Below are positions 1 to 64,000 of a stretch of 64,000 nt of DNA, piece by piece (within the stretch, counting starts at the first letter, position 1; every line of letters begins with the position of its first letter). The stretch is from contig NZ_FOUJ01000002.1 in the NCBI RefSeq assembly GCF_900114835.1, positions 1-64,000 on the forward strand, written 5' to 3'. The position numbers were made by a program, and so were the translations under genes. Source of the DNA: Methanolobus profundi. Its GTDB lineage: Archaea; Halobacteriota; Methanosarcinia; Methanosarcinales; Methanosarcinaceae. The notes beneath the pieces are model-generated. The model had not been told where the DNA came from. It saw only the letters and a program-made list of their open reading frames with translations, and made no database searches.

Positions 1-794
1 CTCTCCGGCTGGTTCGTGACGACCACTATTCCGTTGTTCTTGTAGGCCCAGTTCTTCAGGTCCCCGAATATGGCGATAAGCTTCAGCAGAGCATCACCCT
101 TCTGTTTGACACTAAGTCTTGCATATGATGTCAGAATAGGAAAACCGATGGAATCCACGATGACCACGTCGACCGCAGGAAGCTTCTGACATATGGTGTC
201 GATCTCCTCGATGACCGGGGTGTACTTGTACTCACAGCCTTTCAGGCCAGCAATGTCCGCTTCCGTCAGATTCCTCTCGGTATCGAGGTAGAACACCTTC
301 TTCCCGGAATCTATGGCTTCCTTTGCAACAGTCAAAGCGAACTTTGACTTTCCACTACCAGTATCCCCGAATACCTCGAGGACGTCATTCCCTACATATC
401 CGTGGATAAGGTCCATTATCTGTGATGGTTTTTCATCTGGTGTATCGTCATTTTCATAAGACGGTGATGCGTTCTTTTCACTGGTGAATCCTTCCTGACA
501 ATCCTCTCTGCTTTGGTCGGCGATAGGTTCGTCTGCGCTGGGTTCACCACCCGGTTCTACTGAGTTTTCCACAAGCATCTTGAGTTCCATGAAAGCAGGG
601 TCATCAGGCACATCGTATTCCCGGTGGTCCTCTACCCATTTGAAAATCTCATTTTTCTTGAAGTCCACTCCCCAGAATACGAACTCGTCCTGGTTCTCAC
701 TGGCCTTTTTCCAGACATCTGTACCGTTGATTGTATTGTATCCCATCATCTCAAGGATAGGTACAAGCTTGTTCTTATCGAGTTTCACTTCCAT
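1..794 (-). CDS. RecA/RadB-like P-loop ATPase, C-terminus cut by window edge
   Basis: The start ATG is at 794 and the reading frame runs off the left edge, giving 264 visible residues. An N-terminal part of about 130 residues, acidic towards its end, precedes a RecA-type core. Visible are a Walker A motif GDTGSGKS (near residue 145), a Walker B-like DVVIVDS (near 205) and a downstream VVVTNQ strand typical of RecA/RadA/RadB sensor regions. This argues for a single-stranded-DNA-stimulated recombinase or recombination mediator. It closes a run of small overlapping leftward genes, as is usual for recombinases of archaeal viruses and plasmids. The stop of the preceding gene is 3 nt upstream of its start. 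Family assignment rests on motifs only. Confidence 0.75.
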   Translation of the reverse strand, partial: MEVKLDKNKLVPILEMMGYNTINGTDVWKKASENQDEFVFWGVDFKKNEIFKWVEDHREYDVPDDPAFMELKMLVENSVEPGGEPSADEPIADQSREDCQEGFTSEKNASPSYENDDTPDEKPSQIMDLIHGYVGNDVLEVFGDTGSGKSKFALTVAKEAIDSGKKVFYLDTERNLTEADIAGLKGCEYKYTPVIEEIDTICQKLPAVDVVIVDSIGFPILTSYARLSVKQKGDALLKLIAIFGDLKNWAYKNNGIVVVTNQPE

Positions 795-796
795 GC

Positions 797-1024
797 TCAC
801 ACCCCATCTCCGGCCAACATCTCGTACACTGTTTGTTGCACCTTGTCCATACATTCGTGTACATCATCTGAAATGATAGCAAAAACATCACAATCTGATT
901 CCAGCTTCCTTTTGATGGTGATCTCAGCATGCGGTTTCACATTGCCTTTTGAATCGACATCTGCACCTACTTTTGTTGAGATCTCGATGGGCTCGGCATA
1001 GGTTATGGTCTGGGTCTGCTCCAT
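797..1024 (-). CDS. small unknown protein of virus-like operon (75 aa)
   Basis: I do not recognise this protein. It starts at ATG 1024, overlapping the TGA of the upstream gene (TGATG), and ends 3 nt before the start of the RecA-like ATPase, so the three are probably translated in series. It is rich in beta-branched residues and acidic, with a possible strand-rich N-terminal half (residues 5-40) and a C-terminal helix. No cysteine cluster or membrane segment is seen. The tight coupling suggests a role with the recombinase, but this is inference. Confidence 0.6.
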   Translation of the reverse strand: MEQTQTITYAEPIEISTKVGADVDSKGNVKPHAEITIKRKLESDCDVFAIISDDVHECMDKVQQTVYEMLAGDGV

Positions 1025-1326
1025 CAGTTCGCCTCCTTTCTCAGGTCCTTCACAACAATGGGTATCATCCCTGCCTGGGACCATCCTATCCGGGTGACAT
1101 TCTTGCATGATGCCAACTCTGCAGTTGCTACCATGTTCACGAATCGGGATGCTTTGCCGGTTATGACCGCGAACACCTCGTTATTTCCAGAGACCTTTGT
1201 CCGTATCCACTGCTGGATCCTGGCAACGTCCGCATTATCGATGTGTTTAAGGGGATCGTCCTTCATGCGACCTATGCCGTTTGGCACTCGGTCGAAATCG
1301 ATGTACACTTCAACTTCTTCTGTCAT
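1024..1326 (-). CDS. small unknown protein of virus-like operon (100 aa)
   Basis: I do not recognise this protein. ATG at 1326 follows an AAGGAAGTGAG ribosome-binding site. The reading frame is open further upstream, but that part reads through a hairpin-rich spacer and is probably not coding. The protein is mixed alpha/beta without cysteine pairs; its middle (residues 50-60) has a hydrophobic strand, VFAVITGKAS. Its stop overlaps the next start by 1 nt. It belongs to the leftward cluster that ends in the RecA-like ATPase. Confidence 0.6.
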   Translation of the reverse strand: MTEEVEVYIDFDRVPNGIGRMKDDPLKHIDNADVARIQQWIRTKVSGNNEVFAVITGKASRFVNMVATAELASCKNVTRIGWSQAGMIPIVVKDLRKEAN

Positions 1327-1358
1327 TGATCTCACTTCCTTACTGTTGTATAGAAGAA

Positions 1359-1429
1359 GCCTGCAGTTATTATGCAGGCCGAAGCTCCGGTCGGGGCTCG
1401 AACCCGAAGATGACCCTGCTGTCCCGGAG
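1359..1429 (-). other. hairpin pair with a tRNA T-arm-like element
   Basis: The 115 nt spacer between two small genes holds two structures. On the minus strand, a 6 bp stem CTCCGG/CCGGAG (1424-1429 with 1385-1390) encloses a 5 bp stem TCGGG/CCCGA with the seven-base loop TTCGAGC (1391-1407), which fits the T-arm consensus. The second is a perfect 7 bp hairpin, GCCTGCA/TGCAGGC (1359-1379). No D-arm or anticodon arm of normal geometry can be drawn, so it is not a complete tRNA. It may be a tRNA fragment, a tRNA mimic or a regulatory leader of the gene at 1024-1326. Confidence 0.45.
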
Positions 1430-1441
1430 TGTGAGGTGACC

Positions 1442-1588
1442 TTATGGTCTGACCTCCTCACTACATTCCGGGCAGTAGACAGGCCGGTTCTTGCACTGCC
1501 AGTCAACATCGAAAATATGGCCACAGTGGTCACATATACACTCTGCGACGATTCTTGTTCGGGCACGAGGCATATCATCAATGGTCAT
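1442..1588 (-). CDS. small zinc-ribbon protein (48 aa)
   Basis: This short gene starts at ATG 1588, overlapping the upstream stop as ATGA, and ends with TAA at 1442. The 48 residues hold cysteines in the pattern C-x-C-x2-C (17-22), a single C near 36 and a C-P-E-C pair (41-44), consistent with a single zinc-ribbon knuckle. Such proteins are common in archaeal virus and plasmid operons as DNA- or protein-binding factors. The specific role is unknown. Support is the overlap with its neighbour and the dense cysteine pattern. Confidence 0.65.
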   Translation of the reverse strand: MTIDDMPRARTRIVAECICDHCGHIFDVDWQCKNRPVYCPECSEEVRP

Positions 1589-1923
1589 GCTGTGGCCTCT
1601 TGTGTTCTTGAATCAATCATCTTCTGGAGATCCTCCAAGTAGTATTCGGCCATCTTCTCAGGGGAGATTGATTTGGTAAATTCATGACCACATTCACATT
1701 TCCACCAGGATCTTGCACCCAGAGCTTTCGTGACACCTGCCTGGATGCATTTTGCAGTTGGACATTTACAGACAGGACACTCTGTGGTCTGGCCGATCGT
1801 TAGCTCACAGAAATCCATGGCATGATTATACCTGCGTTCCTGGTGACCTTCACTCAACCAGAACCTGTCCTTTGTGGATCCTATCGGTCGGCCTGCATGG
1901 CCTCCGCTCCTAGACCGGCCCAT
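1585..1923 (-). CDS. zinc-binding unknown protein (112 aa)
   Basis: I chose ATG 1923; the reading frame is open slightly further upstream, but this start follows the neighbour more plausibly, overlapping it by 14 nt. The first 35 residues are basic and Gly/Arg rich and look nucleic-acid binding. A zinc ribbon follows: CPVCKC at about residue 50, another Cys, then C-E-C-G-H near 76. The last 25 residues form a predicted helix. The stop overlaps the start of the next zinc-ribbon gene by 4 nt. Function is unknown; DNA or RNA binding is inferred. Confidence 0.55.
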   Translation of the reverse strand: MGRSRSGGHAGRPIGSTKDRFWLSEGHQERRYNHAMDFCELTIGQTTECPVCKCPTAKCIQAGVTKALGARSWWKCECGHEFTKSISPEKMAEYYLEDLQKMIDSRTQEATA

Positions 1924-2059
1924 GCACAAGCCCCGCAAGGAATTTAACGCTCAACGCCAATTCTCCCATGGCACCAGGGATCAGCGCCAACTCATCCCAT
2001 TGTTTAGGTGCCTTGTTATAGACGGCCAATGCCTTCTCGCGTGCAAAGTCAGATGGCAT
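1910..2059 (-). CDS. small unknown protein (49 aa)
   Basis: ATG 2059 to TAG 1910. The upstream gene ends 3 nt before this ATG, and a GGAGAGGAG ribosome-binding site lies about 12-20 nt upstream inside that short gene. The sequence is mostly helical with no cysteines. I do not recognise it. It is kept because it fills the operon with short overlaps on both sides and has a good ribosome-binding site. Confidence 0.45.
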   Translation of the reverse strand: MPSDFAREKALAVYNKAPKQWDELALIPGAMGELALSVKFLAGLVHGPV

Positions 2060-2062
2060 TGG

Positions 2063-2122
2063 TCAACACTCCTCTCCAGCCATTAGTGTGGCTGCAATTG
2101 CTATTATATTCCATTTTTTCAT
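2063..2122 (-). CDS. possible 19-residue hydrophobic peptide
   Basis: A 19-codon frame begins at ATG 2122, overlapping the stop of the ribbon-helix-helix gene (TGAATG), and ends 3 nt before the next start. It has two lysines, a hydrophobic stretch and a final Cys. It may be only a translational relay that carries the Shine-Dalgarno sequence of the next gene. Support is limited to the overlap geometry. Confidence 0.25.
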   Translation of the reverse strand: MKKWNIIAIAATLMAGEEC

Positions 2123-2281
2123 TCACATTCCTCTTTCTTCTTTGATCGCTTGGATTCCCCTGCGCATTGCACCTCTTCCAGCATCACTGACGTTTGTGAA
2201 AATGCCACTTTTCACAAGATCACAGAGATCTTCTTTGTCAGCACGTGCCAGGCGGAAACTCGTGGGATAATTTTCACTCAT
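2123..2281 (-). CDS. ribbon-helix-helix DNA-binding protein (52 aa)
   Basis: ATG 2281 follows a strong GGAGGTGA site. The sequence fits a minimal ribbon-helix-helix repressor: a short strand with SFRLARA (residues 8-14), helix A to about residue 24, the turn SGIFTNVSDA and helix B ending RRGIQ. Such proteins act as dimers, with the paired strands reading the major groove. It is the first gene of the leftward operon and faces another ribbon-helix-helix-like gene across a shared control region, so autoregulation of this operon is likely. Confidence 0.75.
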   Translation of the reverse strand: MSENYPTSFRLARADKEDLCDLVKSGIFTNVSDAGRGAMRRGIQAIKEERGM

Positions 2282-2412
2282 ATTTCACCTCCGTACTTTG
2301 GTACTACTATTGCACCACTAAATAAGAATTACATGATATTTATATGTTCTTGTTTTTGTCCTACTATTGCCTTATACAAAAGTATATATGCTGTTACTAC
2401 TAAGTAACTACC
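2282..2412. promoter_or_regulatory. divergent promoter region between two RHH-like genes
   Basis: The 131 bp hold a rightward TATA-like GTATATATG (2382-2390) about 25 nt before the start at 2413, predicting an almost leaderless transcript. A leftward TATA-like element lies at about 2334-2347. A CTACTA core occurs three times: TACTACTA at 2302-2309, CTACTATTGC at 2361-2370 and TACTACTA at 2395-2402. These repeats, together with the palindrome at the right start codon, look like operator sites for one or both ribbon-helix-helix regulators. Confidence 0.55.
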
Positions 2413-2422
2413 ATGGTAGTTA
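2405..2422. promoter_or_regulatory. perfect 18 bp palindrome over a start codon (operator candidate)
   Basis: TAACTACCATGGTAGTTA is identical to its reverse complement and is centred on the ATG at 2413 of the right-hand RHH-like gene. With the TATA element ending at 2390, transcription should begin close to this site, so protein bound here would block initiation. The size suits a ribbon-helix-helix dimer pair. Confidence 0.6.
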
Positions 2423-2763
2423 AGAGAAACAAAGAAAAGGTATCAATAGCCATGAGTTCCTATCTTGTGAATAGGGCAAAAGCGATGGTCGATGCTGAAG
2501 AATTTGGTTCGGTATCCGATGTTATCTCGACCGCGATGTCCCAGTTCATTTTAATGTACGATCAAGCAAAGCGCGATGGTGACACGCAATTCTTATCGAC
2601 GCGTGAATATGTTGAAGATACTGGGGACATGGTCGAAAGTGTAATCAAAGAATATCTGAAGAGTCCTGAAGGCAAGGCTCTCATCAAATCAATTATCGGG
2701 GAATCGCTCTCATCGCCGTCTAAAAGTGATAAGCCTATCGTTGTAGAGCACATATATGAATAA
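2413..2763 (+). CDS. ribbon-helix-helix domain protein (116 aa)
   Basis: ATG 2413. The N-terminal 45 residues show a ribbon-helix-helix arrangement: strand KVSIAMS (residues 9-15), helix A around NRAKAMVDAEEF, turn GSVSD and helix B ending in SQFIL. A helical, partly acidic tail of about 70 residues follows and may bind a partner or oligomerise. It probably represses itself through the 18 bp palindrome over its own start. It forms an operon with the next gene, 10 nt downstream. No toxin partner of a known family is recognisable beside it. Confidence 0.65.
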   Translation: MVVKRNKEKVSIAMSSYLVNRAKAMVDAEEFGSVSDVISTAMSQFILMYDQAKRDGDTQFLSTREYVEDTGDMVESVIKEYLKSPEGKALIKSIIGESLSSPSKSDKPIVVEHIYE

Positions 2764-2773
2764 AGGAGGGAAC

Positions 2774-3103
2774 ATGTACATCAAAACGAACTGTCCAATA
2801 TGTGGAGAATCACTTTTCCACGATCTTAGGATATATGAGAAGCAGACGATCACAGCAGATTCATCTGAGCGAGAGATCCGCCGGATAGATGTACTTGAAA
2901 CATGCACTCCTGAAGAACTGGCAAGGTCCGCTCTGCATGTGCTGGCAGACCATGTGTACAATGGGATATCCACTAATGAACTCTGCAAGATCCTCAGGGA
3001 GAAGTTCGGTGTTCTGGAACAGTATTGCTGTGATCTTATCCAGCAACTGAAGATAGAGATGGATATGTACTGTCCGGACAGGCAGCATTTGTATTATGTT
3101 TAA
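2774..3103 (+). CDS. unknown zinc-knuckle protein, parent of the duplicated tail at 17827 (109 aa)
   Basis: ATG 2774 is preferred because GGAGGG lies 5 nt upstream; an in-frame ATG at 2756 has no such site. Residues 5-9 hold a CPIC pair. The middle (35-85) resembles a helix-turn-helix with a leucine/isoleucine pattern, and the end carries CCD and YCP motifs. I do not recognise the family. A diverged, in-frame copy of its last 25 codons lies at 17827-17922 on the far side of the restriction island, which makes this gene the left border of that island. Confidence 0.6.
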   Translation: MYIKTNCPICGESLFHDLRIYEKQTITADSSEREIRRIDVLETCTPEELARSALHVLADHVYNGISTNELCKILREKFGVLEQYCCDLIQQLKIEMDMYCPDRQHLYYV

Positions 3104-3309
3104 TGAAAAATTACTGATTTATGGGGTTCGAATCTTGCCCTTTACATACCATATTAGGGGATATAGGTAATGTCCAAAAAAATCACTTTTAAAAATTATA
3201 TCTTTTGCATTATAACTGCAATCTTTAACATAACAAAATGTAGTCTGCTTGGTGGTTGCAAGTACAGTGTCATTTATTATATATACAATATTATCTTTTC
3301 TCATAGTGC
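3104..3309. other. left border spacer of the defence island
   Basis: 206 AT-rich bases with no convincing gene. GGGGTTCGAATC at 3124-3135 resembles a tRNA T-loop, but the 3' arm is not complementary and no other tRNA arm is present. A TATA-like ATTTATTATATATACA (about 3273-3288) lies 20-35 nt before the first hsdM start and is the likely promoter of the type I operon. Confidence 0.4.
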
Positions 3310-5151
3310 ATGGTCTCACAAAAAGCTGTACTAAACCTGATAAAAAAAGGTGAGGATGAAAAATTAATTTTCAAATCATATTCATTGACTAAGAACGTGA
3401 ATGAACTTGCGGGTACAATATCTTCAATTGCAGGTAACAAAGGCGGAGTTCTATTGATAGGAATAAATGAAGAGAATACTCCTGAAGGCATAGAATACAG
3501 CAAAGATGATGAGAATCTGATAATTCGGACATGTTCTGATACCTGTACTCCAATTGTAAGTTCCAAGGTATCTCATATTCACCTTGAAGATGGATGTGTC
3601 TACCACATAAAGATAGCAAAAACCAAAAAAAACCACAATTCTAAAAAGAAAGCTGAGATTATTGAAGATGATGGGACTTTTCTGTTCAATCATCTATACC
3701 AAGCATGCAACATCCTGCGCGGTCCTGTATCTGCTGATGAGTACAAAACATACATATTTCCAATTATGTTCTTTAAGCGCCTTTCTGATGTGTATGATGA
3801 TGAAATAAGGACAGCTCTGGAGGAATCTGAAGGTGATGAAGAATTTGCTCTTATGCCCGAGAATCACAGGTTTATAATCCCTGAGGATTGTCACTGGGAT
3901 GACATACGAGCAAAAAGCAGCAACATTGGATCTGCTATACAATTTGCAATGCGAGGCATTCAAAAAGAGAACCCTGACACTTTGTTTGGTATCTTTGACA
4001 GCTTTGATGAAGCAGAGTGGACCAATAAAGAAAAATTAAGCGATGACAGGTTAAAAGACCTCATTGAGCATTTTTCGTCTTTGAAATTAGATAATAACTC
4101 ATTCTCTGCTGATATAATGGGACAGGCTTATGAGTATTTGATTAAGAAGTTTGCTGACCTTACAAAGGACAGTGCCGGAGAGTTCTATACTCCGCGTGCT
4201 GTTGTAAAACTGCTAGTCAAATTACTAGATCCAAAAGCAGGAGATACAATATATGATCCAGCCTGTGGTACTGGTGGTATGCTCATTGAGGCCAAAAACC
4301 ATATAGGAGAGCAGAAACTGACATTAGGTAAATTATATGGTCAGGAGAAGAACCCCTCTACTTCTGCTATTGCACGTATGAACTTATTTCTGCATGGTGC
4401 TAACGATTTCAGGATAGTAAAGGGAGACACCCTGCGTAATCCGGTGTTCATTGCCAGTGATGAACTCAAAACTTTTGATTGTGTTATTGCCAATCCTCCT
4501 TTTTCCCTTAAATTATGGGGAGAGGATATATGGGTCAATGATCCGTATGGTAGGAATATATTTGGAGTTCCTTCTGATAGTAATGGAGATTTTGCTTGGA
4601 TACAGCATATGATTAAATCAATGTCTTCTGATACAGGACGTATGGCTGTGGTACTGCCACATGGTGTACTTTTCCGTGGTGATAATGAAGGGAGAATTAG
4701 ACAGAAACTCATTGAAAGTGATATGCTAGAATGTGTCATAGGTCTTGCTGGAAATCTGTTCTATGGGACAAATCTAGCTGCTTGTATTCTGATATTACAT
4801 AGGAATAAAGTGGCTGAGCACAAAGGCAAGACAATAATGGTGGATGGTTCAACAATCTTCAAGGCTGGAAGAGCACAAAATTTCCTAGAGGATGAGCATG
4901 TCGAGAAACTTTATGCGTGGGCAAGCGACTGGAAAGATGTTGAAGGTATATGTAAGGTAGTGTCTATTGATCAGATAAAGAAATATGAATACAATCTGAA
5001 TATTTCACATTATGTTGAAAAAATAACAACCGAAGATAGTATAACAATCAATGAAGCCATAAAGAACCTAAAGGATAATGTTGCAGCAGCTTATGCAGCA
5101 GAAGATAAGTTCATTAGTTTATTAAAGAGAGAGGGTTTGTTTAATGAGTAG
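3310..5151 (+). CDS. hsdM: type I restriction HsdM with N-terminal AlbA_2-like domain (M1)
   Basis: This is an adenine-N6 methyltransferase subunit of 613 residues, about 100 longer than usual HsdM proteins. Residues 12-105 match the AlbA_2/Schlafen-type domain pattern (EDEKLIFKSYS, then GNKGGVLLIGIN, then a VYHIKIAK strand). The HsdM part begins near 120 with the N-terminal helical domain. The AdoMet motif DPACGTGGM is near 316 and the catalytic NPPF near 395, both intact. The stop overlaps the next start by 8 nt. The extra domain could come from fusion of an upstream gene; it is not a normal HsdM feature. Confidence 0.88.
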   Translation: MVSQKAVLNLIKKGEDEKLIFKSYSLTKNVNELAGTISSIAGNKGGVLLIGINEENTPEGIEYSKDDENLIIRTCSDTCTPIVSSKVSHIHLEDGCVYHIKIAKTKKNHNSKKKAEIIEDDGTFLFNHLYQACNILRGPVSADEYKTYIFPIMFFKRLSDVYDDEIRTALEESEGDEEFALMPENHRFIIPEDCHWDDIRAKSSNIGSAIQFAMRGIQKENPDTLFGIFDSFDEAEWTNKEKLSDDRLKDLIEHFSSLKLDNNSFSADIMGQAYEYLIKKFADLTKDSAGEFYTPRAVVKLLVKLLDPKAGDTIYDPACGTGGMLIEAKNHIGEQKLTLGKLYGQEKNPSTSAIARMNLFLHGANDFRIVKGDTLRNPVFIASDELKTFDCVIANPPFSLKLWGEDIWVNDPYGRNIFGVPSDSNGDFAWIQHMIKSMSSDTGRMAVVLPHGVLFRGDNEGRIRQKLIESDMLECVIGLAGNLFYGTNLAACILILHRNKVAEHKGKTIMVDGSTIFKAGRAQNFLEDEHVEKLYAWASDWKDVEGICKVVSIDQIKKYEYNLNISHYVEKITTEDSITINEAIKNLKDNVAAAYAAEDKFISLLKREGLFNE

Positions 5152-6640
5152 GATATCTGTTGCTGAGCTTGAAAAATATCTATGGGACTCTGCGGTCATA
5201 TTACGTGGAAGCATGGCTGCTGGAAGTTATAAGCACTATTTGTTCCCATTGCTGTTCTACAAACGCATATGCGATGTCTATGATGAAGAGTATGCACATG
5301 CTTTAAAAGAATCTAATGGTGACGTTGATTATGCTATGTTCGCTGAAAATCATAGGTTCCAGGTTCCAAAAGACGCTCACTGGAAAATTATTCGTGAGAC
5401 TACCAGCAATATAGGCAGTGCTATCAAGAAGGCATTATCAGATCTCGAAAAAGCTAATGGGAAATTGCTTGAAGGTGTCTTTGGTAATGCTTCATGGACA
5501 AATAAGGACCGTTTACCAGATCATTTGCTAAAGGAGCTTATTGAGCATCTAAGTTCTCTTGTCCTCTCGCTTGAGAACTGTCCTGAAGATGAGCTTGGCA
5601 ATGGTTACGAATATCTGATTGGCAAATTCGCAGATGATAGTGGACATACTGCTCAGGAGTTCTACACTAACCGTACGATTGTTCACCTGATGACGGAACT
5701 TCTACGTCCTCAGCCAGGAGAGTCAATCTATGATCCCACATGCGGTTCAGCTGGAATGCTAATTTCTTCCATTGCATATCTTAAATCACAGAACAAAGAG
5801 TGGCGCAGTGTGAAACTTTATGGACAGGAGATAACTCCGCTCACATCTGCCATTGGTCGTATGAACCTGTTTCTGCATGGTGTTGAAAACTTCAAAATAG
5901 TGCAGGGTGATACACTAAAGGCTCCTTATTTCATCGCAAATGATAAGCTAATGCAATTTGATCTTGTTCTGGCAAATCCTCCGTATTCAATAAAACAGTG
6001 GAACAGAGATGCTTTTTCTAGCGATGTTTATGGTCGTAATTTCCTTGGAACTCCCCCTCAAGGAAGGGCTGATTATGCCTTTTTCCAGCATATTCTGAAA
6101 AGCCTTGACCCAGAGAATGGTCGATGTGCAATATTGTTCCCACATGGCGTTCTTTTCCGAAAGGAAGAAATGGAGATGCGTAAGAAACTTGTAGAAACGG
6201 ATCTGGTGGAGTGTGTTATTGGTCTTGGGTCAAACTTGTTTTTTAATTCAGCAATGGAAGCATGTATTGTAATATGCAAGTCAAATAAAGATAGTATTCG
6301 AAGGAATAAAGTCTTATTTATAGATGCTAAAAAAGAAGTGTCCAGAAATGGAACATATAGATATTTAGATAAAGAGCATATTTTGAAAATCGCAAGTGTG
6401 TATCATGAATTCAGATCAGAAAACATTTTTTCATTGATTGTAGACACTTCAGATATTCTTCAAAACTCTTCGGATTTAAGCATAATAAAATATATCAAAC
6501 CAAAATCACAAAACAAAAAAGAATATTCTGAACAAGATTATTCTATACTACTGCATCGTTGGTTATACCAAAAAGATCTGATTAAAAAGGATATAGATTT
6601 GTTAATACATTCCATAGATGGAGATGATCTTAATGTTTAA
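5144..6640 (+). CDS. hsdM: type I restriction HsdM (M2)
   Basis: A second adenine-N6 methyltransferase subunit of 498 residues, normal for HsdM. It shares the layout of M1 but is clearly diverged: the AdoMet motif is DPTCGSAGM (near 197) and the catalytic motif NPPY (near 278). The N-terminal helical domain aligns with residues 125-170 of M1. Both active sites look intact, so a mixed M1-M2-S methylase is plausible instead of the usual M2S with identical subunits. It overlaps M1 by 8 nt and HsdS by 8 nt. Confidence 0.9.
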   Translation: MSRISVAELEKYLWDSAVILRGSMAAGSYKHYLFPLLFYKRICDVYDEEYAHALKESNGDVDYAMFAENHRFQVPKDAHWKIIRETTSNIGSAIKKALSDLEKANGKLLEGVFGNASWTNKDRLPDHLLKELIEHLSSLVLSLENCPEDELGNGYEYLIGKFADDSGHTAQEFYTNRTIVHLMTELLRPQPGESIYDPTCGSAGMLISSIAYLKSQNKEWRSVKLYGQEITPLTSAIGRMNLFLHGVENFKIVQGDTLKAPYFIANDKLMQFDLVLANPPYSIKQWNRDAFSSDVYGRNFLGTPPQGRADYAFFQHILKSLDPENGRCAILFPHGVLFRKEEMEMRKKLVETDLVECVIGLGSNLFFNSAMEACIVICKSNKDSIRRNKVLFIDAKKEVSRNGTYRYLDKEHILKIASVYHEFRSENIFSLIVDTSDILQNSSDLSIIKYIKPKSQNKKEYSEQDYSILLHRWLYQKDLIKKDIDLLIHSIDGDDLNV

Positions 6641-7757
6641 CAAATCATCATGGAAATCTGTTCAATTTGGTGATGTGGTCACTAATATAAATTCGTATTT
6701 TGATAGAAACAATACTGGAGTATATCCATACATTGCAGGACCTGAAATTACAGAAGGAAATTTACATGCTACACCCAGTTTTGCTGAAGTTGATGAAATC
6801 CCTCCTACATTTAAAAGAATATTCCTACCAAATGATGTGTTGTATCATTCTAGAAACGTAGAAAAACTAGCTGTCTCTGAGATAAAAGGGATTACAGGAG
6901 AAAAATTATTTGTATTGAGAACAAAGGATTCGTCATGTATTCTTCAAGAGTATATTCCATTCATGATGATGACAAATAAGTTTAAGCAAGAAATTAAATC
7001 ACGCTTAACAGGATCATGTAATAAATTTTTAAACTGGTCTGCACTAGCAAGTACAGTTTGTGAAATCCCTCCTCTTGATGAACAGCAGAGAATTGCTGAA
7101 TTGCTATGGGCAGCAGATGAAATGATAGAAGCATATGATTTGATTTACAATGATTTATCATCGTTAAAAAGCAAATTTGTGGATACATACTTTGATTCAA
7201 AGCCCAATAAATCAAAATTGAGTGAACATTGTATCAATATCACTACTAAATATGGCAAAGATGAAAGTGAAGAAAATTGTGTCGAATTAAAATGCTTAGA
7301 ACCTCATACTGGAAAAATCACATATTTTGTCAAAAAAGATAAAAATGCTTCTTCATACAATGTATTTTCAAAAGGAGACGTATTATTTGGTAAATTGCGA
7401 CCATATCTTCGAAAATACACGCTCGCATCTCAAACGGGAATTGCATGTTCGGAGATATTGGTTCTAAGAGCAAATCAAAATATTATGCCTGAATATTTAT
7501 ATGAAATTATCCAAAGCAATTCATTCATAGAATATAATTCACATTTGTCATATGGTACAAAAATGCCACGAACGTCCTGGAAATTAATAGCTGACTATGA
7601 GTGTTATGTTCCTTCACTTGATGAACAAAAAGCTTTTGTTTCAAAAGTTAATAATATTTCTGAAAATATGACACTAGTAAAACAACAAATATTAGGAAGT
7701 AAATTATTATTAAATCATTTGTTTGAAAAAATCTACGGATGCGCATCCAATGTTTAA
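6633..7757 (+). CDS. hsdS: type I restriction specificity subunit HsdS
   Basis: This subunit recognises the DNA target for both methylation and cleavage. ATG 6633 is chosen because GGAGATGAT precedes it; it overlaps the stop of M2 as ATGTTTAA. The 374 residues hold two target-recognition domains (about 1-135 and 195-330), each followed by a helical spacer. The conserved boundary PPLDEQQRIAELL lies near 150 and its counterpart PSLDEQKAF near 330. The two domains are dissimilar, so a bipartite asymmetric target is expected. It is more AT-rich than its neighbours, as is common for specificity genes that recombine. Confidence 0.88.
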   Translation: MFNKSSWKSVQFGDVVTNINSYFDRNNTGVYPYIAGPEITEGNLHATPSFAEVDEIPPTFKRIFLPNDVLYHSRNVEKLAVSEIKGITGEKLFVLRTKDSSCILQEYIPFMMMTNKFKQEIKSRLTGSCNKFLNWSALASTVCEIPPLDEQQRIAELLWAADEMIEAYDLIYNDLSSLKSKFVDTYFDSKPNKSKLSEHCINITTKYGKDESEENCVELKCLEPHTGKITYFVKKDKNASSYNVFSKGDVLFGKLRPYLRKYTLASQTGIACSEILVLRANQNIMPEYLYEIIQSNSFIEYNSHLSYGTKMPRTSWKLIADYECYVPSLDEQKAFVSKVNNISENMTLVKQQILGSKLLLNHLFEKIYGCASNV

Positions 7758-10644
7758 CGAAGAGAATACAACTGAACAGATGATAATCGCCACTGCAAAA
7801 AACAATGGGTGGACCTATATTAAAGCAGAAAAGCTTCCACGCAAGTACAGTGACGTTCTGGTGGAACAATATCTTGCAGATGCACTCATTCGATTAAATC
7901 CGGAGATAGCTGCACAACCACAGAGAGCAGATGAAGTTCTGTATCGCTTGCGAGCTATTCTGTTATCCTGTGAAGGCGAAGGGATAGTACGTGCAAATGA
8001 ACACTTCACATCATGGCTACGGGGAGAAAAGACAATGCCTTTTGGTGAGAATGGGGAGCACACACCTGTCAAACTTATTGATTTTGAGGATTACTCCAAT
8101 AACCAGTACATAGTCACAAACCAGTGGGTATATCCAGCAGTGGAGAACGGAAAACGTCTTGACATCACACTATTGGTCAATGGGATACCATTGGTGATAG
8201 GAGAATGCAAGACCCCGGTACGACCTGCAATAACATGGGTGGATGCAGCAGAGGACATCAATAATTATGAAAAGAGTATTCCACAAATGTTCGTATCAAA
8301 CGTGTTCAACTTTGGGACAGAAGGCAAATGCTACCGTTATGGGTCAATAAAGATGCCATTGAAGAACTGGGGACCATGGTATTCTGATGAGGACCATAGC
8401 GAAGGAACCATTGAATCAGTTAGAAGAAGCATAACATCCATGATTAGAACAGATGTCATACTCGATATGGCAATGAACTTTACGACCTTTGCTACCAACA
8501 AGAAACACCAAAGAGTAAAAATAATTGCTCGCTATCAGCAATACGAAGGGGCAAACATGATAGTTGACCGTGTAGTAGCAGGAATGCCCAAGAAAGGACT
8601 TATCTGGCATTTCCAAGGATCTGGAAAATCGCTACTTATGGTGTTTGCAGCTCAGAAACTAAGAATGCACCCTGCACTTAAGAACCCCACTGTGATAGTG
8701 GTTGTGGATCGCACAAACCTTGATACACAAATCACAGCCACGTTCAATTCAGTCGACATACCCAATATACAAGGCGCAAGCAAAATAGCGGAGCTGACTA
8801 AGTATCTAAAGCAGGATACACGAAAGATACTAATTACAACGATATTCAAGTTCAGAGATGTCACAGAGACACTCAATGAACGTGAGAATATCATAGTGCT
8901 GGTAGACGAAGCTCACAGAACACAGGAAGGTGATCTCGGATTAAAGATGCGTCTTGCACTTCCCAATGCATTCATGTTCGGTCTTACAGGTACACCGATT
9001 AATAAACTTGACAAGAACACATTCGTAACCTTCGGTGCAGATGAAGACGAGCGCGGATATATGAGCAGATACACCTATGTTGATTCAATAAAAGATGGGG
9101 CAACCCTGCCACTGCATTTTGAACCCGTGGAACCAAAACTACATATCAAACGTGATGCTATCGACCAAGCTTTTGATGCTATGACAGATCAGCTATCAGA
9201 CGATGATAAGGATGAACTGACAAAAAAAGCAGCAAAAATGGCAGTTCTGCTCAAGTCCCCTGACAGAGTACAGGCAGTCTGTGGACACATTGCCAATCAT
9301 TTCCAGACAAAGGTACGTCCAAATGCATTCAAAGGACAGGTTGTTACCTTTGACCGTGAATGCTGCGTTTTGTACAAGAATGAACTGGACAAGCTGTTAG
9401 GGCCTGAAAGTTCTGCAATTGTCATGCATACAAACAATGACAAAGGAAATAAGTTTGCTCAATACAGACTCAGCAAAGATGAGGAAGAGAAGCTGCTGGA
9501 CCGTTTCAGGGATCCTTCAGATCCATTGCAGCTTCTTATCGTAACAAGCAAGCTTCTCACAGGCTTTGATGCACCAATATTGCAAACCATGTATTTGGAC
9601 AAGGCAATAAAGGACCACAGCCTGTTACAGGCTATCTGCCGAACAAATCGTATCTATAAGAACAAGACACACGGTCTGATAGTTGATTACCTTGGCATCT
9701 TTGATAACGCTCTATTTGCGTTACAGTTTGATGAACAAATAATGAAGAAGGTAATCACTGACATTGCAGATATCAAAGAAAAGTTACCTGAACTTGTGGT
9801 AAAATGCTTGTCTTATTTCCCAGACATAGACCGCACCTTATCAGGATATGAAGCTCTTGAAGAAGCTCAGAATTGTTTGAAAACTGATGAGGTCAAAGAT
9901 TCCTTTGCTGCAAATTTTTCAGTACTACACAACGCATGGGAAGCCCTTTCTCCAGACCCAATACTTGCCAGCTATGAATCAGATTACAAATGGCTTTCAC
10001 ATGTTTATGAATCACTTAAACCTGTATCAGGCATGGGTTCACTGCTCTGGCATTCATTTGGTGCAAAGACCATCGAACTAATCCACAAAAACGTTGTAAT
10101 CGACGAGGTACGTGATGATCTTGAAAATATGATTGTTGACGCTGATTTGCTGGAAGGCATGTTTTCTGGCAACCCTGATAAGAAAGGCAGAGAGATAGAG
10201 ATCGTACTCATTGCCCGTTTGAGGAAACATGCACAGAATCCGGTATTCATAGAACTTGGAGAACGACTTGATAAGCTTCGGTTAAAGCATGAACAGGGTT
10301 TGCTCAACAGCATTGAGTTTCTGAAATCACTACTGATACTTGCCAAGGATGTGGTCGCTGCTGAACAAAAAGTAGAACCTGTAGATGAACAGGAGAAAGC
10401 AAAATCCGCACTTACAGAACTATTCATAGAGGCAAAATGTGAAAAAACACCTGCGATTGTAGAAAGGATTGTTAATGATATTGATGAGATTGTGCGTGCA
10501 GTACGCTTCCCAGGATGGCAGAATACTTCTGAAGGAGTCAGGACTGTAAAACAAAGCCTTCTCAAGACAATACGTGTCAAATATAAAATCACAGACAAGG
10601 AAGTTTATGATAAGTCGTACTCATATATTGAGATGTATTATTGA
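7750..10644 (+). CDS. hsdR: type I restriction endonuclease/translocase HsdR
   Basis: This is the motor and nuclease subunit of the type I complex. ATG 7750 overlaps the HsdS stop by 8 nt in the same ATGTTTAA arrangement as the M2/S junction. The 964 residues hold an N-terminal nuclease domain with LVIGECK (lysine of the PD-ExK motif near 152), a helicase domain with Walker A GSGKS (near 290), DEAH (near 385) and LTGTP (near 415), and a long helical C-terminus that binds the methylase. All key residues are present, so the enzyme should be active. Confidence 0.92.
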   Translation: MFNEENTTEQMIIATAKNNGWTYIKAEKLPRKYSDVLVEQYLADALIRLNPEIAAQPQRADEVLYRLRAILLSCEGEGIVRANEHFTSWLRGEKTMPFGENGEHTPVKLIDFEDYSNNQYIVTNQWVYPAVENGKRLDITLLVNGIPLVIGECKTPVRPAITWVDAAEDINNYEKSIPQMFVSNVFNFGTEGKCYRYGSIKMPLKNWGPWYSDEDHSEGTIESVRRSITSMIRTDVILDMAMNFTTFATNKKHQRVKIIARYQQYEGANMIVDRVVAGMPKKGLIWHFQGSGKSLLMVFAAQKLRMHPALKNPTVIVVVDRTNLDTQITATFNSVDIPNIQGASKIAELTKYLKQDTRKILITTIFKFRDVTETLNERENIIVLVDEAHRTQEGDLGLKMRLALPNAFMFGLTGTPINKLDKNTFVTFGADEDERGYMSRYTYVDSIKDGATLPLHFEPVEPKLHIKRDAIDQAFDAMTDQLSDDDKDELTKKAAKMAVLLKSPDRVQAVCGHIANHFQTKVRPNAFKGQVVTFDRECCVLYKNELDKLLGPESSAIVMHTNNDKGNKFAQYRLSKDEEEKLLDRFRDPSDPLQLLIVTSKLLTGFDAPILQTMYLDKAIKDHSLLQAICRTNRIYKNKTHGLIVDYLGIFDNALFALQFDEQIMKKVITDIADIKEKLPELVVKCLSYFPDIDRTLSGYEALEEAQNCLKTDEVKDSFAANFSVLHNAWEALSPDPILASYESDYKWLSHVYESLKPVSGMGSLLWHSFGAKTIELIHKNVVIDEVRDDLENMIVDADLLEGMFSGNPDKKGREIEIVLIARLRKHAQNPVFIELGERLDKLRLKHEQGLLNSIEFLKSLLILAKDVVAAEQKVEPVDEQEKAKSALTELFIEAKCEKTPAIVERIVNDIDEIVRAVRFPGWQNTSEGVRTVKQSLLKTIRVKYKITDKEVYDKSYSYIEMYY

Positions 10645-10825
10645 GTGAACTTTCAGGCTGAAAGAAATATAAAATACAGAACATCAACCATAAGGTTAGT
10701 TTAAGCTTATTTTTGTCTGTTTCCTAGGGCTGTCGCTTTCCAACTAGATACTAAGCCAATTCTCTAGTTTTCAGGAGTGTTACTTCCTAAATAAAATAAG
10801 AAAAGATTCAATACTTCACGCTGTT

Positions 10826-12598
10826 TTACTCTTTATTACTACTCTCAAAATTCAACTTGGGAAACTCATAGAGATAGTCTGAGGATATGAAAAATAACGG
10901 TGTACCTGCAAAGGAGAGTGGAGAAACTGGACCAACTGCCATAAATGGATACTCTTTCTTATGTAAGCTGCTTTGAGGGTCACGAAACTGTTGATAAAGT
11001 TTAATCATTTCAGAAGCACCACCTATTAACTCCTTTAGAGCCAACAGTTCTATACCCCAACCTAGTCCAAAACCAAAAAAACTAATTCTCATCTGATTCA
11101 AAATTTCTCGGTGCAAGCTGTACAGACTTTGACTCACAAACATCCATCCAAGACCATATTTACGTGTTGTTCTTACAGAATCAATAAATGTTGTCCGGAC
11201 TTCACTTAAAAAGTCATTTTCAGGTTTTTCTTTTGGTGCAAGTCGATGAGCTTCGTCTGCAATTACTAAAGTATTTAAAAGTCTATTTGACTTATACTCT
11301 GTTTCTGCCTGCATGGTCAGTTCTTTTAGTAGCTCTCTGATTACCAAAAATCTGATATTCTCTGTCCAGAGAATATCTAATGGTGCACTTGTTTCAGAGA
11401 GATCTACAATTACTATTTTTCCTTCATTATTGCTTGTGATTTCAGAAACAAGGGTTTCAATTTTTTTTGATTTATTATTATTTCTATCACTGAACAAATT
11501 AGCAATTTTTCTCCAAGATTCATAAATGGCATCTTCGTCTAATTCCAATGCACTGCGAACTTTTTCTTGCCCATCCTTACCAGAATATATCTTGACAAGC
11601 TGTTTTTCCTCTAAAAGTTCAAGACGAAGGAGATCAAATGATTTTCTTTCATGGGCTTTCTCTATTTTAATAGGTTTTAAGAGATGCTTATTTGAAGATC
11701 TTTTTTGAAGAATATTCACAATAGTTGTAGCAGCTCTTTCTTGATTGTCATCAGCTACAATGTTCATACGTTCTTTTAAAAAACCAGATGCAATTAAAAC
11801 TTCCTTAAATAAATTATAGCCATTTCCACTTAATACAAGATTTTGAATACTTACTACTTCTACAGATCGGTTTAATGAAGATAGAATCTTATTAAGAATT
11901 CCACCCTCTCTTATTTCTTTTGAAAATTCACCTTGTGGATCTAAAACCAGAATTGACATATCTTTATGTCTTGCATAACCTGAAAGGAGCATTTTTGCAA
12001 CAACTGATTTTCCTGAACCTGTCTTTCCAAAAACACCTATATGATAAGCTTCTCCGGCTCCATCAGGACCCTTGCCAAAATGTTTTAACCACATTGGTAG
12101 AGGTATATTTGTCCCATAGGCATTACCTAAATAAAATAGTTCCTCACTGAATTCATCTAGCATAATATTCAGAAAATCTTCTTCAATCTGCTTTATTGGT
12201 GTACCAGTGGGAGGCACCGTTCGTAGCATACTTTGTTCGACGTTGTGTGAAGTATCTGTGGAAAATACAGCACTGACCATCATTTTTGCATTGTGAGTAT
12301 CCTGTCGCTCTGTAATCGGATCAACTCTTCCTCTCTGCCTTACTAGGCCTTTCATTGTTGGATCCTGAAGCCAAATATTTTGCATCTGAACTTCTGTAAT
12401 CTGTCCAAGTGCATAATGATTTAATGAATCTTGGTCATATTTGAATACACAAAGAGAACCAACTAATCCTTTATTTGAAGCTGAACCTAATATATCAATT
12501 AAAAATCCGTTTGTTGACGAAGGGGAACCGACAACCCCAAGTCTTTCTGCTTTATCAAACGTTGTTTCCACTGTTGATTCGTTGCTCATTTTTCTCAC
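10826..12598 (-). CDS. herA: HerA-type hexameric DNA translocase
   Basis: This is a HerA/FtsK-superfamily ATPase of 590 residues that forms hexameric DNA pumps with NurA. GTG 12598 overlaps the stop of nurA by 4 nt; ATG 12589 is an alternative. The N-terminal 150 residues form a HAS-barrel-like part. Walker A GKTGSGKS is near 192 and Walker B VIADEAHR near 445, followed by SVRTTRKYGLG and VSQSL segments typical of HerA. It lies in a defence island, convergent with the type I operon and divergent from a methyltransferase/GHKL pair, so a defence role rather than housekeeping end resection is likely. Confidence 0.85.
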   Translation of the reverse strand: MRKMSNESTVETTFDKAERLGVVGSPSSTNGFLIDILGSASNKGLVGSLCVFKYDQDSLNHYALGQITEVQMQNIWLQDPTMKGLVRQRGRVDPITERQDTHNAKMMVSAVFSTDTSHNVEQSMLRTVPPTGTPIKQIEEDFLNIMLDEFSEELFYLGNAYGTNIPLPMWLKHFGKGPDGAGEAYHIGVFGKTGSGKSVVAKMLLSGYARHKDMSILVLDPQGEFSKEIREGGILNKILSSLNRSVEVVSIQNLVLSGNGYNLFKEVLIASGFLKERMNIVADDNQERAATTIVNILQKRSSNKHLLKPIKIEKAHERKSFDLLRLELLEEKQLVKIYSGKDGQEKVRSALELDEDAIYESWRKIANLFSDRNNNKSKKIETLVSEITSNNEGKIVIVDLSETSAPLDILWTENIRFLVIRELLKELTMQAETEYKSNRLLNTLVIADEAHRLAPKEKPENDFLSEVRTTFIDSVRTTRKYGLGWMFVSQSLYSLHREILNQMRISFFGFGLGWGIELLALKELIGGASEMIKLYQQFRDPQSSLHKKEYPFMAVGPVSPLSFAGTPLFFISSDYLYEFPKLNFESSNKE

Positions 12599-13710
12599 CC
12601 CGTTCGATACCCATGCATTGATAGATATAGATCACCCAGTGAACCGTCCCAATTAATTGCCATATTTTGAGTAGCAGTTTTGCGTATCGCAGGTAAACCC
12701 ACATTTAAGTTTTTTACCATTCTATCTGCAAGATAAAGAGGATAAGGTTCCAAAAGTCCTATCGAAGACTGTGACTTAATTCCCTCTAAGAGTATACCTA
12801 ATCGATGCCTGTTTTTTGCAATAGAAGTCGATATTTCTATTCTAATTGCAGGACAATGTATGTAAGGCTTATAATATAGAATTTGGAGCTCTTTAAGTTC
12901 TTTAACAACCTTTTCTCTAAGCATCTCCACTTTTTCAGTCGAATTTTCAATATTCCAACCCTTTGAAGGGACTTCCATTGGCATAGGTCCAACCACTTCT
13001 CCAGGATTCAGAAGTAAAGACAATATACCTCTGTCTTCAGTATTCTGAATATTTATTTTCTTGCTGACTTCCTTCCTTGTAGTGTACTTTGGAATGCTAA
13101 CGAACATTTGGTCTGTTTTTCGTGAGGATAAAATGGAATAGTAGTTTTCAAAGGTCTCATCGATTTGTTTCAAGAAAACATGTGAAAGTGCCTCAGGTGA
13201 ATCCTTTATTCTATAAAATGCTTGGCTTATATGGATGAATGGAGTAGTGAATGAGCCATCGAGTAAAACAATGTCATGAGGGGCATTTTTAGCAAGTGAT
13301 GATTCAAAACACATCATTAGAGCTCTCCCTACAGTTTCGGTAGCTGCACTGTGAGACAAGTTTAGTATTTTTGGAATATGCCTAGGAATAGGCCAATACC
13401 TTTCTTCTGTAGGTGGAGTTAAACCTTCAACAGCAACTGCTGCCACAGCAATAATATCAGTAAAAAGTAGTTTCTCGAGTGAATATGCACCATCTACTCC
13501 ACAAACTGTAGGATAAGTAGGGGATTGGATATAGTAAGTATCAGGTTTTAATAACTCTGAATCGATCAGAATTTGTCGATAATCTTCTTTCTTACTTATA
13601 AGCTCGTCAAATGAGGTAAATAGCTGGCTACTAATATTTTCGCATTCAGATAGCATATTTTCCACTAATGCTTCAGGCAGCTGGGAAAATGGACTATCGT
13701 TATCATGCAT
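12595..13710 (-). CDS. nurA: NurA-family 5'-3' nuclease
   Basis: NurA nucleases work inside the HerA ring to degrade DNA ends and need manganese. The 371 residues show the first catalytic block GVDGA (near residue 72), an inner LLDGS block near 149 and conserved basic segments towards the C-terminus. The start ATG at 13710 lies about 20 nt downstream of a TATA-like element on the minus strand, so the transcript is short-leadered. It overlaps herA by 4 nt. In most archaea herA-nurA sits with mre11-rad50; here neither is present, and the pair looks like a defence-specific paralogue. Confidence 0.8.
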   Translation of the reverse strand: MHDNDSPFSQLPEALVENMLSECENISSQLFTSFDELISKKEDYRQILIDSELLKPDTYYIQSPTYPTVCGVDGAYSLEKLLFTDIIAVAAVAVEGLTPPTEERYWPIPRHIPKILNLSHSAATETVGRALMMCFESSLAKNAPHDIVLLDGSFTTPFIHISQAFYRIKDSPEALSHVFLKQIDETFENYYSILSSRKTDQMFVSIPKYTTRKEVSKKINIQNTEDRGILSLLLNPGEVVGPMPMEVPSKGWNIENSTEKVEMLREKVVKELKELQILYYKPYIHCPAIRIEISTSIAKNRHRLGILLEGIKSQSSIGLLEPYPLYLADRMVKNLNVGLPAIRKTATQNMAINWDGSLGDLYLSMHGYRTG

Positions 13711-14091
13711 ATAATAGTATAGTAGTAATGTTGTATAAATATCTATTTAAATAAATTGAACTTTGCCCCCCCCAGTTTTTTCAAACGATGCGAACCAGAG
13801 AATATTCTTTAACAGCCATGTTTTTCCGCGTGATTAAAAACAAAAAGTATATCAAAGATAGCTAAATAAATACATGAATACTTAAAATTTATATTTATTC
13901 GAATATGGACGAAAAGTACTCTCTCAGAATAGATCTCACAGACGGTAATGGTCTATATTGACCGAGGAAGAATTCACTTCAAAAAGAAACTAGCGTTGCT
14001 CTTGTACATACTTATATAATTTGATAATATTATATCACATGATTATAGCAGATTAGAAAACGATTCTTTTTGAGAGGGTGTGATTTGTTTT
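13711..14091. promoter_or_regulatory. divergent promoter region between nurA and the methyltransferase
   Basis: About 380 AT-rich bases without a gene. A leftward TATA-like ATATTTATAC (minus strand, about 13732-13742) serves nurA. A rightward TATA-like CTTATATAATTTG (about 14009-14021) would start transcription near 14040. Just after it lies the near-palindrome TGATAATATTATATCA. A run of eight C is found at 13766-13773 and could vary in length. The two arms of the HerA-NurA/methyltransferase-GHKL group are therefore probably controlled together. Confidence 0.45.
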
Positions 14092-15357
14092 ATGATGACG
14101 ATATCCAATGTTACAGAAACTGATTTTGATTCAATACCAATTGATCCTTTCTGGAACACTGGTGACGAAAAAGAGCTAAAAATGCATAAGATTCATACAT
14201 ATCCTGCTAAGTTCCCAGCATTTATAGCAAGCAAAGCATTCGATTATGCGAAAGAAAATTCTATCGAGGTTAATACAGTAGCTGACGTTTTTTGTGGCTG
14301 TGGAACCGTTGCATTTGAAGCAAAACGTTCAGGAATTGATTTCTGGGGTTGTGACATCAATCCTGTAGCAACCATGATTGCAAAAACGAAAAGCCATAAG
14401 TACCAAGTATCTAGACTTCAACGGTATTTTGATGATATTATAGATACTTACAAAACATCGATTATTGAATACAATTCCTATGATTATGCAAACGAGAGAT
14501 TGAAATATTGGTATGATGAATCTCACTATGGGCATTTATTGCGGTTGAAGGCTGCTATTGAAAGTTGTACCCCTGCAAAAGGACAATACCGTTCATTTTT
14601 CATTTGTGCATTTTCAAATATTCTAAAACCTACGTCTCGCTGGCTTACAAAATCAATAAAACCACAAGTTGATCCGGATAAAGAGCCGTCTGATGTCCTA
14701 GAAGCATTTGAAAACCAATGCAGTTTCATGTTTGCTGCAAACGAAGAAATCTATTCATTAAATAAAACAAAAACCTGCATTGTAAAAGGGAATTTTTTAG
14801 ATAATCGTATTGTTAAACCTGAAGTAGATGTAATAATCACAAGCCCTCCGTATGTAACTTCTTATGAATACGCAGATTTACATCAATTGTCATCCCTTTG
14901 GCTTGGATTTGCTGAAGATTATCGAGAATTGAGAGACGGCTCGATAGGAAGTCTTCACCATGTTTATGATTTTGATAGGGAGTTAGAATATCTTAATAAT
15001 GTAGGCGCCCATATTGTAACACAACTATTAACTCAGTATAAATCAAAAGCCTACTCAGTTGCCAAATATTTCTTGGATATGCAACAGGTTGCTAAAAACT
15101 GCCACTCTATGCTTTCCGAAAATGGTCTTGCAATCTTCATCATTGGAAACACTGAGTATAAGGGTGTTAGGATAGACAATGCACGTCATCTTGCGGAATC
15201 TCTCCAGAATAGTGGATTCAATGAGATCCTTGTTACAAAACGTAAAATTAGTAATAAAATACTAACTCCTTACAGGGATAGTAAGGGTCGATTCACTGCA
15301 GATGGGAATGGTAGAAAAGTTTACAATGAAGAGTTTATTCTGGTTGGAAAAAAATGA
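14092..15357 (+). CDS. site-specific DNA methyltransferase (SPPY type)
   Basis: This is an AdoMet-dependent DNA methylase, probably acting on an exocyclic amino group (N4-cytosine or N6-adenine). ATG 14092 is used; a GTG at 14080 closer to GAGAGGG is possible. The order is an N-terminal HTYPAKFP segment (near 31), an AdoMet loop FCGCGT (near 67), and the catalytic SPPY (near 250) followed by SYEYADLHQLSSLWLGF-like residues. The stop overlaps the start of the GHKL/nuclease gene by 4 nt. It may protect host DNA from that nuclease, or mark the DNA the nuclease attacks. Confidence 0.85.
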   Translation: MMTISNVTETDFDSIPIDPFWNTGDEKELKMHKIHTYPAKFPAFIASKAFDYAKENSIEVNTVADVFCGCGTVAFEAKRSGIDFWGCDINPVATMIAKTKSHKYQVSRLQRYFDDIIDTYKTSIIEYNSYDYANERLKYWYDESHYGHLLRLKAAIESCTPAKGQYRSFFICAFSNILKPTSRWLTKSIKPQVDPDKEPSDVLEAFENQCSFMFAANEEIYSLNKTKTCIVKGNFLDNRIVKPEVDVIITSPPYVTSYEYADLHQLSSLWLGFAEDYRELRDGSIGSLHHVYDFDRELEYLNNVGAHIVTQLLTQYKSKAYSVAKYFLDMQQVAKNCHSMLSENGLAIFIIGNTEYKGVRIDNARHLAESLQNSGFNEILVTKRKISNKILTPYRDSKGRFTADGNGRKVYNEEFILVGKK

Positions 15358-17825
15358 AATCGATTGAAACTTGTGGGAATGTAGTTGACAGCATTGATGT
15401 AAAAATAAGCTACCGAATTATCGAATTGTTTTCTGGCGGCTTGTACTCAAGTCCGAATAAAGCATTTGAAGAACTCGTCTGTAATTCATATGATGCTTTT
15501 GCAGATGAGGTTGCAGTCTATGTTCCTCCTGATCTAAATGTGGATGGTGCATATATATGGGTGTGTGATAACGGCGAAAGTATGGATCAACAAGGTTTGA
15601 AAGATTTATGGAACATAGGTCAATCACTAAAGAGAAACAATGAATTTGTTGATAAAAAGCGTCTTCAAATAGGGAGATTTGGAATTGGTAAATTAGCAAC
15701 ATATATCTTAGCACATAAATTAACATATATTTGTAAAAAGAATGGTAAATTTCTGGCAACTACAATGGATTATGGGGACATTACTGCTAATGTTGAGAAG
15801 CTACAATTAGATGAAAGAGAAATTACAGAAGAGGAAGTGCAAATGGTATTGGCCCCTTATCTCTCTTCATCTAACACTAATCTGCTACCATTTGATCTTT
15901 TTGGAGATAATGCTGTTGAAACATGGACATTTTCGCTTCTAACTGAATTGAAACCAAAAGTACATGATATCAAAGAAGGACGCCTCAGATGGGTTCTAAG
16001 TACAGCTTTACCACTTAACCCCGGGTTTTCACTTCACTATAATGGTAATCTAATAGAATCATCAAAAATAAAGAGACCTATACGCAAAACATGGATTATA
16101 GGCGAAGATGATCAGACTGCAGAAGAATTAGATTTCGCATCTATAAGACAAGAAAATGGAGACTTTTTTGTTGATTTTGATAATCTTACAGGAGTCAATG
16201 GTAAAATAGAGTTATACGAAGATTCTCTAGTGGACCGCAGTAAGTCAAATGAGTTGGGAAGAAGTCATGGTATTTTTTTAATCGTCCGAGGCCGTCTTGT
16301 AAATATAGATGATCCACTTTTGGGAATGCCAGCATTTTCCCATGGACCATTTAACAGATCAAGAATAGAGATACATGCTGATGGGTTGGATGATAATCTG
16401 ACTTCTACTCGTGAATCAATTAAAGAATCATTGCCCCTTGATCAATTAAAGGCGTATCTTAAAAAGAAATTCAATAACGAAGTCAAGAAATACCATTTTG
16501 AAGAGCAAAATCGTTTGTCGAAGGAACAAAGTATTTCTTATAGGCTATCTCAGACTTCACTGACTCTTTCAAAGAGACCTCTCTATACATTTGCAGAAAA
16601 ATTCTATGATGGTGCAATAGTAAATCCTATTCTCATAGAAAAGCCTCCTCTTGATAAAAAAGAAGTTTTGTTGGAAGAACTTAAAAGAGATGTATCCGGT
16701 GAGGAGTCAATCATCAAAAACATCGAATGGAGTATTTTAGGTTCTGGTGACCCAATTGGTAAACTTGATTTGACTAATGGAAATTTAAAAATAAATCTTC
16801 TCCACCCCTATATTGCTAACTATAGTGATTCTTATAAAGATACATTACCCGTTCAATTTGTCGCCATTACAGAGGTCTTAACTGAAGCTCATTTGTATGA
16901 ACTTGGGGTTGACGAATCAATAGCAAATACTATTATGAGGCGAAGAGACAATACTTTAAGAAGACTATCACTGTCTGATCGTGAAGGAGCCCCTGCGGTA
17001 GCTCAGATGCTTAGAGAAGCACAAGTTGATTCAACCGGTCTTGAAGATGCGGTACATCGAGCATTTCTTTCATTGGGTTTTGAGTCTACAAAAATAGGTG
17101 GTCCTGGAAAACCTGATGGTAAAGCCGATGCAGTTCTTGGATATATAAATGAAACTATGCACAATAATTATTCTCTAACATATGATGCAAAAAGCACATC
17201 AAAAGAGAAAATTACAGCAGGCACTGCTAGGATTTCTTCGATAAAAAGACATCAGACTGATTATAATGCTGACTACTCTGTTGTAATTGCTATTGATTAT
17301 GAAGGTAGAAACGATCCGAATAGTGCTATTTCAAAAGAATCAAAACAACAAAAAGTGACTATTATGACTGTTCAGGACTTGAGCAGACTTTTATTGCTAT
17401 CTGTACCTAAGCAGATTGGACTTTTAAAAATAAGAGATTTATTTGAAACATGTCATACTCCTGCAGAAGTTACTGAATGGATTGATAGTGTTGAATCTGA
17501 AGAAATAACCATAGGCCCCATAGGAGATATCTTGGAAGCGATTTATGATTTACAACTAAATGATACCGAGCCGCCGGAGTTTGCAGCGGTACGTCTAAAA
17601 GTAAACTCTATTAATGGTAATTCTTTGTCTAAGAAAGAATTACAGTCACTTATTGAAAGCTTAAAGGTATTAGTGCCTGGTTTCATAGATATAGAGGGAG
17701 AACGTGTAGGTATCCAAGGCACCCCTTCTAGAATACAACGTGTTATCAATCATGCAATAGGCAGCGTACCTAGTGATTTACAGAAAATGTATTTATCCGC
17801 TTTTTCTTCAAAAGTAGAAAATTAA
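15354..17825 (+). CDS. GHKL ATPase fused to a probable PD-(D/E)XK nuclease region
   Basis: This 823-residue protein begins with an Hsp90/MutL-type GHKL ATPase fold: N box EELVCNSYDAFAD (near 40-52), G1 CDNGESMD (near 70) and G2 GRFGIGKLA (near 107). A middle domain and long helical parts follow. Residues 570-690 resemble a Mrr-like restriction fold: a helix AVHRAFLSLGF, then PDGKADAV and a strand ending in YDAKST, which fits the D...(D/E)xK catalytic pattern. The end (730-815) is helical. It is coupled to the methyltransferase by a 4 nt overlap. I do not know a named family with this exact layout; the nuclease part is inferred from motifs. Confidence 0.75.
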   Translation: MKSIETCGNVVDSIDVKISYRIIELFSGGLYSSPNKAFEELVCNSYDAFADEVAVYVPPDLNVDGAYIWVCDNGESMDQQGLKDLWNIGQSLKRNNEFVDKKRLQIGRFGIGKLATYILAHKLTYICKKNGKFLATTMDYGDITANVEKLQLDEREITEEEVQMVLAPYLSSSNTNLLPFDLFGDNAVETWTFSLLTELKPKVHDIKEGRLRWVLSTALPLNPGFSLHYNGNLIESSKIKRPIRKTWIIGEDDQTAEELDFASIRQENGDFFVDFDNLTGVNGKIELYEDSLVDRSKSNELGRSHGIFLIVRGRLVNIDDPLLGMPAFSHGPFNRSRIEIHADGLDDNLTSTRESIKESLPLDQLKAYLKKKFNNEVKKYHFEEQNRLSKEQSISYRLSQTSLTLSKRPLYTFAEKFYDGAIVNPILIEKPPLDKKEVLLEELKRDVSGEESIIKNIEWSILGSGDPIGKLDLTNGNLKINLLHPYIANYSDSYKDTLPVQFVAITEVLTEAHLYELGVDESIANTIMRRRDNTLRRLSLSDREGAPAVAQMLREAQVDSTGLEDAVHRAFLSLGFESTKIGGPGKPDGKADAVLGYINETMHNNYSLTYDAKSTSKEKITAGTARISSIKRHQTDYNADYSVVIAIDYEGRNDPNSAISKESKQQKVTIMTVQDLSRLLLLSVPKQIGLLKIRDLFETCHTPAEVTEWIDSVESEEITIGPIGDILEAIYDLQLNDTEPPEFAAVRLKVNSINGNSLSKKELQSLIESLKVLVPGFIDIEGERVGIQGTPSRIQRVINHAIGSVPSDLQKMYLSAFSSKVEN

Positions 17826-17826
17826 T

Positions 17827-17922
17827 TGCTGTGATATCCAGCAGCCGATGATCGAGTTAGACATGTATTGTCCTTACAGAAAACATCTGTATTTTGTTGA
17901 AGGAAGCAAGCAGATCGCTTAA
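17827..17922 (+). pseudogene. diverged 3'-terminal copy of the gene at 2774-3103
   Basis: Starting 2 nt after the GHKL gene stop, 32 codons can be read that align in frame with the last 25 codons of the gene left of the island. CCD, IQQ, E-x-DMYCP, R-x-HLY and V positions are shared, with one codon missing and a seven-residue extension before TAA. There is no start codon or 5' part. DNA identity is moderate and changes are mostly third-position, so the copy diverged under selection before it was cut. It marks the right border of the island. Confidence 0.75.
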
Positions 17923-17966
17923 TCCACAACTCATATATAAGTACGAACACATTTTAAATTGTAGAC
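17893..17966. repeat. 74 bp direct repeat, copy 1
   Basis: This copy begins in the last codons of the gene remnant and runs through CCACAACTCATATATAA to GTAGAC. It aligns without gaps at many positions with 17998-18071, 105 bp further on. The TATA-like core is the best conserved part. Confidence 0.6.
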
Positions 17967-17997
17967 TTTACTTTGTTTTTAGTCAAATGATTAGTAC

Positions 17998-18071
17998 TTT
18001 GTTGAGGGAAAAAGCAGTCTGTTCTACCCACAACTTATATATAAACAAAAATCCTGTTTTACGATGTAGGC
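17998..18071. repeat. 74 bp direct repeat, copy 2
   Basis: Starts TTTGTTGAGGGAAAAAG, again matching the end of the remnant gene, and contains CCCACAACTTATATATAA followed by GATGTAGGC. It therefore looks like a third, shorter copy of the same gene end with its downstream sequence. Repeated recombination at one site would leave such a ladder. Confidence 0.6.
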
Positions 18072-18321
18072 TTTTAACTATATTGCCGGCCCCCAACCTC
18101 GGCATTTTCCTGGTGAATAGAAGCCTATTTGAGAATCACAATTACTAATTCTGCAATTAAATATATGTGCTATGAGGTCTTAATGTAATACAGTGAACGT
18201 GTAGGCATTGCACTGAGTGCATTAAGCCCGCCCGGGGCTCATGACTCTAATTCTTCTGATAACCAAGATCTCATATAGGTTATCCTGCAACTATGAAACA
18301 GTAACTTGCAGGTGCATAGCA
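18072..18321. other. spacer right of the defence island
   Basis: About 250 bases with no gene I can support. It includes GCCGGCCCCCAACC near 18083 and a GC-rich inverted repeat AGCCC..GGGGCT at 18225-18239, unlike the AT-rich island. No tRNA or integrase site could be drawn. Confidence 0.35.
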
Positions 18322-18504
18322 TTGAATGTTAAAGAGATCATTCTGGTAATAGTAATAATTCTGGCCGCTTTTTTCCTGCTGGATGCTTTCCTTGGCCTGA
18401 TAGGTGCATTTTACCATCTGGCATTCAGTTTTGTGAATCTTCTTGTCGTATTCACTATCATAGTTCTGGGAATAATGGCTGTAGTGAAGTTGTTGTTCAA
18501 GTGA
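18322..18504 (+). CDS. small two-helix membrane protein (60 aa)
   Basis: I take TTG 18322 as start because GCAGGTG lies about 7 nt upstream; the longer open frame from 18241 adds a Cys-rich, non-hydrophobic piece that looks spurious. The protein has two hydrophobic segments (about residues 5-22 and 34-56) with a short connector. No family is recognised. It begins the conserved-looking region to the right of the island. Confidence 0.5.
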   Translation: MNVKEIILVIVIILAAFFLLDAFLGLIGAFYHLAFSFVNLLVVFTIIVLGIMAVVKLLFK

Positions 18505-18585
18505 TACAGAAAACTCAAAAACGCTATATACTGCCGACCACATAATTTCATATAGCTCATTATCAAAGTGGGAGGAGGGAGTAGA

Positions 18586-19008
18586 ATGAGTAGTGTGATC
18601 AATTTTCGTCTGGATATAACAAAAGAAGACCTGAGAACAGAGCAGGAACTTTCCAGAGATACAGACGAATTCAACATAGATAATATCGAACCCATTACAA
18701 GTCTGCCAGGGGAACCGCTGGAAGAAGCACGTTTTGTGGAACCGATAACTGCGCTTGTTGGTGCAACCGTCCTGTACCTCGCAAAGCGTATGATAGACCA
18801 TTGGTTCAAAGAAAAGGAACAGGGAGTTATGATGGACCTGAGAGAAGTGCCACCCCTTATATCCCGTATTGCTGGCATACCAACTGGTTTTCTTGTGATC
18901 ATTGACAAGGACGGACAGGCCACAACCCATAAAGTGGAGTACGATAAAGGCGATGATGAGGCATTGAGATCCATGATGTCCGTATTGAACCTGGCATTGA
19001 ACCAATAA
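18586..19008 (+). CDS. unknown protein, partner of the HExxH gene (140 aa)
   Basis: ATG 18586 follows GGAGGAGGGAG, an excellent ribosome-binding site. The N-terminal half is acidic and polar. Residues 57-75 have a moderately hydrophobic helix (ITALVGATVLYLAKR) that could dip into the membrane, and residues 90-120 form a beta hairpin (FLVIIDKDG). I do not recognise it. It lies 15 nt before the HExxH gene and is probably co-transcribed and functionally paired with it. Confidence 0.65.
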   Translation: MSSVINFRLDITKEDLRTEQELSRDTDEFNIDNIEPITSLPGEPLEEARFVEPITALVGATVLYLAKRMIDHWFKEKEQGVMMDLREVPPLISRIAGIPTGFLVIIDKDGQATTHKVEYDKGDDEALRSMMSVLNLALNQ

Positions 19009-19023
19009 GGGGATCAAAGCCCA

Positions 19024-20250
19024 ATGAGCAATAATTTTGAATACCTGAGCGGATCCATAAATATTTCTGCACCGCTGCCTGATATTTTGCAGAAAAAAGG
19101 ACTGGACCCATTCTATGAAGACCCCAACAACGATGAATGGGGTGATATGCTCTGCCGTGTCCTCTATCATGAATCCATCCATTTCTGGCAATTACTTGCC
19201 TCAGGTTACCTGGCCAACCTGGTCAGTGATGAATGGAGGCGCCTGGACCATTTTGAACAAAATAAAGAGATACTTCCGAAAAGTGACCTTTCAAATAACT
19301 ATACCAGTCGTACTGGTGACAGACCTTTTTCACCATATGAACTTACAGAATGCTGGGCTCGATATTGGGACGTACATACTCGCAGTCCTGCACGGATCAT
19401 ACAGGAAGAAGGAATTGGGACCGATGACCCGGAGAATAATGACAATGGAGCATTCGGCACCTATTCATGGATAGAATATGACACAGTAATGCAAAAAGGA
19501 GAGGATTCCCATCTTTATGCCCGACCATACAGATGGTTGCTGGACAGAGCATCAGGGAATAGTTATCTGATCTCACTCCTATTTCCAGTAATAACCCATG
19601 CTTCTTTTGGCAGTCCTGACCCTGTCGGTGTTTTTACTGGTTGTTTTGAACGTGCAACACAGGAAGATATAACAAATGAGATAATGGAACATCGTTCCGG
19701 CAATATTAACTTTGACTGGATCAATAGCTGGACATTTGCCTGGGATAAGATAGTGTTGCCAACGATCGAAGAGAAGAACTTACCTCTTTATACAAGTGGC
19801 TTTGATGTGCTTCAGAGAGGAACACTGGGAACTCATCCTATATATAGCGAATATCTTGAAAAAGCGCAAGTATTATGGAAATTTGTGAAGCTGGCAAATA
19901 TGCTCGATGTACAAGATGAAGCGCAATTATCTGAGATATCCATGGAGCATATTGAAGAACATGCAATAACACAAGCAGCGGCACAAGACCCGTGGATCAT
20001 TTTTGCTCTACCGGGTCAGCCACACTACCGGCATTTGTTAGGCCACTATCTGTCTCCCCCAATTGTAAGGTTCAAGAATTTCACATATTCCACCAATAGA
20101 GGAGCCAGTATGTGGGGATCTGATGATCAGCCGAATGGATCAGAGGATCTTTTCGAATTGAGATCAAGCGAACTGAACATCAGGATAAGGAAGTTTCGAG
20201 CAGCTGAAAAAGCTCATTCACTGGGACTTCCACTCAATGCATTCGAATAA
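19024..20250 (+). CDS. unknown protein with HExxH zinc-peptidase-like motif (408 aa)
   Basis: ATG 19024; AAGGGGATC upstream can serve as ribosome-binding site. Residues 51-55 read HESIH, an HExxH signature inside a helix (RVLYHESIHFWQLL), as in gluzincin or minigluzincin peptidases. A plausible third ligand cannot be assigned by eye. There is no signal peptide or membrane helix, so it should act in the cytoplasm. Tryptophans and histidines are frequent. The family is not recognised; peptidase activity is inferred from one motif only. It forms a pair with the 140-residue protein upstream. Confidence 0.7.
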   Translation: MSNNFEYLSGSINISAPLPDILQKKGLDPFYEDPNNDEWGDMLCRVLYHESIHFWQLLASGYLANLVSDEWRRLDHFEQNKEILPKSDLSNNYTSRTGDRPFSPYELTECWARYWDVHTRSPARIIQEEGIGTDDPENNDNGAFGTYSWIEYDTVMQKGEDSHLYARPYRWLLDRASGNSYLISLLFPVITHASFGSPDPVGVFTGCFERATQEDITNEIMEHRSGNINFDWINSWTFAWDKIVLPTIEEKNLPLYTSGFDVLQRGTLGTHPIYSEYLEKAQVLWKFVKLANMLDVQDEAQLSEISMEHIEEHAITQAAAQDPWIIFALPGQPHYRHLLGHYLSPPIVRFKNFTYSTNRGASMWGSDDQPNGSEDLFELRSSELNIRIRKFRAAEKAHSLGLPLNAFE

Positions 20251-20366
20251 AGATCTCCTTTGATATTATAATAAATATAGATAATGTGAAGAATTAACTA
20301 TATTGAAAACTAAACTATTATCACAGGATAAACAACTAAAAATAAAGAACAAGTGGATGGTGGAAA

Positions 20367-20669
20367 ATGATAGGTGGACTGGGACCCAGTGAACTTCTGA
20401 TCATATTTGCAGTACTGCTCTTACTTTTTGGTGCAAGCAAACTTCCTGAACTGGCACGTTCCATGGGATCTTCCATGGGAGAGTTCAAGAAAGCAAAGAA
20501 AGAATCAGAACTATCAGTAAGGGATTTTGAGAACTCCATAAAGGATGCAGACTCAGAGAGCGAGAAAACATCCATAATAGAACAAACTGCCCTGAACCTT
20601 GGCATTGATACAAAGGGAAAGAACGAGGATGAACTCCTTGCCGAGATCAATGAAATGCTGAAAAAGTAA
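20367..20669 (+). CDS. tatA: Tat translocase subunit TatA/E type
   Basis: TatA forms the pore of the twin-arginine export system for folded proteins. The 100 residues begin with GLGPSELLIIF, a transmembrane helix (7-22), the hinge FGASKLPELARSMG and an amphipathic helix. The C-terminal 50 residues form an acidic helical tail that is longer than the TatA core. ATG 20367 follows GGTGG. It stands directly before the hydrogenase operon, whose small subunit has a twin-arginine signal. No tatC lies in the window. Confidence 0.9.
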   Translation: MIGGLGPSELLIIFAVLLLLFGASKLPELARSMGSSMGEFKKAKKESELSVRDFENSIKDADSESEKTSIIEQTALNLGIDTKGKNEDELLAEINEMLKK

Positions 20670-20893
20670 GCATCATACTCTTACTATCAGTTCACCGACT
20701 GCCATGTCTGAATGACGAAACTTCCAACAGATCGCGTGCATCTCTAAAAGGAAGACCTCACATCCTACCGAAAGGTACAGCTTAGCTTTTTTCCCCTATG
20801 ATCGATGATGGCTGTACAAATGGGTTCTGCAAAAATTCAGTCCAAACAAATATAAAATACATATGATCATAGTATCATGGGGGCAATTGATCC

Positions 20894-22093
20894 GTGGGTG
20901 AATTAGAGAATACTGACTTTTTGAGCATGGACCGTCGAACATTTCTCAAGGTCGTGGGTGCCATGGGAGCATCGGCTTTCCTGGGACTGCACCGTTCAGA
21001 GATATCAAAAGCGCTTGAACTATCAAAGACCAGGGTCATATGGATACATGGGGCTGAATGTACCGGCTGTTCCGAATCCGTTCTGAATGGCAGGGATCCC
21101 GATATTTTCCAGGCGATACAAAAACTAAGTGTTGATATTGCCTACCATGAAATGCTGATCCAACAACAAGGGATCTTTGTTGACGGTGAACTTGCATCCA
21201 CATCCGAGCTGAACTCAGAGATCATGCTGGATGAAGCTATCGAGGAAGGCGGCTACATACTTGTTGTCGAGGGTGCTATTGCCAACGGACCTGATGGCAC
21301 CGGAAAATATTGCATGTACGGAGAACGTACTTTCAAGGAATTGTTCACCAAAGCTGCAAGTAACGCAACTTTTGTACTGGCCATAGGGATGTGTGCCACA
21401 TACGGCGGGATAAATTCAGCGAACAGTGAGATCGTTGACCTCATGGACTTCAGGGGCGTGGCGTTCCTTAGAAGAGACCCTTCAAAAGGAATGCTGACAG
21501 AGCTTGGCATTGACAGACCGGTGATAAATATAGCCGGATGTCCTTCTAACCCTGACTGGGTACTTCTGACACTTGCCGCCGTGATACTTGGAAAGATCGA
21601 CATCAATGATCCTGATCCAATTCTGGATGAATTCAAACGACCCCTTGTATTCTTCCCTGAAAACGTTACTCTGCACTGGAACTGCCCACGCAGAGGATAT
21701 TATGATATTGGACAGTTCGACACTGAGTTCTCAGGAGATGCATGTCTATGGAAGCTTGGTTGCAAAGGACCCTACACTCATTCAGATTGTGCTCTTCGAA
21801 AATGGAACGGCTCAGTGAATATGTGCACACAGGCAGGGTCTCCATGTATTTCCTGCTGTGAACCCGGATTTTTCGATAATTCAACTCCTTTCTATAAAAA
21901 TGTCCAGACCGTAGCTCCTTCTAACAGTGAAACGGACAGCTCATTTCCTTCCAATGAAAATAACGAAGATACGATCACACCAGCTGCAATTGGCCTGGGT
22001 GCCACAGCAGGGGCCACAGTCATCGGTTCTGCAGCTTATGCCGCCCGCCGGATAGTTCAAAAAGATGATAACAAAAAGGAGATGGATCAATGA
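20894..22093 (+). CDS. vhtG: membrane-bound [NiFe] hydrogenase small subunit (VhtG/VhoG)
   Basis: This subunit carries the three Fe-S clusters that take electrons from the active site. GTG 20894 is chosen because relatives have a similar N-terminal extension; ATG 20927 is the alternative. The twin-arginine signal DRRTFLKVVGA is at about 13-23. Cluster ligands are visible: ECTGCSES (near 56), CATYGG, AGCPSNP, and the distal set HWNCP, CLWKLGC, CALRKWNG, CTQAGSPCISCCEPGF. A C-terminal helix of about 20 residues (near 365-385) anchors it in the membrane. It overlaps vhtA by 4 nt. Confidence 0.93.
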   Translation: MGELENTDFLSMDRRTFLKVVGAMGASAFLGLHRSEISKALELSKTRVIWIHGAECTGCSESVLNGRDPDIFQAIQKLSVDIAYHEMLIQQQGIFVDGELASTSELNSEIMLDEAIEEGGYILVVEGAIANGPDGTGKYCMYGERTFKELFTKAASNATFVLAIGMCATYGGINSANSEIVDLMDFRGVAFLRRDPSKGMLTELGIDRPVINIAGCPSNPDWVLLTLAAVILGKIDINDPDPILDEFKRPLVFFPENVTLHWNCPRRGYYDIGQFDTEFSGDACLWKLGCKGPYTHSDCALRKWNGSVNMCTQAGSPCISCCEPGFFDNSTPFYKNVQTVAPSNSETDSSFPSNENNEDTITPAAIGLGATAGATVIGSAAYAARRIVQKDDNKKEMDQ

Positions 22094-23883
22094 CCAATGT
22101 CACAATAGACCCATTAACACGTATTCAGGGTCATTTTCGTTTGTCCACTGAAGTAAATGAGAATGGGGTCATCACAGATGCACAGAGCTCAGGAATGCTC
22201 TTCAGGGGACTTGAGCGCATACTTGTGAACCGCGACCCGAGGGATGCAGCACGTATCACGCAAAGGGTATGTGGTGTCTGTCCGACAGCTCATGCAATAA
22301 CATCTGCAAATGCTCTGGAGGATCTTTTTGGGATCGCGGACCAGATACCAAAGGATGCCCTTGTTACAAGGAATATCATGCAGTCCCTGAATATGATAGA
22401 CAGCCATGCCACGCATACCTATGCGCTCTGGCTACCCGATCTGGTGAACCCTGCATACAGGGACGTCTTTGCCACTGCTGACAATATGGGAACTATGCTG
22501 TGGAGGGAATTACTTCATCGTTTTGCTCCTTTAAGCTACAAGATAGACGGTATATCCATACCACCGGGTCAGGCATATGTGAATGCTATCAAAGAAAAGA
22601 GAAGACTTCATGGATCCATAGCTCTTATTGCCGGAAAGATGCCTCACCAGATGTCGACCATTTTCGGAGGTGTCACCTATAAGCCAACGGTCGCAGATAT
22701 TGGAAAACTCACCTACTACCATCAACAGTTAATGGATTTTGTTGACAAATATACGCTAGGTATCGATCACAGTACATGGCTGGACAACACTTACAGAGCA
22801 TCTTCGCCCCAGCGTGCGGTGGAGTTTGTCACCGGGCACCTTCAGGAACTCACAGAGAGTTCAATGAGCTCAAATGACTTCTCATATTCTGCCGGATGGG
22901 GGGACATTGACATGTTGTTAGCATTTGGTTCTGAGACTATAGGTGAAGATATCCTGGGCCTTCCTGTCAGTTTTAAATTTGACAGAACAGGAACCTACAG
23001 TGATCCAGCGAATATAGGGTTCCTGTCCTATGGTGCCTATTATGACGTGGAGAATGGAGATGGATATGATCCTCTGAAATTTGGTCAGAACAGTTTTCAT
23101 AAAGCTGCTTTTATTACCGGTTCACTTGAACACAAAAAGTTTGACCACATGAAAATAACCGAAGAGGTATCCCACTCATTCTATACAGGCGAGGGTGATG
23201 ATCATCCCTTCGATGGAGACACAGAACCTGTGAGAAATGCTGATGAGATAGATTACCATGGCGGTAGTCAAAGCAAATACACGTGGATAAAGGCACCACG
23301 ATACGAGGGTGTTCCCTGTGAAGTAGGCCCCATTGCCCGCATGATAGCAATGCAAGAGCCACTGACCACGGGTCTGATGAATACGTTTTCAGATAATGGT
23401 CATCCTGCGGTCAATACTTACATAAGGATGGTGGCAAGAGTGCAGGAGATGCTTATTCTTTTAGAAAGACTTATCCAATGGGTAACATCTGACCTTGACC
23501 CTGATGGAAGGTTCAGTGTTCCGATAGATATGAGCATGGCAAAGGACTCTCAGGGTGTCGGGCTCTGGGAAGGTGCCCGCGGTGCCCTGGGCCATTGGAT
23601 AAAGACCGGCACTGATTCTAAGGTCTCAAAATACCAGATGGTTGTGCCTACCACATGGAATGCATCCCCAAGGGACAGTAACGGGATCCCGGGTCCTATA
23701 GAACAGGCCCTTATAGGTACAAAAGTATCAGCGGCTGAAAATATGCTTGGTATCGACAACTCGAATCCCACAGGTATATTGCACACTTCAAGAGCATACG
23801 ACCCCTGTATTGCATGTGCCGTGCATACCATTGACCTGAGACAGAAAGATGGCAAAGGCGAACGTGTCTTTGATATCGTTTAA
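22090..23883 (+). CDS. vhtA: membrane-bound [NiFe] hydrogenase large subunit (VhtA/VhoA)
   Basis: The large subunit holds the NiFe site that oxidises or forms hydrogen on the outer face of the membrane. The 597 residues carry the N-terminal nickel ligands in RVCGVCPTAHAITSANALE (near 57) and the C-terminal ligands in DPCIACAVH, followed by a 15-residue extension that a specific protease removes after the His. It has no export signal and travels with the Tat-targeted small subunit. In known Methanosarcina operons a cytochrome b gene (vhtC) follows; here the maturation protease follows directly. Confidence 0.95.
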   Translation: MTNVTIDPLTRIQGHFRLSTEVNENGVITDAQSSGMLFRGLERILVNRDPRDAARITQRVCGVCPTAHAITSANALEDLFGIADQIPKDALVTRNIMQSLNMIDSHATHTYALWLPDLVNPAYRDVFATADNMGTMLWRELLHRFAPLSYKIDGISIPPGQAYVNAIKEKRRLHGSIALIAGKMPHQMSTIFGGVTYKPTVADIGKLTYYHQQLMDFVDKYTLGIDHSTWLDNTYRASSPQRAVEFVTGHLQELTESSMSSNDFSYSAGWGDIDMLLAFGSETIGEDILGLPVSFKFDRTGTYSDPANIGFLSYGAYYDVENGDGYDPLKFGQNSFHKAAFITGSLEHKKFDHMKITEEVSHSFYTGEGDDHPFDGDTEPVRNADEIDYHGGSQSKYTWIKAPRYEGVPCEVGPIARMIAMQEPLTTGLMNTFSDNGHPAVNTYIRMVARVQEMLILLERLIQWVTSDLDPDGRFSVPIDMSMAKDSQGVGLWEGARGALGHWIKTGTDSKVSKYQMVVPTTWNASPRDSNGIPGPIEQALIGTKVSAAENMLGIDNSNPTGILHTSRAYDPCIACAVHTIDLRQKDGKGERVFDIV

Positions 23884-23961
23884 GGGATAAGGAACACAAA
23901 AAATAGTAAGAACGGTAGCATAAGAATATTCTTTTTAAAGCCACCCGGAAAGGAACTAATT

Positions 23962-24465
23962 CTGAGGACTGATCTTACGATACGCATACTGGGATTTGGG
24001 AATCCCCTTATGGGGGACGATGGTATCGGCATCCATGTGATCGAGCATTTGAAACAGATGCACGCAGAACTTCCGGATAATGTGGAAGTTATAGATGCCG
24101 GAGTCTGCGGATTTGATGCACTTGGTCTGCTGGAAGGTGCTGAAAAACTGATAATCGTTGATTCGGTAAAAGGTGTGGGAGACATTGGATCGATACATCG
24201 ATTCGTAATGGATGACATAAGGAAAGCCACATCAAGATGTCATTTATCGCTCCATGGGACATGTCTTGCAGATGTACTCTGCATGGCTGAACATATACAG
24301 GAAATTCCAGAGGAACTCATTATATTTGCTGTTGAGGTTGACAGGACAGATGATATATCACTCTGCATCTCCGACAGGGTGCAAGCTTCCCTGAATGAAA
24401 TTGTGACATCCATCCTTGATGAACTTGGTTCAGGAGCAGTTACTGAGCAGTACATTCAGAAATAA
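23962..24465 (+). CDS. vhtD: hydrogenase maturation protease (VhtD/HyaD family)
   Basis: This protease removes the C-terminal peptide of the large subunit after nickel insertion. The family N-terminus ILGFGNPLMGDDGIG is complete here only if translation begins before 24010, since ATG 24010 would delete ILGFGNPL. No ATG, GTG or TTG lies suitably upstream in this frame; GGAAAGGA at 23949-23956 points to CTG 23962 or ATT 23959. Other metal-binding blocks are present (DAGVCGFDAL near 45 and the conserved SLHGT near 100). The family call is firm, the start is not. Confidence 0.85.
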   Translation: MRTDLTIRILGFGNPLMGDDGIGIHVIEHLKQMHAELPDNVEVIDAGVCGFDALGLLEGAEKLIIVDSVKGVGDIGSIHRFVMDDIRKATSRCHLSLHGTCLADVLCMAEHIQEIPEELIIFAVEVDRTDDISLCISDRVQASLNEIVTSILDELGSGAVTEQYIQK

Positions 24466-24549
24466 ATACCAGCTTTCTCCAGACATTTATCATGATCGTA
24501 GCACATACCTATGGAACCATGTCTTTGCTGCTTCATTTTATAGGATCAA

Positions 24550-24569
24550 GGAGAGAGATCAGTCTCTCC
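24550..24569 (-). terminator. hairpin at the end of the multihaem cytochrome gene
   Basis: GGAGAGA/TCTCTCC form a 7 bp stem with a 6-base loop that overlaps the stop codon at 24559-24561. It lies between two convergent genes and may act as a bidirectional terminator. Confidence 0.4.
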
Positions 24570-25800
24570 TCCTTATGAACGTCAGTGCTGCAATTGTTCC
24601 GGCTACGGCCAGGATCGCTTCAAAACCTGGTTGTGAGGGTGCTGACTTGCGCCCTATTACTGAATTGAAAAGTATCCTGGAATTATCCAGATATTCATAG
24701 GTACGCTCCTTATTGTGTATCCCATAACTTCCATCCCCCTTTACCGCTTCCATATAGAAAATGGCATTGTTGTAATCTGCCAGTGAAGCATTGTATTCAG
24801 AAGTACCGTTCAACCTTTCAAGCGATACGCTTGCATTTGCTTTCAGAGTTTCAAGATCATCAAGTCTTTCAGCAACAATTCCCTGCTTTGCTTCGAGGAC
24901 CGGAGTGAAGAATTCCTTATGGCAATCATAACAGCCATTGGAAGAATCAGGACTGAACAACAATTCCGGTTCAAGATCAAAGGTATGTCCGGTTATGGCA
25001 GTTTCTCCTGAAGTATCATTGAATTCACGAGTGGCCATATGACAATCTGAACAGCCTATGTTCACAGGATGCACGCCATTGTCATAGATAGAGTTGTTAT
25101 ACATCTCCCAATTTGGATGAAGCACTGAAGTGGTCATACCATCAGGTGATACATTTTGTGAATTGTGACAGTTCCCACACAGCAACACCTCATCCTCTAT
25201 CCGGTAATCTGCAGAGTGAGGGTCATGGCAGGCGACGCATGTTATACTCCATTCAGAAACATCAGATGCTTCAGGAACCTCATCAAGGTTCAGCCCGTAA
25301 ACATCTTCATCAGCCAGATTTGGAATTGCACCGTCTGTGGACTTGCATGACACACATGAATTATCCATTTCGAGAATGAACGGCTCTCCTACGTCGGCAG
25401 GTTCTGAATGACTCATCGCACCATCTATGTCGAAACCTTCTTTCCCGAACTCATCCCATTCCTCGATCACAGGATGACTGTCACCCCTGTGGCAGGTCCC
25501 GCATATCTCAGCAGAAAGGTTCACTTCCGGCACGTTACCAAAAGGACTACCAATGTGAACATCATAGCCCCCTGATGGCGGAGCATGGCACACCTCACAT
25601 GATATAGGATCAATTGTTGCTTCTGATCCAGCATGTACAGATATATTCCATGCATTGTATATACCAGAATGACAGCTCTTACATTCCTCAGGTTGCCCTG
25701 CAACGGATGTCATAGTTAAAATGAGTACTACACCCAGTGCTAAATAAGCATATTTCGCCAGATAACTCCCCCATATCCAATTGATAATATTCTGACCCAA
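24559..25800 (-). CDS. multihaem c-type cytochrome with PGF-CTERM-like anchor
   Basis: A 413-residue exported cytochrome. An N-terminal hydrophobic segment (about 15-34) acts as signal or anchor. Seven CxxCH motifs (CKSCH, CEVCH, CGTCH, CVACH, CGNCH, CSDCH, CYDCH) and one CxxCK (CVSCK, about residue 150) predict eight haems, one perhaps lysine-ligated as in cytochrome c nitrite reductase. The late GDGSYGIHN segment also recalls that superfamily. The C-terminus has PGF followed by a hydrophobic helix and RRR, as in archaeosortase substrates. It faces the hydrogenase operon convergently and may exchange electrons with it; substrate unknown. Confidence 0.85.
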   Translation of the reverse strand: MGQNIINWIWGSYLAKYAYLALGVVLILTMTSVAGQPEECKSCHSGIYNAWNISVHAGSEATIDPISCEVCHAPPSGGYDVHIGSPFGNVPEVNLSAEICGTCHRGDSHPVIEEWDEFGKEGFDIDGAMSHSEPADVGEPFILEMDNSCVSCKSTDGAIPNLADEDVYGLNLDEVPEASDVSEWSITCVACHDPHSADYRIEDEVLLCGNCHNSQNVSPDGMTTSVLHPNWEMYNNSIYDNGVHPVNIGCSDCHMATREFNDTSGETAITGHTFDLEPELLFSPDSSNGCYDCHKEFFTPVLEAKQGIVAERLDDLETLKANASVSLERLNGTSEYNASLADYNNAIFYMEAVKGDGSYGIHNKERTYEYLDNSRILFNSVIGRKSAPSQPGFEAILAVAGTIAALTFIRRRD

Positions 25801-25982
25801 TTATATTTAAAAAATTGCACCTGGAAGTATCAACAAACGATCATTCTGAACAGATATATGATTTATCGATGGATGAACACGGTCCTCACAGTTGTTCATA
25901 TATCGTGTCCTACAAAGACAGATCATTTTTTCGTTGATGTTTATTAACAATAAACTCATCAACTGAACATAGAGGTTGATCC

Positions 25983-26324
25983 ATGTCCATCGATCATATC
26001 GGCTGCTGCGGTGCATACTGCAGAACCTGTAAACCATTCAACACCGGCTCGTGCAAGGGATGCAGACTCGGCTATGACACCGGTGAAAGGGACATAATTA
26101 AAGCAAAATGCCAGATGAAGGTATGCTGCATTGGGAAAGGTTATACGACCTGTGCTGACTGTCCTGAAATTGGGTCATGTCCGATGATCAATGAGTTCTA
26201 CGGCAAGAACGGGTACAAATATGGAAAATACAGGCAGGCAACTGAGTTTATCAGAGAGAATGGATACGAAGAGTTTTTGAAGATTGCTGAGAATTGGACA
26301 AATGCCCATGGAAAATACAAATAA
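25983..26324 (+). CDS. DUF3795-family cysteine-rich protein
   Basis: 113 residues with 11-12 cysteines in the DUF3795 pattern: CCGAYCRTC near the start, CKGCR, CQMKVCC, then CADCPEIGSCPM. The spacing suggests bound iron-sulfur clusters or zinc. ATG 25983 lies after a GAGGTTG site. DUF3795 proteins are frequent in anaerobes, and their function is not established. It overlaps the following nucleotidyltransferase-like gene by 23 nt. Confidence 0.8.
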   Translation: MSIDHIGCCGAYCRTCKPFNTGSCKGCRLGYDTGERDIIKAKCQMKVCCIGKGYTTCADCPEIGSCPMINEFYGKNGYKYGKYRQATEFIRENGYEEFLKIAENWTNAHGKYK

Positions 26325-26616
26325 CACTACAACAGAAGAGCATATCAAGCAGCTTCGCGAGCTATTACCAGAGCTGGAGAAAAAGTTCAATGTGAGCTCT
26401 CTTGCGATATTTGGTCCTTATGTAAGAAATGAAGAGAACAAAAAAAGTGACCTCGACTTGCTTATAGAATACAGTGAAATGCCCGGATTGCTTGGATTCA
26501 TTGAGCATGAGAAGTACCTTTCTGATAGATTGGGAATTAAAGTTGGCCTTATACTCAAACCTGTCCTGAAGCAAATGGTTGGAAAAGACATAGTGAACGA
26601 AACCATATTAATATAG
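26302..26616 (+). CDS. MNT-type minimal nucleotidyltransferase, altered motif
   Basis: Proteins of this family usually serve as antitoxins (MntA) that modify HEPN toxins. The 104 residues contain the fold with LAIFGPYVRNEENKKSDLDLLIEY: the usual GS is GP here, while the DLDL metal-binding pair is intact. ATG 26302 or 26308 are possible; both overlap the DUF3795 gene. No HEPN toxin gene is beside it, so it is an orphan. The lost serine may reduce nucleotide binding. Confidence 0.75.
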   Translation: MPMENTNNTTTEEHIKQLRELLPELEKKFNVSSLAIFGPYVRNEENKKSDLDLLIEYSEMPGLLGFIEHEKYLSDRLGIKVGLILKPVLKQMVGKDIVNETILI

Positions 26617-26702
26617 AAATGGATCTGTAGCTGCTGACCAGTGGCTAGTTCAAATATTCTCTGGACAAACAACCTTAAATAAACTCACACGCACCTATCA
26701 CC

Positions 26703-26906
26703 ATGAACCCGGGCAGTGCCAGAAAGAACATCAAAATAGGACTTGACGTGGGAATAGTCCTGAAGCAGGATCAGAAAAATGGCAAGATCACCAGAGGTAT
26801 TGTCAAAAGGATCCTGACAAATTCCTCATCCCATCCTCACGGAATAAAAGTTCAACTGGAAGATGGTCGTGTTGGAAGAGTAAAGGAAATTCACTCCGGT
26901 GAGTGA
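26703..26906 (+). CDS. YwbE family protein (DUF2196)
   Basis: 67 residues starting at ATG 26703, with the family features GLDVGIVLKQDQ, TRGIVKRILTNSS and HPHGIKVQLEDGRVGRV. This is a small KOW/SH3-like beta barrel thought to bind nucleic acid, conserved across bacteria and archaea without a settled function. It has its own TATA-like element about 30-40 nt upstream (TTAAATAAA near 26673). Confidence 0.85.
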   Translation: MNPGSARKNIKIGLDVGIVLKQDQKNGKITRGIVKRILTNSSSHPHGIKVQLEDGRVGRVKEIHSGE

Positions 26907-26925
26907 ATAGATTCTTTGTTCCTTT

Positions 26926-27114
26926 TCAGGAATTCTTAGTATAGCATGCAAAACTCTTATTACAGCTTGTACATTTTGAAGTGGACTTATAAATTGCTCC
27001 GAAGTCTACCGGTTTCCCGGAAGTGACTGAAACACATACGATGCTCTGTCCCAGAGGTATTGTTGCAATTATTGGAGTTCCACACCCCGGACATAACACA
27101 TTTTCGATTTTCAT
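26926..27114 (-). CDS. small zinc-ribbon-like protein (62 aa)
   Basis: ATG 27114 to a TAG stop at 26938-26936 region end; the frame gives 62 residues with a CPGCG pair at 8-12 and a CTSCNKSF pair near 48-55, typical of a rubredoxin-like zinc ribbon. The centre is hydrophobic beta. I do not recognise the family. The 15 bp tandem repeat and a perfect hairpin lie within 110 bp upstream. Confidence 0.6.
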   Translation of the reverse strand: MKIENVLCPGCGTPIIATIPLGQSIVCVSVTSGKPVDFGAIYKSTSKCTSCNKSFACYTKNS

Positions 27115-27177
27115 AGATATATTCCTCTCTAGCTTAGCTTACGAGATAGATCGTCTAAAAATAAGGACAAAGAAAAA

Positions 27178-27224
27178 GTCGGTCAGACAGATGTCGGTCA
27201 GACAGATGCCGATCAAAAGATCGG
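27178..27224. repeat. 15 bp tandem repeat plus perfect hairpin
   Basis: GTCGGTCAGACAGAT occurs twice without a gap (27178-27207), directly followed by CCGATC-AAAA-GATCGG (27209-27224). The block sits between two leftward small zinc-protein genes, so it may be the control region or terminator between them. Confidence 0.6.
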
Positions 27225-27267
27225 TCGTATCTGCCTTAATAAAATATTCCAGAATTGTAATATGAAA

Positions 27268-27468
27268 TTAGTATCTGGCTGGTCTGTGTTTCTGGAAGCA
27301 TTCCCTGCAGTATACAGGTCTGTCACCAGATGGCTTGAAAGGTACTTCGGTCTCCTGTTTACAGTCAGAGCATGTTGTCTTGTGCATTTCTCTTGGACCG
27401 TTGTTTGACCTAAAGCCGCCACCGCCGCCGCCGCCTCTACTGTTTCCGCCTCTGTTATTGTATCCCAT
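27268..27468 (-). CDS. CxxC-x17-CxxC zinc protein with RGG-rich N-terminus
   Basis: ATG 27468 follows AGGAGATAA. The first 25 residues are Gly/Arg/Asn rich (RGG-like, with a run of seven Gly), and the rest holds CSDC and CREC pairs 17 residues apart, a known CxxC-x17-CxxC zinc domain of archaea and bacteria. The RGG-like part suggests RNA or DNA binding. The length of 66 residues is typical for methanogen members. Confidence 0.8.
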   Translation of the reverse strand: MGYNNRGGNSRGGGGGGGFRSNNGPREMHKTTCSDCKQETEVPFKPSGDRPVYCRECFQKHRPARY

Positions 27469-27844
27469 TTGTTTATCTCCTAATATATTTATATAGTCCG
27501 CACAGCAGAACCGATACTGAGAATTATCGCATGAACAGTTTTACCTGTTTTTACCAAATCGCTCATTCCGATACGGCTACTTCTTACTGTCAGCAATTGT
27601 TAAAAGAAGCACGCAAAAATAGAGTAACCCTTTATTAAATCGTTGAGCAATCGAACTAGTACATAAGACGGGCCTATGGTATAAATAACCGGTGCTATCA
27701 ATTAAGAATAATGTAAAATAAATTCATACTTCTCGATGAATATATCATGGAACTTCAAGTAAGTTCAGTATCCACAATAAGAGTATGGAAGGACAGCATA
27801 TAAGTAAAGCTATTTCAGACCAAAGCGTAAAAATAAAAAAGTGA
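27469..27844. other. intergenic region without recognised gene
   Basis: 376 bases. A leftward TATA-like TATATAAATATATT (minus strand, about 27482-27495) directly upstream of the RGG zinc gene is the only clear signal. The remainder has TATA-like pieces (GGTATAAATAACC near 27678) that could start a rightward transcript, but no reading frame of use follows. Confidence 0.35.
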
Positions 27845-28369
27845 TCATGCGGGTACAGCACCCGCATTTTCCACCTGGCTCAGTTGCAGTTTCTGCTCAT
27901 CTTTGAATATCCTGTCAATATCAAGCAGTATAAGCAGTCTGTCGTCAACCTTCCCTACACCCTGTACATATTTCCCGGCAATTCCGGAAACAAGGATATC
28001 AGGTGCAGGTTCAATATTTTCACCTGGTATGTTCAATACCTCATTAACCGAGTCAACGATCACTCCTGCGGTCAGGTCACCTATTTCCAGTACCACAATA
28101 CGTGAGTTCTCACTCGCATCCTTATGGACCATCCCAAACCTTGCTGCAAGGTCGATGATCGGGATTATGCTTCCACGAAGGTTTATCACCCCTTTCACAT
28201 GATCCGGTATCTGCGGGATCTTAGTGATAGAGGGTATGCGAATGATCTCTTTTACTTTGTATATCTCAATACCGAACTCTTCATCGGAAAGCTGGCATAT
28301 GACCATCTGGAGCAGCTCTGTAGAAGAGCTGCTTTCCTGTGTACTTGATCCTGTCATTATAGAAGCCAC
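27845..28369 (-). CDS. cheW: chemotaxis coupling protein CheW
   Basis: CheW links receptors to the kinase CheA. The 174 residues match the family throughout: QMVICQLSDEEFGIEIYKVKEI, then VKGVINLRGSIIPIIDL (near 63-79), and late VGKVDDRLLILLDIDRIF. GTG 28369 or ATG 28357 (with GGTGG as ribosome-binding site) can be the start. It directly follows the receptor gene, so the two form an operon. No cheA is present in the window. Confidence 0.93.
   Translation of the reverse strand: MASIMTGSSTQESSSSTELLQMVICQLSDEEFGIEIYKVKEIIRIPSITKIPQIPDHVKGVINLRGSIIPIIDLAARFGMVHKDASENSRIVVLEIGDLTAGVIVDSVNEVLNIPGENIEPAPDILVSGIAGKYVQGVGKVDDRLLILLDIDRIFKDEQKLQLSQVENAGAVPA
27847..27867 (-). terminator. hairpin terminator at the end of cheW
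   Basis: ATGCGGGT-5 nt-ACCCGCAT forms a perfect 8 bp stem that includes the cheW stop codon. On the minus strand it is followed within 8 nt by a T-rich run (CACTTTTTTATTTTT). Confidence 0.6.
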
Positions 28370-28373
28370 CGTA

Positions 28374-31316
28374 TCAGACCAATCTCATATTCGAAGGACT
28401 GAACGATCTCCTTGCCATAGTGGAATTCTGGGTTTCCAGACGGAACCTTGATACTACATCCTGCATACTGGTCGAGACAGCAGCAAGTTCCTGGGCGGAC
28501 CTGGATAGCTCCTGCATGGAGTCTGCCTGGGACTGGACAGACTCAACTGCTTCCTGTGCCCCTGCAGCGGATTGCTCTGCAATGGCAGATACCTCTTCAC
28601 TGGCAGATGTAACCTGTTCGATCGATGCGGACTGTTCCTCTGCAGCAGCGGCGATCTCCTGGGACATCTTCACGATGGTATCTCCTGCCTTAACAACCTC
28701 TTCGATAGCAGAGACAGACTGTTCCAGAGAAGCTGCTCCTGTTTCAACCTCTTCGGTACCTTTCTTCATGGATGACACTGCATTGTGTGTTCCTTCCTGC
28801 ATCTGCTGGATCAGCTGTGCGATCTCCTTTGCAGCCTTACCGGAATCCTCAGCGAGCTTTCTTACTTCATCAGCCACGACAGCAAATCCGCGTCCGTGCT
28901 CACCTGCCCTTGCAGCCTCAATAGCAGCATTCAGCGCAAGGAGGTTGGTCTGGTCTGCTATCTTTGTGATCAGACTGACGATCTCCCCGATCTGTTTGGA
29001 TTTACCGTCAAGGTCCTGAATAACATTTGAAGAATCATCCACCGCAGATTTGATGCTGTTCATCTTTAAGCGCAGCTCCTGCGACATTGTACCAAGATTC
29101 TGTATAAGATTGTTAGAGTCAACAGCATTCTGTGCAGCCTCATCGGAATTTCTCGCTACTTCCTGAACAGTGCGACTCATGTCAGCCATTGATAATGAAA
29201 CCTCTTCGGTCTTTGAAGACTGTAGCTGCATACCTCTTGATATCTCATTTACAGTGCTGGTCACCTGCTCGGATGTAGCTGCAAGTTCCTCAGTAGATGC
29301 AGACATTTCCTGTGCCGTTGAAGCGATCAATTCGGCATTCTCACGCATGACACCCACAACATTCTGAAGCTCATCACCCAGACCATTGAGTGTATCACTG
29401 AGTTCTCTGAACTCTCCCTTCGCATCTATTGAGAACCTTGTGGTGAGATCACCGTCTGCATACGCATTGATGACCCTTGCAGCCTCGTTGAGCGGACCGA
29501 TGACAGCATCAAGGGTATCGTTTATTCCTGTTACGATCTTTCCGAAGTCACCTTTATGCTTTGATGCATCTGCACGGAAATGGAGCTGACCTTCTACAGC
29601 CGCCTCTATCAATGAATCGGTATCAACTATCAGGGATTTAAGATTTGAACGGACCTGCTCTACGGTCTCATTGATGAAAGCCTTCTTACCAGGGAACTGT
29701 TCAAGCTCAGCATCGAAGTTACCTTCTCCGAATTCCTTGATACATGCCATTGCCTTTTTCTTAACGCTGATGTGGCCATTGACCATGTTGTTGACCCCCT
29801 CGGCCATTTCGTAGTAAGCACCTTCGAACTTATCCAGCGGGATAACAACATCAATATCACCCAGATCATGCTGTACGGACATGTTGTTCATTTCATGGAT
29901 GAAGCTCTTGACATTACCACGCAATTCCTCAATGGTGTCATTGATGAACGCTTTCTTGCCAGGGAACTGTTCAAGCTCAGCATCATAGTTACCCTTACTG
30001 AACTCAGCAACACAGGCCATTGCCTTCTTCTTGACACTGATGTGACCGTTGACCATGTCGTTGACACCCTCGGCCATTTCATAGTAAGCACCTTCGAACT
30101 TGTCCAGTGGTATAATAACATCAATGTCACCAGCATCGTGCTGTGCGGACATGTTGTTCATTTCATGGATAAAGCTCTTGACATTGCCACGTAATTCCTC
30201 AATGGTCTCATTGATGAACGCTTTCTTGCCAGGGAACTGTTCAAGCTCAGCATCATAGTTACCCTTGCTGAACTCGGCAACACAGGCCATTGCCTTCTTC
30301 TTGACACTGATGTGACCATTGACCATATCGTTGACACCTTTAGCCATTTCAGCATAGACACCATTGAACTTGTCTTCCTGAATGACAACATCGATATCAC
30401 CGGCATCGTGCTGTTCTGACATGTATGCCATTTCACTTGTGAACGTGTTGAATTCGTCTATGAGCTGATTGATGTTGTTCTTGATCTCATTGAAATCGCC
30501 TTTGTATTCATCAGTGATCTTCTCAGGAATATCACCCTTTGAGATCCTGTCCACGTATTCTGCAGAAACATTAAGCGGTCCTGTCGTGGAATCCAATGTT
30601 TCATTGATACCATCAATCAAAAGCTTGAACTGACCTTCATATTGGGAAGAATCCGCCCTAAAATCGAGTTTTCCTTCTTTTGACGCATTTGCCAACTCAA
30701 CAGTTGCATCTATCATGCCTTCGACATTTTCCATCATCCTGATAAATGAAGGGACCAGTCTGTCGTTCTCTGAACGTCTGCCTGTTCCATTCCCTATCTG
30801 ACGATATCTTTCAAGGTCACTGATATCCCCGCTTGCTATGTTCTGTGCAGTATCTGTAACATGCATTAATCTGTCACGAACCTCGTTTACCGCACTACCG
30901 ACTTCAGCATAGATACCCTGGTAGTTCCCTTCTACATTCACTGTGAGATCGTTCACTGCCATTCTTTGCAGCACAGTGTTCACTTCTGCCATGCCACCAA
31001 GACTATCAATACATTCATTGATGTTGTTCTTGATCACATTTAAATCGCCTTTGTAGTCTTCAGTGATCTTTTCAGGGATCTCGCCTTTTGAGATCTGGTA
31101 GATGTATTCTGCAGAAACATTCAAAGGTCCGATCAGCAGATCAAGAAGAGTGTTGATACCTTTCAGAATTTCCCTATCGGTCCCTTCATAGCCATCAACT
31201 CTGGCACGTGTATCCAGTTTACCCTCAAGTGCAGCTTCTACAAGCCTGAGTATCTCTTCAACAGCATTGGAATTATTTTGCTTGATTTCCACAAAATCGT
31301 TTTTTTCATCTGACAT
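28374..31316 (-). CDS. cytoplasmic methyl-accepting chemotaxis protein with poly-HAMP repeats
   Basis: A 980-residue chemoreceptor. No transmembrane segment is visible, so it is soluble. Residues 20-650 consist of repeated HAMP-like units (e.g. [38 protein letters not shown]). Three of these, in the middle, are nearly identical 90-residue copies. The signalling domain (about 690-960) has the conserved tip [22 protein letters not shown]-like sequence and the QxxASI-type methylation helices. It is followed by cheW. It may sense an internal signal or bind another membrane receptor. Start ATG 31316 follows GAGGGACAT. Confidence 0.92.
29655..30450. repeat. three tandem copies of a 270 bp unit inside the chemoreceptor
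   Basis: The same stretch (minus strand coding for [15 protein letters not shown]) recurs at about 29672, 29942 and 30212, exactly 270 bp apart. Copies 2 and 3 are closer to each other than to copy 1, which suggests recent duplication or gene conversion. Confidence 0.85.
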
Positions 31317-31634
31317 TGATGTCCCTCGTTTTATGGACTGTTACGTTATTTACAATATCGAGTAACATTTGTGTATATACAAAAACAGTAGAATAAACTC
31401 AAATATACTAACGTGCAGACCCTATCTCTCATAAATTTCAATAGTTCACAATGTTATGTGCGAACAGATGTATATACATCAAAAATAGTATATAAATATT
31501 ATTATAATTACAATTGTGAATTCTTTGATATAATTTAAGTAATGATCTCACGCACCAAATAACTTCGACCAGACAGATGCCCGGTCCTAAAAAAAGGATT
31601 AATACCCTTAAAAACATAGTTTGAAAAGGATAAC
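31317..31634. promoter_or_regulatory. divergent intergenic region with a 14 bp palindrome
   Basis: 318 AT-rich bases between the receptor gene and the dioxygenase-like gene. It has a leftward TATA-like GTATATACAC region (about 31370-31380). A perfect palindrome GATGTATATACATC lies at 31467-31480, inside a longer AT-rich tract with several TATA-like stretches. No gene is evident here. Confidence 0.4.
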
Positions 31635-32450
31635 ATGAGTGGAGAAACATCAGATAACGGGAAGATGCCTGTACTATTCATCGGGCACGGATCACCAATG
31701 AACATAATTCAGGACAACAGCTACACACAAAGCCTTGTAAAGCTGGGAAAGGAGCTTCCAAGACCTGAAGCAATTATGGTCGTTTCAGCTCACTGGATGA
31801 CCGATGGGACATATGTTACGTGCGATGAAAAACCCAGGACCATCTATGATTTCTATGGATTCCCAAGGGAACTGTACAATGTGGATTACCCCAGCCCGGG
31901 TTCACCTGAGAAGGCTGAGCTGGCATGCAGAACTGTGAAAAAGGAACCTGTGGAGTGCAGTGACCAGTGGGGACTGGACCATGCATCATGGGCAGTTCTC
32001 AGACATATGTATCCTGAAGCCGACATTCCGGTCTTTGAGATGAGCATTGACTACTCGTTCAATGAATGGCATCCAAAGATGATGCAGCATCACTACGACA
32101 TGGCAACCGAGCTCAGAGAACTAAGGGAACAGGGAGTACTTATTATCGGAAGTGGTAATATTGTACATAACCTGGGCCTCATCGATTTCATGAACGTAAA
32201 TGCAAAGCCCTATGAATGGGCTGTAGAATTTGATGAGAAGGTAAAGGCCAACCTTCTGTCCGGAAACCACAGGGACCTTATCGAATACCTGAACATGGGT
32301 GAGACTGCAAAGCTGGCAGTGCCGACACTGGACCACTATCTGCCCATGATATATACGATCGCATTACAGGAAAAAGGTGAGACTCTGGAGTTCACTCATG
32401 AAGGATTCCAGCATGCATCCGTTTCCATGAGATGCTTTAAGATAGGATAA
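31635..32450 (+). CDS. DODA-type extradiol dioxygenase family protein (YgiD-like)
   Basis: 271 residues with the family marks FIGHGSPMN (near 14-22), VVSAHWMTDG (near 53) with a metal-binding His, a second His in HASWAVLRHMYPEAD, and the late His near HHYDMA. Family members use Fe or Zn at a His-rich site and cleave catechol rings such as DOPA. In a strict anaerobe an oxygen-dependent ring cleavage is unlikely to be the physiological role, so the substrate is unknown. ATG 31635 follows AAAAGGAT. Confidence 0.9.
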   Translation: MSGETSDNGKMPVLFIGHGSPMNIIQDNSYTQSLVKLGKELPRPEAIMVVSAHWMTDGTYVTCDEKPRTIYDFYGFPRELYNVDYPSPGSPEKAELACRTVKKEPVECSDQWGLDHASWAVLRHMYPEADIPVFEMSIDYSFNEWHPKMMQHHYDMATELRELREQGVLIIGSGNIVHNLGLIDFMNVNAKPYEWAVEFDEKVKANLLSGNHRDLIEYLNMGETAKLAVPTLDHYLPMIYTIALQEKGETLEFTHEGFQHASVSMRCFKIG

Positions 32451-32457
32451 AAATAAT

Positions 32458-32476
32458 TCAGCCGATGAGGCTGAAA
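32458..32476 (+). terminator. hairpin after the DODA-type gene
   Basis: TTCAGCC-GATGA-GGCTGAA, 7 bp stem, 8 nt after the stop, between two convergent genes. No long T run follows, so termination strength is uncertain. Confidence 0.4.
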
Positions 32477-32499
32477 TAACAAAAACATAGAATACCAGA

Positions 32500-32967
32500 C
32501 TATTTTACCCTGTCACCATATATCTTTTTGAAATGGTCCTTCGGGTCAAAATCGGTCTTGAACTTCAATTTACCTGAATTGGACTGGATGTTGACCTCCC
32601 ATATATTCTGGACCTGGTCATCATCTGAACTGCTCTTTTTCTTTACTTTAATTGATTTTATACCTGCATTTGGGATCGCAAAGTTTGCCTCGTTCTCTGC
32701 CAGTGCTGCCTGTGCACTCATTCCGGCATACCTTTCAGCATATCTGAAAGAACCTTTTATCTGTGCACCCCACTGACCTAAGAACCCCTTTCCTTCGGCC
32801 TTGGCCTGATCACGTGATTCTTTTACGACCTGTTTCATAACATCATTTGTCACTTTGGCAAATATTGTCGTATCCGGTGTTGCAACAAGCGTGAACGCAT
32901 CGTATGACAGACCTAACATCTTGCTTTTTCTCATATTTGGAACTATTCCGATCACTTCGTCGTCCAT
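32500..32967 (-). CDS. unknown protein (155 aa)
   Basis: I use ATG 32967 because GGAGGGT lies 5 nt upstream; an in-frame ATG at 33006 lacks such a site. The protein reads as alpha/beta: an N-terminal beta part (residues 10-45), a helix KAEGKGFLGQWGAQ (70-85), an Ala-rich segment and a lysine-rich C-terminus ending in a strand and helix. It has no cysteine or membrane segment. The layout recalls PH-like small proteins, but I do not recognise it. It stands alone, convergent to the DODA-type gene. Confidence 0.6.
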   Translation of the reverse strand: MDDEVIGIVPNMRKSKMLGLSYDAFTLVATPDTTIFAKVTNDVMKQVVKESRDQAKAEGKGFLGQWGAQIKGSFRYAERYAGMSAQAALAENEANFAIPNAGIKSIKVKKKSSSDDDQVQNIWEVNIQSNSGKLKFKTDFDPKDHFKKIYGDRVK

Positions 32968-33134
32968 AGTAACCCTCCTTGCCATCCGATCAATGAATAC
33001 CACCATGTACCATTTTGTTTAAACAACTCAGGATGACGTTATAGAAACCATATACTAATAATTATATAAAGATTGTTATATTGATCTGCGATCAAATTTA
33101 TAGTGAAATAAAACAGATCAAGTGGAAAATAAAT

Positions 33135-34106
33135 TTACACCGGAACTGGTACATAGGGTATAGAGAAATAGAACGTGGTGCCTACATCCACTTCAGATTT
33201 AAACCGGATCTCACCACCAAGTAATTCGACCAGAGACTTGGATATAGACATACCCAGTCCCGTTCCTTTGTACTTTCTGGTGGAGCAGTCATTGACCTGC
33301 CTGAAACGTCCGAAGACACAATCGAACTTCTCTTCAGGGATACCAATACCTGTATCCCTTACATAGAAATCCATATACTCATCATTGAGTGAATAACCAA
33401 ATTCAACTGTGCCCTCATGAGTGAATTTCAAAGCGTTACCAACCATATTGTTAAAGATCTGCCTTATTCTGTGCTCATCGGAATAAAGGAAAGAATCAAT
33501 GTCATCAAGTCCTTTCACAAGAGCAAGGTTTACAGGTGGCTCTTTCATGTCGAACTGCACCTTGAAAAGAGAATAAAGATCATCAAGCATATGATTCACA
33601 TTGAATGCTTCGTTGTGTATCACCAACTGGTCTGCCTCTATCTTAGAGATATCCAGGACGTCATCGATGATCAGTAATAACTGTTCTCCGCTTTTTTTGA
33701 TAAGGCTGGCATAATGCCTGCATTTTTCCTCAGGAACGTCTGAGAACTGGATTATATCAGAGAAGCCCAGTATACCATTGAGAGGAGTTCGAAGTTCATG
33801 GCTGATGTTAGCAAGGAAACGGGATTTAAGTAGATCTGCTTCTTCTGCTTTCTCCTTTGCGACGATCAACTCTGCCTGAGTGTTCTTCAAGACCCTACGA
33901 TTGATCAAAAGCAAAGCTATGAATGCGAACTGGACAATAAGTGCGACAAATATCAGAAGTATCTCATTTTGATATTGATGAAAATACGAAGAACTGACCA
34001 AAACTGTGTTTTCAGCCCCGAAAACCGAAGAAGAAGAGAACAGCAAAGAAGTGACTAGTAATAATGTTAAAAACAGTTTTTTAATTATTTTTTTTGAAGA
34101 ACACAT
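33135..34106 (-). CDS. membrane-bound sensor histidine kinase
   Basis: 323 residues: a signal-like hydrophobic segment (10-30), a short outside loop of about 20 residues, a transmembrane helix (48-68), a coiled-coil linker, the HisKA box SRFLANISHELRTPLNG (His near 102), then the ATPase domain with an N box NNMVGNALKFTHEG, G1 VRDTGIGIPEE and G2 KGTGLGM. It lacks a separate sensor domain, so it may sense the membrane or a partner. No response regulator gene is adjacent. Confidence 0.9.
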   Translation of the reverse strand: MCSSKKIIKKLFLTLLLVTSLLFSSSSVFGAENTVLVSSSYFHQYQNEILLIFVALIVQFAFIALLLINRRVLKNTQAELIVAKEKAEEADLLKSRFLANISHELRTPLNGILGFSDIIQFSDVPEEKCRHYASLIKKSGEQLLLIIDDVLDISKIEADQLVIHNEAFNVNHMLDDLYSLFKVQFDMKEPPVNLALVKGLDDIDSFLYSDEHRIRQIFNNMVGNALKFTHEGTVEFGYSLNDEYMDFYVRDTGIGIPEEKFDCVFGRFRQVNDCSTRKYKGTGLGMSISKSLVELLGGEIRFKSEVDVGTTFYFSIPYVPVPV

Positions 34107-34308
34107 CTATATCGTTCCGGTCATTCATCGAGCATGTCCAATGATCTGGTAAGCGAGATTTCTATAATAATTTCTCATATATAATCCATGTCATTATACA
34201 GATCGAAAAACTGTGTGCTAATGAGCAAATAGCATACTGACGAAAGAATTAATAGTCTTGACCCATTAACGGAAAGCAGATATTCAAAAGGAATTCCGTG
34301 GTCTGTTG

Positions 34309-35127
34309 ATGCACAAAAACAAAGAAAATACAGAAGATGGCAAAGCCGGTCTGCTTGTCGAAATGGAGAATATAGTAGTTCGAAAGAATGACAGGACGAT
34401 CCTTGACTCCATAGATTTCAAAATAAGGAATGGTGAGAATATCGCCATAATAGGACCGAACGGCTCCGGGAAGTCCTCCATCATCAAGACCATAACAGGC
34501 GACTACCGCCCAATTGCAGATACACCGAATATGGTCTTCAGGCTCATGGAAAAGGACCGATGGGTGGTCTCAGACCTGAAAAAGCTCATGGGAATAGTTT
34601 CAGGAGAACTCCAGCTTGAATATATGCGGGATATTACAGTAACAGATGTGGTTCTTTCCGGTTTCTTCAGCAGTATTGGAATCTACCCTAATCTCAGGGT
34701 CAGACCGTATATGCTGGAAATTACCGACGATGTCATTGATTTTCTGGAAATAAGACATCTTGCTGACAAGAACATATCCGAACTATCCACCGGAGAAGCA
34801 AGAAGAGTGCTTATCGGCAGAGCACTGGTCCATAACCCAATGATACTGGTACTGGATGAACCAACGAACAGTCTTGACCTGAAAAGCAAGCATAAGTTCA
34901 GACAAACTGTAAGCAAGATCGCAGCTTCCGGAAAGAGCATGATCCTCGTGACCCACGACCTTGAGGATATCGTCCCTGAGATCGACCGTGTAGTATTAGT
35001 TAAAGATGGAAAGATATTTGCTGATGGTAATATCGAGGACATACTCACTGCTGAGAAACTGACGGAGTTATTTGGCATTCCGGTCGAGGTTGGTAAGGAT
35101 AAAGGATATTATCATGCATGGTGCTGA
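34309..35127 (+). CDS. ABC-type ATPase (ModF/YlmA-like)
   Basis: 272 residues, a stand-alone ABC ATP-binding protein: Walker A GPNGSGKSS (near 45), signature LSTGEARR (near 165), Walker B ILVLDEPTNSLD (near 185) and H-loop VTHDLED. The inserted segment with VVLSGFFSSIGIY resembles metal- or molybdate-linked ATPases such as ModF. ATG 34309 is used; TTG 34306 precedes it directly. No permease is beside it. Start and product are otherwise clear; the substrate is unknown. Confidence 0.88.
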   Translation: MHKNKENTEDGKAGLLVEMENIVVRKNDRTILDSIDFKIRNGENIAIIGPNGSGKSSIIKTITGDYRPIADTPNMVFRLMEKDRWVVSDLKKLMGIVSGELQLEYMRDITVTDVVLSGFFSSIGIYPNLRVRPYMLEITDDVIDFLEIRHLADKNISELSTGEARRVLIGRALVHNPMILVLDEPTNSLDLKSKHKFRQTVSKIAASGKSMILVTHDLEDIVPEIDRVVLVKDGKIFADGNIEDILTAEKLTELFGIPVEVGKDKGYYHAWC

Positions 35128-35363
35128 GAACACTAATATTCATTTTTTGATGCATAGTTGAATGTCAGAAAAATGCAAACCTGGAACTAATTTTCTTTTG
35201 CCATAATTCTTTGCTTTAAACAAAATCCTTTTTTTGTCAATAAAAGAAAATAAGTGTTTTTTGAGAGGGTATTTTGCTTTGAGAATACTCGTCAAATGAC
35301 GGTAAAAAATTTGCTTTATGCTTGATTTTAACATTCTTTATTGATACTTAAAAATAAACAAAA
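35128..35363. other. spacer between the ABC ATPase and TPR genes
   Basis: 236 AT-rich bases between two convergent genes; nothing coding is supported. T-rich stretches near 35229 and 35255 could serve as archaeal terminators. Confidence 0.35.
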
Positions 35364-36731
35364 TCACTCATCATACACCAATTTTCTGAATTCAGGCTCA
35401 TCCTTAATATTATCGAAATCTTCATCTGTTTGTGCCTTTTCCTTAAATGAAATATCCAGTTCTATTGAACGCTTTAAGAATTTAATGGCATTTTCTGTTT
35501 GTCCTGTTAAAGAAAAAATACATGCATTATTGAACCATGCACCAGCACAATCAGGGTCTATTTTAATTGCTTTTTCGTAAGCTTTTATCGAATCTTCATA
35601 CTTGCCAAGATTTGTGAGAGATAATCCTTTATTGGACCATACGTCAGCATCATCAGGATCTATTTCAATTGCTTTTTCGTAAGCTTTTATCGCACCTTCA
35701 TACTTGCCCATATTGTCAAGAGAAACTCCTTTATTGCTCCATGCTTCAGCATAATAGGGATATATTTCAATTGCTTTTTCGTAAGCTTTTATCGCATCTT
35801 CATACTTGCCCATCTCGTCAAGAGAAACTCCTTTATTGTACCAGGTATCAGCATTTTCAGGGTCGATTTCAAGTGCTTTTTCGTAAGCTTTCATCGCATC
35901 TTCATACTTGCCGAGATTGTTGAGAGAAACTCCTTTATTGCTCCAGGTATCAGCATTTTTAGGGTCGATTTCAAGTGCTTTTTCATAGGCCTTTATCGCT
36001 TCCCCATACTTGCCCATCTCGTCGAGAGAAGCTCCTTTATAGATCCAGCCAAGAGGTGAAGCAGGGTCAATTTCAAGTGCTCTGTTCGAAAATTCAAGTG
36101 CTCTTTTGTAATTACCTTTGTAATAATTAGAAGATGCAAAATTCAAATAATCATCAAAATTGAGCTTTATACCAAAAGTATCCAATACATTTGCAGTTTC
36201 TGCCGATGAATCGAACTCTTTAACTTTCTGCAACACATCTTTGGATGGTGTTTTTTCCATAGAAATAATACCAATATCAGCAGTTTCCTTTTCATATCTC
36301 TCTTTAGCAGAAAATAATATTTTATCTAACGATTTACTGGATTCTGTTGCATCATTAATTGATTTTTGAGCTTCTGTCCTTGCTTCTTTGAATTTTTTAC
36401 GGAAATCATTAAGTACATAAGTAGCAGCACCAGATAAAACAACTACCAATATACTGATTAATGCAAGTAACAGCATTATTGAATTAAGAATCGAATTTAA
36501 GAGATTCAACGAACGATCTAGATTTTGATTTGCAAGAACTAAGCAATCCTGTTCATCCATTACATTCGAATCATTCCCAGAAGAACTTACAGCTATACCA
36601 GAGTGAAGCATTGTAGTATTATTTATCGCAGTATTATTGTAAAGGCTGCTTTCATTTGAGATTGAAGAGACTGAATATGGCAAAATAAGTATTGAAAACA
36701 GCAATAAACCTGCGAGCTTAAAAATATTCAT
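35364..36731 (-). CDS. exported or membrane-anchored TPR-repeat protein
   Basis: 455 residues. A signal segment (about 5-23) is followed by a Ser/Thr/Asn-rich outer stretch, a transmembrane helix (about 82-108), a coiled-coil and then seven tetratricopeptide units of 34 residues (about 195-430), such as ADTWYNKGVSLDEMGKYEDA with IKAYEKAIEI. TPRs form a scaffold for protein binding. The orientation places the TPRs in the cytoplasm if both segments span. It stands alone; start ATG 36731. Confidence 0.85.
   Translation of the reverse strand: MNIFKLAGLLLFSILILPYSVSSISNESSLYNNTAINNTTMLHSGIAVSSSGNDSNVMDEQDCLVLANQNLDRSLNLLNSILNSIMLLLALISILVVVLSGAATYVLNDFRKKFKEARTEAQKSINDATESSKSLDKILFSAKERYEKETADIGIISMEKTPSKDVLQKVKEFDSSAETANVLDTFGIKLNFDDYLNFASSNYYKGNYKRALEFSNRALEIDPASPLGWIYKGASLDEMGKYGEAIKAYEKALEIDPKNADTWSNKGVSLNNLGKYEDAMKAYEKALEIDPENADTWYNKGVSLDEMGKYEDAIKAYEKAIEIYPYYAEAWSNKGVSLDNMGKYEGAIKAYEKAIEIDPDDADVWSNKGLSLTNLGKYEDSIKAYEKAIKIDPDCAGAWFNNACIFSLTGQTENAIKFLKRSIELDISFKEKAQTDEDFDNIKDEPEFRKLVYDE
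35575..36100. repeat. five tandem 102 bp repeats coding for TPR units
   Basis: Nearly identical 102 bp blocks inside the TPR gene (e.g. the GCTTTTTCGTAAGCTTT stretch recurs at 35570, 35672, 35774 and 35876). The similarity in silent positions points to recent expansion. Confidence 0.75.
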
Positions 36732-37063
36732 GTGCTTACTCCACTTATAACACTATATTAATACTTTAAACGAACATAAACTTATAAGTTTTTTTATTGA
36801 TGGTGATGATATCTTATATTCCTAAACTGTCAAATAAAGGATATCTTCAACAACATATCAAAAAAAACTTTTTTATATGCAAAATCTGTTTTTATGCTAT
36901 CCTATAATTTGTGAAAGATAATTTCCTATTTAATCTCTAAAATAGGAAAACGAGCAATTCTAAAAATCCCCTTTTAGTATATGCATTCAAATATAATTGG
37001 CTCATATTCTAGCCCAAAAATGAGATTACACTATTATATTACAACTTTTACACGGATGATACC
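36732..37063. other. AT-rich intergenic region before the mevalonate operon
   Basis: 332 bases, strongly AT-rich, between divergent genes. A leftward TATA-like TTAATATAGTG lies about 30 nt before the TPR gene start. A rightward candidate lies near 37030-37040 (ACTATTATATTAC), about 25 nt before ATG 37064. No gene is supported. Confidence 0.4.
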
Positions 37064-38323
37064 ATGAGGGAATTTATCGACCAGCTCAGGAAGAACGGGA
37101 AACTCGTTGAGATCACAGAGCCTGTTTCAAAGGTGTTCGAAGCACCACGTATTGCAAAGAAGACACCCGGACCGGTGCTGTTCCATGATATTGACGGCAA
37201 CAAGGCCATCATGAACGTGCTCGGTTCAAGGGATGAACTTGCAACGATGTTCGGTGTGGACAAGGATAAGATCATCAAGAGACTTTCAGAGGTCTCACCT
37301 GATGGCGAGGTCGTTGTTGTTAAGGATTCACCTACAATGGAAGTCATCGAGGATGATGTTGACCTGACAAAACTCCCTATAATGACACACTTCGAGAAGG
37401 ATGCAGGACCCTACCTCACAGCAGGTATTGTTGTTACGGAATATGACGGTGTCATGAATGCAGCTATCCACAGGCTCCTTGTAGTCGATAAGACAAGACT
37501 TGCAGCACGTCTTGTAGCACCAAGGCATAGCTACGTCATGCACAAGAAAGCATCCGACAAAGGAGAGAAACTCCCTATAGCTATCGTTCTTGGTGCAGAC
37601 CCTACAGTTACATTCGCATCAACCACAAGAGTGCCTGCCGGAAAGGAATTCCACTATGCAGCAGCACTTCGTGGCAGACCTGTGGAACTCTTTGAATGCA
37701 GCAACGGGATAAAAGTACCTCATGCAGAGATAGTCCTTGAAGGTTACATCGACCCTACCGAAAGAGTAGATGAAGGACCATTCGTGGACATCACAGGAAC
37801 CTACGACCTTGTGAGACAGGAACCTGTCATACATATTACAAGGATACTGCACCGCAAGGACCCGATCTATCACGGGATACTCCCTGCCGGTCCTGAACAC
37901 CTGCTCATGATGGGAGTACCATACGAGCCAAGGATATTCAACGCTGTCAGCGAAGTAACCACCGTGAAGAACGTAGTGCTCACAGAAGGCGGATGCTGTT
38001 ACCTGCATGCAGTTGTGCAGATAGAGAAACAGACAGAAGGTGACGGAAAGAACGCCATCATGGCAGCCTTTGCAGCCCACACGAGCCTGAAGCATGTGGT
38101 CGTAGTTGATGATGACATCGATATCTTTGACCTGCATGACGTTGAATTTGCCATTGCCACCAGAGTGAAGGGTGACATGGACGTAATGATAATACCAAAT
38201 GTGAGAGGAAGTTCACTCGATCCAAGAGGAGCGCCTGACGGAACCACCACCAAAATGGGAATCGATGCCACCAAGGTTCTGAAAGATGCTCATAACTTCG
38301 AACGTGCAAAGATGCCAGAGTGA
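37064..38323 (+). CDS. UbiD-family anhydromevalonate phosphate decarboxylase
   Basis: This prenylated-FMN decarboxylase is expected to convert trans-anhydromevalonate 5-phosphate into isopentenyl phosphate in the archaeal mevalonate pathway. The 419 residues follow the UbiD layout: MREFIDQLRKNGKLVEI, an inserted flavin-binding domain with FHYAAALRG, the metal/prFMN segment EIVLEGYIDP with EGPFVDITGTYD, and the late HVVVVDDDIDIFD. The next two genes encode mevalonate 5-phosphate dehydratase, which strongly supports this function over ubiquinone- or aromatic-type decarboxylation. ATG 37064 fits the family. Confidence 0.9.
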   Translation: MREFIDQLRKNGKLVEITEPVSKVFEAPRIAKKTPGPVLFHDIDGNKAIMNVLGSRDELATMFGVDKDKIIKRLSEVSPDGEVVVVKDSPTMEVIEDDVDLTKLPIMTHFEKDAGPYLTAGIVVTEYDGVMNAAIHRLLVVDKTRLAARLVAPRHSYVMHKKASDKGEKLPIAIVLGADPTVTFASTTRVPAGKEFHYAAALRGRPVELFECSNGIKVPHAEIVLEGYIDPTERVDEGPFVDITGTYDLVRQEPVIHITRILHRKDPIYHGILPAGPEHLLMMGVPYEPRIFNAVSEVTTVKNVVLTEGGCCYLHAVVQIEKQTEGDGKNAIMAAFAAHTSLKHVVVVDDDIDIFDLHDVEFAIATRVKGDMDVMIIPNVRGSSLDPRGAPDGTTTKMGIDATKVLKDAHNFERAKMPE

Positions 38324-38350
38324 GAAATAAAGGGAAACGGCGGAACAAAA

Positions 38351-39535
38351 ATGTACCTCACACCTGAAGAAGAGAAGACACTGAATGGGGAATTCGGAGA
38401 AAGTCTCCAGAAAGCCATAGAGATCCTTGTTGCACTTGGAGATATCTACGGTGCTGACAGGCTCATACCTGTGAAAAGCGCACAGATCGCCGGAGTATCA
38501 TATAAGACAATGGGAGATGCCGGACTTGAATGGATCTCCGACCTCGAAGGAAAGGTGAAGATACCTTCTGTTCTCAACCCTGCTGGCATGGACATTGCCA
38601 GATGGGAAGAAATGGGAATTGAACCAGCTTTTGCAAAGAAACAGCAGGAGATCATCGAAGCCTATGCAAAACTCGGCATCCAGACAAAATGCACATGCAC
38701 TCCATATTATCTTGAAGGATTCGATATCGGACTGGATGACCACATCGCATGGAGCGAATCATCAGCAGTTTCATATGCTAATTCCGTGATCGGTGCAAGG
38801 ACCAACCGTGAAGGCGGACCTTCTGCGCTCTCAGCAGCACTCGTAGGAAAGACCGCAAACTACGGCTATCACCTTGATGAAATGCGAGAACCGGTAGTAG
38901 CAGTGGAAGTAGATTGCGAACTTTCAGGCTCCGACCTTGGAGCCCTCGGATACAGTGTTGGCAAGACCATCGGAAGCAGAGTACCAATATTCTACATGAA
39001 GAACGAACCTTCAAAGAACGAGATGAAATCCCTCGGTGCAGCACTTGCAGCATCCGGGGCTGTGGCACTCTATCATATAGATGGTGTAACACCTGAAGCT
39101 ACCAGAAAGACATTTACAAGACCCGATGAAGTGATCCCTGTTGAGAGATCACAGATAGACGAGGTCTATGAAACTAACAAGGACATACAATCCAGCGAGA
39201 TAATAACCGTTGGATGTCCACATTGCTCACCTGAGGAACTGGAAGAGATAGCTGACCTTGTTAAAGGAAAGAAACTCCTGAAAGAGATGTGGGTCTGCAC
39301 AGCAAGGGAAGTTGCTGAAAGGTATCCTGACCTTGTGCAGAGGATCGAGAAGAGCGGTGCAAAGGTCGTGTGCGACACCTGCATGGTGGTCTCACCTGCA
39401 ACTAACAAGTACGCTTCCATGACAGTGAACTCAGGAAAGGCTCTTGCATATGTACCAAGCATGTGCAAAGTGGCTGCAAAATATGCGAGTATCGAGGACT
39501 GTATCAAAGAGGCAGGTGTCATCGATGAAAATTAA
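38351..39535 (+). CDS. phosphomevalonate dehydratase large subunit (AcnX type)
   Basis: The enzyme removes water from mevalonate 5-phosphate with a [4Fe-4S] cluster. The 394 residues match AcnX: YLTPEEEKTLNGEFG at the start, PVKSAQIAGVSYKTMGDAG, cluster Cys in TKCTCTPY (near 117), the ARTNREGGPSAL segment, ITVGCPHCSPEE (near 293) and the last cluster Cys in VCDTCMVVSP (near 345). It overlaps the small subunit by 11 nt, so both are made together. Adjacent to the decarboxylase of the next step. Confidence 0.92.
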   Translation: MYLTPEEEKTLNGEFGESLQKAIEILVALGDIYGADRLIPVKSAQIAGVSYKTMGDAGLEWISDLEGKVKIPSVLNPAGMDIARWEEMGIEPAFAKKQQEIIEAYAKLGIQTKCTCTPYYLEGFDIGLDDHIAWSESSAVSYANSVIGARTNREGGPSALSAALVGKTANYGYHLDEMREPVVAVEVDCELSGSDLGALGYSVGKTIGSRVPIFYMKNEPSKNEMKSLGAALAASGAVALYHIDGVTPEATRKTFTRPDEVIPVERSQIDEVYETNKDIQSSEIITVGCPHCSPEELEEIADLVKGKKLLKEMWVCTAREVAERYPDLVQRIEKSGAKVVCDTCMVVSPATNKYASMTVNSGKALAYVPSMCKVAAKYASIEDCIKEAGVIDEN

Positions 39536-39932
39536 ATGCAGGACAATATCCAGAGGTGTCGCAGAAGGAGAAGTGCTCCTTACTCACGATGCCATATCAT
39601 TCCTTGGTAACGTTGACCCTGAGACAGGAGAGGTCGTTGAACCTCAGCACGAACTCTACGGACAGTCCATTGCCGGAAAGGTCCTTGTATTCCCACACGG
39701 AAAAGGATCAACAGTAGGTTCCTATGTCATCTATCAGCTTTTCAAGAATGGCGTAGCACCTGTTGCAATGATCAATCTTGATTCCGAGCCGATCGTGGCC
39801 GTTGGTGCGATAATTTCCGAGATCCCTCTTGTTGACAAGCTTGAGAAGGACCCTTATGAATTGCTGAAAGATGGCGACGTTGTTGTTGTTAACAGCACCG
39901 ATGCTTTTGTAGAGATCAAAAGGGAAGAGTAA
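39525..39932 (+). CDS. phosphomevalonate dehydratase small subunit
   Basis: 135 residues forming the swivel-type domain that closes over the substrate: CRTISRGVAEGEVLLT at the start, the central GQSIAGKVLVFPHGKGSTVGSY and a late Ser/Thr region near INLDSEPIVAVGAI. ATG 39525 lies inside the end of the large-subunit gene. The longer open frame upstream reads through the large subunit and is not real. Confidence 0.9.
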   Translation: MKIKCRTISRGVAEGEVLLTHDAISFLGNVDPETGEVVEPQHELYGQSIAGKVLVFPHGKGSTVGSYVIYQLFKNGVAPVAMINLDSEPIVAVGAIISEIPLVDKLEKDPYELLKDGDVVVVNSTDAFVEIKREE

Positions 39933-39947
39933 GAATAGAGACTAATT

Positions 39948-41054
39948 ATGGATGTCTGTTTTCGCTGGAACAAGAAGAACACTTACAGTCTTGCAGCTCT
40001 GGCTCCGCTTGTACCGGGAGCTTTGAAGGTCAAAGCACCCCATGACGGGATAATGATATACAGCTTTGCCACCAGGCAGGCTAAACCGATCTTCAGTGAA
40101 ATTAAGAAGGCAGACACAGATTCTATTTTCATAGCAGGCGGTCCCCATCCATCCGGAGCACCTGAAGATACACTGGAGCACTTCGACTATGTAGTAATAG
40201 GTGAGGGCGAGGAAACCTTACCCGAACTTATAGATACTATCGTTGCAGGCAAGGATGTTTCCTGTGTGAAAGGCATCGCCTACAAGGACGAGAACGGAAG
40301 CACAGTGATCACTGAAAAACGCGACCCTGTTGACCTCGATAAGTATCCCTGCTTTGACCCCAATATCGTGATGTCACCCCTTGAGATAAGCAGGGGATGT
40401 CCTTTCAGATGCAGGTACTGTCAAACCCCACGCCTTTTTGGCAACAAGATGAGACATCGAAGCATAGATAATATCGTCCATTTTGCAAAATACTATCGTG
40501 ACCTCAGGTTCACATCCTCAAATGCTCTTGCTTATGGAAGTGACGGAATTCATCCTCGTCTGGACAAAGTGGAGAAACTCCTTTCAGCACTAAAGGATAC
40601 CGGAGCCAGAGACATCTTCTTCGGAACTTTCCCTTCAGAGGTCAGACCGGAATTCGTTACCGATGAGTCACTGGAACTTATCACAAAATACTGTACTAAC
40701 ACAAAAGTGAGCCTTGGGGCACAATCCGGAAGTGACCGCATCCTGAGAGAGATACTCAGGGGACATACCGTAGACGATGTAGTAAGAAGTCTGGAACTCT
40801 GTTTTGACCACGGAATAACACCGATGGTGGATTTCATGGTAGGCTTCCCTGATGAGACAGAGGAAGAACAGGATATGAGCCTTGAGCTCATTCAGTGGAT
40901 ATGTAAGAAGGGCGGGAATGTTCATTCACATTACCTGACACCACTTCCAGGTACGCCTTATGAGGATGTGGAAACATCACCTGTGAGCAAGCGTTACAAG
41001 AGAGTGATGGGAAAGCTGGCATTAACAGGTCAGGCTACCGGTTCATGGGAATGA
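39948..41054 (+). CDS. B12-binding/radical SAM protein (MJ1487-like)
   Basis: 368 residues: an N-terminal cobalamin-binding-like fold (to about 125) with IFIAGGPHPSG and VVIGEGEETLPEL, then a radical SAM domain with the cluster motif CPFRCRYC (Cys near 149, 153, 156) and the typical SLGAQSGSDRIL segment (near 255). Substrate unknown. It lies 15 nt after the dehydratase small subunit and is probably in the same transcript, so a link with isoprenoid or lipid chemistry is possible but unproven. Confidence 0.85.
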   Translation: MDVCFRWNKKNTYSLAALAPLVPGALKVKAPHDGIMIYSFATRQAKPIFSEIKKADTDSIFIAGGPHPSGAPEDTLEHFDYVVIGEGEETLPELIDTIVAGKDVSCVKGIAYKDENGSTVITEKRDPVDLDKYPCFDPNIVMSPLEISRGCPFRCRYCQTPRLFGNKMRHRSIDNIVHFAKYYRDLRFTSSNALAYGSDGIHPRLDKVEKLLSALKDTGARDIFFGTFPSEVRPEFVTDESLELITKYCTNTKVSLGAQSGSDRILREILRGHTVDDVVRSLELCFDHGITPMVDFMVGFPDETEEEQDMSLELIQWICKKGGNVHSHYLTPLPGTPYEDVETSPVSKRYKRVMGKLALTGQATGSWE

Positions 41055-41063
41055 GCTGATATA

Positions 41064-42221
41064 CTAGCCGTCCAGGTTTGCATATACCCCCTTGAAGAAG
41101 TAAGATGTCACTACCACAACGAATGCGAATACGCATGATGTGGCAAACACCATATGCAGATCACTATGGAACAATATTACCGCAAGTATAAGCGGAGCTG
41201 CGGTCTGTCCTGCATATTTCATGATATTGAAAACTGAGACTATACTTCCCATCATTCCCGGAGGAGCTACCTGGGTTGCAAGAGTGTTAAGCTGAGGCTG
41301 AACCATACCAAAGCCAATACCAAAGATGAATATGAGGATGAGTACCTGATAGAGGGAACCTGCAACTACAAGACCCCCCAGAGAAACACCGGCTATAGAG
41401 AAACCTGCCATGAGTATCTTTTGCTTACCATATTTTGCTGCAAGGGATCTGGCGCGTGATGATATACTTGCCATTGCTACTCCCTGAATACCAAGTGCCA
41501 GACCGGCCTGGCTCGCTGTGAAACCATAAGTGTCCTTCAGGATGAACGGAACATAGATGACCATTGTATACAGCAGGAAGAAGATGGAAAAACTTAGTAT
41601 TATTGTGTAAAGGATACGAAACTCCATTAGTGCTTTCAAGATAGAGTTCCTGCCTTTGCTCCTGTTCTCATGAGGATTCGTTTCTGGAAGGACAAATGCA
41701 ACTATGATAGCAAGAGGAATACTGAGGCCGTAGAAAAGGAACGGGACATTCCATGCGAATGATGCGAGGATACCGCCGATCAGTGGTGCGGATACTGCAC
41801 CGATGCCTGTTGTCATGCTCATCTTTCCCATGGCATTGACCCTGTCAAGACCTGTGTACAGTTCACCGATCATTGTCATGGCTATTGGTAGCATCCCTGC
41901 TATTCCGATACCCTGAACGAATCTCAATGCAAGGAGTGTTGTCATATCGGTGGAGAAATAACATGCCAGACCTGCAATACCGTTTATGAGAAGACATGGA
42001 ACAAGGATCTTTTTTCGACCTACCCGATCAGTTATGAAACTGACACCGATCATTGCCAGTGCCGTGGAAAATGTGTACATTCCAAGTATCAGACCTACTG
42101 CTTCGCGGGTAGTGTTAAGTGGTTCCACCATGAAGGGAAGTACCGGACCAAGCAAAGCTCCTGCTGACATCGCGAAGAATGCTACCAGACAGATCAATGG
42201 AAGGTTTAGTTTCCCATTCAT
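41064..42221 (-). CDS. MFS-type transporter
   Basis: 385 residues with 12 hydrophobic helices and the MFS loop 2-3 motif DRVGRKKIL (near 66). Typical of drug or small-molecule efflux carriers; the substrate cannot be told. It is coupled by an ATGA overlap to the upstream Fe-S protein gene, which is unusual for MFS carriers. It is convergent with the radical SAM gene. Confidence 0.88.
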   Translation of the reverse strand: MNGKLNLPLICLVAFFAMSAGALLGPVLPFMVEPLNTTREAVGLILGMYTFSTALAMIGVSFITDRVGRKKILVPCLLINGIAGLACYFSTDMTTLLALRFVQGIGIAGMLPIAMTMIGELYTGLDRVNAMGKMSMTTGIGAVSAPLIGGILASFAWNVPFLFYGLSIPLAIIVAFVLPETNPHENRSKGRNSILKALMEFRILYTIILSFSIFFLLYTMVIYVPFILKDTYGFTASQAGLALGIQGVAMASISSRARSLAAKYGKQKILMAGFSIAGVSLGGLVVAGSLYQVLILIFIFGIGFGMVQPQLNTLATQVAPPGMMGSIVSVFNIMKYAGQTAAPLILAVILFHSDLHMVFATSCVFAFVVVVTSYFFKGVYANLDG

Positions 42222-42916
42222 TGTTTTCTGACCTTATGTTCTATGAACTCGCCATTGAAGAGTACAAGGACCGTGATCTCCTCTCCTTTTTTGAACTTAC
42301 GCATCTCCCTGTCGTAAACGCCCTGCACATGTTTGAGCTTATTTCTACTGAAATGTTCCTGTGCCTTTTTGTAGAAAGCTATCAGTTGCCTGAGGTAAGC
42401 GGTCTCATAGGTCTTTATCTGCTGAGCTATATCCTGAGCCTCTTCATCGCTTATCTCTGTATGATAGAGACCGTGCTGGTTCAGACCACTTATCTGCCTC
42501 CAGTCCACATTACCGTCCTCATCCGGTTCACGATGAAGCATGTAGGGGTAAAGACTGCATATCATTGGACGCTGCTCGTAGATGGTGCATCTCTTGTCCT
42601 TGAGGAATATACAGGAACCGTCCTCTTTCGCTTTGAGTGCATAGCCTGAGACATAGAAACGTCCTTTCTGATCACATAGCTCATAGTATGGTGCAGGTTC
42701 CAGTACATCAGATGAGATCTCTGTCATTCGAAGGGCATCATCTGTGAGAAGGAAAACATGGTCATTGAACTGACGGGTGCAGCAACGTGCACAAAAGTCG
42801 CATTCAAAACCAACTTCCTTTATAATAGATACCAGACCATCCATTGGATAATCCTGCACACCTTCAAGCTCCTCGTTCACTGTTCCAAGCTGATCCTCAA
42901 TTGCCGATGTAACCAT
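42218..42916 (-). CDS. YkgJ-family Fe-S/zinc cysteine-cluster protein
   Basis: 232 residues. The cluster CDFCARCCT (near 40) and CIFLKDKRCTIYEQRPMICSLYP (split over 90-112) are typical of the YkgJ/UPF0153 family, which is believed to bind an iron-sulfur or zinc centre. The C-terminal third is helical and lysine-rich. It is translated with the MFS gene. Function unknown. Confidence 0.85.
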   Translation of the reverse strand: MVTSAIEDQLGTVNEELEGVQDYPMDGLVSIIKEVGFECDFCARCCTRQFNDHVFLLTDDALRMTEISSDVLEPAPYYELCDQKGRFYVSGYALKAKEDGSCIFLKDKRCTIYEQRPMICSLYPYMLHREPDEDGNVDWRQISGLNQHGLYHTEISDEEAQDIAQQIKTYETAYLRQLIAFYKKAQEHFSRNKLKHVQGVYDREMRKFKKGEEITVLVLFNGEFIEHKVRKQ

Positions 42917-43029
42917 GATATACTCCTGTTATGATAAGTGCCATAAACTCTGCTGTCTACAAGTAATTTTGCTCTGGTCACCCCGCAAGCTTTAATAATA
43001 AGCATTACGTCTAGAAGTAAACTCAACGA

Positions 43030-43047
43030 CTAGAATTATATATCTAG
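43030..43047. promoter_or_regulatory. TATA box inside an inverted repeat, DUF5350 gene
   Basis: CTAGA (43030-43034) and TCTAG (43043-43047) flank ATTATATA, the best TATA candidate for the gene at 43095. A further CTAGA lies at 43012-43016. The arrangement suggests a factor that competes with TBP. Confidence 0.4.
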
Positions 43048-43094
43048 GTTAAACTTAAACTAATTAAATTACAATTATTCAAGAGGATTATATC

Positions 43095-43268
43095 ATGGGT
43101 AAGACAGGCAGCATTGAATGGGTAAAGGTAAAAGGACGTAACGGAAGAACAATTAAAGTTCGTAAGTGCAAGGAAGGAAAGGCTCACCCTGGTCCAGCAC
43201 AGAGATACACATCATCTGGTGCTAAGAGAAGATTCCTTCGCAGATCAGCAAAAGCACTCGTAAAGTGA
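43095..43268 (+). CDS. DUF5350 family small basic protein (57 aa)
   Basis: ATG 43095 follows AAGAGGATT. The 57 residues are strongly basic (over 30% Lys/Arg), with [15 protein letters not shown] and RRFLRRSAK segments. The layout matches a short methanogen family annotated as DUF5350. Its charge and size suggest binding to rRNA or the ribosome, but this is inference. Archaeal T-rich terminators follow at 43291-43298 and 43321-43328. Confidence 0.8.
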
Positions 43269-43384
43269 TCTAACTCACTTTACCTAAATTACTTTTTTTT
43301 ATTCTTTTACAGCCGGTTGGCTTTTTTTGTAGTTATCATAATAGCTTATTCTTTCTTTGTTCGCAATAGGAACGTCCCGATACG

Positions 43385-43392
43385 TTTATATA
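43385..43392 (+). promoter_or_regulatory. TATA box of the thermosome gene
   Basis: TTTATATA about 75-80 nt before the ATG; the transcript would have a leader of about 50 nt ending in the AGGAGGAT ribosome-binding site at 43451-43458. Confidence 0.5.
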
Positions 43393-43466
43393 GAACTACA
43401 AACATTAAAAAACGACTTGAGAATAAATGTCATTCTAATTTCATATACATAGGAGGATAGACAATT

Positions 43467-45116
43467 ATGGCAGGACAGATGGCAGGACAGCCAATTTTCA
43501 TATTAAGAGAAGGAAGCCAGAGAACTAGAGGCAGAGAAGCACAGAGCAACAACATCATGGCTGCTAAAGCAGTCGCTGAAGCTGTAAGAACAACACTTGG
43601 TCCAAAAGGAATGGACAAGATGCTTGTAGACAGCCTCGGAGATGTGGTCATCACAAACGATGGTGCAACCATCCTTAAAGAGATGGACATCGAGCACCCT
43701 GCAGCAAAGATGATCGTGGAAGTTTCAAAGACCCAGGACGATGAGGTCGGAGACGGAACAACCTCAGCTGCTGTAATTGCCGGAGAACTCCTCAAGAAGG
43801 CAGAAGAGCTTATCGAGCAGGACGTACACCCAACAATAATCGCATCTGGTTACAGAATGGCTTCAGAGAAGGCTGGAGAGATCATCCAGACACTCGCAAA
43901 GTCAGTCACCAGAGAGGACAGGGACGTACTCATCAACATCTCCGGAACAGCAATGACCGGAAAGGGTGCAGAAGCAACAAAGGAAGTCCTTGCAAATGTT
44001 ACAGTTGACGCTATCGTAAGCATTGTCGATGAAGACGGTAAGGTCGACATGGACAACATCAAGGTAGAGAAGAAGGTCGGTGCACGTATCGAAGAGACCG
44101 AACTTATCGAGGGTATGATCATCGACAAAGAGCGTGTACACACTAACATGCCAAAGAAGGTCGAGAACGCAAAGATCGCACTCATCAACACAGCTATCGA
44201 ACTCAAAGACACAGAGGTCGATGCTGAGATATCAATTACATCCCCTGAGATGCTCCAGTCCTTCCTTGACCAGGAAGAGAAGATGATCAAGGACCTTGTT
44301 GACAAGGTAACCAACAGTGGTGCAAACGTCGTATTCTGTCAGAAGGGAATCGATGACATGGCACAGCACTACCTTGCAAAGGCAGGCGTCTTCGCAATCA
44401 GACGTGTAAAGAAGAGTGACATGCAGAAGCTCGCAAGAGCAACAGGTGCAAAGCTCATCACAAACGTTGACGAGATATCCGATGCTGACATGGGTAAGGC
44501 AGACCTTGTAGAAGAGAAGAAGATCGGCGGCGACCCAATGACCTTCGTAACAGGCTGTGACAATCCAAAGGCAGTTTCAATCCTCCTCCGTGGCGGAACA
44601 GAGCACGTTATCGACAACATCGAGAGAGGACTTAACGACTCCCTCAGAGTAGTTGGTGTAGCTATCGAGGACGAGAAGCTCGTAGCTGGTGGCGGATCCC
44701 CTGAAGTAGAGGTTGCACTCAGACTCCAGGAATACGCAGCAACACTCAGCGGAAGAGAGCAGCTCGCAGTCAAGGCATTCGCAGAGGCTCTTGAAGTAAT
44801 TCCAAGGACCCTTGCAGAGAACGCAGGTCTTGACCCAATAGACATGCTCATGGAGCTCCGTGCACACCACGAGAAGGGCGTAAAGACAGCAGGCCTCAAC
44901 GTCTACGAAGGAAAGGTAATCGACATGTGGGAAGCTGGCGTAGTAGAGCCACTCAGGGTAAAGACCCAGGCTATCAATGCAGCAGCAGAATCCGCAGTCA
45001 TGATCCTCAGGATCGATGACATCATCGCATCCAAGCAGGGACCAGCAGGACCTTCCGCAGAAGACATGGTTCCAGGCGGCATGCCACCAGGAATGATGGG
45101 CGGAATGGACATGTAA
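43467..45116 (+). CDS. thsA: thermosome (group II chaperonin) subunit
   Basis: This ATP-driven folding chaperone forms a double ring with built-in lids. The 549 residues show [13 protein letters not shown] (near 42), the ATP site [12 protein letters not shown] and [15 protein letters not shown], the [15 protein letters not shown] region and the flexible Gly/Met tail [10 protein letters not shown]. Codon use is strongly biased, as expected for a highly expressed gene. It has a strong ribosome-binding site. The particular paralogue letter is uncertain. Confidence 0.95.
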
Positions 45117-45152
45117 ATGTCCTGTAAACAATAAATATAAACCACAAACTCG

Positions 45153-45197
45153 TTTGCGCAGGTTCACCTGAACTCTGCGCAAAAATGTTCTTTTTTT
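45153..45197 (+). terminator. strong hairpin terminator after the thermosome gene
   Basis: TTTGCGCAG and CTGCGCAAA pair over 9 bp, with the inner GTTCACCTGAAC able to extend the stem; seven T follow at 45191-45197. It is placed between the convergent thermosome and orc1/cdc6 genes. Confidence 0.75.
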
Positions 45198-45252
45198 CAA
45201 TTAGCTAACTGCTAATTAATTGTTAAATTCAAAATTAGAAGAGATATTTGAC

Positions 45253-46365
45253 TCACTCAAGACATTTGAGTATATCATTTGAGTCATATGCAGGAGCAAC
45301 ATACCTGGTCCGTCCACGCATACCCTTACCAGAGAAATCTGCATCGATAAGCCTTGATACGTGCATCTTCTCGATCATCTCATAGAAACGGGTGTAACCA
45401 AGTCCGGTAATGTCATGGAATGACTTGTAAAGTTCCCCGGCCTGAAGACTACTGTCCTTTGCGATCAGACCTAGCAATGTCTTCTCATTGTCAGAAAGTG
45501 ACCTGATATTACGACATAGATGTAGCAGCCGTGAAGCTTCATAGGCTTTGTCCACGTCTTCCACAGAAACGGTCCTGCTTGCCCTTCTCTCAGCATTGAG
45601 AGCAGAACGCTTCAGAAGATCGATACCTATTCTCAGATCGCCTGTCCTGTCCACATAGGTAACAACTTTGTCCAGAGCTTCATCAGATACTACATCCTTG
45701 AAGAAAGCGTGCTTCACACGATTGGCAATAATATCAGCGATCTCACCGATCTCGTATCTGGGAAAAGCCACTTCCTCTGGCAAAAATACCGAACCTACAC
45801 GAGGGTCGAAACTGTAAGGTATACCCACATCACTGATGATAGCGATCACGGATATCTTAGCTCCGGGATACTGCTCATGTGCCCTCAGGAGCGAGTACAT
45901 AACCTCATCAGCATGCCCTTCCGGGAAAAGATAGTTGATATCATCAAGAGCCACTACAAGGGTCTTGTTCGAATCGATCAGGAATTTGACGACCTTCTCA
46001 AAAAGTCTCCTGAACGATATACCTGAAGAAGGAGGAGCTATGCTGGTGAGCTGTTCATATATCCTAGAAACGACAGCGAACCTTGTGGACTCCATCTGGC
46101 AGTTTACCTTGACCAGGACCACACTATCAGTGTATTCCTTCATCTCATTGAATACTTTCATGACCGCTGTGGTCTTTCCAGTACCAGGAGGACCTTTCAC
46201 AAGGCAATTGACAGGTCGCATACCTCTTAATGCTGGTTTCAGACTGAAGCGCAAAGCCTGCATCTGGGATTCCCTGTGTGCAAAATACTCCGGCAGGTGA
46301 TCGAACTCAAGTACCTCACCGTTATTAAAAAGAGTCTCATCCCACAGAAGCATATCATCGCTCAC
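45253..46365 (-). CDS. cdc6: Orc1/Cdc6-family replication initiator
   Basis: 370 residues, AAA+ ATPase that binds replication origins. Walker A GPPGTGKTT (near 60), a Walker B region VVALDDINYLF (near 140; usual members have DEID), sensor residues in the GSVFLPEEVAFPRY part, and a C-terminal winged-helix with LGYTRFYEMIEKM. The Asp in place of Glu in Walker B could slow ATP hydrolysis. In archaea these genes often lie beside an origin. Confidence 0.92.
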   Translation of the reverse strand: MSDDMLLWDETLFNNGEVLEFDHLPEYFAHRESQMQALRFSLKPALRGMRPVNCLVKGPPGTGKTTAVMKVFNEMKEYTDSVVLVKVNCQMESTRFAVVSRIYEQLTSIAPPSSGISFRRLFEKVVKFLIDSNKTLVVALDDINYLFPEGHADEVMYSLLRAHEQYPGAKISVIAIISDVGIPYSFDPRVGSVFLPEEVAFPRYEIGEIADIIANRVKHAFFKDVVSDEALDKVVTYVDRTGDLRIGIDLLKRSALNAERRASRTVSVEDVDKAYEASRLLHLCRNIRSLSDNEKTLLGLIAKDSSLQAGELYKSFHDITGLGYTRFYEMIEKMHVSRLIDADFSGKGMRGRTRYVAPAYDSNDILKCLE

Positions 46366-46433
46366 TTTTTAATCCCCTCTTTTACCGCATTTAACTGAAA
46401 CCTGTAATAATGACCATAAGGAAACAATATTAA

Positions 46434-46454
46434 TTGCAAGTGGTCAGCTTGCAA
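46434..46454. repeat. inverted repeat upstream of orc1/cdc6
   Basis: TTGCAAG-7 nt-CTTGCAA in the AT-rich 164 bp before the start of the initiator gene. It could be an operator or an origin-related element; no set of repeated origin-recognition boxes is seen by eye. Confidence 0.4.
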
Positions 46455-46529
46455 CACTAATATAATTATCTGCGCATAATAACTTTTTGCTTTTGATCTC
46501 ACATGGAACTGATACCTGCCACAGAATGA

Positions 46530-47708
46530 TCAGACAAGTGAAGTTATATCAGAAACCGTCCTGACAAGTGTTTCGACCTCTTCTTCGGTATTGTACAATC
46601 CAAATGATGCCCTCACAGTGCCATTTACACCAAGATGACCGATACCCGGCATTGCACAATGATAACCGCTCCTTACACAGATGCTGCGCGTCTGATCAAG
46701 TATCATAGCTACATCATGGGCGTTCATTCCCACCACATTAAAGGATACCACAGCAGCCCGATCCTCTGGACCATAGACATCCACACCATCCATCTCACCA
46801 AGACGAGTAGCTGTTTCCTTTGCAAGGGACAGTTCATGCTTCTCTATCTGGTCGACACCGATCTCACTTACATATTCTACAGCACGTCCAAGACCTATCA
46901 CACCAGGGATGTTCGGAGTACCGGCCTCGAACTTAGCAGGACTTGGTTCCATCCTGAAATCATCTGAGGTTACAGAACTTACCATCCCACCGCCCAGAAA
47001 TACAGGTTCGATAGTTTCGGGTTCCTTTATGTATAACACACCCGTACCCTGAGGACCAAGCAGGCCCTTGTGACCGGGACATACAAAGAAGTCAGGATCA
47101 AGGAAATTTATGTCTATGAACATATTGCCTGCGGACTGGGAGCCATCTATCAATATCTTCACATCATGTTCCTTTGCTATACCAATGATCTGTTCGATGT
47201 CCTGTATAGATCCGAACACATTGGAAACATGATTTACAGCTATGAGCTTTGTATTCTCATTGATCGATGAAAGGATGTCATCAGGATCTACAACGCCCTG
47301 AATATCAGGCGTTACAACCGAGACATCAATACCCATGTCCCTCAACCTCATCCACGGAAGCAGATTGGAATGATGCTCCACAAGTGTGACTATGACATGG
47401 TCACCTTTTTTCCAGGGGAAACCCCTCGACACGATATTGATACTTTCAGTTGCGTTCTTTGTAAAGATCGTGTTCTCGACACCCATATTGAAGAACGCTG
47501 CCACTATTTCCCTGGCATCCTCATAATGATCGGTCGTCTCCCTTGCAAGCCTATGGGCACCTCGCCCGTGGTTCGCTGCATACTTATAGAAGTAATCGAG
47601 CATTGCAGAAACAGCCGGCTTCGGCGTCTGCGTTGTAGCTGCATTGTCCAGATATATTACATCGCTTAATACTGGAAAGTCTTCCCTGAGGGTAAGGACA
47701 TCATACAT
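46530..47708 (-). CDS. sufS: cysteine desulfurase (SufS/CsdA type)
   Basis: This PLP enzyme removes sulfur from cysteine to supply Fe-S clusters or thiolation. The 392 residues show IYLDNAATTQTPK (near 18), ATESINIV, the PLP lysine in CPGHKGLLGPQGTG (near 220), and the catalytic-loop Cys in RSGYHCAMPG (near 355). All key residues are present. Together with the YcaO/TfuA genes 1 kb away it could serve thioamide formation, though it also may simply serve Fe-S assembly. Confidence 0.93.
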   Translation of the reverse strand: MYDVLTLREDFPVLSDVIYLDNAATTQTPKPAVSAMLDYFYKYAANHGRGAHRLARETTDHYEDAREIVAAFFNMGVENTIFTKNATESINIVSRGFPWKKGDHVIVTLVEHHSNLLPWMRLRDMGIDVSVVTPDIQGVVDPDDILSSINENTKLIAVNHVSNVFGSIQDIEQIIGIAKEHDVKILIDGSQSAGNMFIDINFLDPDFFVCPGHKGLLGPQGTGVLYIKEPETIEPVFLGGGMVSSVTSDDFRMEPSPAKFEAGTPNIPGVIGLGRAVEYVSEIGVDQIEKHELSLAKETATRLGEMDGVDVYGPEDRAAVVSFNVVGMNAHDVAMILDQTRSICVRSGYHCAMPGIGHLGVNGTVRASFGLYNTEEEVETLVRTVSDITSLV

Positions 47709-47749
47709 AGGAACCAGTATGCAAAGAACATAAAAATAGGTTTTGCAGG

Positions 47750-47890
47750 CTATTTTGCCTGCACTCCGCCAACCATGAAACGATAAAGCTCCATTTCTTC
47801 GGCGTCGAGTTTGTCTGCCGACACTCCACCTACTACCGCATGGTAGTTATTGAAGGAATCGACCTTTCTATTTTTCTTTGAGTCTCTCAA
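47750..47890 (-). CDS. unrecognised 46-residue protein with repeated VGGV motif
   Basis: TTG 47890 lies 6 nt after a strong GGAGGT site, and the frame ends with TAG at 47750. The first ten residues are basic; VVGGVSADKLD and MVGGVQAK show an internal repeat separated by the acidic helix DAEEMELYRF. A TATA-like GTATATAATT sits about 65 nt upstream on the minus strand. The cysteine desulfurase gene begins 42 nt downstream. I do not recognise it; coding is supported by the ribosome-binding site and the amino acid pattern. Confidence 0.55.
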   Translation of the reverse strand: MRDSKKNRKVDSFNNYHAVVGGVSADKLDAEEMELYRFMVGGVQAK

Positions 47891-48067
47891 AATTTTACCT
47901 CCTGTCTCTCTTTAATTGATTCCTGCCCATACTGGGATCACCAATTATATACACATAATAAGAATATTTATTAGTGATATTGGGCTAAACTACTATGTAG
48001 TCACACATAGTATAAAAACATATCTATTTAATCATATAGACATAAAAATAAAAGAAAGGAGGAAAGA

Positions 48068-48628
48068 TCACGCATTGGTGAATATATAATCTGCCTCAGC
48101 CTTACCTTCGTGACATCCAATACAGCCCCCAAGCTTACCTTCTGACTTTACGACACCATCCGGCGAGTAGGCTGCCCAGAACCAGTCATTATTGTCCGGA
48201 TCAAAATCCTCGGCCTTGTACATTAGATAGATACCGGTCAACTCCTTGTCAGAATCGAAACCTTCTTTGACGACCATTGTTCCATAAGGCATTATCTCAC
48301 CACCGGTTTCAGCGGCTGAGACCGCATTATCTGAAACATAGATAGAGACAAAGTCACCATGGACACCATTACCATCCATCATAGCCACTTCACCCGGCCA
48401 GATACTCCATTCCTTGTAACTGTCCTCTTCAGCGAACATAGAGAAAAGATCAGCGGCATCAGGAGTCATGCTTTCCTCCTCAACCATATCTTCTTCCATA
48501 TCTTCCGCCTGCATTGCATCATCTGCACCAGTATCTTCGGCCATTGTTCCTTCATCAGTAGCTGTATCCGCACAACCGGAAATACCGATAACACATATTA
48601 TCAGTAAAAGTATAAGTTTCTTGATCAT
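48068..48628 (-). CDS. cytochrome P460-like haem lipoprotein
   Basis: 186 residues. A lipobox-like ISGC at about 17-20 ends a signal peptide, so the protein is likely exported and lipid-anchored. A long acidic linker (22-60) is followed by a P460-type domain (YKEWSIWPGE, GDFVSIYVSD, MPYGTMVVKEGFD) and the single haem motif CIGCH near the C-terminus (about 173-177). P460 cytochromes oxidise small nitrogen compounds in some bacteria; in a methanogen an electron-transfer or sensing role is more likely. ATG 48628. Confidence 0.85.
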   Translation of the reverse strand: MIKKLILLLIICVIGISGCADTATDEGTMAEDTGADDAMQAEDMEEDMVEEESMTPDAADLFSMFAEEDSYKEWSIWPGEVAMMDGNGVHGDFVSIYVSDNAVSAAETGGEIMPYGTMVVKEGFDSDKELTGIYLMYKAEDFDPDNNDWFWAAYSPDGVVKSEGKLGGCIGCHEGKAEADYIFTNA

Positions 48629-48747
48629 ATAGTAACCCCATTAAGACACTTACTGCTCACTATATAACAATAACTGGAAATAGAGCAGACATACACGGAC
48701 ATCTTTGTCGTAAAAGATATAATATATGCAGGAGACTTTCACGAATC

Positions 48748-50025
48748 ATGCCAGAGATAAACATCGACAGATCACTCAAATACATCGAAGGTACGCAGCG
48801 CGTCCTTGATGAAAAGAGCACCCTTGAGAGAACAAAGGATGAACTTGGAACCATAGGAGTTACAAGGATCGCAAGCATCACAGACCTCGACAGGGTTGGC
48901 ATACCTGTATTTTCAAGTATCAGGCCCAGTTCTGCAGATGGGGCTATCTCAGTATATTCAGGAAAAGGTAATACTGAGACCCAGGCAAGGATATCCTCCA
49001 TGATGGAAGCTTTTGAACGATGTCTTGCAGAAAGGAGAGGGACCAACAACGATGTGGAAGAGGATATAAAGGCTGAGCATCTCATCGAAAGTTACGATAA
49101 CGCCAGATACGAACATAGTGTGGTAGACCCCCTATCACTCCTTATTGCAGAGGAATACGACCCTCAATCACTAGTGGAGTGGGTAAGTGGATGGGACCTT
49201 ATTAAGAATGAAGAGATACTCGTCCCCGCCAATGCTGTATATCACCCTTATGATGCCCCCGGAAGGACACAGAAGCTTTTCAGGAGCAATACAAATGGAC
49301 TGGCAGCAGGGAACACCATAGAGGAAGCCATTTTCCACGGACTTCTCGAGGTCATTGAGAGGGATGCCCTCAGTATTGCAGAATTCAATCGCAACCCCGG
49401 GAAAGAGATAATCCTCACAGAGGATGACGGGGAGAACTATGAGCTTATGCGCAAGCTCAGGGATAACGAGATCGTGGTAAAGATATGGGCACTTCAGCAT
49501 GACACAAATATCACAACAGTGGTTGCAGCAACCGATGACACCAGGCTCAGAGATGCGGCACTCCTTGTGATGGGAGCAGGAGCACATCTTAACCCGGATA
49601 TAGCTATCCGCAGAGCCCTGACAGAAGCTGCACAGTCAAGGGTCGTCCAGATACACGGTGCACGTGAGGATACAGAACGTGAGAGCTTTGTCAGAGATAT
49701 TGGCTATGAAAGGATCAAGCGCATGAACAGGTACTGGTATGAGGAAGGAGAGAAGATATCCTCCAGTGACCTGAAAGATATCTCAAAGAGCACACCTGCA
49801 GAGAGTATAGATGCTGTACTGGAACAGCTCAAAGGCGTGACAGACTGTGCTGCTGTTGTGGACCTGTCCAGAGAGAGTGTACCCGTACCTGTTGTAAGAG
49901 TAGTTATCCCTTCCTTTGAACTTTACACACTCGACAGAGAACGTGTGGGTAAAAGAGCAAGGTCAGGCCAGAGAAAGAAACTTGCCAGGGAAGACAGGCC
50001 ATGGAGAAAAGGACGCAGGAAATGA
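48748..50025 (+). CDS. ycaO: YcaO protein for McrA glycine thioamidation
   Basis: This ATP-dependent enzyme, known as methanogenesis marker 1, converts a glycine of methyl-CoM reductase subunit A to thioglycine. The 425 residues show the YcaO ATP-binding segments: STLERTKDELGTIGVTRIA, GKGNTETQARISSMMEAFER (near 73-92), LAAGNTIEEAIFHGLLEVIERDA (near 190-212) and a late Ser/Pro region. The typical methanogen C-terminus with basic residues is present. It overlaps tfuA by 4 nt. Confidence 0.93.
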   Translation: MPEINIDRSLKYIEGTQRVLDEKSTLERTKDELGTIGVTRIASITDLDRVGIPVFSSIRPSSADGAISVYSGKGNTETQARISSMMEAFERCLAERRGTNNDVEEDIKAEHLIESYDNARYEHSVVDPLSLLIAEEYDPQSLVEWVSGWDLIKNEEILVPANAVYHPYDAPGRTQKLFRSNTNGLAAGNTIEEAIFHGLLEVIERDALSIAEFNRNPGKEIILTEDDGENYELMRKLRDNEIVVKIWALQHDTNITTVVAATDDTRLRDAALLVMGAGAHLNPDIAIRRALTEAAQSRVVQIHGAREDTERESFVRDIGYERIKRMNRYWYEEGEKISSSDLKDISKSTPAESIDAVLEQLKGVTDCAAVVDLSRESVPVPVVRVVIPSFELYTLDRERVGKRARSGQRKKLAREDRPWRKGRRK

Positions 50026-50684
50026 GCGAAGAAAAGAAAGTGCTCATATTTGCAGGCAGCAGTATCAGCCACGAGGATGCCTCAAAGGTGCTGGATGCCA
50101 CATACTGGCCGCCAATATCCAGAGGTGACCTTGACAGGGCCATGGAACAGGGATATAATATCATAGGGATCATCGATGGCATATTCTTCAGCAGGGCAGC
50201 CGTTGCCCACAAAGAAGTTATAAGAGCGATGAAGGGAGGAGCAACCATTGTTGGTGGATGTAGCATGGGAGCACTCCGGGCATCAGAACTTGATGTCCAC
50301 GGGATGATCGGTGTCGGCAAGGTCTATGAATGGTACAGGGACGGGGTCATAGAGGATGACGATGAAGTTGCAGTGGCTACATACCCGGATACTTTCGAAC
50401 CTGCTTCAAGTCCCATGGTGAATATAAGAGAGACACTTAGATCTGCATTCCACACAGGGATACTCTCTGAGGAAGAATGCACGAGCATAACCCTACTTGC
50501 TAAAAGAACACACTATTCTGAAAGAAGTTATTTTGGTATCACAAAAGAGGCTCACAGAGAAGGCATACTTCCTGAAGAACGGTCCAAAGAGCTTCTTAAG
50601 TTCTGCACAGAGAACGAGTGCGATGTAAAAAGAGACGATGCGCTTCTTGTTCTTGAAAAGGTCAGGCAGATCATAAATGAATGA
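50022..50684 (+). CDS. tfuA: TfuA-like partner of YcaO
   Basis: TfuA proteins assist YcaO in thioamide formation, probably by delivering sulfur. The 220 residues contain the signature FAGSSISHEDA, YWPPISRGDL (near 32), IGIIDGIFFSRAAVAHKEVI and GGCSMGALRASEL (near 85). ATG 50022 overlaps the ycaO stop; the frame is open slightly upstream without support. The stop abuts that of the convergent transporter gene with no space between. Confidence 0.92.
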   Translation: MSEEKKVLIFAGSSISHEDASKVLDATYWPPISRGDLDRAMEQGYNIIGIIDGIFFSRAAVAHKEVIRAMKGGATIVGGCSMGALRASELDVHGMIGVGKVYEWYRDGVIEDDDEVAVATYPDTFEPASSPMVNIRETLRSAFHTGILSEEECTSITLLAKRTHYSERSYFGITKEAHREGILPEERSKELLKFCTENECDVKRDDALLVLEKVRQIINE

Positions 50685-51500
50685 TCAGCTTGCTATTTTT
50701 GGCTTCAGCCCGTCATAAAGGAAATGAAGGATATACACACTGGACATTACCAGGATTATCGTTGCACCGGATGGAGCATCGGCCAGGTATGAAAGAAATA
50801 GCCCTATGATACTGAAGAATATACCAAAGAATGTTGCCAGATACATCATTTTGGCAAAATTGTTGGTGTAATGCCTGCTAAGTGATGCAGGCATGGTGAG
50901 AAGTGCAATGATAAGGATAATACCTACAACTTTTATCAGCAGTACGATCGTCAGTGCTATCAGACAGAGCAGAAGCAAGTAGAGCTTCTCCACAGAAAGA
51001 CCCGCAACTGTTGTGAACTCTTCATCAAAGCACAGTGCCATGAACTGCTTATAATATGCATATACAGTGAATATGATAACAGCATCCAGTGCCAGCATCA
51101 GATAGATATCTGACATAGGAACGGTAAGAATATTACCGAAAAGATAGGTCATAAGATCAGGAGCATAGCCCGGTGTCCAGTATATAAGAATAATACCAAT
51201 GGCCATTCCAAGGGACCAGAGGATACCAATTGCAGTATCTTCTGCTACTTTCGACCTCTTGCTCACAAGACCCATAACAAGTGCCGAGAACAAACTGAAA
51301 GGAATCAGACCATATAAAGGATTGATACCAAGATAATATCCAAGACCTATACCACCAAATGAAGCGTGAGTGATACCGCCACTGATAAAAACGATCTTTT
51401 TGACGACCACGTAAACGCCGATTATACCACATGCGATACTTGCCAGAATAGCGGCAAAGATGGCATTCCTCATAAAGTCATACTGGAGTATTTCAAGCAT
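50685..51500 (-). CDS. metal ABC transporter permease (ZnuB/MntB type)
   Basis: 271 residues with about eight transmembrane helices, typical of the ABC-3 family that moves zinc, manganese or iron. ATG 51500 is chosen, since the further open frame upstream is Cys-rich and runs over the end of the ATPase gene. Marks include GIIGVYVVVKKIVFISGGITHASFGGIGLG (split over 25-55). Last gene of the leftward operon SBP-ATPase-permease. Confidence 0.9.
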   Translation of the reverse strand: MLEILQYDFMRNAIFAAILASIACGIIGVYVVVKKIVFISGGITHASFGGIGLGYYLGINPLYGLIPFSLFSALVMGLVSKRSKVAEDTAIGILWSLGMAIGIILIYWTPGYAPDLMTYLFGNILTVPMSDIYLMLALDAVIIFTVYAYYKQFMALCFDEEFTTVAGLSVEKLYLLLLCLIALTIVLLIKVVGIILIIALLTMPASLSRHYTNNFAKMMYLATFFGIFFSIIGLFLSYLADAPSGATIILVMSSVYILHFLYDGLKPKIAS

Positions 51501-51511
51501 ACTGTTCACCC

Positions 51512-52261
51512 TCAGTGTTCCTTCAATACCCTGTGTGGCACACCATGGGCAATCAGTTCTACAGGACACTGATACGATACTTCCAGGTCATGCTGGCTCA
51601 ATTCCTTGTCATCATGATAGTGGAACTTACGGTTCAGACAACCGACCTTATCCACATATACAGAAATGGCACTTATGTCATGTGTCACCATTACGATAGC
51701 GATCTGGGATTTGAGCTTGTTGAGAAGTTCATAGAACTCCTTCTGGGTCCTGGAATCTATACCAGTGGACGGTTCATCCAGTATTAACAGTTTCGGTTTT
51801 GTAACAAGTGAGCGGGCAATGAACACCCTCTGTTTCTGACCACCTGAGAGCTCACCGATCTGACGGTCCTTGAACTCCAGCATCCCAACCGTATCAAGAG
51901 CATCACGTGCAGCCTGACGGTCTTCCTCATTATATCTCTGAAGAGGACCTTTATGGCTCAGACGACCCATGAGAACAACATCACACACAGTGATGGGAAA
52001 ATCAAGATTTGAGGAATGATATTGCGGAACATAGCCCACATATTTCCGCATGTTCTTAGGAGTATCACCCAGGAGTTTAACAGTACCCCTATCGGGTTTG
52101 ATCAATCCAAGGATAACTTTTAGAAGAGTGCTCTTGCCTCCTCCGTTCGGGCCGATAATGGCCAGGAAGTCCTTGTCCTTCACTGCCAAAGTGACAGCTT
52201 CCAGTACCCTGACACCATCATAGCTTACCCATATATCCTTAAGATCGATCACATCTTCCAT
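51512..52261 (-). CDS. metal ABC transporter ATPase (ZnuC/MntA type)
   Basis: 249 residues: Walker A GPNGGGKST (near 34), Q-loop with VPQYHSSN, signature LSGGQKQRV (near 140), Walker B LLILDEPSTGID (near 162) and the switch His VTHD. ATG 52261 begins directly after the stop of the binding-protein gene. It powers the permease encoded next. Confidence 0.92.
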   Translation of the reverse strand: MEDVIDLKDIWVSYDGVRVLEAVTLAVKDKDFLAIIGPNGGGKSTLLKVILGLIKPDRGTVKLLGDTPKNMRKYVGYVPQYHSSNLDFPITVCDVVLMGRLSHKGPLQRYNEEDRQAARDALDTVGMLEFKDRQIGELSGGQKQRVFIARSLVTKPKLLILDEPSTGIDSRTQKEFYELLNKLKSQIAIVMVTHDISAISVYVDKVGCLNRKFHYHDDKELSQHDLEVSYQCPVELIAHGVPHRVLKEH

Positions 52262-52262
52262 T

Positions 52263-53198
52263 TCAAGCCAGTCCTTTTTCAAATGCTTCTGCTACCTTTG
52301 AAAGGTTATCTATATAATCCTTTGCTAGCGGATCGATCTCTACGACCTCGCCGCCGATCTCATTTGCTATGGCCTGTGCACTAACAGTACTGAAACCGGA
52401 CTGGACAAAGATCACCTTTATGCCTTTTTCATTCGCTTCATCTATAACATTCTGCATATCCCTGACACTTGGTTCCTTGCCTTCTATCTCCACCGGCACC
52501 TCTGTCAGACCATACTGATCTGCAAAATAACCCCATGCAGGATGATACACCATAAAGCTGGATCCTTCATTATCAGAAAGTGTTGACCTTATCTGTTCGT
52601 CCAGTGCATCAAGCTCTGCAAGATATGCATCCTTGTTCTCAAGATAGACAGAAGCATTCTCAGGATCAAGTTCAACCAGACCTTCATAGATATTCTCCAC
52701 CATTATCTCAACATTGTCCGGTGATGTCCAGATATGAGGATCGAGCCCACTTTCATCATGTTCTTCTTCTCCTTCATGTTCATCTGCTTCCTCTTCTTCA
52801 TGCTCATGAGCTTCCATTTCCCTCAGGGTGATACCCTCGGAGCAATCGATGATCATCATATCAGGATTCAGATCTGCGATCTTGTCGATCATAACATCCT
52901 CTATCGTGATCCCTGAGCCCACCATTGCATACATCTTCGCATCGCTGAGATCTCTCAACTGCCCCGGTGTCGGCTCATAGGAATGAGGATCAGAACCCGG
53001 AGGTACCATCACAATAACCTCTATATTATCGCCTGTGATCTTTTCTACGAACTCGGCCTGAGGAAGTATACTTACAGCTACCACCATGCCAGTTGTTCCA
53101 GAGGTCTCATCCACAGGATCGCTTTCATCTACACAACCGGCTGTAAGAATGATACCCGCTATAAGGAGCAACATCAAAACCATCATATTTTTATTCAT
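52263..53198 (-). CDS. metal-binding lipoprotein of ABC transporter (ZnuA/MntC type)
   Basis: 311 residues. A signal with lipobox LTAGC (19-23) anchors it outside. The metal site is formed by His in PPGSDPHSYEPTPGQ (near 72), DPHIWTSPDN (near 155), VYHPAWGYFADQYG (near 220) and an acidic residue near 290. A His/Glu/Asp-rich loop (about 131-150) is typical of zinc-uptake proteins and favours zinc. It is controlled by the operator at 53229-53253. GGAG precedes the ATG at 53198. Confidence 0.92.
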   Translation of the reverse strand: MNKNMMVLMLLLIAGIILTAGCVDESDPVDETSGTTGMVVAVSILPQAEFVEKITGDNIEVIVMVPPGSDPHSYEPTPGQLRDLSDAKMYAMVGSGITIEDVMIDKIADLNPDMMIIDCSEGITLREMEAHEHEEEEADEHEGEEEHDESGLDPHIWTSPDNVEIMVENIYEGLVELDPENASVYLENKDAYLAELDALDEQIRSTLSDNEGSSFMVYHPAWGYFADQYGLTEVPVEIEGKEPSVRDMQNVIDEANEKGIKVIFVQSGFSTVSAQAIANEIGGEVVEIDPLAKDYIDNLSKVAEAFEKGLA

Positions 53199-53228
53199 TT
53201 AATAACTCCACATTGTTTTGTAATATAT

Positions 53229-53253
53229 CCAAATTGTTTGGTGCCATACCAAA
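53229..53253. promoter_or_regulatory. operator candidate for the DtxR-family regulator
   Basis: Two overlapping inverted repeats: CCAAA-TTG-TTTGG (53229-53241) and TTTGGT-GCCAT-ACCAAA (53237-53253). On the minus strand the TATA-like GGATATATTAC (53219-53229) directly adjoins it, 20-30 nt before the lipoprotein gene start. A repressor here would cover the TFB site of the transporter operon. Confidence 0.6.
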
Positions 53254-53284
53254 GATTAGAGATAAAATAAATGTAGACACATTA

Positions 53285-53707
53285 TCAGAGAGAACTACAC
53301 GAAGAATGCTTGATCTTTCCACAAACACCTACAGTAGGATGCCCCATAGAACCACAGATGCGATCGATAGCAGATTTAGAAACAAAAGCCTCAAAACGAG
53401 ACACTTCGCTACATGCCTCTTCGGAAGAAAGCCCATAATGACTGAGCATCAGGCTCAGTATATTGTGACGATTAACGAAGAACTCAGCATACTCCCTGCC
53501 TGTCGCGGTCAGGCGGACCCCCCTGTAAGGAACATGATCCACATACCCCGATTCCGAAAGATCGGTAATGGTCTTTGTTGTAGTGGATGGATCCACATGC
53601 AACTCATTAGAGATGTCAGTTGTCTTTACAAGATCCCCTTTCTTCAAAAGGAACTTCAGATATTCTACCTTTTTTGGAGATAACTCCAATCCTGTGATCT
53701 CCTGCAT
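53285..53707 (-). CDS. DtxR/MntR-family metal-dependent regulator
   Basis: 140 residues: a winged helix (about 10-70; VKTTDISNELHVDPSTTTKTITDLSESGYV split over 27-56) followed by LTATGREYAEFFVNRHNIL (helix with metal-binding His) and the dimer region with Glu/Cys/His ligands (EEACSEVSRFE, C-G near 118). The short form lacks the SH3 domain. The gene lies just upstream of the transporter operon in the same orientation. Metal-loaded protein probably represses it. Confidence 0.9.
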   Translation of the reverse strand: MQEITGLELSPKKVEYLKFLLKKGDLVKTTDISNELHVDPSTTTKTITDLSESGYVDHVPYRGVRLTATGREYAEFFVNRHNILSLMLSHYGLSSEEACSEVSRFEAFVSKSAIDRICGSMGHPTVGVCGKIKHSSCSSL

Positions 53708-53879
53708 GCTACCTCATAATTAACAGGAAGTATATATTAGTTTTCAATTTGACCGGATTTTAGGCCATATTTTTGCATATACACCAAATAATAGAAAGTT
53801 AAAACCAGGTCCCTACAAGACCACACAGGAATGAAAAGATACATTACTGAATCGGACTAAAACAAAAAAGGGGTTCAGA

Positions 53880-55289
53880 ATGTTAATACAACAGATATTC
53901 ACTGAGAAGATAGCGCACAGTTCATACATACTGGCAGGAGAGAGAACATGTGCCGTGATCGATCCAAGAAGAGATATCGAGATCTATCTGGAAATGACAA
54001 GAGAACTAGGAATAAGGATCACTCACATCCTTGAAACACATTTACATGCAGATTTCATCTCAGGACACATGGACCTTGCCCAAAGGACCGGTGCCAGGAT
54101 ATACGGACCAAGATCCGCTAACTACGAGATCGAGTACATCCCCCTGTCAGAAGGAGATATTTTCACTATAGAGGATATGGAACTGAAGGTACTGGAGACT
54201 CCCGGACACACACCTGAACATATTTCCTACGTTGTCACCGACACATCCAGAGGAAAAGAGCCTGTTGCACTTTTCTGTGGAGACACAATGTTTGTTGGAG
54301 ATGTAGGAAGACCGGACCTGTTCCCCGGAAGAGCGGAAGAACTTGCATCAGGACTCTATGACACACTTCACGACAAACTGATGGGACTACCGGATTTCTG
54401 TGAGATACATCCCGCCCATGGTGCAGGATCACTTTGCGGAAGAGCAATGGCATCCAAAAGGACCAGCATACTGGGATATGAAAAGAAGTACAACTACGCA
54501 CTGGAAATAAAGGACAGGGCAGGTTTCATAGAGGCACTGACCACTAACATGCCAGATGCACCGGACCATTTCAGCCGCTGCACCGAGATCAACCGAAAAG
54601 GGCCGCAAATGGTAAAAGAGCTTACATTTCCTGATGCACTGGACAATGACAGGTTCAAAGAGAAGATGAAGGATTCAATTATCCTTGATGTACGCAGTTT
54701 CGAATCCTTTGGAGGACAGCACATCCCACAGGCATACAACATTGACCTTAACTCTAATTTCCCTACCTACGCAGGATGGCTGCTGCCACCCGAAAAAGAC
54801 ATACTTCTCGTTACTGACAGCTATTCACAGGCTTTTGAAGCATGCAAGCAACTACACAGAGTAGGACATGACAGGATAACAGGATATCTTGAAGGGGGCA
54901 TGTATGGATGGGTCACGGATGGACTTCCTACAAAACATGTACCCCAGATATCTGCGTCAGAACTGCACACACGGATCACCGATGGAAAAGAAGCCATAAT
55001 ACTTGACGTCAGATCTGCTTCGGAATACAGGGACCTGCATCTCGAAGGAGCGATCAACATACCGGTCCACGAGCTCAGGGAGCGCCACAGTGAACTTGAC
55101 AAGGAGCTAGAAACAATACTCATCTGCGGGTCTGGACAGAGATCGAGTATGGGATGCAGTATCCTGTTGCAGAAAGGAGCAAATGATGTGAAGAATGTTT
55201 CAGGAGGAATGACAGGATATTCAGCCGCAGGATACGGGCCAGAGTGTCCTATGTGTGTCCTGCCATGGGCACCTTTCAGAAACAGATGA
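53880..55289 (+). CDS. metallo-beta-lactamase-fold protein with two rhodanese domains
   Basis: 469 residues. The N-terminal part is ETHE1-like, a persulfide dioxygenase or hydrolase family: metal ligands in THLHADFISGH (near 56), ETPGHTPEHISY (near 108), FCGDTMFVGDVGRPD and HPAHGAGSLCG. The first rhodanese domain (about 255-355) has DVRSFESF but no obvious active-site Cys. The second (about 360-460) has ICGSGQRS with its Cys. Sulfane-sulfur handling is likely. ATG 53880 follows AAGGGG. It overlaps the next small gene by 4 nt. Confidence 0.9.
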   Translation: MLIQQIFTEKIAHSSYILAGERTCAVIDPRRDIEIYLEMTRELGIRITHILETHLHADFISGHMDLAQRTGARIYGPRSANYEIEYIPLSEGDIFTIEDMELKVLETPGHTPEHISYVVTDTSRGKEPVALFCGDTMFVGDVGRPDLFPGRAEELASGLYDTLHDKLMGLPDFCEIHPAHGAGSLCGRAMASKRTSILGYEKKYNYALEIKDRAGFIEALTTNMPDAPDHFSRCTEINRKGPQMVKELTFPDALDNDRFKEKMKDSIILDVRSFESFGGQHIPQAYNIDLNSNFPTYAGWLLPPEKDILLVTDSYSQAFEACKQLHRVGHDRITGYLEGGMYGWVTDGLPTKHVPQISASELHTRITDGKEAIILDVRSASEYRDLHLEGAINIPVHELRERHSELDKELETILICGSGQRSSMGCSILLQKGANDVKNVSGGMTGYSAAGYGPECPMCVLPWAPFRNR

Positions 55290-55471
55290 ACTCAGCTAAA
55301 GACATGCATGAAGCTATAGCTCAAGCCTCCGCATTCTTAGTTGAATGGCATTCCCTTGTAACTGAATATATCTTTGACCACATAGAAGAAATCTATGATA
55401 TCATCGATAGACACCAGCAGCAACAAAAGTATCAACAGCACAATTATCAGTTCCGAATAGTCCGGAAGTGA
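55286..55471 (+). CDS. small unknown helical protein (61 aa)
   Basis: ATG 55286 overlaps the preceding stop as ATGA. The sequence is a helix (residues 3-40) with an amphipathic pattern followed by a Gln/His-rich end. There is no family I recognise. The overlap suggests real translation after the sulfur-handling enzyme. Confidence 0.45.
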   Translation: MNSAKDMHEAIAQASAFLVEWHSLVTEYIFDHIEEIYDIIDRHQQQQKYQQHNYQFRIVRK

Positions 55472-55794
55472 GTGCACCAGATGAGCAAAAGAGCTCATAT
55501 TCCCGTTTGCAGACTGTACCACGCTATTACCCAATTAAATGTCGTACACCATTCAATAAAAACATAACCATGATCCTTAACGATCTATTATGAAAATACT
55601 GATATGAAGCCTTAGTACTGACCCATCGAAGATACATCATCTTTTTGCACCATTCATTGTAGAATTTGAGGAAGAAACCGGCATGCAGTGGTTTTGTGCA
55701 AATGTTACTATTTTACAGATTATTTATATAATATTGCAAGCTATATTTGCTGCTAATTCAATAGATGAAATCACATGCTGGATGTGAAAAAAGT
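55472..55794. promoter_or_regulatory. promoter region of the giant surface protein
   Basis: About 320 bases without a gene. A TATA-like TTATTTATATAATATTG (55719-55735) would start transcription near 55750. The AT-rich tract before it contains no clear repeats. Confidence 0.45.
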
Positions 55795-58700
55795 ATGAGA
55801 GATAATGATAACTTCTTTTCTAAAAACGACAGGATCCAACTCCTGTTATTAGTATTTTTTGTGATAATGTTGCTCACAACCTCCATAGGTTCTGCGGCAT
55901 CTATCCAGAAATTCAGTATAGATGGACGAACATACAGTCCCGGAGACACAATAACCATTACCGGAGAGATACTGGATGGTAATAGCTCGGGAGATGTCGA
56001 GATAACTATCTGGCCCGAAGGTGATGAGTTCACCGGGAACGATACGGCAAATAAAACAATAACTGCAAACCAGGGAAGCTTTTCTACAACAATGACGGCC
56101 CCTGAAGAAGCAGACGATTATACTATCATAGCTGTTGAAAGTGAGACCGGTGCGATCTCCCCATATTTGCACATGGACGTTGTGGGAATGAACGACACCC
56201 AGAACATAAAAGTACTATTCACTGAAGGGGACATCATCAACATACCACTTTCAGAGAGCCACGAGATCACAGGTAACCTCAACCAGAGCAAGAGCGGAGG
56301 AAGTGTGCTCCTTGGAAGTACCACCTATTATTTCCTGGTATCAGGACAGAACATAGCTTACGTGGACGATGACTCTGAAATGGACATCACCTCTGACAAT
56401 TCAGGCATGGCCGTAATAGGTAACCTTGAAGAAGGGGCAAAGGTAAAGCTCAATGATATCACTTATAGATTGATCCATATCAATTATTACAACGGAATAA
56501 CCCTGGCCAGAACAATAGCTCCCACATTCGCAGGCGGAGAAACGGTCAATGTCACCGTTATGACACTTAACGCTACAGGATATCCTGTGCAGGACACCAT
56601 AGGTATCGAGTATCTGAGAGAGAACGGTACTGCAGTGACCACAACTGAAGTTATGACCGATGCCAATGGCATCAATACAACAGAGTTCGAGATCCAAAGC
56701 ACCGGAGGAACATACCACCTTGTTGCAGAGGACATAGGACACATATCATTCGTTGTTAATACAATGACAATGTTCGGGGACGTATTATCCACAGAGAACC
56801 TTCCCAAACACACCTTTGCCAGAGGAGAGGTAATGGTACCTGTTGTATACCTCAACAACCTCAGTTCCGGCTCACCAATGGACGATGCAACGGTGACTGC
56901 AACCATAACAAGTAAGGAGAACGGCTCATATCTCAATGAACTCGACCTTGCATACGACAGTAGCATAGGTGCATACATTACCAATTATACTATTCCCGGC
57001 AGCGCTGAGACAGACACATATTATATTGAATATGAAGCTTCTTCAGGCAGCCAGACACAGAAAGCATACACATATTACAACATCAAAGCATATGATCTCT
57101 TTTTGAAGGTAGCATCCAAGAACAAAGGAGAAAGTGACGGTTTCGCACCCGGCGAAGAAGCATTCCTTATAATTGCCGGAACTGACCTTAGCACTGGAGA
57201 AAGTCTTGATCTTGAAGCTACTACCGGACTTGACACAGCAAATTTCCTGCTGAACATCACTGACAGCACAGGAGATGACCATACTACCAGCTGGTCATTG
57301 ATGAACGCTACATCCTTCTACCAGTATCTGGAAGTACCGACCGACATACAGGACGAGATCGAACAGGATCTTGGAGATTCCTTTACGATCATTAATTTCA
57401 CAGCACCTGCAGAGAACGGCGTCTATGACACGATCCTCAAGGTCAACATCTCCGGCTGGAACACAGCAAGAAGGAGTATCACAGTACAGGATCTCTTCGT
57501 GCACGGAGAGCCCGTGAACAAGATGGGATGGTTCAGTCCTACAGTGGCACCTAATTCCACTGCAAGGATAATGATCACAGCATTCGATCCATCCACAGGT
57601 GCAGAGATACCTGCATCAGACATCCACGAAGCAGGACTCATAGAAGTGTGGAGTGACAGTGCCTCAGAGGTCGTCACAGAATACATGGAAGACCAGACCA
57701 TCACAACGATAAATGTTCCTTTTGTCGGAGACAAGAAGGTCCTTAAGTTCAATGTCACAGACTCATACCTTGGCTTCCACTATGTCAGGTTCTGGGTAAA
57801 TGCAACTGTGGATGGCACACCTAAAATGGTAGTCGGTGATGCATGGTTCGATGAGAAGCTCTATCGCATAAATGCAAAACCGGTGTTCGATGAGAATTCC
57901 AGCATGTTCAAGGTATTTGGTTCAGATGAGAACATCGAACTTGCAGTACACGTTCAGGACATAAGTGGAAATGATATATCCACCGCATCGATCGAGCTTG
58001 AAAGTCTCAGATACAGTATGACAGGAGAGAACATCCCTGTTACCGACTCGTCCAGTTCATTTACAACAGACTCCGACGGAGATGTTACACTTGAGATCGA
58101 TCCGGAAGATAGTCTTAAATCAGGATTCTACAACGTCAGGATAAAGATGACAACACAGGACGGAGTTGTCGACTACGGTAACGGATGGTTCGAGGTCAGT
58201 AATTTCATATTCTACCCATATTCCACATCATGGGATGCAGGTATCAACCAGCCGATCAACTTTACCCTTAATGCCTTTGACAGCAGTTTCGGGGACAAGG
58301 AAGTGAATGTTACCCTTACTAAGATCATTGCAATGGGTGACTGGGATATGATGACACCACCTACCATGTACAATGATACGGACGTAGAGATCGGAACCAT
58401 CAATGGAAGCGGCTATTACGAACATCCCGGACTTCCAAGGGGCGGTAATTTCGAATTCGTATTCGAAGCGACCGATGGAAATTCCACTGAGGTCGGAAGG
58501 GCATGGGTACACACAACAGCCTTTGTAGCATGGGTAGATTCCAACTGGGAATATGAGTTCCCGACGAACGGATTCATCAATTTCACAGTAAAGGCATCCG
58601 ATGACCAGATGTGGGGAAGCAGTTCCCATAACCTCACTGATGTAACAGTGGAGAAGGTCATGCAGGAAGGAATGTGGATGTCCAGTTACAAGACAAAGAC

Positions 58701-61700
58701 CCAGATGGCGAACATAACCACCACAGAAGCAGGACTTAATCCAAATGAGATCGATGTGTCCATCGATACGACCGGATGGGGACAGGGTGCATACATGATG
58801 ACACTCAAGGCAGTTGACGATGAAGGAAGCGAAGTATTCACTGATTTCTGGTTCCGTCTCGAACTCGCCAGTGTCTCCATCACAAATCCAATGAGGATCA
58901 CTGTGAATGCAGCCCAGTATTACACCAATGCAACCTCCATCAATGCGACCAGTGACATACTTACAAAGCAGGAACAGCTTGAGAGCCTTGGTAACGTCAC
59001 AGCAGGTAAGATAAGTGGAAGCATCATTGGTGGCGATAGTATCACACCTCTGCAGACCAGTTATGAGATAATGGGTGGTGATTCATGGAACCACAGCTTT
59101 GTACCGGCATACTCCATGGCAGTGATAGACTCCATATATGACACAATATACATCGAGTATGAGGACCAGGAAGGTGGCTGGCCAATAGGTAACCTCTCCA
59201 ATACAACTACAACACAGGTCTTCAACATGTCAATTGGTTCTGAATTCACCGATTACACCGGAAGGACATGGGAAATCACAACAATACGTTCAGACGGAAC
59301 AATAGGTCTGGAAGGAAAGAACACACTCAAGAATGGTCTTCTGCTGAATGACACCATCATGGCAATGAGCAAGTCAGGAAAGTTCCTCATGAGCAATTTC
59401 CACGATGAAGAATGGCAATCCATCGACCTGGACGGAGATGGTGAATACTACGATGACAACTACATCATACTGCTTGCAGATACAACTACAGCAGGAAAAT
59501 ATGACAAGGTGCTCATCAGTAATTCCTACAACTTCTCTGCAGGATACATCGATGCAAGTGCAGGAGAACCTATCCAGTTCGGAGGGGATCCGATCTACCT
59601 GCTCAGTAGCAAGTATCAGTCCTCTGCATATACACTGGAGTTCAGCACATACAATGAAGGATGGAACGGTATGCATATCGGAACATTCCAGAACGGTTCT
59701 GTGATGAAGATACCATTCCTTGTTACAACACCATCAGGAGATCCACTTTCAGGAAAGGAGGTCAGGATCGACTATCTTATCGATGAGGCAAAGGACAAGC
59801 AGATCCTTGATAATATCAGTGCAACCACAGATTCAGGCGGACTTGCACTTATCGAGATCGATACGGCAGCTGCCAACATACCTACCGGTTCATGGATGAT
59901 ACACTACAATGTGACCATAGGCGACGAGTATGCTGTTGCAAATGAGGAGATGTTCTGGGAACTGACACGTTTCGAGATCCGTAACTTCGTTGTTGCAGGA
60001 GCACTTGGAATACCAGGCCAGATAGACCTGATAGAGCTCAGTGACAGTAACAGCGAGGATGGAATACCCGGAAATAACATGCTCCTGGCATACGGCGAGG
60101 AGCTTGAGTTCACAAAGGGTATCGCTGCCTACAATTACGGACCTGGAGATGTATACAACCTTAACTGGCCGTTCAACAACTGGTACTACAACAGCACTAC
60201 AGGAGCATTCAACTATTCCGAGGACTGGGGCTTCACCCTTGAACCGGGAGACGTGGGTGTCGGTGCAACGATCAATACCAGTGGCGCGAACGTTGCAATG
60301 GGATACAATGTAACATCGATCAACAATGCAGGCGATACAATAGTCCTTAACCTTGGAGAAAGCACAGCATTCTATGAGGATATGTGGAACTTCACCCTTA
60401 CAGAATCATCCGGAGGAACAGCGACCCTCTCTATGTCATACGTAGGATGGCCATGGACCCTTCCAGGAGATGAATGGGGACCAGGACCTGAGATACAATC
60501 GTTCACAGAAGGACAGATGTACTGGATGGGTGGCCTTGATTTCGAGGTGAACAACATCACCAACACCAGTGCGGAAGTAACCCTGAGATATCCGCTCATC
60601 GTCGCTTCTGTCGATGCTGCAGGATCACTTATGGACGATGATCTCGAAAATGGTGAGATCAGTACTTACTTCGGATCTGTTGCCCAGGTTACATTCAATG
60701 ACCAGGATTACTACATCATTGGTTATGAGGACCAGGCAGGGACCATGTACGACCAGATGGAGCAGGCATACACAGAAACAAAGGACAGTATCCTTGTGGT
60801 GAATGCAAGCAACTCCAGTGACGCGAACACATATCGCATCGGAGAGACTATCGATGGTTTCAATGGCTACTATGCAGCATCAGTTGCGAATTGGGGAGGA
60901 AAGTTCGTCCTTCTCAACGGAAGTGCCACGCAGGTCTACCCGATCCCCGAATGGATCGCAGATGAACCTGTATTCTACACCGGAAAGTTCAGTGATGAGG
61001 ATATCGGAATGGATCTTGCAACTGCAGGACGTGAGTTCGATGATGATGAAACACCAGGTATCGGTGTTATCGATACTGATGACCGTTATCACATATTGCT
61101 CATAGACAGGCTTGCTAACGGAGTTAACATGCCAACTGAAGCAATATACGATGATGACGAGGACCTCACCACACTACGTGACTGGGAGAACTACATGGAC
61201 CTTAACTCCATCTATGACATGTATACAGAAGAACAGGGATATGGAGACGCCATACCTGACTTCTTCGGCGAGTCCATTGTGACCATCAATATGTCCGAAG
61301 GACAGGCATGGGACATTGGGACCGGCAACATGGAAAGCTGGCCACTGGCATTCCCTACACTCAATATAGATGAAGGGGAGAACACAGCAACCCTCAAGTC
61401 ATTCGCACCTGTCTTTGAGGTAGATGTGAACGAGAGCATCACCATCTACATCACTGCAAGGGAATTCGATGGAACAGCCATCAATGGTACTGCCGAACTC
61501 GATTCATTGAAGATGATGTTTGGAGGCACATTTATGGAAGGACCTACCGATGACCTTCCGGTAACATGGGATATGAGCTCTGCAATGGTCAACACTACCC
61601 TTGTCAATGGTGAAGGCGCACTTGAGATCGCACCTGAGGACATGAGCGGTATCGACTATGACTTTGGCGAGTTCACAGCCTTTGTGACGGTTCAGAAGGA

Positions 61701-61839
61701 TTCAGGAGGAACAGAGACACTTAAGATGAACTTCTTCAGAGTTAACGAGGAAATGATGGATATGTTCGAAGATGAAGGCCCTATGGGTAGCGAAGGTCCA
61801 ATGGGTGGCGAAGATGACATGGGAGGTGACTACCTGTGA
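55795..61839 (+). CDS. giant secreted surface protein of beta-sandwich repeats
   Basis: About 2014 residues. ATG 55795 with GGATGTGA upstream is preferred; an in-frame ATG at 55765 lacks such a site. A signal peptide (LLLLVFFVIMLLTTSIGSA, near 13-31) leads into repeated Ig-like or macroglobulin-like beta modules (e.g. TYSPGDTITITGEILDG, the DANGINTTEFEI type of turn). It is acidic, Cys-poor and has many N-x-S/T glycosylation sites. The end is Gly/Met/Glu rich with no membrane anchor. It overlaps the next gene by 4 nt, which supplies a PGF-CTERM anchor. Likely cell-envelope or adhesion role. Confidence 0.85.
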   Translation: MRDNDNFFSKNDRIQLLLLVFFVIMLLTTSIGSAASIQKFSIDGRTYSPGDTITITGEILDGNSSGDVEITIWPEGDEFTGNDTANKTITANQGSFSTTMTAPEEADDYTIIAVESETGAISPYLHMDVVGMNDTQNIKVLFTEGDIINIPLSESHEITGNLNQSKSGGSVLLGSTTYYFLVSGQNIAYVDDDSEMDITSDNSGMAVIGNLEEGAKVKLNDITYRLIHINYYNGITLARTIAPTFAGGETVNVTVMTLNATGYPVQDTIGIEYLRENGTAVTTTEVMTDANGINTTEFEIQSTGGTYHLVAEDIGHISFVVNTMTMFGDVLSTENLPKHTFARGEVMVPVVYLNNLSSGSPMDDATVTATITSKENGSYLNELDLAYDSSIGAYITNYTIPGSAETDTYYIEYEASSGSQTQKAYTYYNIKAYDLFLKVASKNKGESDGFAPGEEAFLIIAGTDLSTGESLDLEATTGLDTANFLLNITDSTGDDHTTSWSLMNATSFYQYLEVPTDIQDEIEQDLGDSFTIINFTAPAENGVYDTILKVNISGWNTARRSITVQDLFVHGEPVNKMGWFSPTVAPNSTARIMITAFDPSTGAEIPASDIHEAGLIEVWSDSASEVVTEYMEDQTITTINVPFVGDKKVLKFNVTDSYLGFHYVRFWVNATVDGTPKMVVGDAWFDEKLYRINAKPVFDENSSMFKVFGSDENIELAVHVQDISGNDISTASIELESLRYSMTGENIPVTDSSSSFTTDSDGDVTLEIDPEDSLKSGFYNVRIKMTTQDGVVDYGNGWFEVSNFIFYPYSTSWDAGINQPINFTLNAFDSSFGDKEVNVTLTKIIAMGDWDMMTPPTMYNDTDVEIGTINGSGYYEHPGLPRGGNFEFVFEATDGNSTEVGRAWVHTTAFVAWVDSNWEYEFPTNGFINFTVKASDDQMWGSSSHNLTDVTVEKVMQEGMWMSSYKTKTQMANITTTEAGLNPNEIDVSIDTTGWGQGAYMMTLKAVDDEGSEVFTDFWFRLELASVSITNPMRITVNAAQYYTNATSINATSDILTKQEQLESLGNVTAGKISGSIIGGDSITPLQTSYEIMGGDSWNHSFVPAYSMAVIDSIYDTIYIEYEDQEGGWPIGNLSNTTTTQVFNMSIGSEFTDYTGRTWEITTIRSDGTIGLEGKNTLKNGLLLNDTIMAMSKSGKFLMSNFHDEEWQSIDLDGDGEYYDDNYIILLADTTTAGKYDKVLISNSYNFSAGYIDASAGEPIQFGGDPIYLLSSKYQSSAYTLEFSTYNEGWNGMHIGTFQNGSVMKIPFLVTTPSGDPLSGKEVRIDYLIDEAKDKQILDNISATTDSGGLALIEIDTAAANIPTGSWMIHYNVTIGDEYAVANEEMFWELTRFEIRNFVVAGALGIPGQIDLIELSDSNSEDGIPGNNMLLAYGEELEFTKGIAAYNYGPGDVYNLNWPFNNWYYNSTTGAFNYSEDWGFTLEPGDVGVGATINTSGANVAMGYNVTSINNAGDTIVLNLGESTAFYEDMWNFTLTESSGGTATLSMSYVGWPWTLPGDEWGPGPEIQSFTEGQMYWMGGLDFEVNNITNTSAEVTLRYPLIVASVDAAGSLMDDDLENGEISTYFGSVAQVTFNDQDYYIIGYEDQAGTMYDQMEQAYTETKDSILVVNASNSSDANTYRIGETIDGFNGYYAASVANWGGKFVLLNGSATQVYPIPEWIADEPVFYTGKFSDEDIGMDLATAGREFDDDETPGIGVIDTDDRYHILLIDRLANGVNMPTEAIYDDDEDLTTLRDWENYMDLNSIYDMYTEEQGYGDAIPDFFGESIVTINMSEGQAWDIGTGNMESWPLAFPTLNIDEGENTATLKSFAPVFEVDVNESITIYITAREFDGTAINGTAELDSLKMMFGGTFMEGPTDDLPVTWDMSSAMVNTTLVNGEGALEIAPEDMSGIDYDFGEFTAFVTVQKDSGGTETLKMNFFRVNEEMMDMFEDEGPMGSEGPMGGEDDMGGDYL

Positions 61840-63275
61840 GAAAAATATTATTGATCCTCATAGTCATTCTCCTTGCAGTAGGAACACTCCCTACTGCTTC
61901 TGCCACCGCATCCCTTAGTATGGGCAGTATAAACTACGATACCACTGTTGTAAAGGATGAGAGCATAACGGTTACTTCAACCGTTACTGCTGCAAGCGTA
62001 TCAGGAACACTTACCGTTGATGTCACACTTACTGACAACTCCGGACAGTTCACAGTACCAAGCCCCACACAACAGGTGCAATTCACAAGCGACGGTACAA
62101 AATCAGTATCATGGACAATTACAGCTGCATCAACCGGAACCAGCTCATCACCATTCACCATTTCAGCGAACGGTGATGACAGCAGTAGTACAGCAAAGAT
62201 CGCATCATCTGCGATAACTGTCAAGGACAGACCTGTATTGACAGTTACATCGGACACTGACGTATCATCTGTAAGTGCAGGAGATGACGTGGTGATAAGT
62301 TATGTCGTATCCAACAGTGCTTCCTCTGGTGCTGCAGATGCCACTAATGTCAAGGTGGCATTGTCACTTCCAAGCGGATGGAGCTTAAGCAGTGGCAATA
62401 CACCTGCTACACTTGGCACCATCGCACCTACTGCATCAAGTTCAGGTTCATGGACAGTAACAGCAGATAGCCCTTCCACAAGCAATACGTTCACACTCAC
62501 TGTTACTTCCACAATACCCGGAGGCAGTGTGACAACAACTGAATCCGTGGTAGGTCCTGCATCCAGCTCCAGTTCATCATCCGCCAGTGGTGGCGGCGGT
62601 GGCGGAGGAGGTGGCGGTTCCACAGGTGAAGAGTACGAGAACATTGCCTTTAAGGACGTAAAGAAAGTGTACGTTCAAAATGAGGTCAGGTCTGAGTATG
62701 AGTTCACTGAAGGAGACAACCCGATAACAGGCATATCATTCATGCCAAAGGTCAATGCAGGTTATACTGATGCGACCATTGAAGTACTGCATGACAAGTC
62801 CACTTTTGCAGATACAAAACCACAGGGTAAGATCTACAGCCAGATGAACATCTGGGTCGGAAAGACCGGATGGGCAAGCTCGGATAATATAGAAGATCCC
62901 GAAATATCATTCGCTGTTGACATGGCATGGATCGAAGAGAACGACATAGATACTGCAGACATCAGGTTGATGAGATACACGACCCAGTGGGATGAACTTG
63001 ATACAAGCATCACAGGAGAGGACGAAGAATATGTATATTTCACAGCCTCAACACCTGGATTCTCACCCTTCGCCATAGTTGTGAAAGGCCTGAGTGATGA
63101 TGCCACAAACGAAGTATCAGAAGAGACCGACCAGGGATCAACCGATGCAGAAGAGGTCGATACTGGATCAGCATCTAGTGAAGATGATGATACAAAAGGC
63201 ACACCAGGATTCGAAGCACCTGTACTGATATCAATGCTGGCCATTGCCTATATCTTCAGCAAGAGAGAACAATAA
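61836..63275 (+). CDS. PGF-pre-PGF domain surface protein with PGF-CTERM anchor
   Basis: 479 residues from GTG 61836. A signal peptide (2-25) is followed by two beta-sandwich (CARDB-like) modules rich in Thr/Ser, a Ser/Gly linker with a run of nine Gly, and the PGF-pre-PGF domain (EYENIAFKDVKKVYV to STPGFSPFAIVVKG, about 267-430). An acidic stalk follows, and the C-terminal PGF with a hydrophobic helix and KREQ tail, the signal for archaeosortase processing. Translational coupling with the giant protein suggests a two-part envelope structure. Confidence 0.9.
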   Translation: MRKILLILIVILLAVGTLPTASATASLSMGSINYDTTVVKDESITVTSTVTAASVSGTLTVDVTLTDNSGQFTVPSPTQQVQFTSDGTKSVSWTITAASTGTSSSPFTISANGDDSSSTAKIASSAITVKDRPVLTVTSDTDVSSVSAGDDVVISYVVSNSASSGAADATNVKVALSLPSGWSLSSGNTPATLGTIAPTASSSGSWTVTADSPSTSNTFTLTVTSTIPGGSVTTTESVVGPASSSSSSSASGGGGGGGGGGSTGEEYENIAFKDVKKVYVQNEVRSEYEFTEGDNPITGISFMPKVNAGYTDATIEVLHDKSTFADTKPQGKIYSQMNIWVGKTGWASSDNIEDPEISFAVDMAWIEENDIDTADIRLMRYTTQWDELDTSITGEDEEYVYFTASTPGFSPFAIVVKGLSDDATNEVSEETDQGSTDAEEVDTGSASSEDDDTKGTPGFEAPVLISMLAIAYIFSKREQ

Positions 63276-63284
63276 GTGAACATT

Positions 63285-63326
63285 TAGTAGCGATCATTTT
63301 ATTGCTACTATCTTTTTTCTTTTTTT
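63285..63326 (+). terminator. terminator after the surface-protein operon
   Basis: TAGTAGC/GCTACTA stem (63285-63291 with 63304-63310) followed by TCTTTTTTCTTTTTTT. It lies before the convergent ATPase gene. Confidence 0.6.
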
Positions 63327-63357
63327 ATCTGGTAATTATCCGTAATTTATCAGCAAC

Positions 63358-64000
63358 TTATCCATTATTGTCCCCAAGCATGGACAACAGAACGGACCAC
63401 ATGGAACCTATTTCCCCTGACAGTTCATTGTCCGGATTTTCCACAATTGTCTTTCCTTCCAGCATGGCATCGATAACCATCCTGTTATAAGGGATCCTGC
63501 CCACGACATTTACACCATTTTCTGCACAGTGATCGAATATCAACTGTGACATTTCCGGGTTAAGATCACATTTATTGATACACACTGCAACAGGGATCCT
63601 GAAATGCCGGGCCACCTGGAGCACCCTGTCAAGATCATGTATCCCTGATACCGTGGGTTCGGTAACGACCAGAACAAGATCCGTGCCGGTCATTGCTGCT
63701 ATTACAGAGCATCCGGTCCCCGGAGGTCCGTCTATTATGATAAGCCCCTTACCGGAACTTTCTGCAATTTCCGAAGCCCTTTGCCTCACATTTGATACGA
63801 GTTTACCGCTTGCTTCTTCCCCGATCCCGAGCTTCGCATGAACGAGCGGACCAAAACGTGTGTGAGAACAATAGTACTCACCTGCTTTTTTTTCTTTCAT
63901 GACAATAGCAGTTTCAGGACAGACATATTCACAGACACCACAACCCTCGCACCTGTAAGGATCCACAATATGAGATTCGAGGATCGCATCGAACCTGCAG
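63358..64000 (-). CDS. ferredoxin-containing MinD/Mrp-superfamily ATPase, N-terminus outside window
   Basis: The frame is open to the right edge, so the N-terminal Walker A is outside the window. Visible is the ferredoxin insert CEGCGVCEYVCPETAIV, of a 4Fe-4S type; more cluster Cys would lie upstream. The ATPase core shows the Walker-like IIIDGPPGTGCSVIAAMTG and the segments VTEPTVSGIHDLDRV and VCINKCDLN. Such proteins, common in methanogens as gene pairs, are linked to Fe-S metabolism. The specific role is unknown. Confidence 0.88.
   Translation of the reverse strand, partial: CRFDAILESHIVDPYRCEGCGVCEYVCPETAIVMKEKKAGEYYCSHTRFGPLVHAKLGIGEEASGKLVSNVRQRASEIAESSGKGLIIIDGPPGTGCSVIAAMTGTDLVLVVTEPTVSGIHDLDRVLQVARHFRIPVAVCINKCDLNPEMSQLIFDHCAENGVNVVGRIPYNRMVIDAMLEGKTIVENPDNELSGEIGSMWSVLLSMLGDNNG

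What the first reader, a model, noticed from the sequence alone, without database searches (positions are those of the whole stretch)
15354..17825. GHKL ATPase with a Mrr-like PD-(D/E)XK region in one chain
The N, G1 and G2 boxes of a GHKL ATPase lie at residues 40-115, and a nuclease-like PD..(D)AK pattern at about 587-612 follows a helix typical of Mrr folds. G1 is DNGES instead of DxGxG, so the ATP lid could work differently. A gated nuclease on a single chain, next to a methylase, would be an unusual restriction factor.
Basis: partly seen in the sequence, partly recalled or inferred. Interest (0 to 1): 0.7.

Follow-up and report, generated by a model that had tools for sequence, protein, structure and literature searches.

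The report
ATPase-gated restriction enzyme with methylase partner
This archaeal gene encodes one protein that joins an Hsp90/MORC-type ATP-driven clamp to a DNA-cutting domain shaped like the FokI and HindIII restriction enzymes; it sits beside a DNA methylase, and because the same pair recurs across many bacteria and archaea it is most likely a mobile, ATP-controlled restriction-modification system of a variant that no library searched here describes in full.

Summary
Window 15354-17825 (+) encodes an 823-residue protein with an intact GHKL ATPase (E39, N44, D47, D72, G74, glycines 107/110/112) and a PD-(D/E)XK nuclease core (E564, D588, D611, K613). In 51 aligned relatives these residues are invariant, or D/E at 588 and 611. 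Residues 17-390 fold like MORC3/Hsp90 (Z 21.3). The nuclease domain, folded alone (pLDDT 92.9), fits FokI (Z 15.2) and HindIII (Z 13.6) better than Mrr-type proteins.

The gene overlaps an upstream N4/N6-type DNA methyltransferase by 4 bp. A methyltransferase gene adjoins 53 of 58 family loci, and its class and gene order change between lineages: a two-gene restriction-modification cassette spread between archaea and bacteria. The neighbouring HerA, NurA and type I genes are not part of it.

The DNGES G1 box is not special (S in 35, G in 15, A in 1 of 51). A GHKL-nuclease on one chain is known in kind (paraMORC3/VcSduA; BbrUII/HgiDII family), but this family matches those only in the ATPase part or in domain order. 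Verdict: new variant of a known kind. ATP-gated cutting is inferred, not shown.

The parts
14080..15357 (+). DNA methyltransferase, N4-cytosine/N6-adenine type (motif I DVFCGCGT at residue 69, motif IV TSPPY at 254-258, with about 180 residues between them); probable modification gene. The ATG at 14092 or 14095 may be the true start
   Evidence: Pfam N6_N4_Mtase E 4.8e-13; PADLOC MTase_II E 8.6e-42; homologous gene next to the GHKL gene in most relatives
15354..17825 (+). GHKL ATPase-nuclease, 823 aa; probable restriction endonuclease; start overlaps the methylase stop by 4 bp (ATGA)
15402..16523 (+). Residues 17-390: GHKL plus S5-like ATPase module
   Evidence: Fold match to MORC3 Z 21.3 (308 aligned, 3.9 A), Hsp90 Z about 20, SMCHD1 Z 20.0; HATPase_c_3
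15468..15494 (+). N box, residues 39-47 (E39, N44, D47)
   Evidence: invariant in 51/51 relatives
15567..15584 (+). G1 box DNGESM, residues 72-77
   Evidence: D72, G74 51/51; residue 76 S35/G15/A1
15672..15692 (+). G2 box GRFGIGK, residues 107-113
   Evidence: G107, G110, G112, K113 51/51
16410..16412 (+). Arg353 in LTSTRESIK; resembles the catalytic-arginine segment (LNxSRE) of Hsp90
   Evidence: invariant 51/51; comparison with Hsp90 is from memory, not aligned residue by residue here
16524..16979 (+). Residues 391-542: middle region (helices and a small sheet), candidate DNA-binding or coupling region
   Evidence: predicted secondary structure only
16980..17459 (+). Residues 543-702: PD-(D/E)XK nuclease domain of FokI/HindIII type
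   Evidence: model pLDDT 92.9; FokI Z 15.2, HindIII Z 13.6, BspD6I small subunit Z 13.4; HindIII by sequence profile E 0.002
17043..17192 (+). Active-site residues E564 (17043-17045), D588 (17115-17117), D611 (17184-17186), K613 (17190-17192)
   Evidence: E564 and K613 51/51; D588 D42/E9; D611 D39/E12
17460..17822 (+). Residues 703-823: C-terminal region, predicted H-H-H-E-E-H-H order compatible with a winged helix; candidate target-recognition domain
   Evidence: secondary structure of the model; no meaningful sequence match; fold not searched on its own

Best explanation
A two-gene, type II-like restriction-modification cassette. The upstream N4/N6 methyltransferase marks the host's own target sites. 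The 823-residue protein is the restriction endonuclease. Its N-terminal GHKL-S5 module most likely dimerises when it binds ATP, as MORC, MutL and Hsp90 do, and closes around DNA. This brings two C-terminal FokI/HindIII-type nuclease domains together so that both strands of unmethylated foreign DNA are cut; ATP hydrolysis resets the clamp. Shown by computation: both domains, their conserved catalytic residues, the fold matches, the conserved pairing with a methyltransferase, replacement of the methyltransferase by other classes, and presence of the family in both archaea and bacteria. Inferred: ATP-dependent dimerisation, DNA clamping, cleavage, the target site, and that methylation blocks cutting.
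For: GHKL catalytic motifs and nuclease residues conserved in 51 relatives. GHKL-S5 fold match to MORC3, Hsp90 and SMCHD1. Nuclease fold match to FokI, HindIII and BspD6I, all type II or type IIS enzymes, with a HindIII profile hit that lines up YSLTYDAKS with HindIII YGLVADAKS. 4-bp gene overlap with the methyltransferase. Adjacent methyltransferase in 53 of 58 loci, upstream, downstream or convergent. Partner classes differ: the main family with TSPPY, about 297 aa TSPPYWGQR type in L071 and L073, 235-269 aa type in L041, L043 and L047, and m5C type in L058. Distances of the two partners co-vary: Mantel rho 0.56, 0 of 2000 permutations as high. The tree mixes archaea with bacteria.
Against: No activity data. 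A target-recognition domain was not identified by homology. In L038 the methyltransferase has been exchanged (32-33% identity to those of L017 and L037) while the endonuclease stays 77% identical along its whole length, so either the two methyltransferases share one target or recognition is not encoded only in this chain. Four relatives lack a methyltransferase next door despite available flank (L019, L040, L062, L066; L019 is very remote). Adjacency counts include a few near-duplicate genomes.
Confidence: 0.72

Rival explanations
1. A Shedu-like or paraMORC3-like single-protein anti-phage nuclease: the GHKL domain senses phage-specific DNA structure or infection and unleashes the nuclease; the neighbouring methyltransferase is a frequent but non-essential companion.
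For: VcSduA has the same GHKL then PD-(D/E)xK order; both its active sites are needed for phage defence (PMC12137116). Some relatives lack an adjacent methyltransferase.
Against: 53 of 58 loci do have an adjacent methyltransferase, with short overlaps in many. No Pfam DUF4263 match in any member; E. coli SduA is only Z 6.5 against 15.2 for FokI.
Confidence: 0.13
2. Recognition lies in the methyltransferase, which works as specificity subunit for the GHKL nuclease in one complex, as in type I enzymes; the GHKL chain is a non-specific, ATP-gated cutter.
For: In L038 the methyltransferase is swapped while the GHKL-nuclease stays 77% identical with no divergent block. Methyltransferases are less conserved than the GHKL protein (mean 32% vs 40%).
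Against: Partners as unlike as m5C, 297-aa and 420-aa amino-methyltransferases would be hard to dock on one surface. Some partners are only 235 aa.
Confidence: 0.1
3. A modification-dependent or DNA-repair enzyme: a MutL/NucS-like nuclease that acts on damaged, mismatched or modified DNA, with a methyltransferase that supplies a strand or identity signal.
For: GHKL-S5 modules are shared with MutL (established knowledge). The nuclease also resembles AspBHI (Z 9.2) and EndoMS (Z 7.9) at lower scores.
Against: Patchy spread across distant phyla, typical of mobile defence rather than of core repair. No full-length homologue in the 26 other species of the same genus searched.
Confidence: 0.05

Closest known systems
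BbrUII/HgiDII family restriction enzymes (NCBIfam NF050001; M.HgiDII recognises GTCGAC)
   Same: Single-chain GHKL-domain restriction enzymes next to a DNA methyltransferase; N-terminal ATPase half matches (residues 19-381, E 3.5e-19)
   Different: Score 68.8 bits against a cut-off of 550; no match to the C-terminal half. A homologue scoring 374.5 bits to that model (L020, 659 aa) has no match to this nuclease profile. Partner methyltransferase there is m5C, here N4/N6 type
paraMORC3 / GHKL-Shedu protein VcSduA
   Same: N-terminal GHKL ATPase followed by a C-terminal PD-(D/E)XK nuclease in one chain; proposed ATP control of the nuclease (PMC2292703, PMC12137116)
   Different: Nuclease there is DUF4263/RecB-like; here FokI/HindIII-like. 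A subset of paraMORC3 are stand-alone genes; here a methyltransferase partner is the rule
FokI cleavage domain and HindIII
   Same: Nuclease fold and catalytic pattern: KPDG ... DxK of FokI (D450, D467, K469, from memory) and DAK of HindIII
   Different: FokI and HindIII are ATP-independent (from memory) and have no GHKL module
MORC ATPases (MORC3, MORC2)
   Same: Best solved folds for residues 17-390 (Z 21.3)
   Different: Carries a nuclease; MORC-specific S5 motif is met except at the polar position; no CW zinc finger found by Pfam
Mrr (Mrr_cat, PF04471)
   Same: Marginal profile match to the nuclease domain; 25 of 47 relatives match at E up to 0.5
   Different: E. coli Mrr is modification-dependent and lacks GHKL (from memory); FokI and HindIII are the closer solved folds

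Membership tests
GHKL ATPase superfamily | N, G1, G2 boxes and Bergerat fold | tested here: met
   HATPase_c_3 E 9.7e-18; invariant E39, N44, D47, D72, G74, G107, G110, G112; fold Z 21.3 to MORC3
PD-(D/E)XK nucleases of FokI/HindIII type | Fold of the cleavage domain | tested here: met
   FokI Z 15.2, 144 of 160 residues, 2.3 A; HindIII Z 13.6; model pLDDT 92.9
PD-(D/E)XK nucleases of FokI/HindIII type | Catalytic D ... (D/E)xK residues conserved | tested here: met
   588 D/E and 611 D/E in 51/51, K613 51/51; HindIII catalytic segment aligned by profile
PD-(D/E)XK nucleases of FokI/HindIII type | DNA cleavage activity | not testable with these tools
   needs purified protein
Mrr_cat (PF04471) | Score above Pfam cut-off of 21 bits | tested here: inconclusive
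   17.2 bits for the whole chain, 21.6 bits for the domain alone
Type II restriction-modification system | Endonuclease gene paired with a DNA methyltransferase gene | tested here: met
   53 of 58 loci
Type II restriction-modification system | Both enzymes act on the same DNA sequence | not testable with these tools
   no methylome or cleavage data
BbrUII/HgiDII family (NF050001) | Score above the curated cut-off over the full length | tested here: not met
   68.8 vs 550 bits, residues 19-381 only
Shedu (DUF4263) | DUF4263 nuclease domain | tested here: not met
   no DUF4263 among the Pfam matches of P0001 or of 47 relatives
Shedu (DUF4263) | SduA nuclease fold | tested here: inconclusive
   E. 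coli SduA Z 6.5, a generic PD-(D/E)XK similarity
MORC family sensu Iyer 2008 | GhXhhpXXRhl motif in the S5 domain | tested here: not met
   GIFLIVRGRLV at 306-316 fits except the polar position, V311 (motif from PMC2292703)
paraMORC1-5 | Membership of one of the five families of Iyer 2008 | tested here: inconclusive
   no sequences of those families could be compared; paraMORC3 has the same domain order

The most novel reading that the evidence does not exclude
A widespread, previously unnamed class of ATP-dependent type II restriction enzymes in which an Hsp90/MORC-type clamp dimerises on DNA and thereby assembles two FokI-like half-nucleases, and which exchanges its methyltransferase partner freely because target recognition or protection is shared in an unusual way.
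Probability: 0.4. Interest if true: 0.75.

Novelty: new variant of a known kind. Interest (0 to 1): 0.55.

Why it matters
Prokaryotic MORC/MutL-like ATPases in restriction loci were proposed in 2008 to be the source of eukaryotic chromatin ATPases, but their mechanism is still little tested. Here ATPase and nuclease lie on one chain of about 820 residues with a single partner gene, so the link between the ATP cycle, DNA clamping and cleavage can be tested directly. The FokI-type domain, known to cut as a dimer, suggests a simple way for ATP-driven dimerisation to switch on cutting. None of the Pfam, NCBIfam and PADLOC models that matched covers the full chain, so such systems are probably under-annotated.

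Tried and rejected
HerA, NurA and HsdR of the window as parts of the system: no homologue of any of the three was found in any of the relatives' loci, and NurA is absent from the 39 related genomes searched. Known defence systems by PADLOC: only the ATPase part matches, to REase_II, TmtA and MzaB models. HgiDII membership: rejected by score and extent. The first search of genome contigs with the single protein found nothing; the alignment found 50 loci. No match in phage records, three partial ones in plasmids. Finding a target-recognition region from co-divergence with the methyltransferase gave no clear peak, and the swap pair L017/L038 showed no divergent block. The C-terminal region against PDB sequences gave only troponin C and similar chance hits. 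A recalled FokI cleavage-domain sequence scored best of 1000 against the nuclease profile, but weakly (E 0.037, with 999 shuffles as decoys). The full-length fold search shows only GHKL matches, so the nuclease was folded alone.

Full report
Observation. The ORF at 15354-17825 (+) is intact, 823 codons from ATG. Pfam finds HATPase_c_3 at residues 32-157 (E 9.7e-18); Mrr_cat at 557-680 is below its cut-off for the whole chain but just above it for the domain alone (21.6 bits).

Relatives. In related genomes full-length homologues are rare: one at 74% identity in the same family, two at 51-52% in the same phylum, and one at 49% in the same order. An alignment of these retrieved 50 loci from bacterial and archaeal genomes and 3 from viral contigs, nearly all full length at 28-69% identity. 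Hosts include Methanoperedens, Methanophagales, Micrarchaeota and Woesearchaeota, Kiritimatiellales, Verrucomicrobia, Clostridia, Bacteroidota, Actinomycetota, Chloroflexi and Proteobacteria. In a maximum-likelihood tree the window sequence and two other archaeal sequences group with Kiritimatiellales and Verrucomicrobia, while other archaeal members sit elsewhere among bacteria. This indicates repeated horizontal transfer.

Active sites. Over 51 aligned sequences E39, E40, N44, D47, D72, G74, G107, G110, G112, K113, R314 and R353 are invariant. So are E564, G589, K613 and S614; 588 is D (42) or E (9) and 611 is D (39) or E (12). Both active sites are therefore under selection in the whole family. 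Residue 76, the second glycine of the classic DxGxG, is S in 35, G in 15 and A in 1, so the unusual G1 box carries no special meaning. R353 lies in LTSTRESIK, which resembles the LNxSRE segment with the catalytic arginine of Hsp90; that comparison is from memory.

Fold. The full model (mean pLDDT 83.8, pTM 0.58) matches MORC3 (Z 21.3, 308 residues, 3.9 A), Hsp90 (about 20) and SMCHD1 (20.0) over residues 17-390. The nuclease domain (543-702) predicted alone reaches pLDDT 92.9 and pTM 0.88. It matches FokI (Z 15.2, 144 residues, 2.3 A), HindIII (13.6) and BspD6I (13.4 and 12.9), well above AF1548 (10.5), AspBHI (9.2), EndoMS (7.9) and E. coli SduA (6.5). A sequence profile of the domain finds HindIII in the PDB (E 0.002), placing YSLTYDAKS on HindIII YGLVADAKS. 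The label 'Mrr-like' is thus not wrong at the superfamily level, but FokI/HindIII-like is the better description.

Context. The upstream gene (14080-15357) is an N4/N6-type DNA methyltransferase whose stop overlaps the start of the GHKL gene by 4 bp. A methyltransferase gene adjoins the GHKL-nuclease in 53 of 58 loci: 51 by a profile of the window's enzyme, one cut off by a contig end (L050) and one of m5C type (L058). Gene order varies: upstream overlapping, downstream, or convergent. At least three other methyltransferase types replace the main one, and the tree needs at least two changes for the 235-269 aa type. Where the main type is present, partner distances correlate (Mantel rho 0.56, none of 2000 permutations as high). 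HerA, NurA and the type I system next to it in this window are absent beside the relatives, so they are neighbours in a defence-rich stretch and not parts.

Mechanism. The simplest reading is a restriction-modification cassette with an ATP-dependent endonuclease. GHKL modules of MORC, MutL and Hsp90 close into dimers on ATP binding (established knowledge), and FokI cuts both strands only as a dimer of its cleavage domains (established knowledge). Coupling the two gives ATP-gated assembly of a double-strand cutter. This step is inferred. How the target is recognised is open. The middle region (391-542) and the C-terminal region (703-823), whose predicted element order would suit a winged helix, are candidates. 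The L038 case, where the methyltransferase was exchanged for a distant one while the nuclease chain stayed 77% identical throughout, means that either both methyltransferases share a target or recognition does not lie in this chain alone.

Known and new. GHKL proteins in restriction loci, some with RE-fold nuclease domains, were described in 2008 (PMC2292703). VcSduA, a GHKL-DUF4263 chain, was shown in 2025 to need both ATPase and nuclease residues for phage defence (PMC12137116). The BbrUII/HgiDII family of restriction enzymes is GHKL-based too (NF050001). This family shares the plan but not the nuclease type, the full-length models or the m5C partner. Whether part of it was among the paraMORC families of 2008 could not be checked. 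Searches of open-access papers found no description of a GHKL-FokI/HindIII-type enzyme; most subscription papers and REBASE were not available.

Noticed in passing
window 3310-7757: Type I restriction locus with two consecutive HsdM-like genes: a 613-aa one with a Schlafen AlbA_2 domain (E 9.8e-12) fused in front of HsdM, and a 498-aa one, followed by HsdS and HsdR (7723-10644).
   Followed up: partly
window 10826-13710 (-): HerA-like ATPase (590 aa) and divergent NurA nuclease (371 aa) pair between the type I locus and the methylase-GHKL pair; NurA not found in 39 related genomes searched.
   Followed up: partly
L043:10499-11206, L047:10475-11191 (and L041:10476-11285): Small convergent methyltransferases beside the GHKL-nuclease in Woesearchaeota and Micrarchaeota; in L043 and L047 the usual (S/D/N)PPY catalytic motif reads HLPYW.
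   Followed up: no
L034:10468-12693 and L044: A second GHKL gene (741 aa) with two HATPase domains, one at each end, directly downstream of the GHKL-nuclease and followed by a 407-aa gene; may resemble the HEF_HK/paraMORC-like genes of PMC8011034.
   Followed up: no
L020:8889-10868 and 12503-13750: BbrUII/HgiDII-like GHKL restriction protein (374.5 bits to NF050001) near a probable m5C methyltransferase in another genome of the phylum.
   Followed up: partly
L038: Natural exchange of the methyltransferase beside an almost unchanged GHKL-nuclease (77% identical to L017, methyltransferase 32%).
   Followed up: yes
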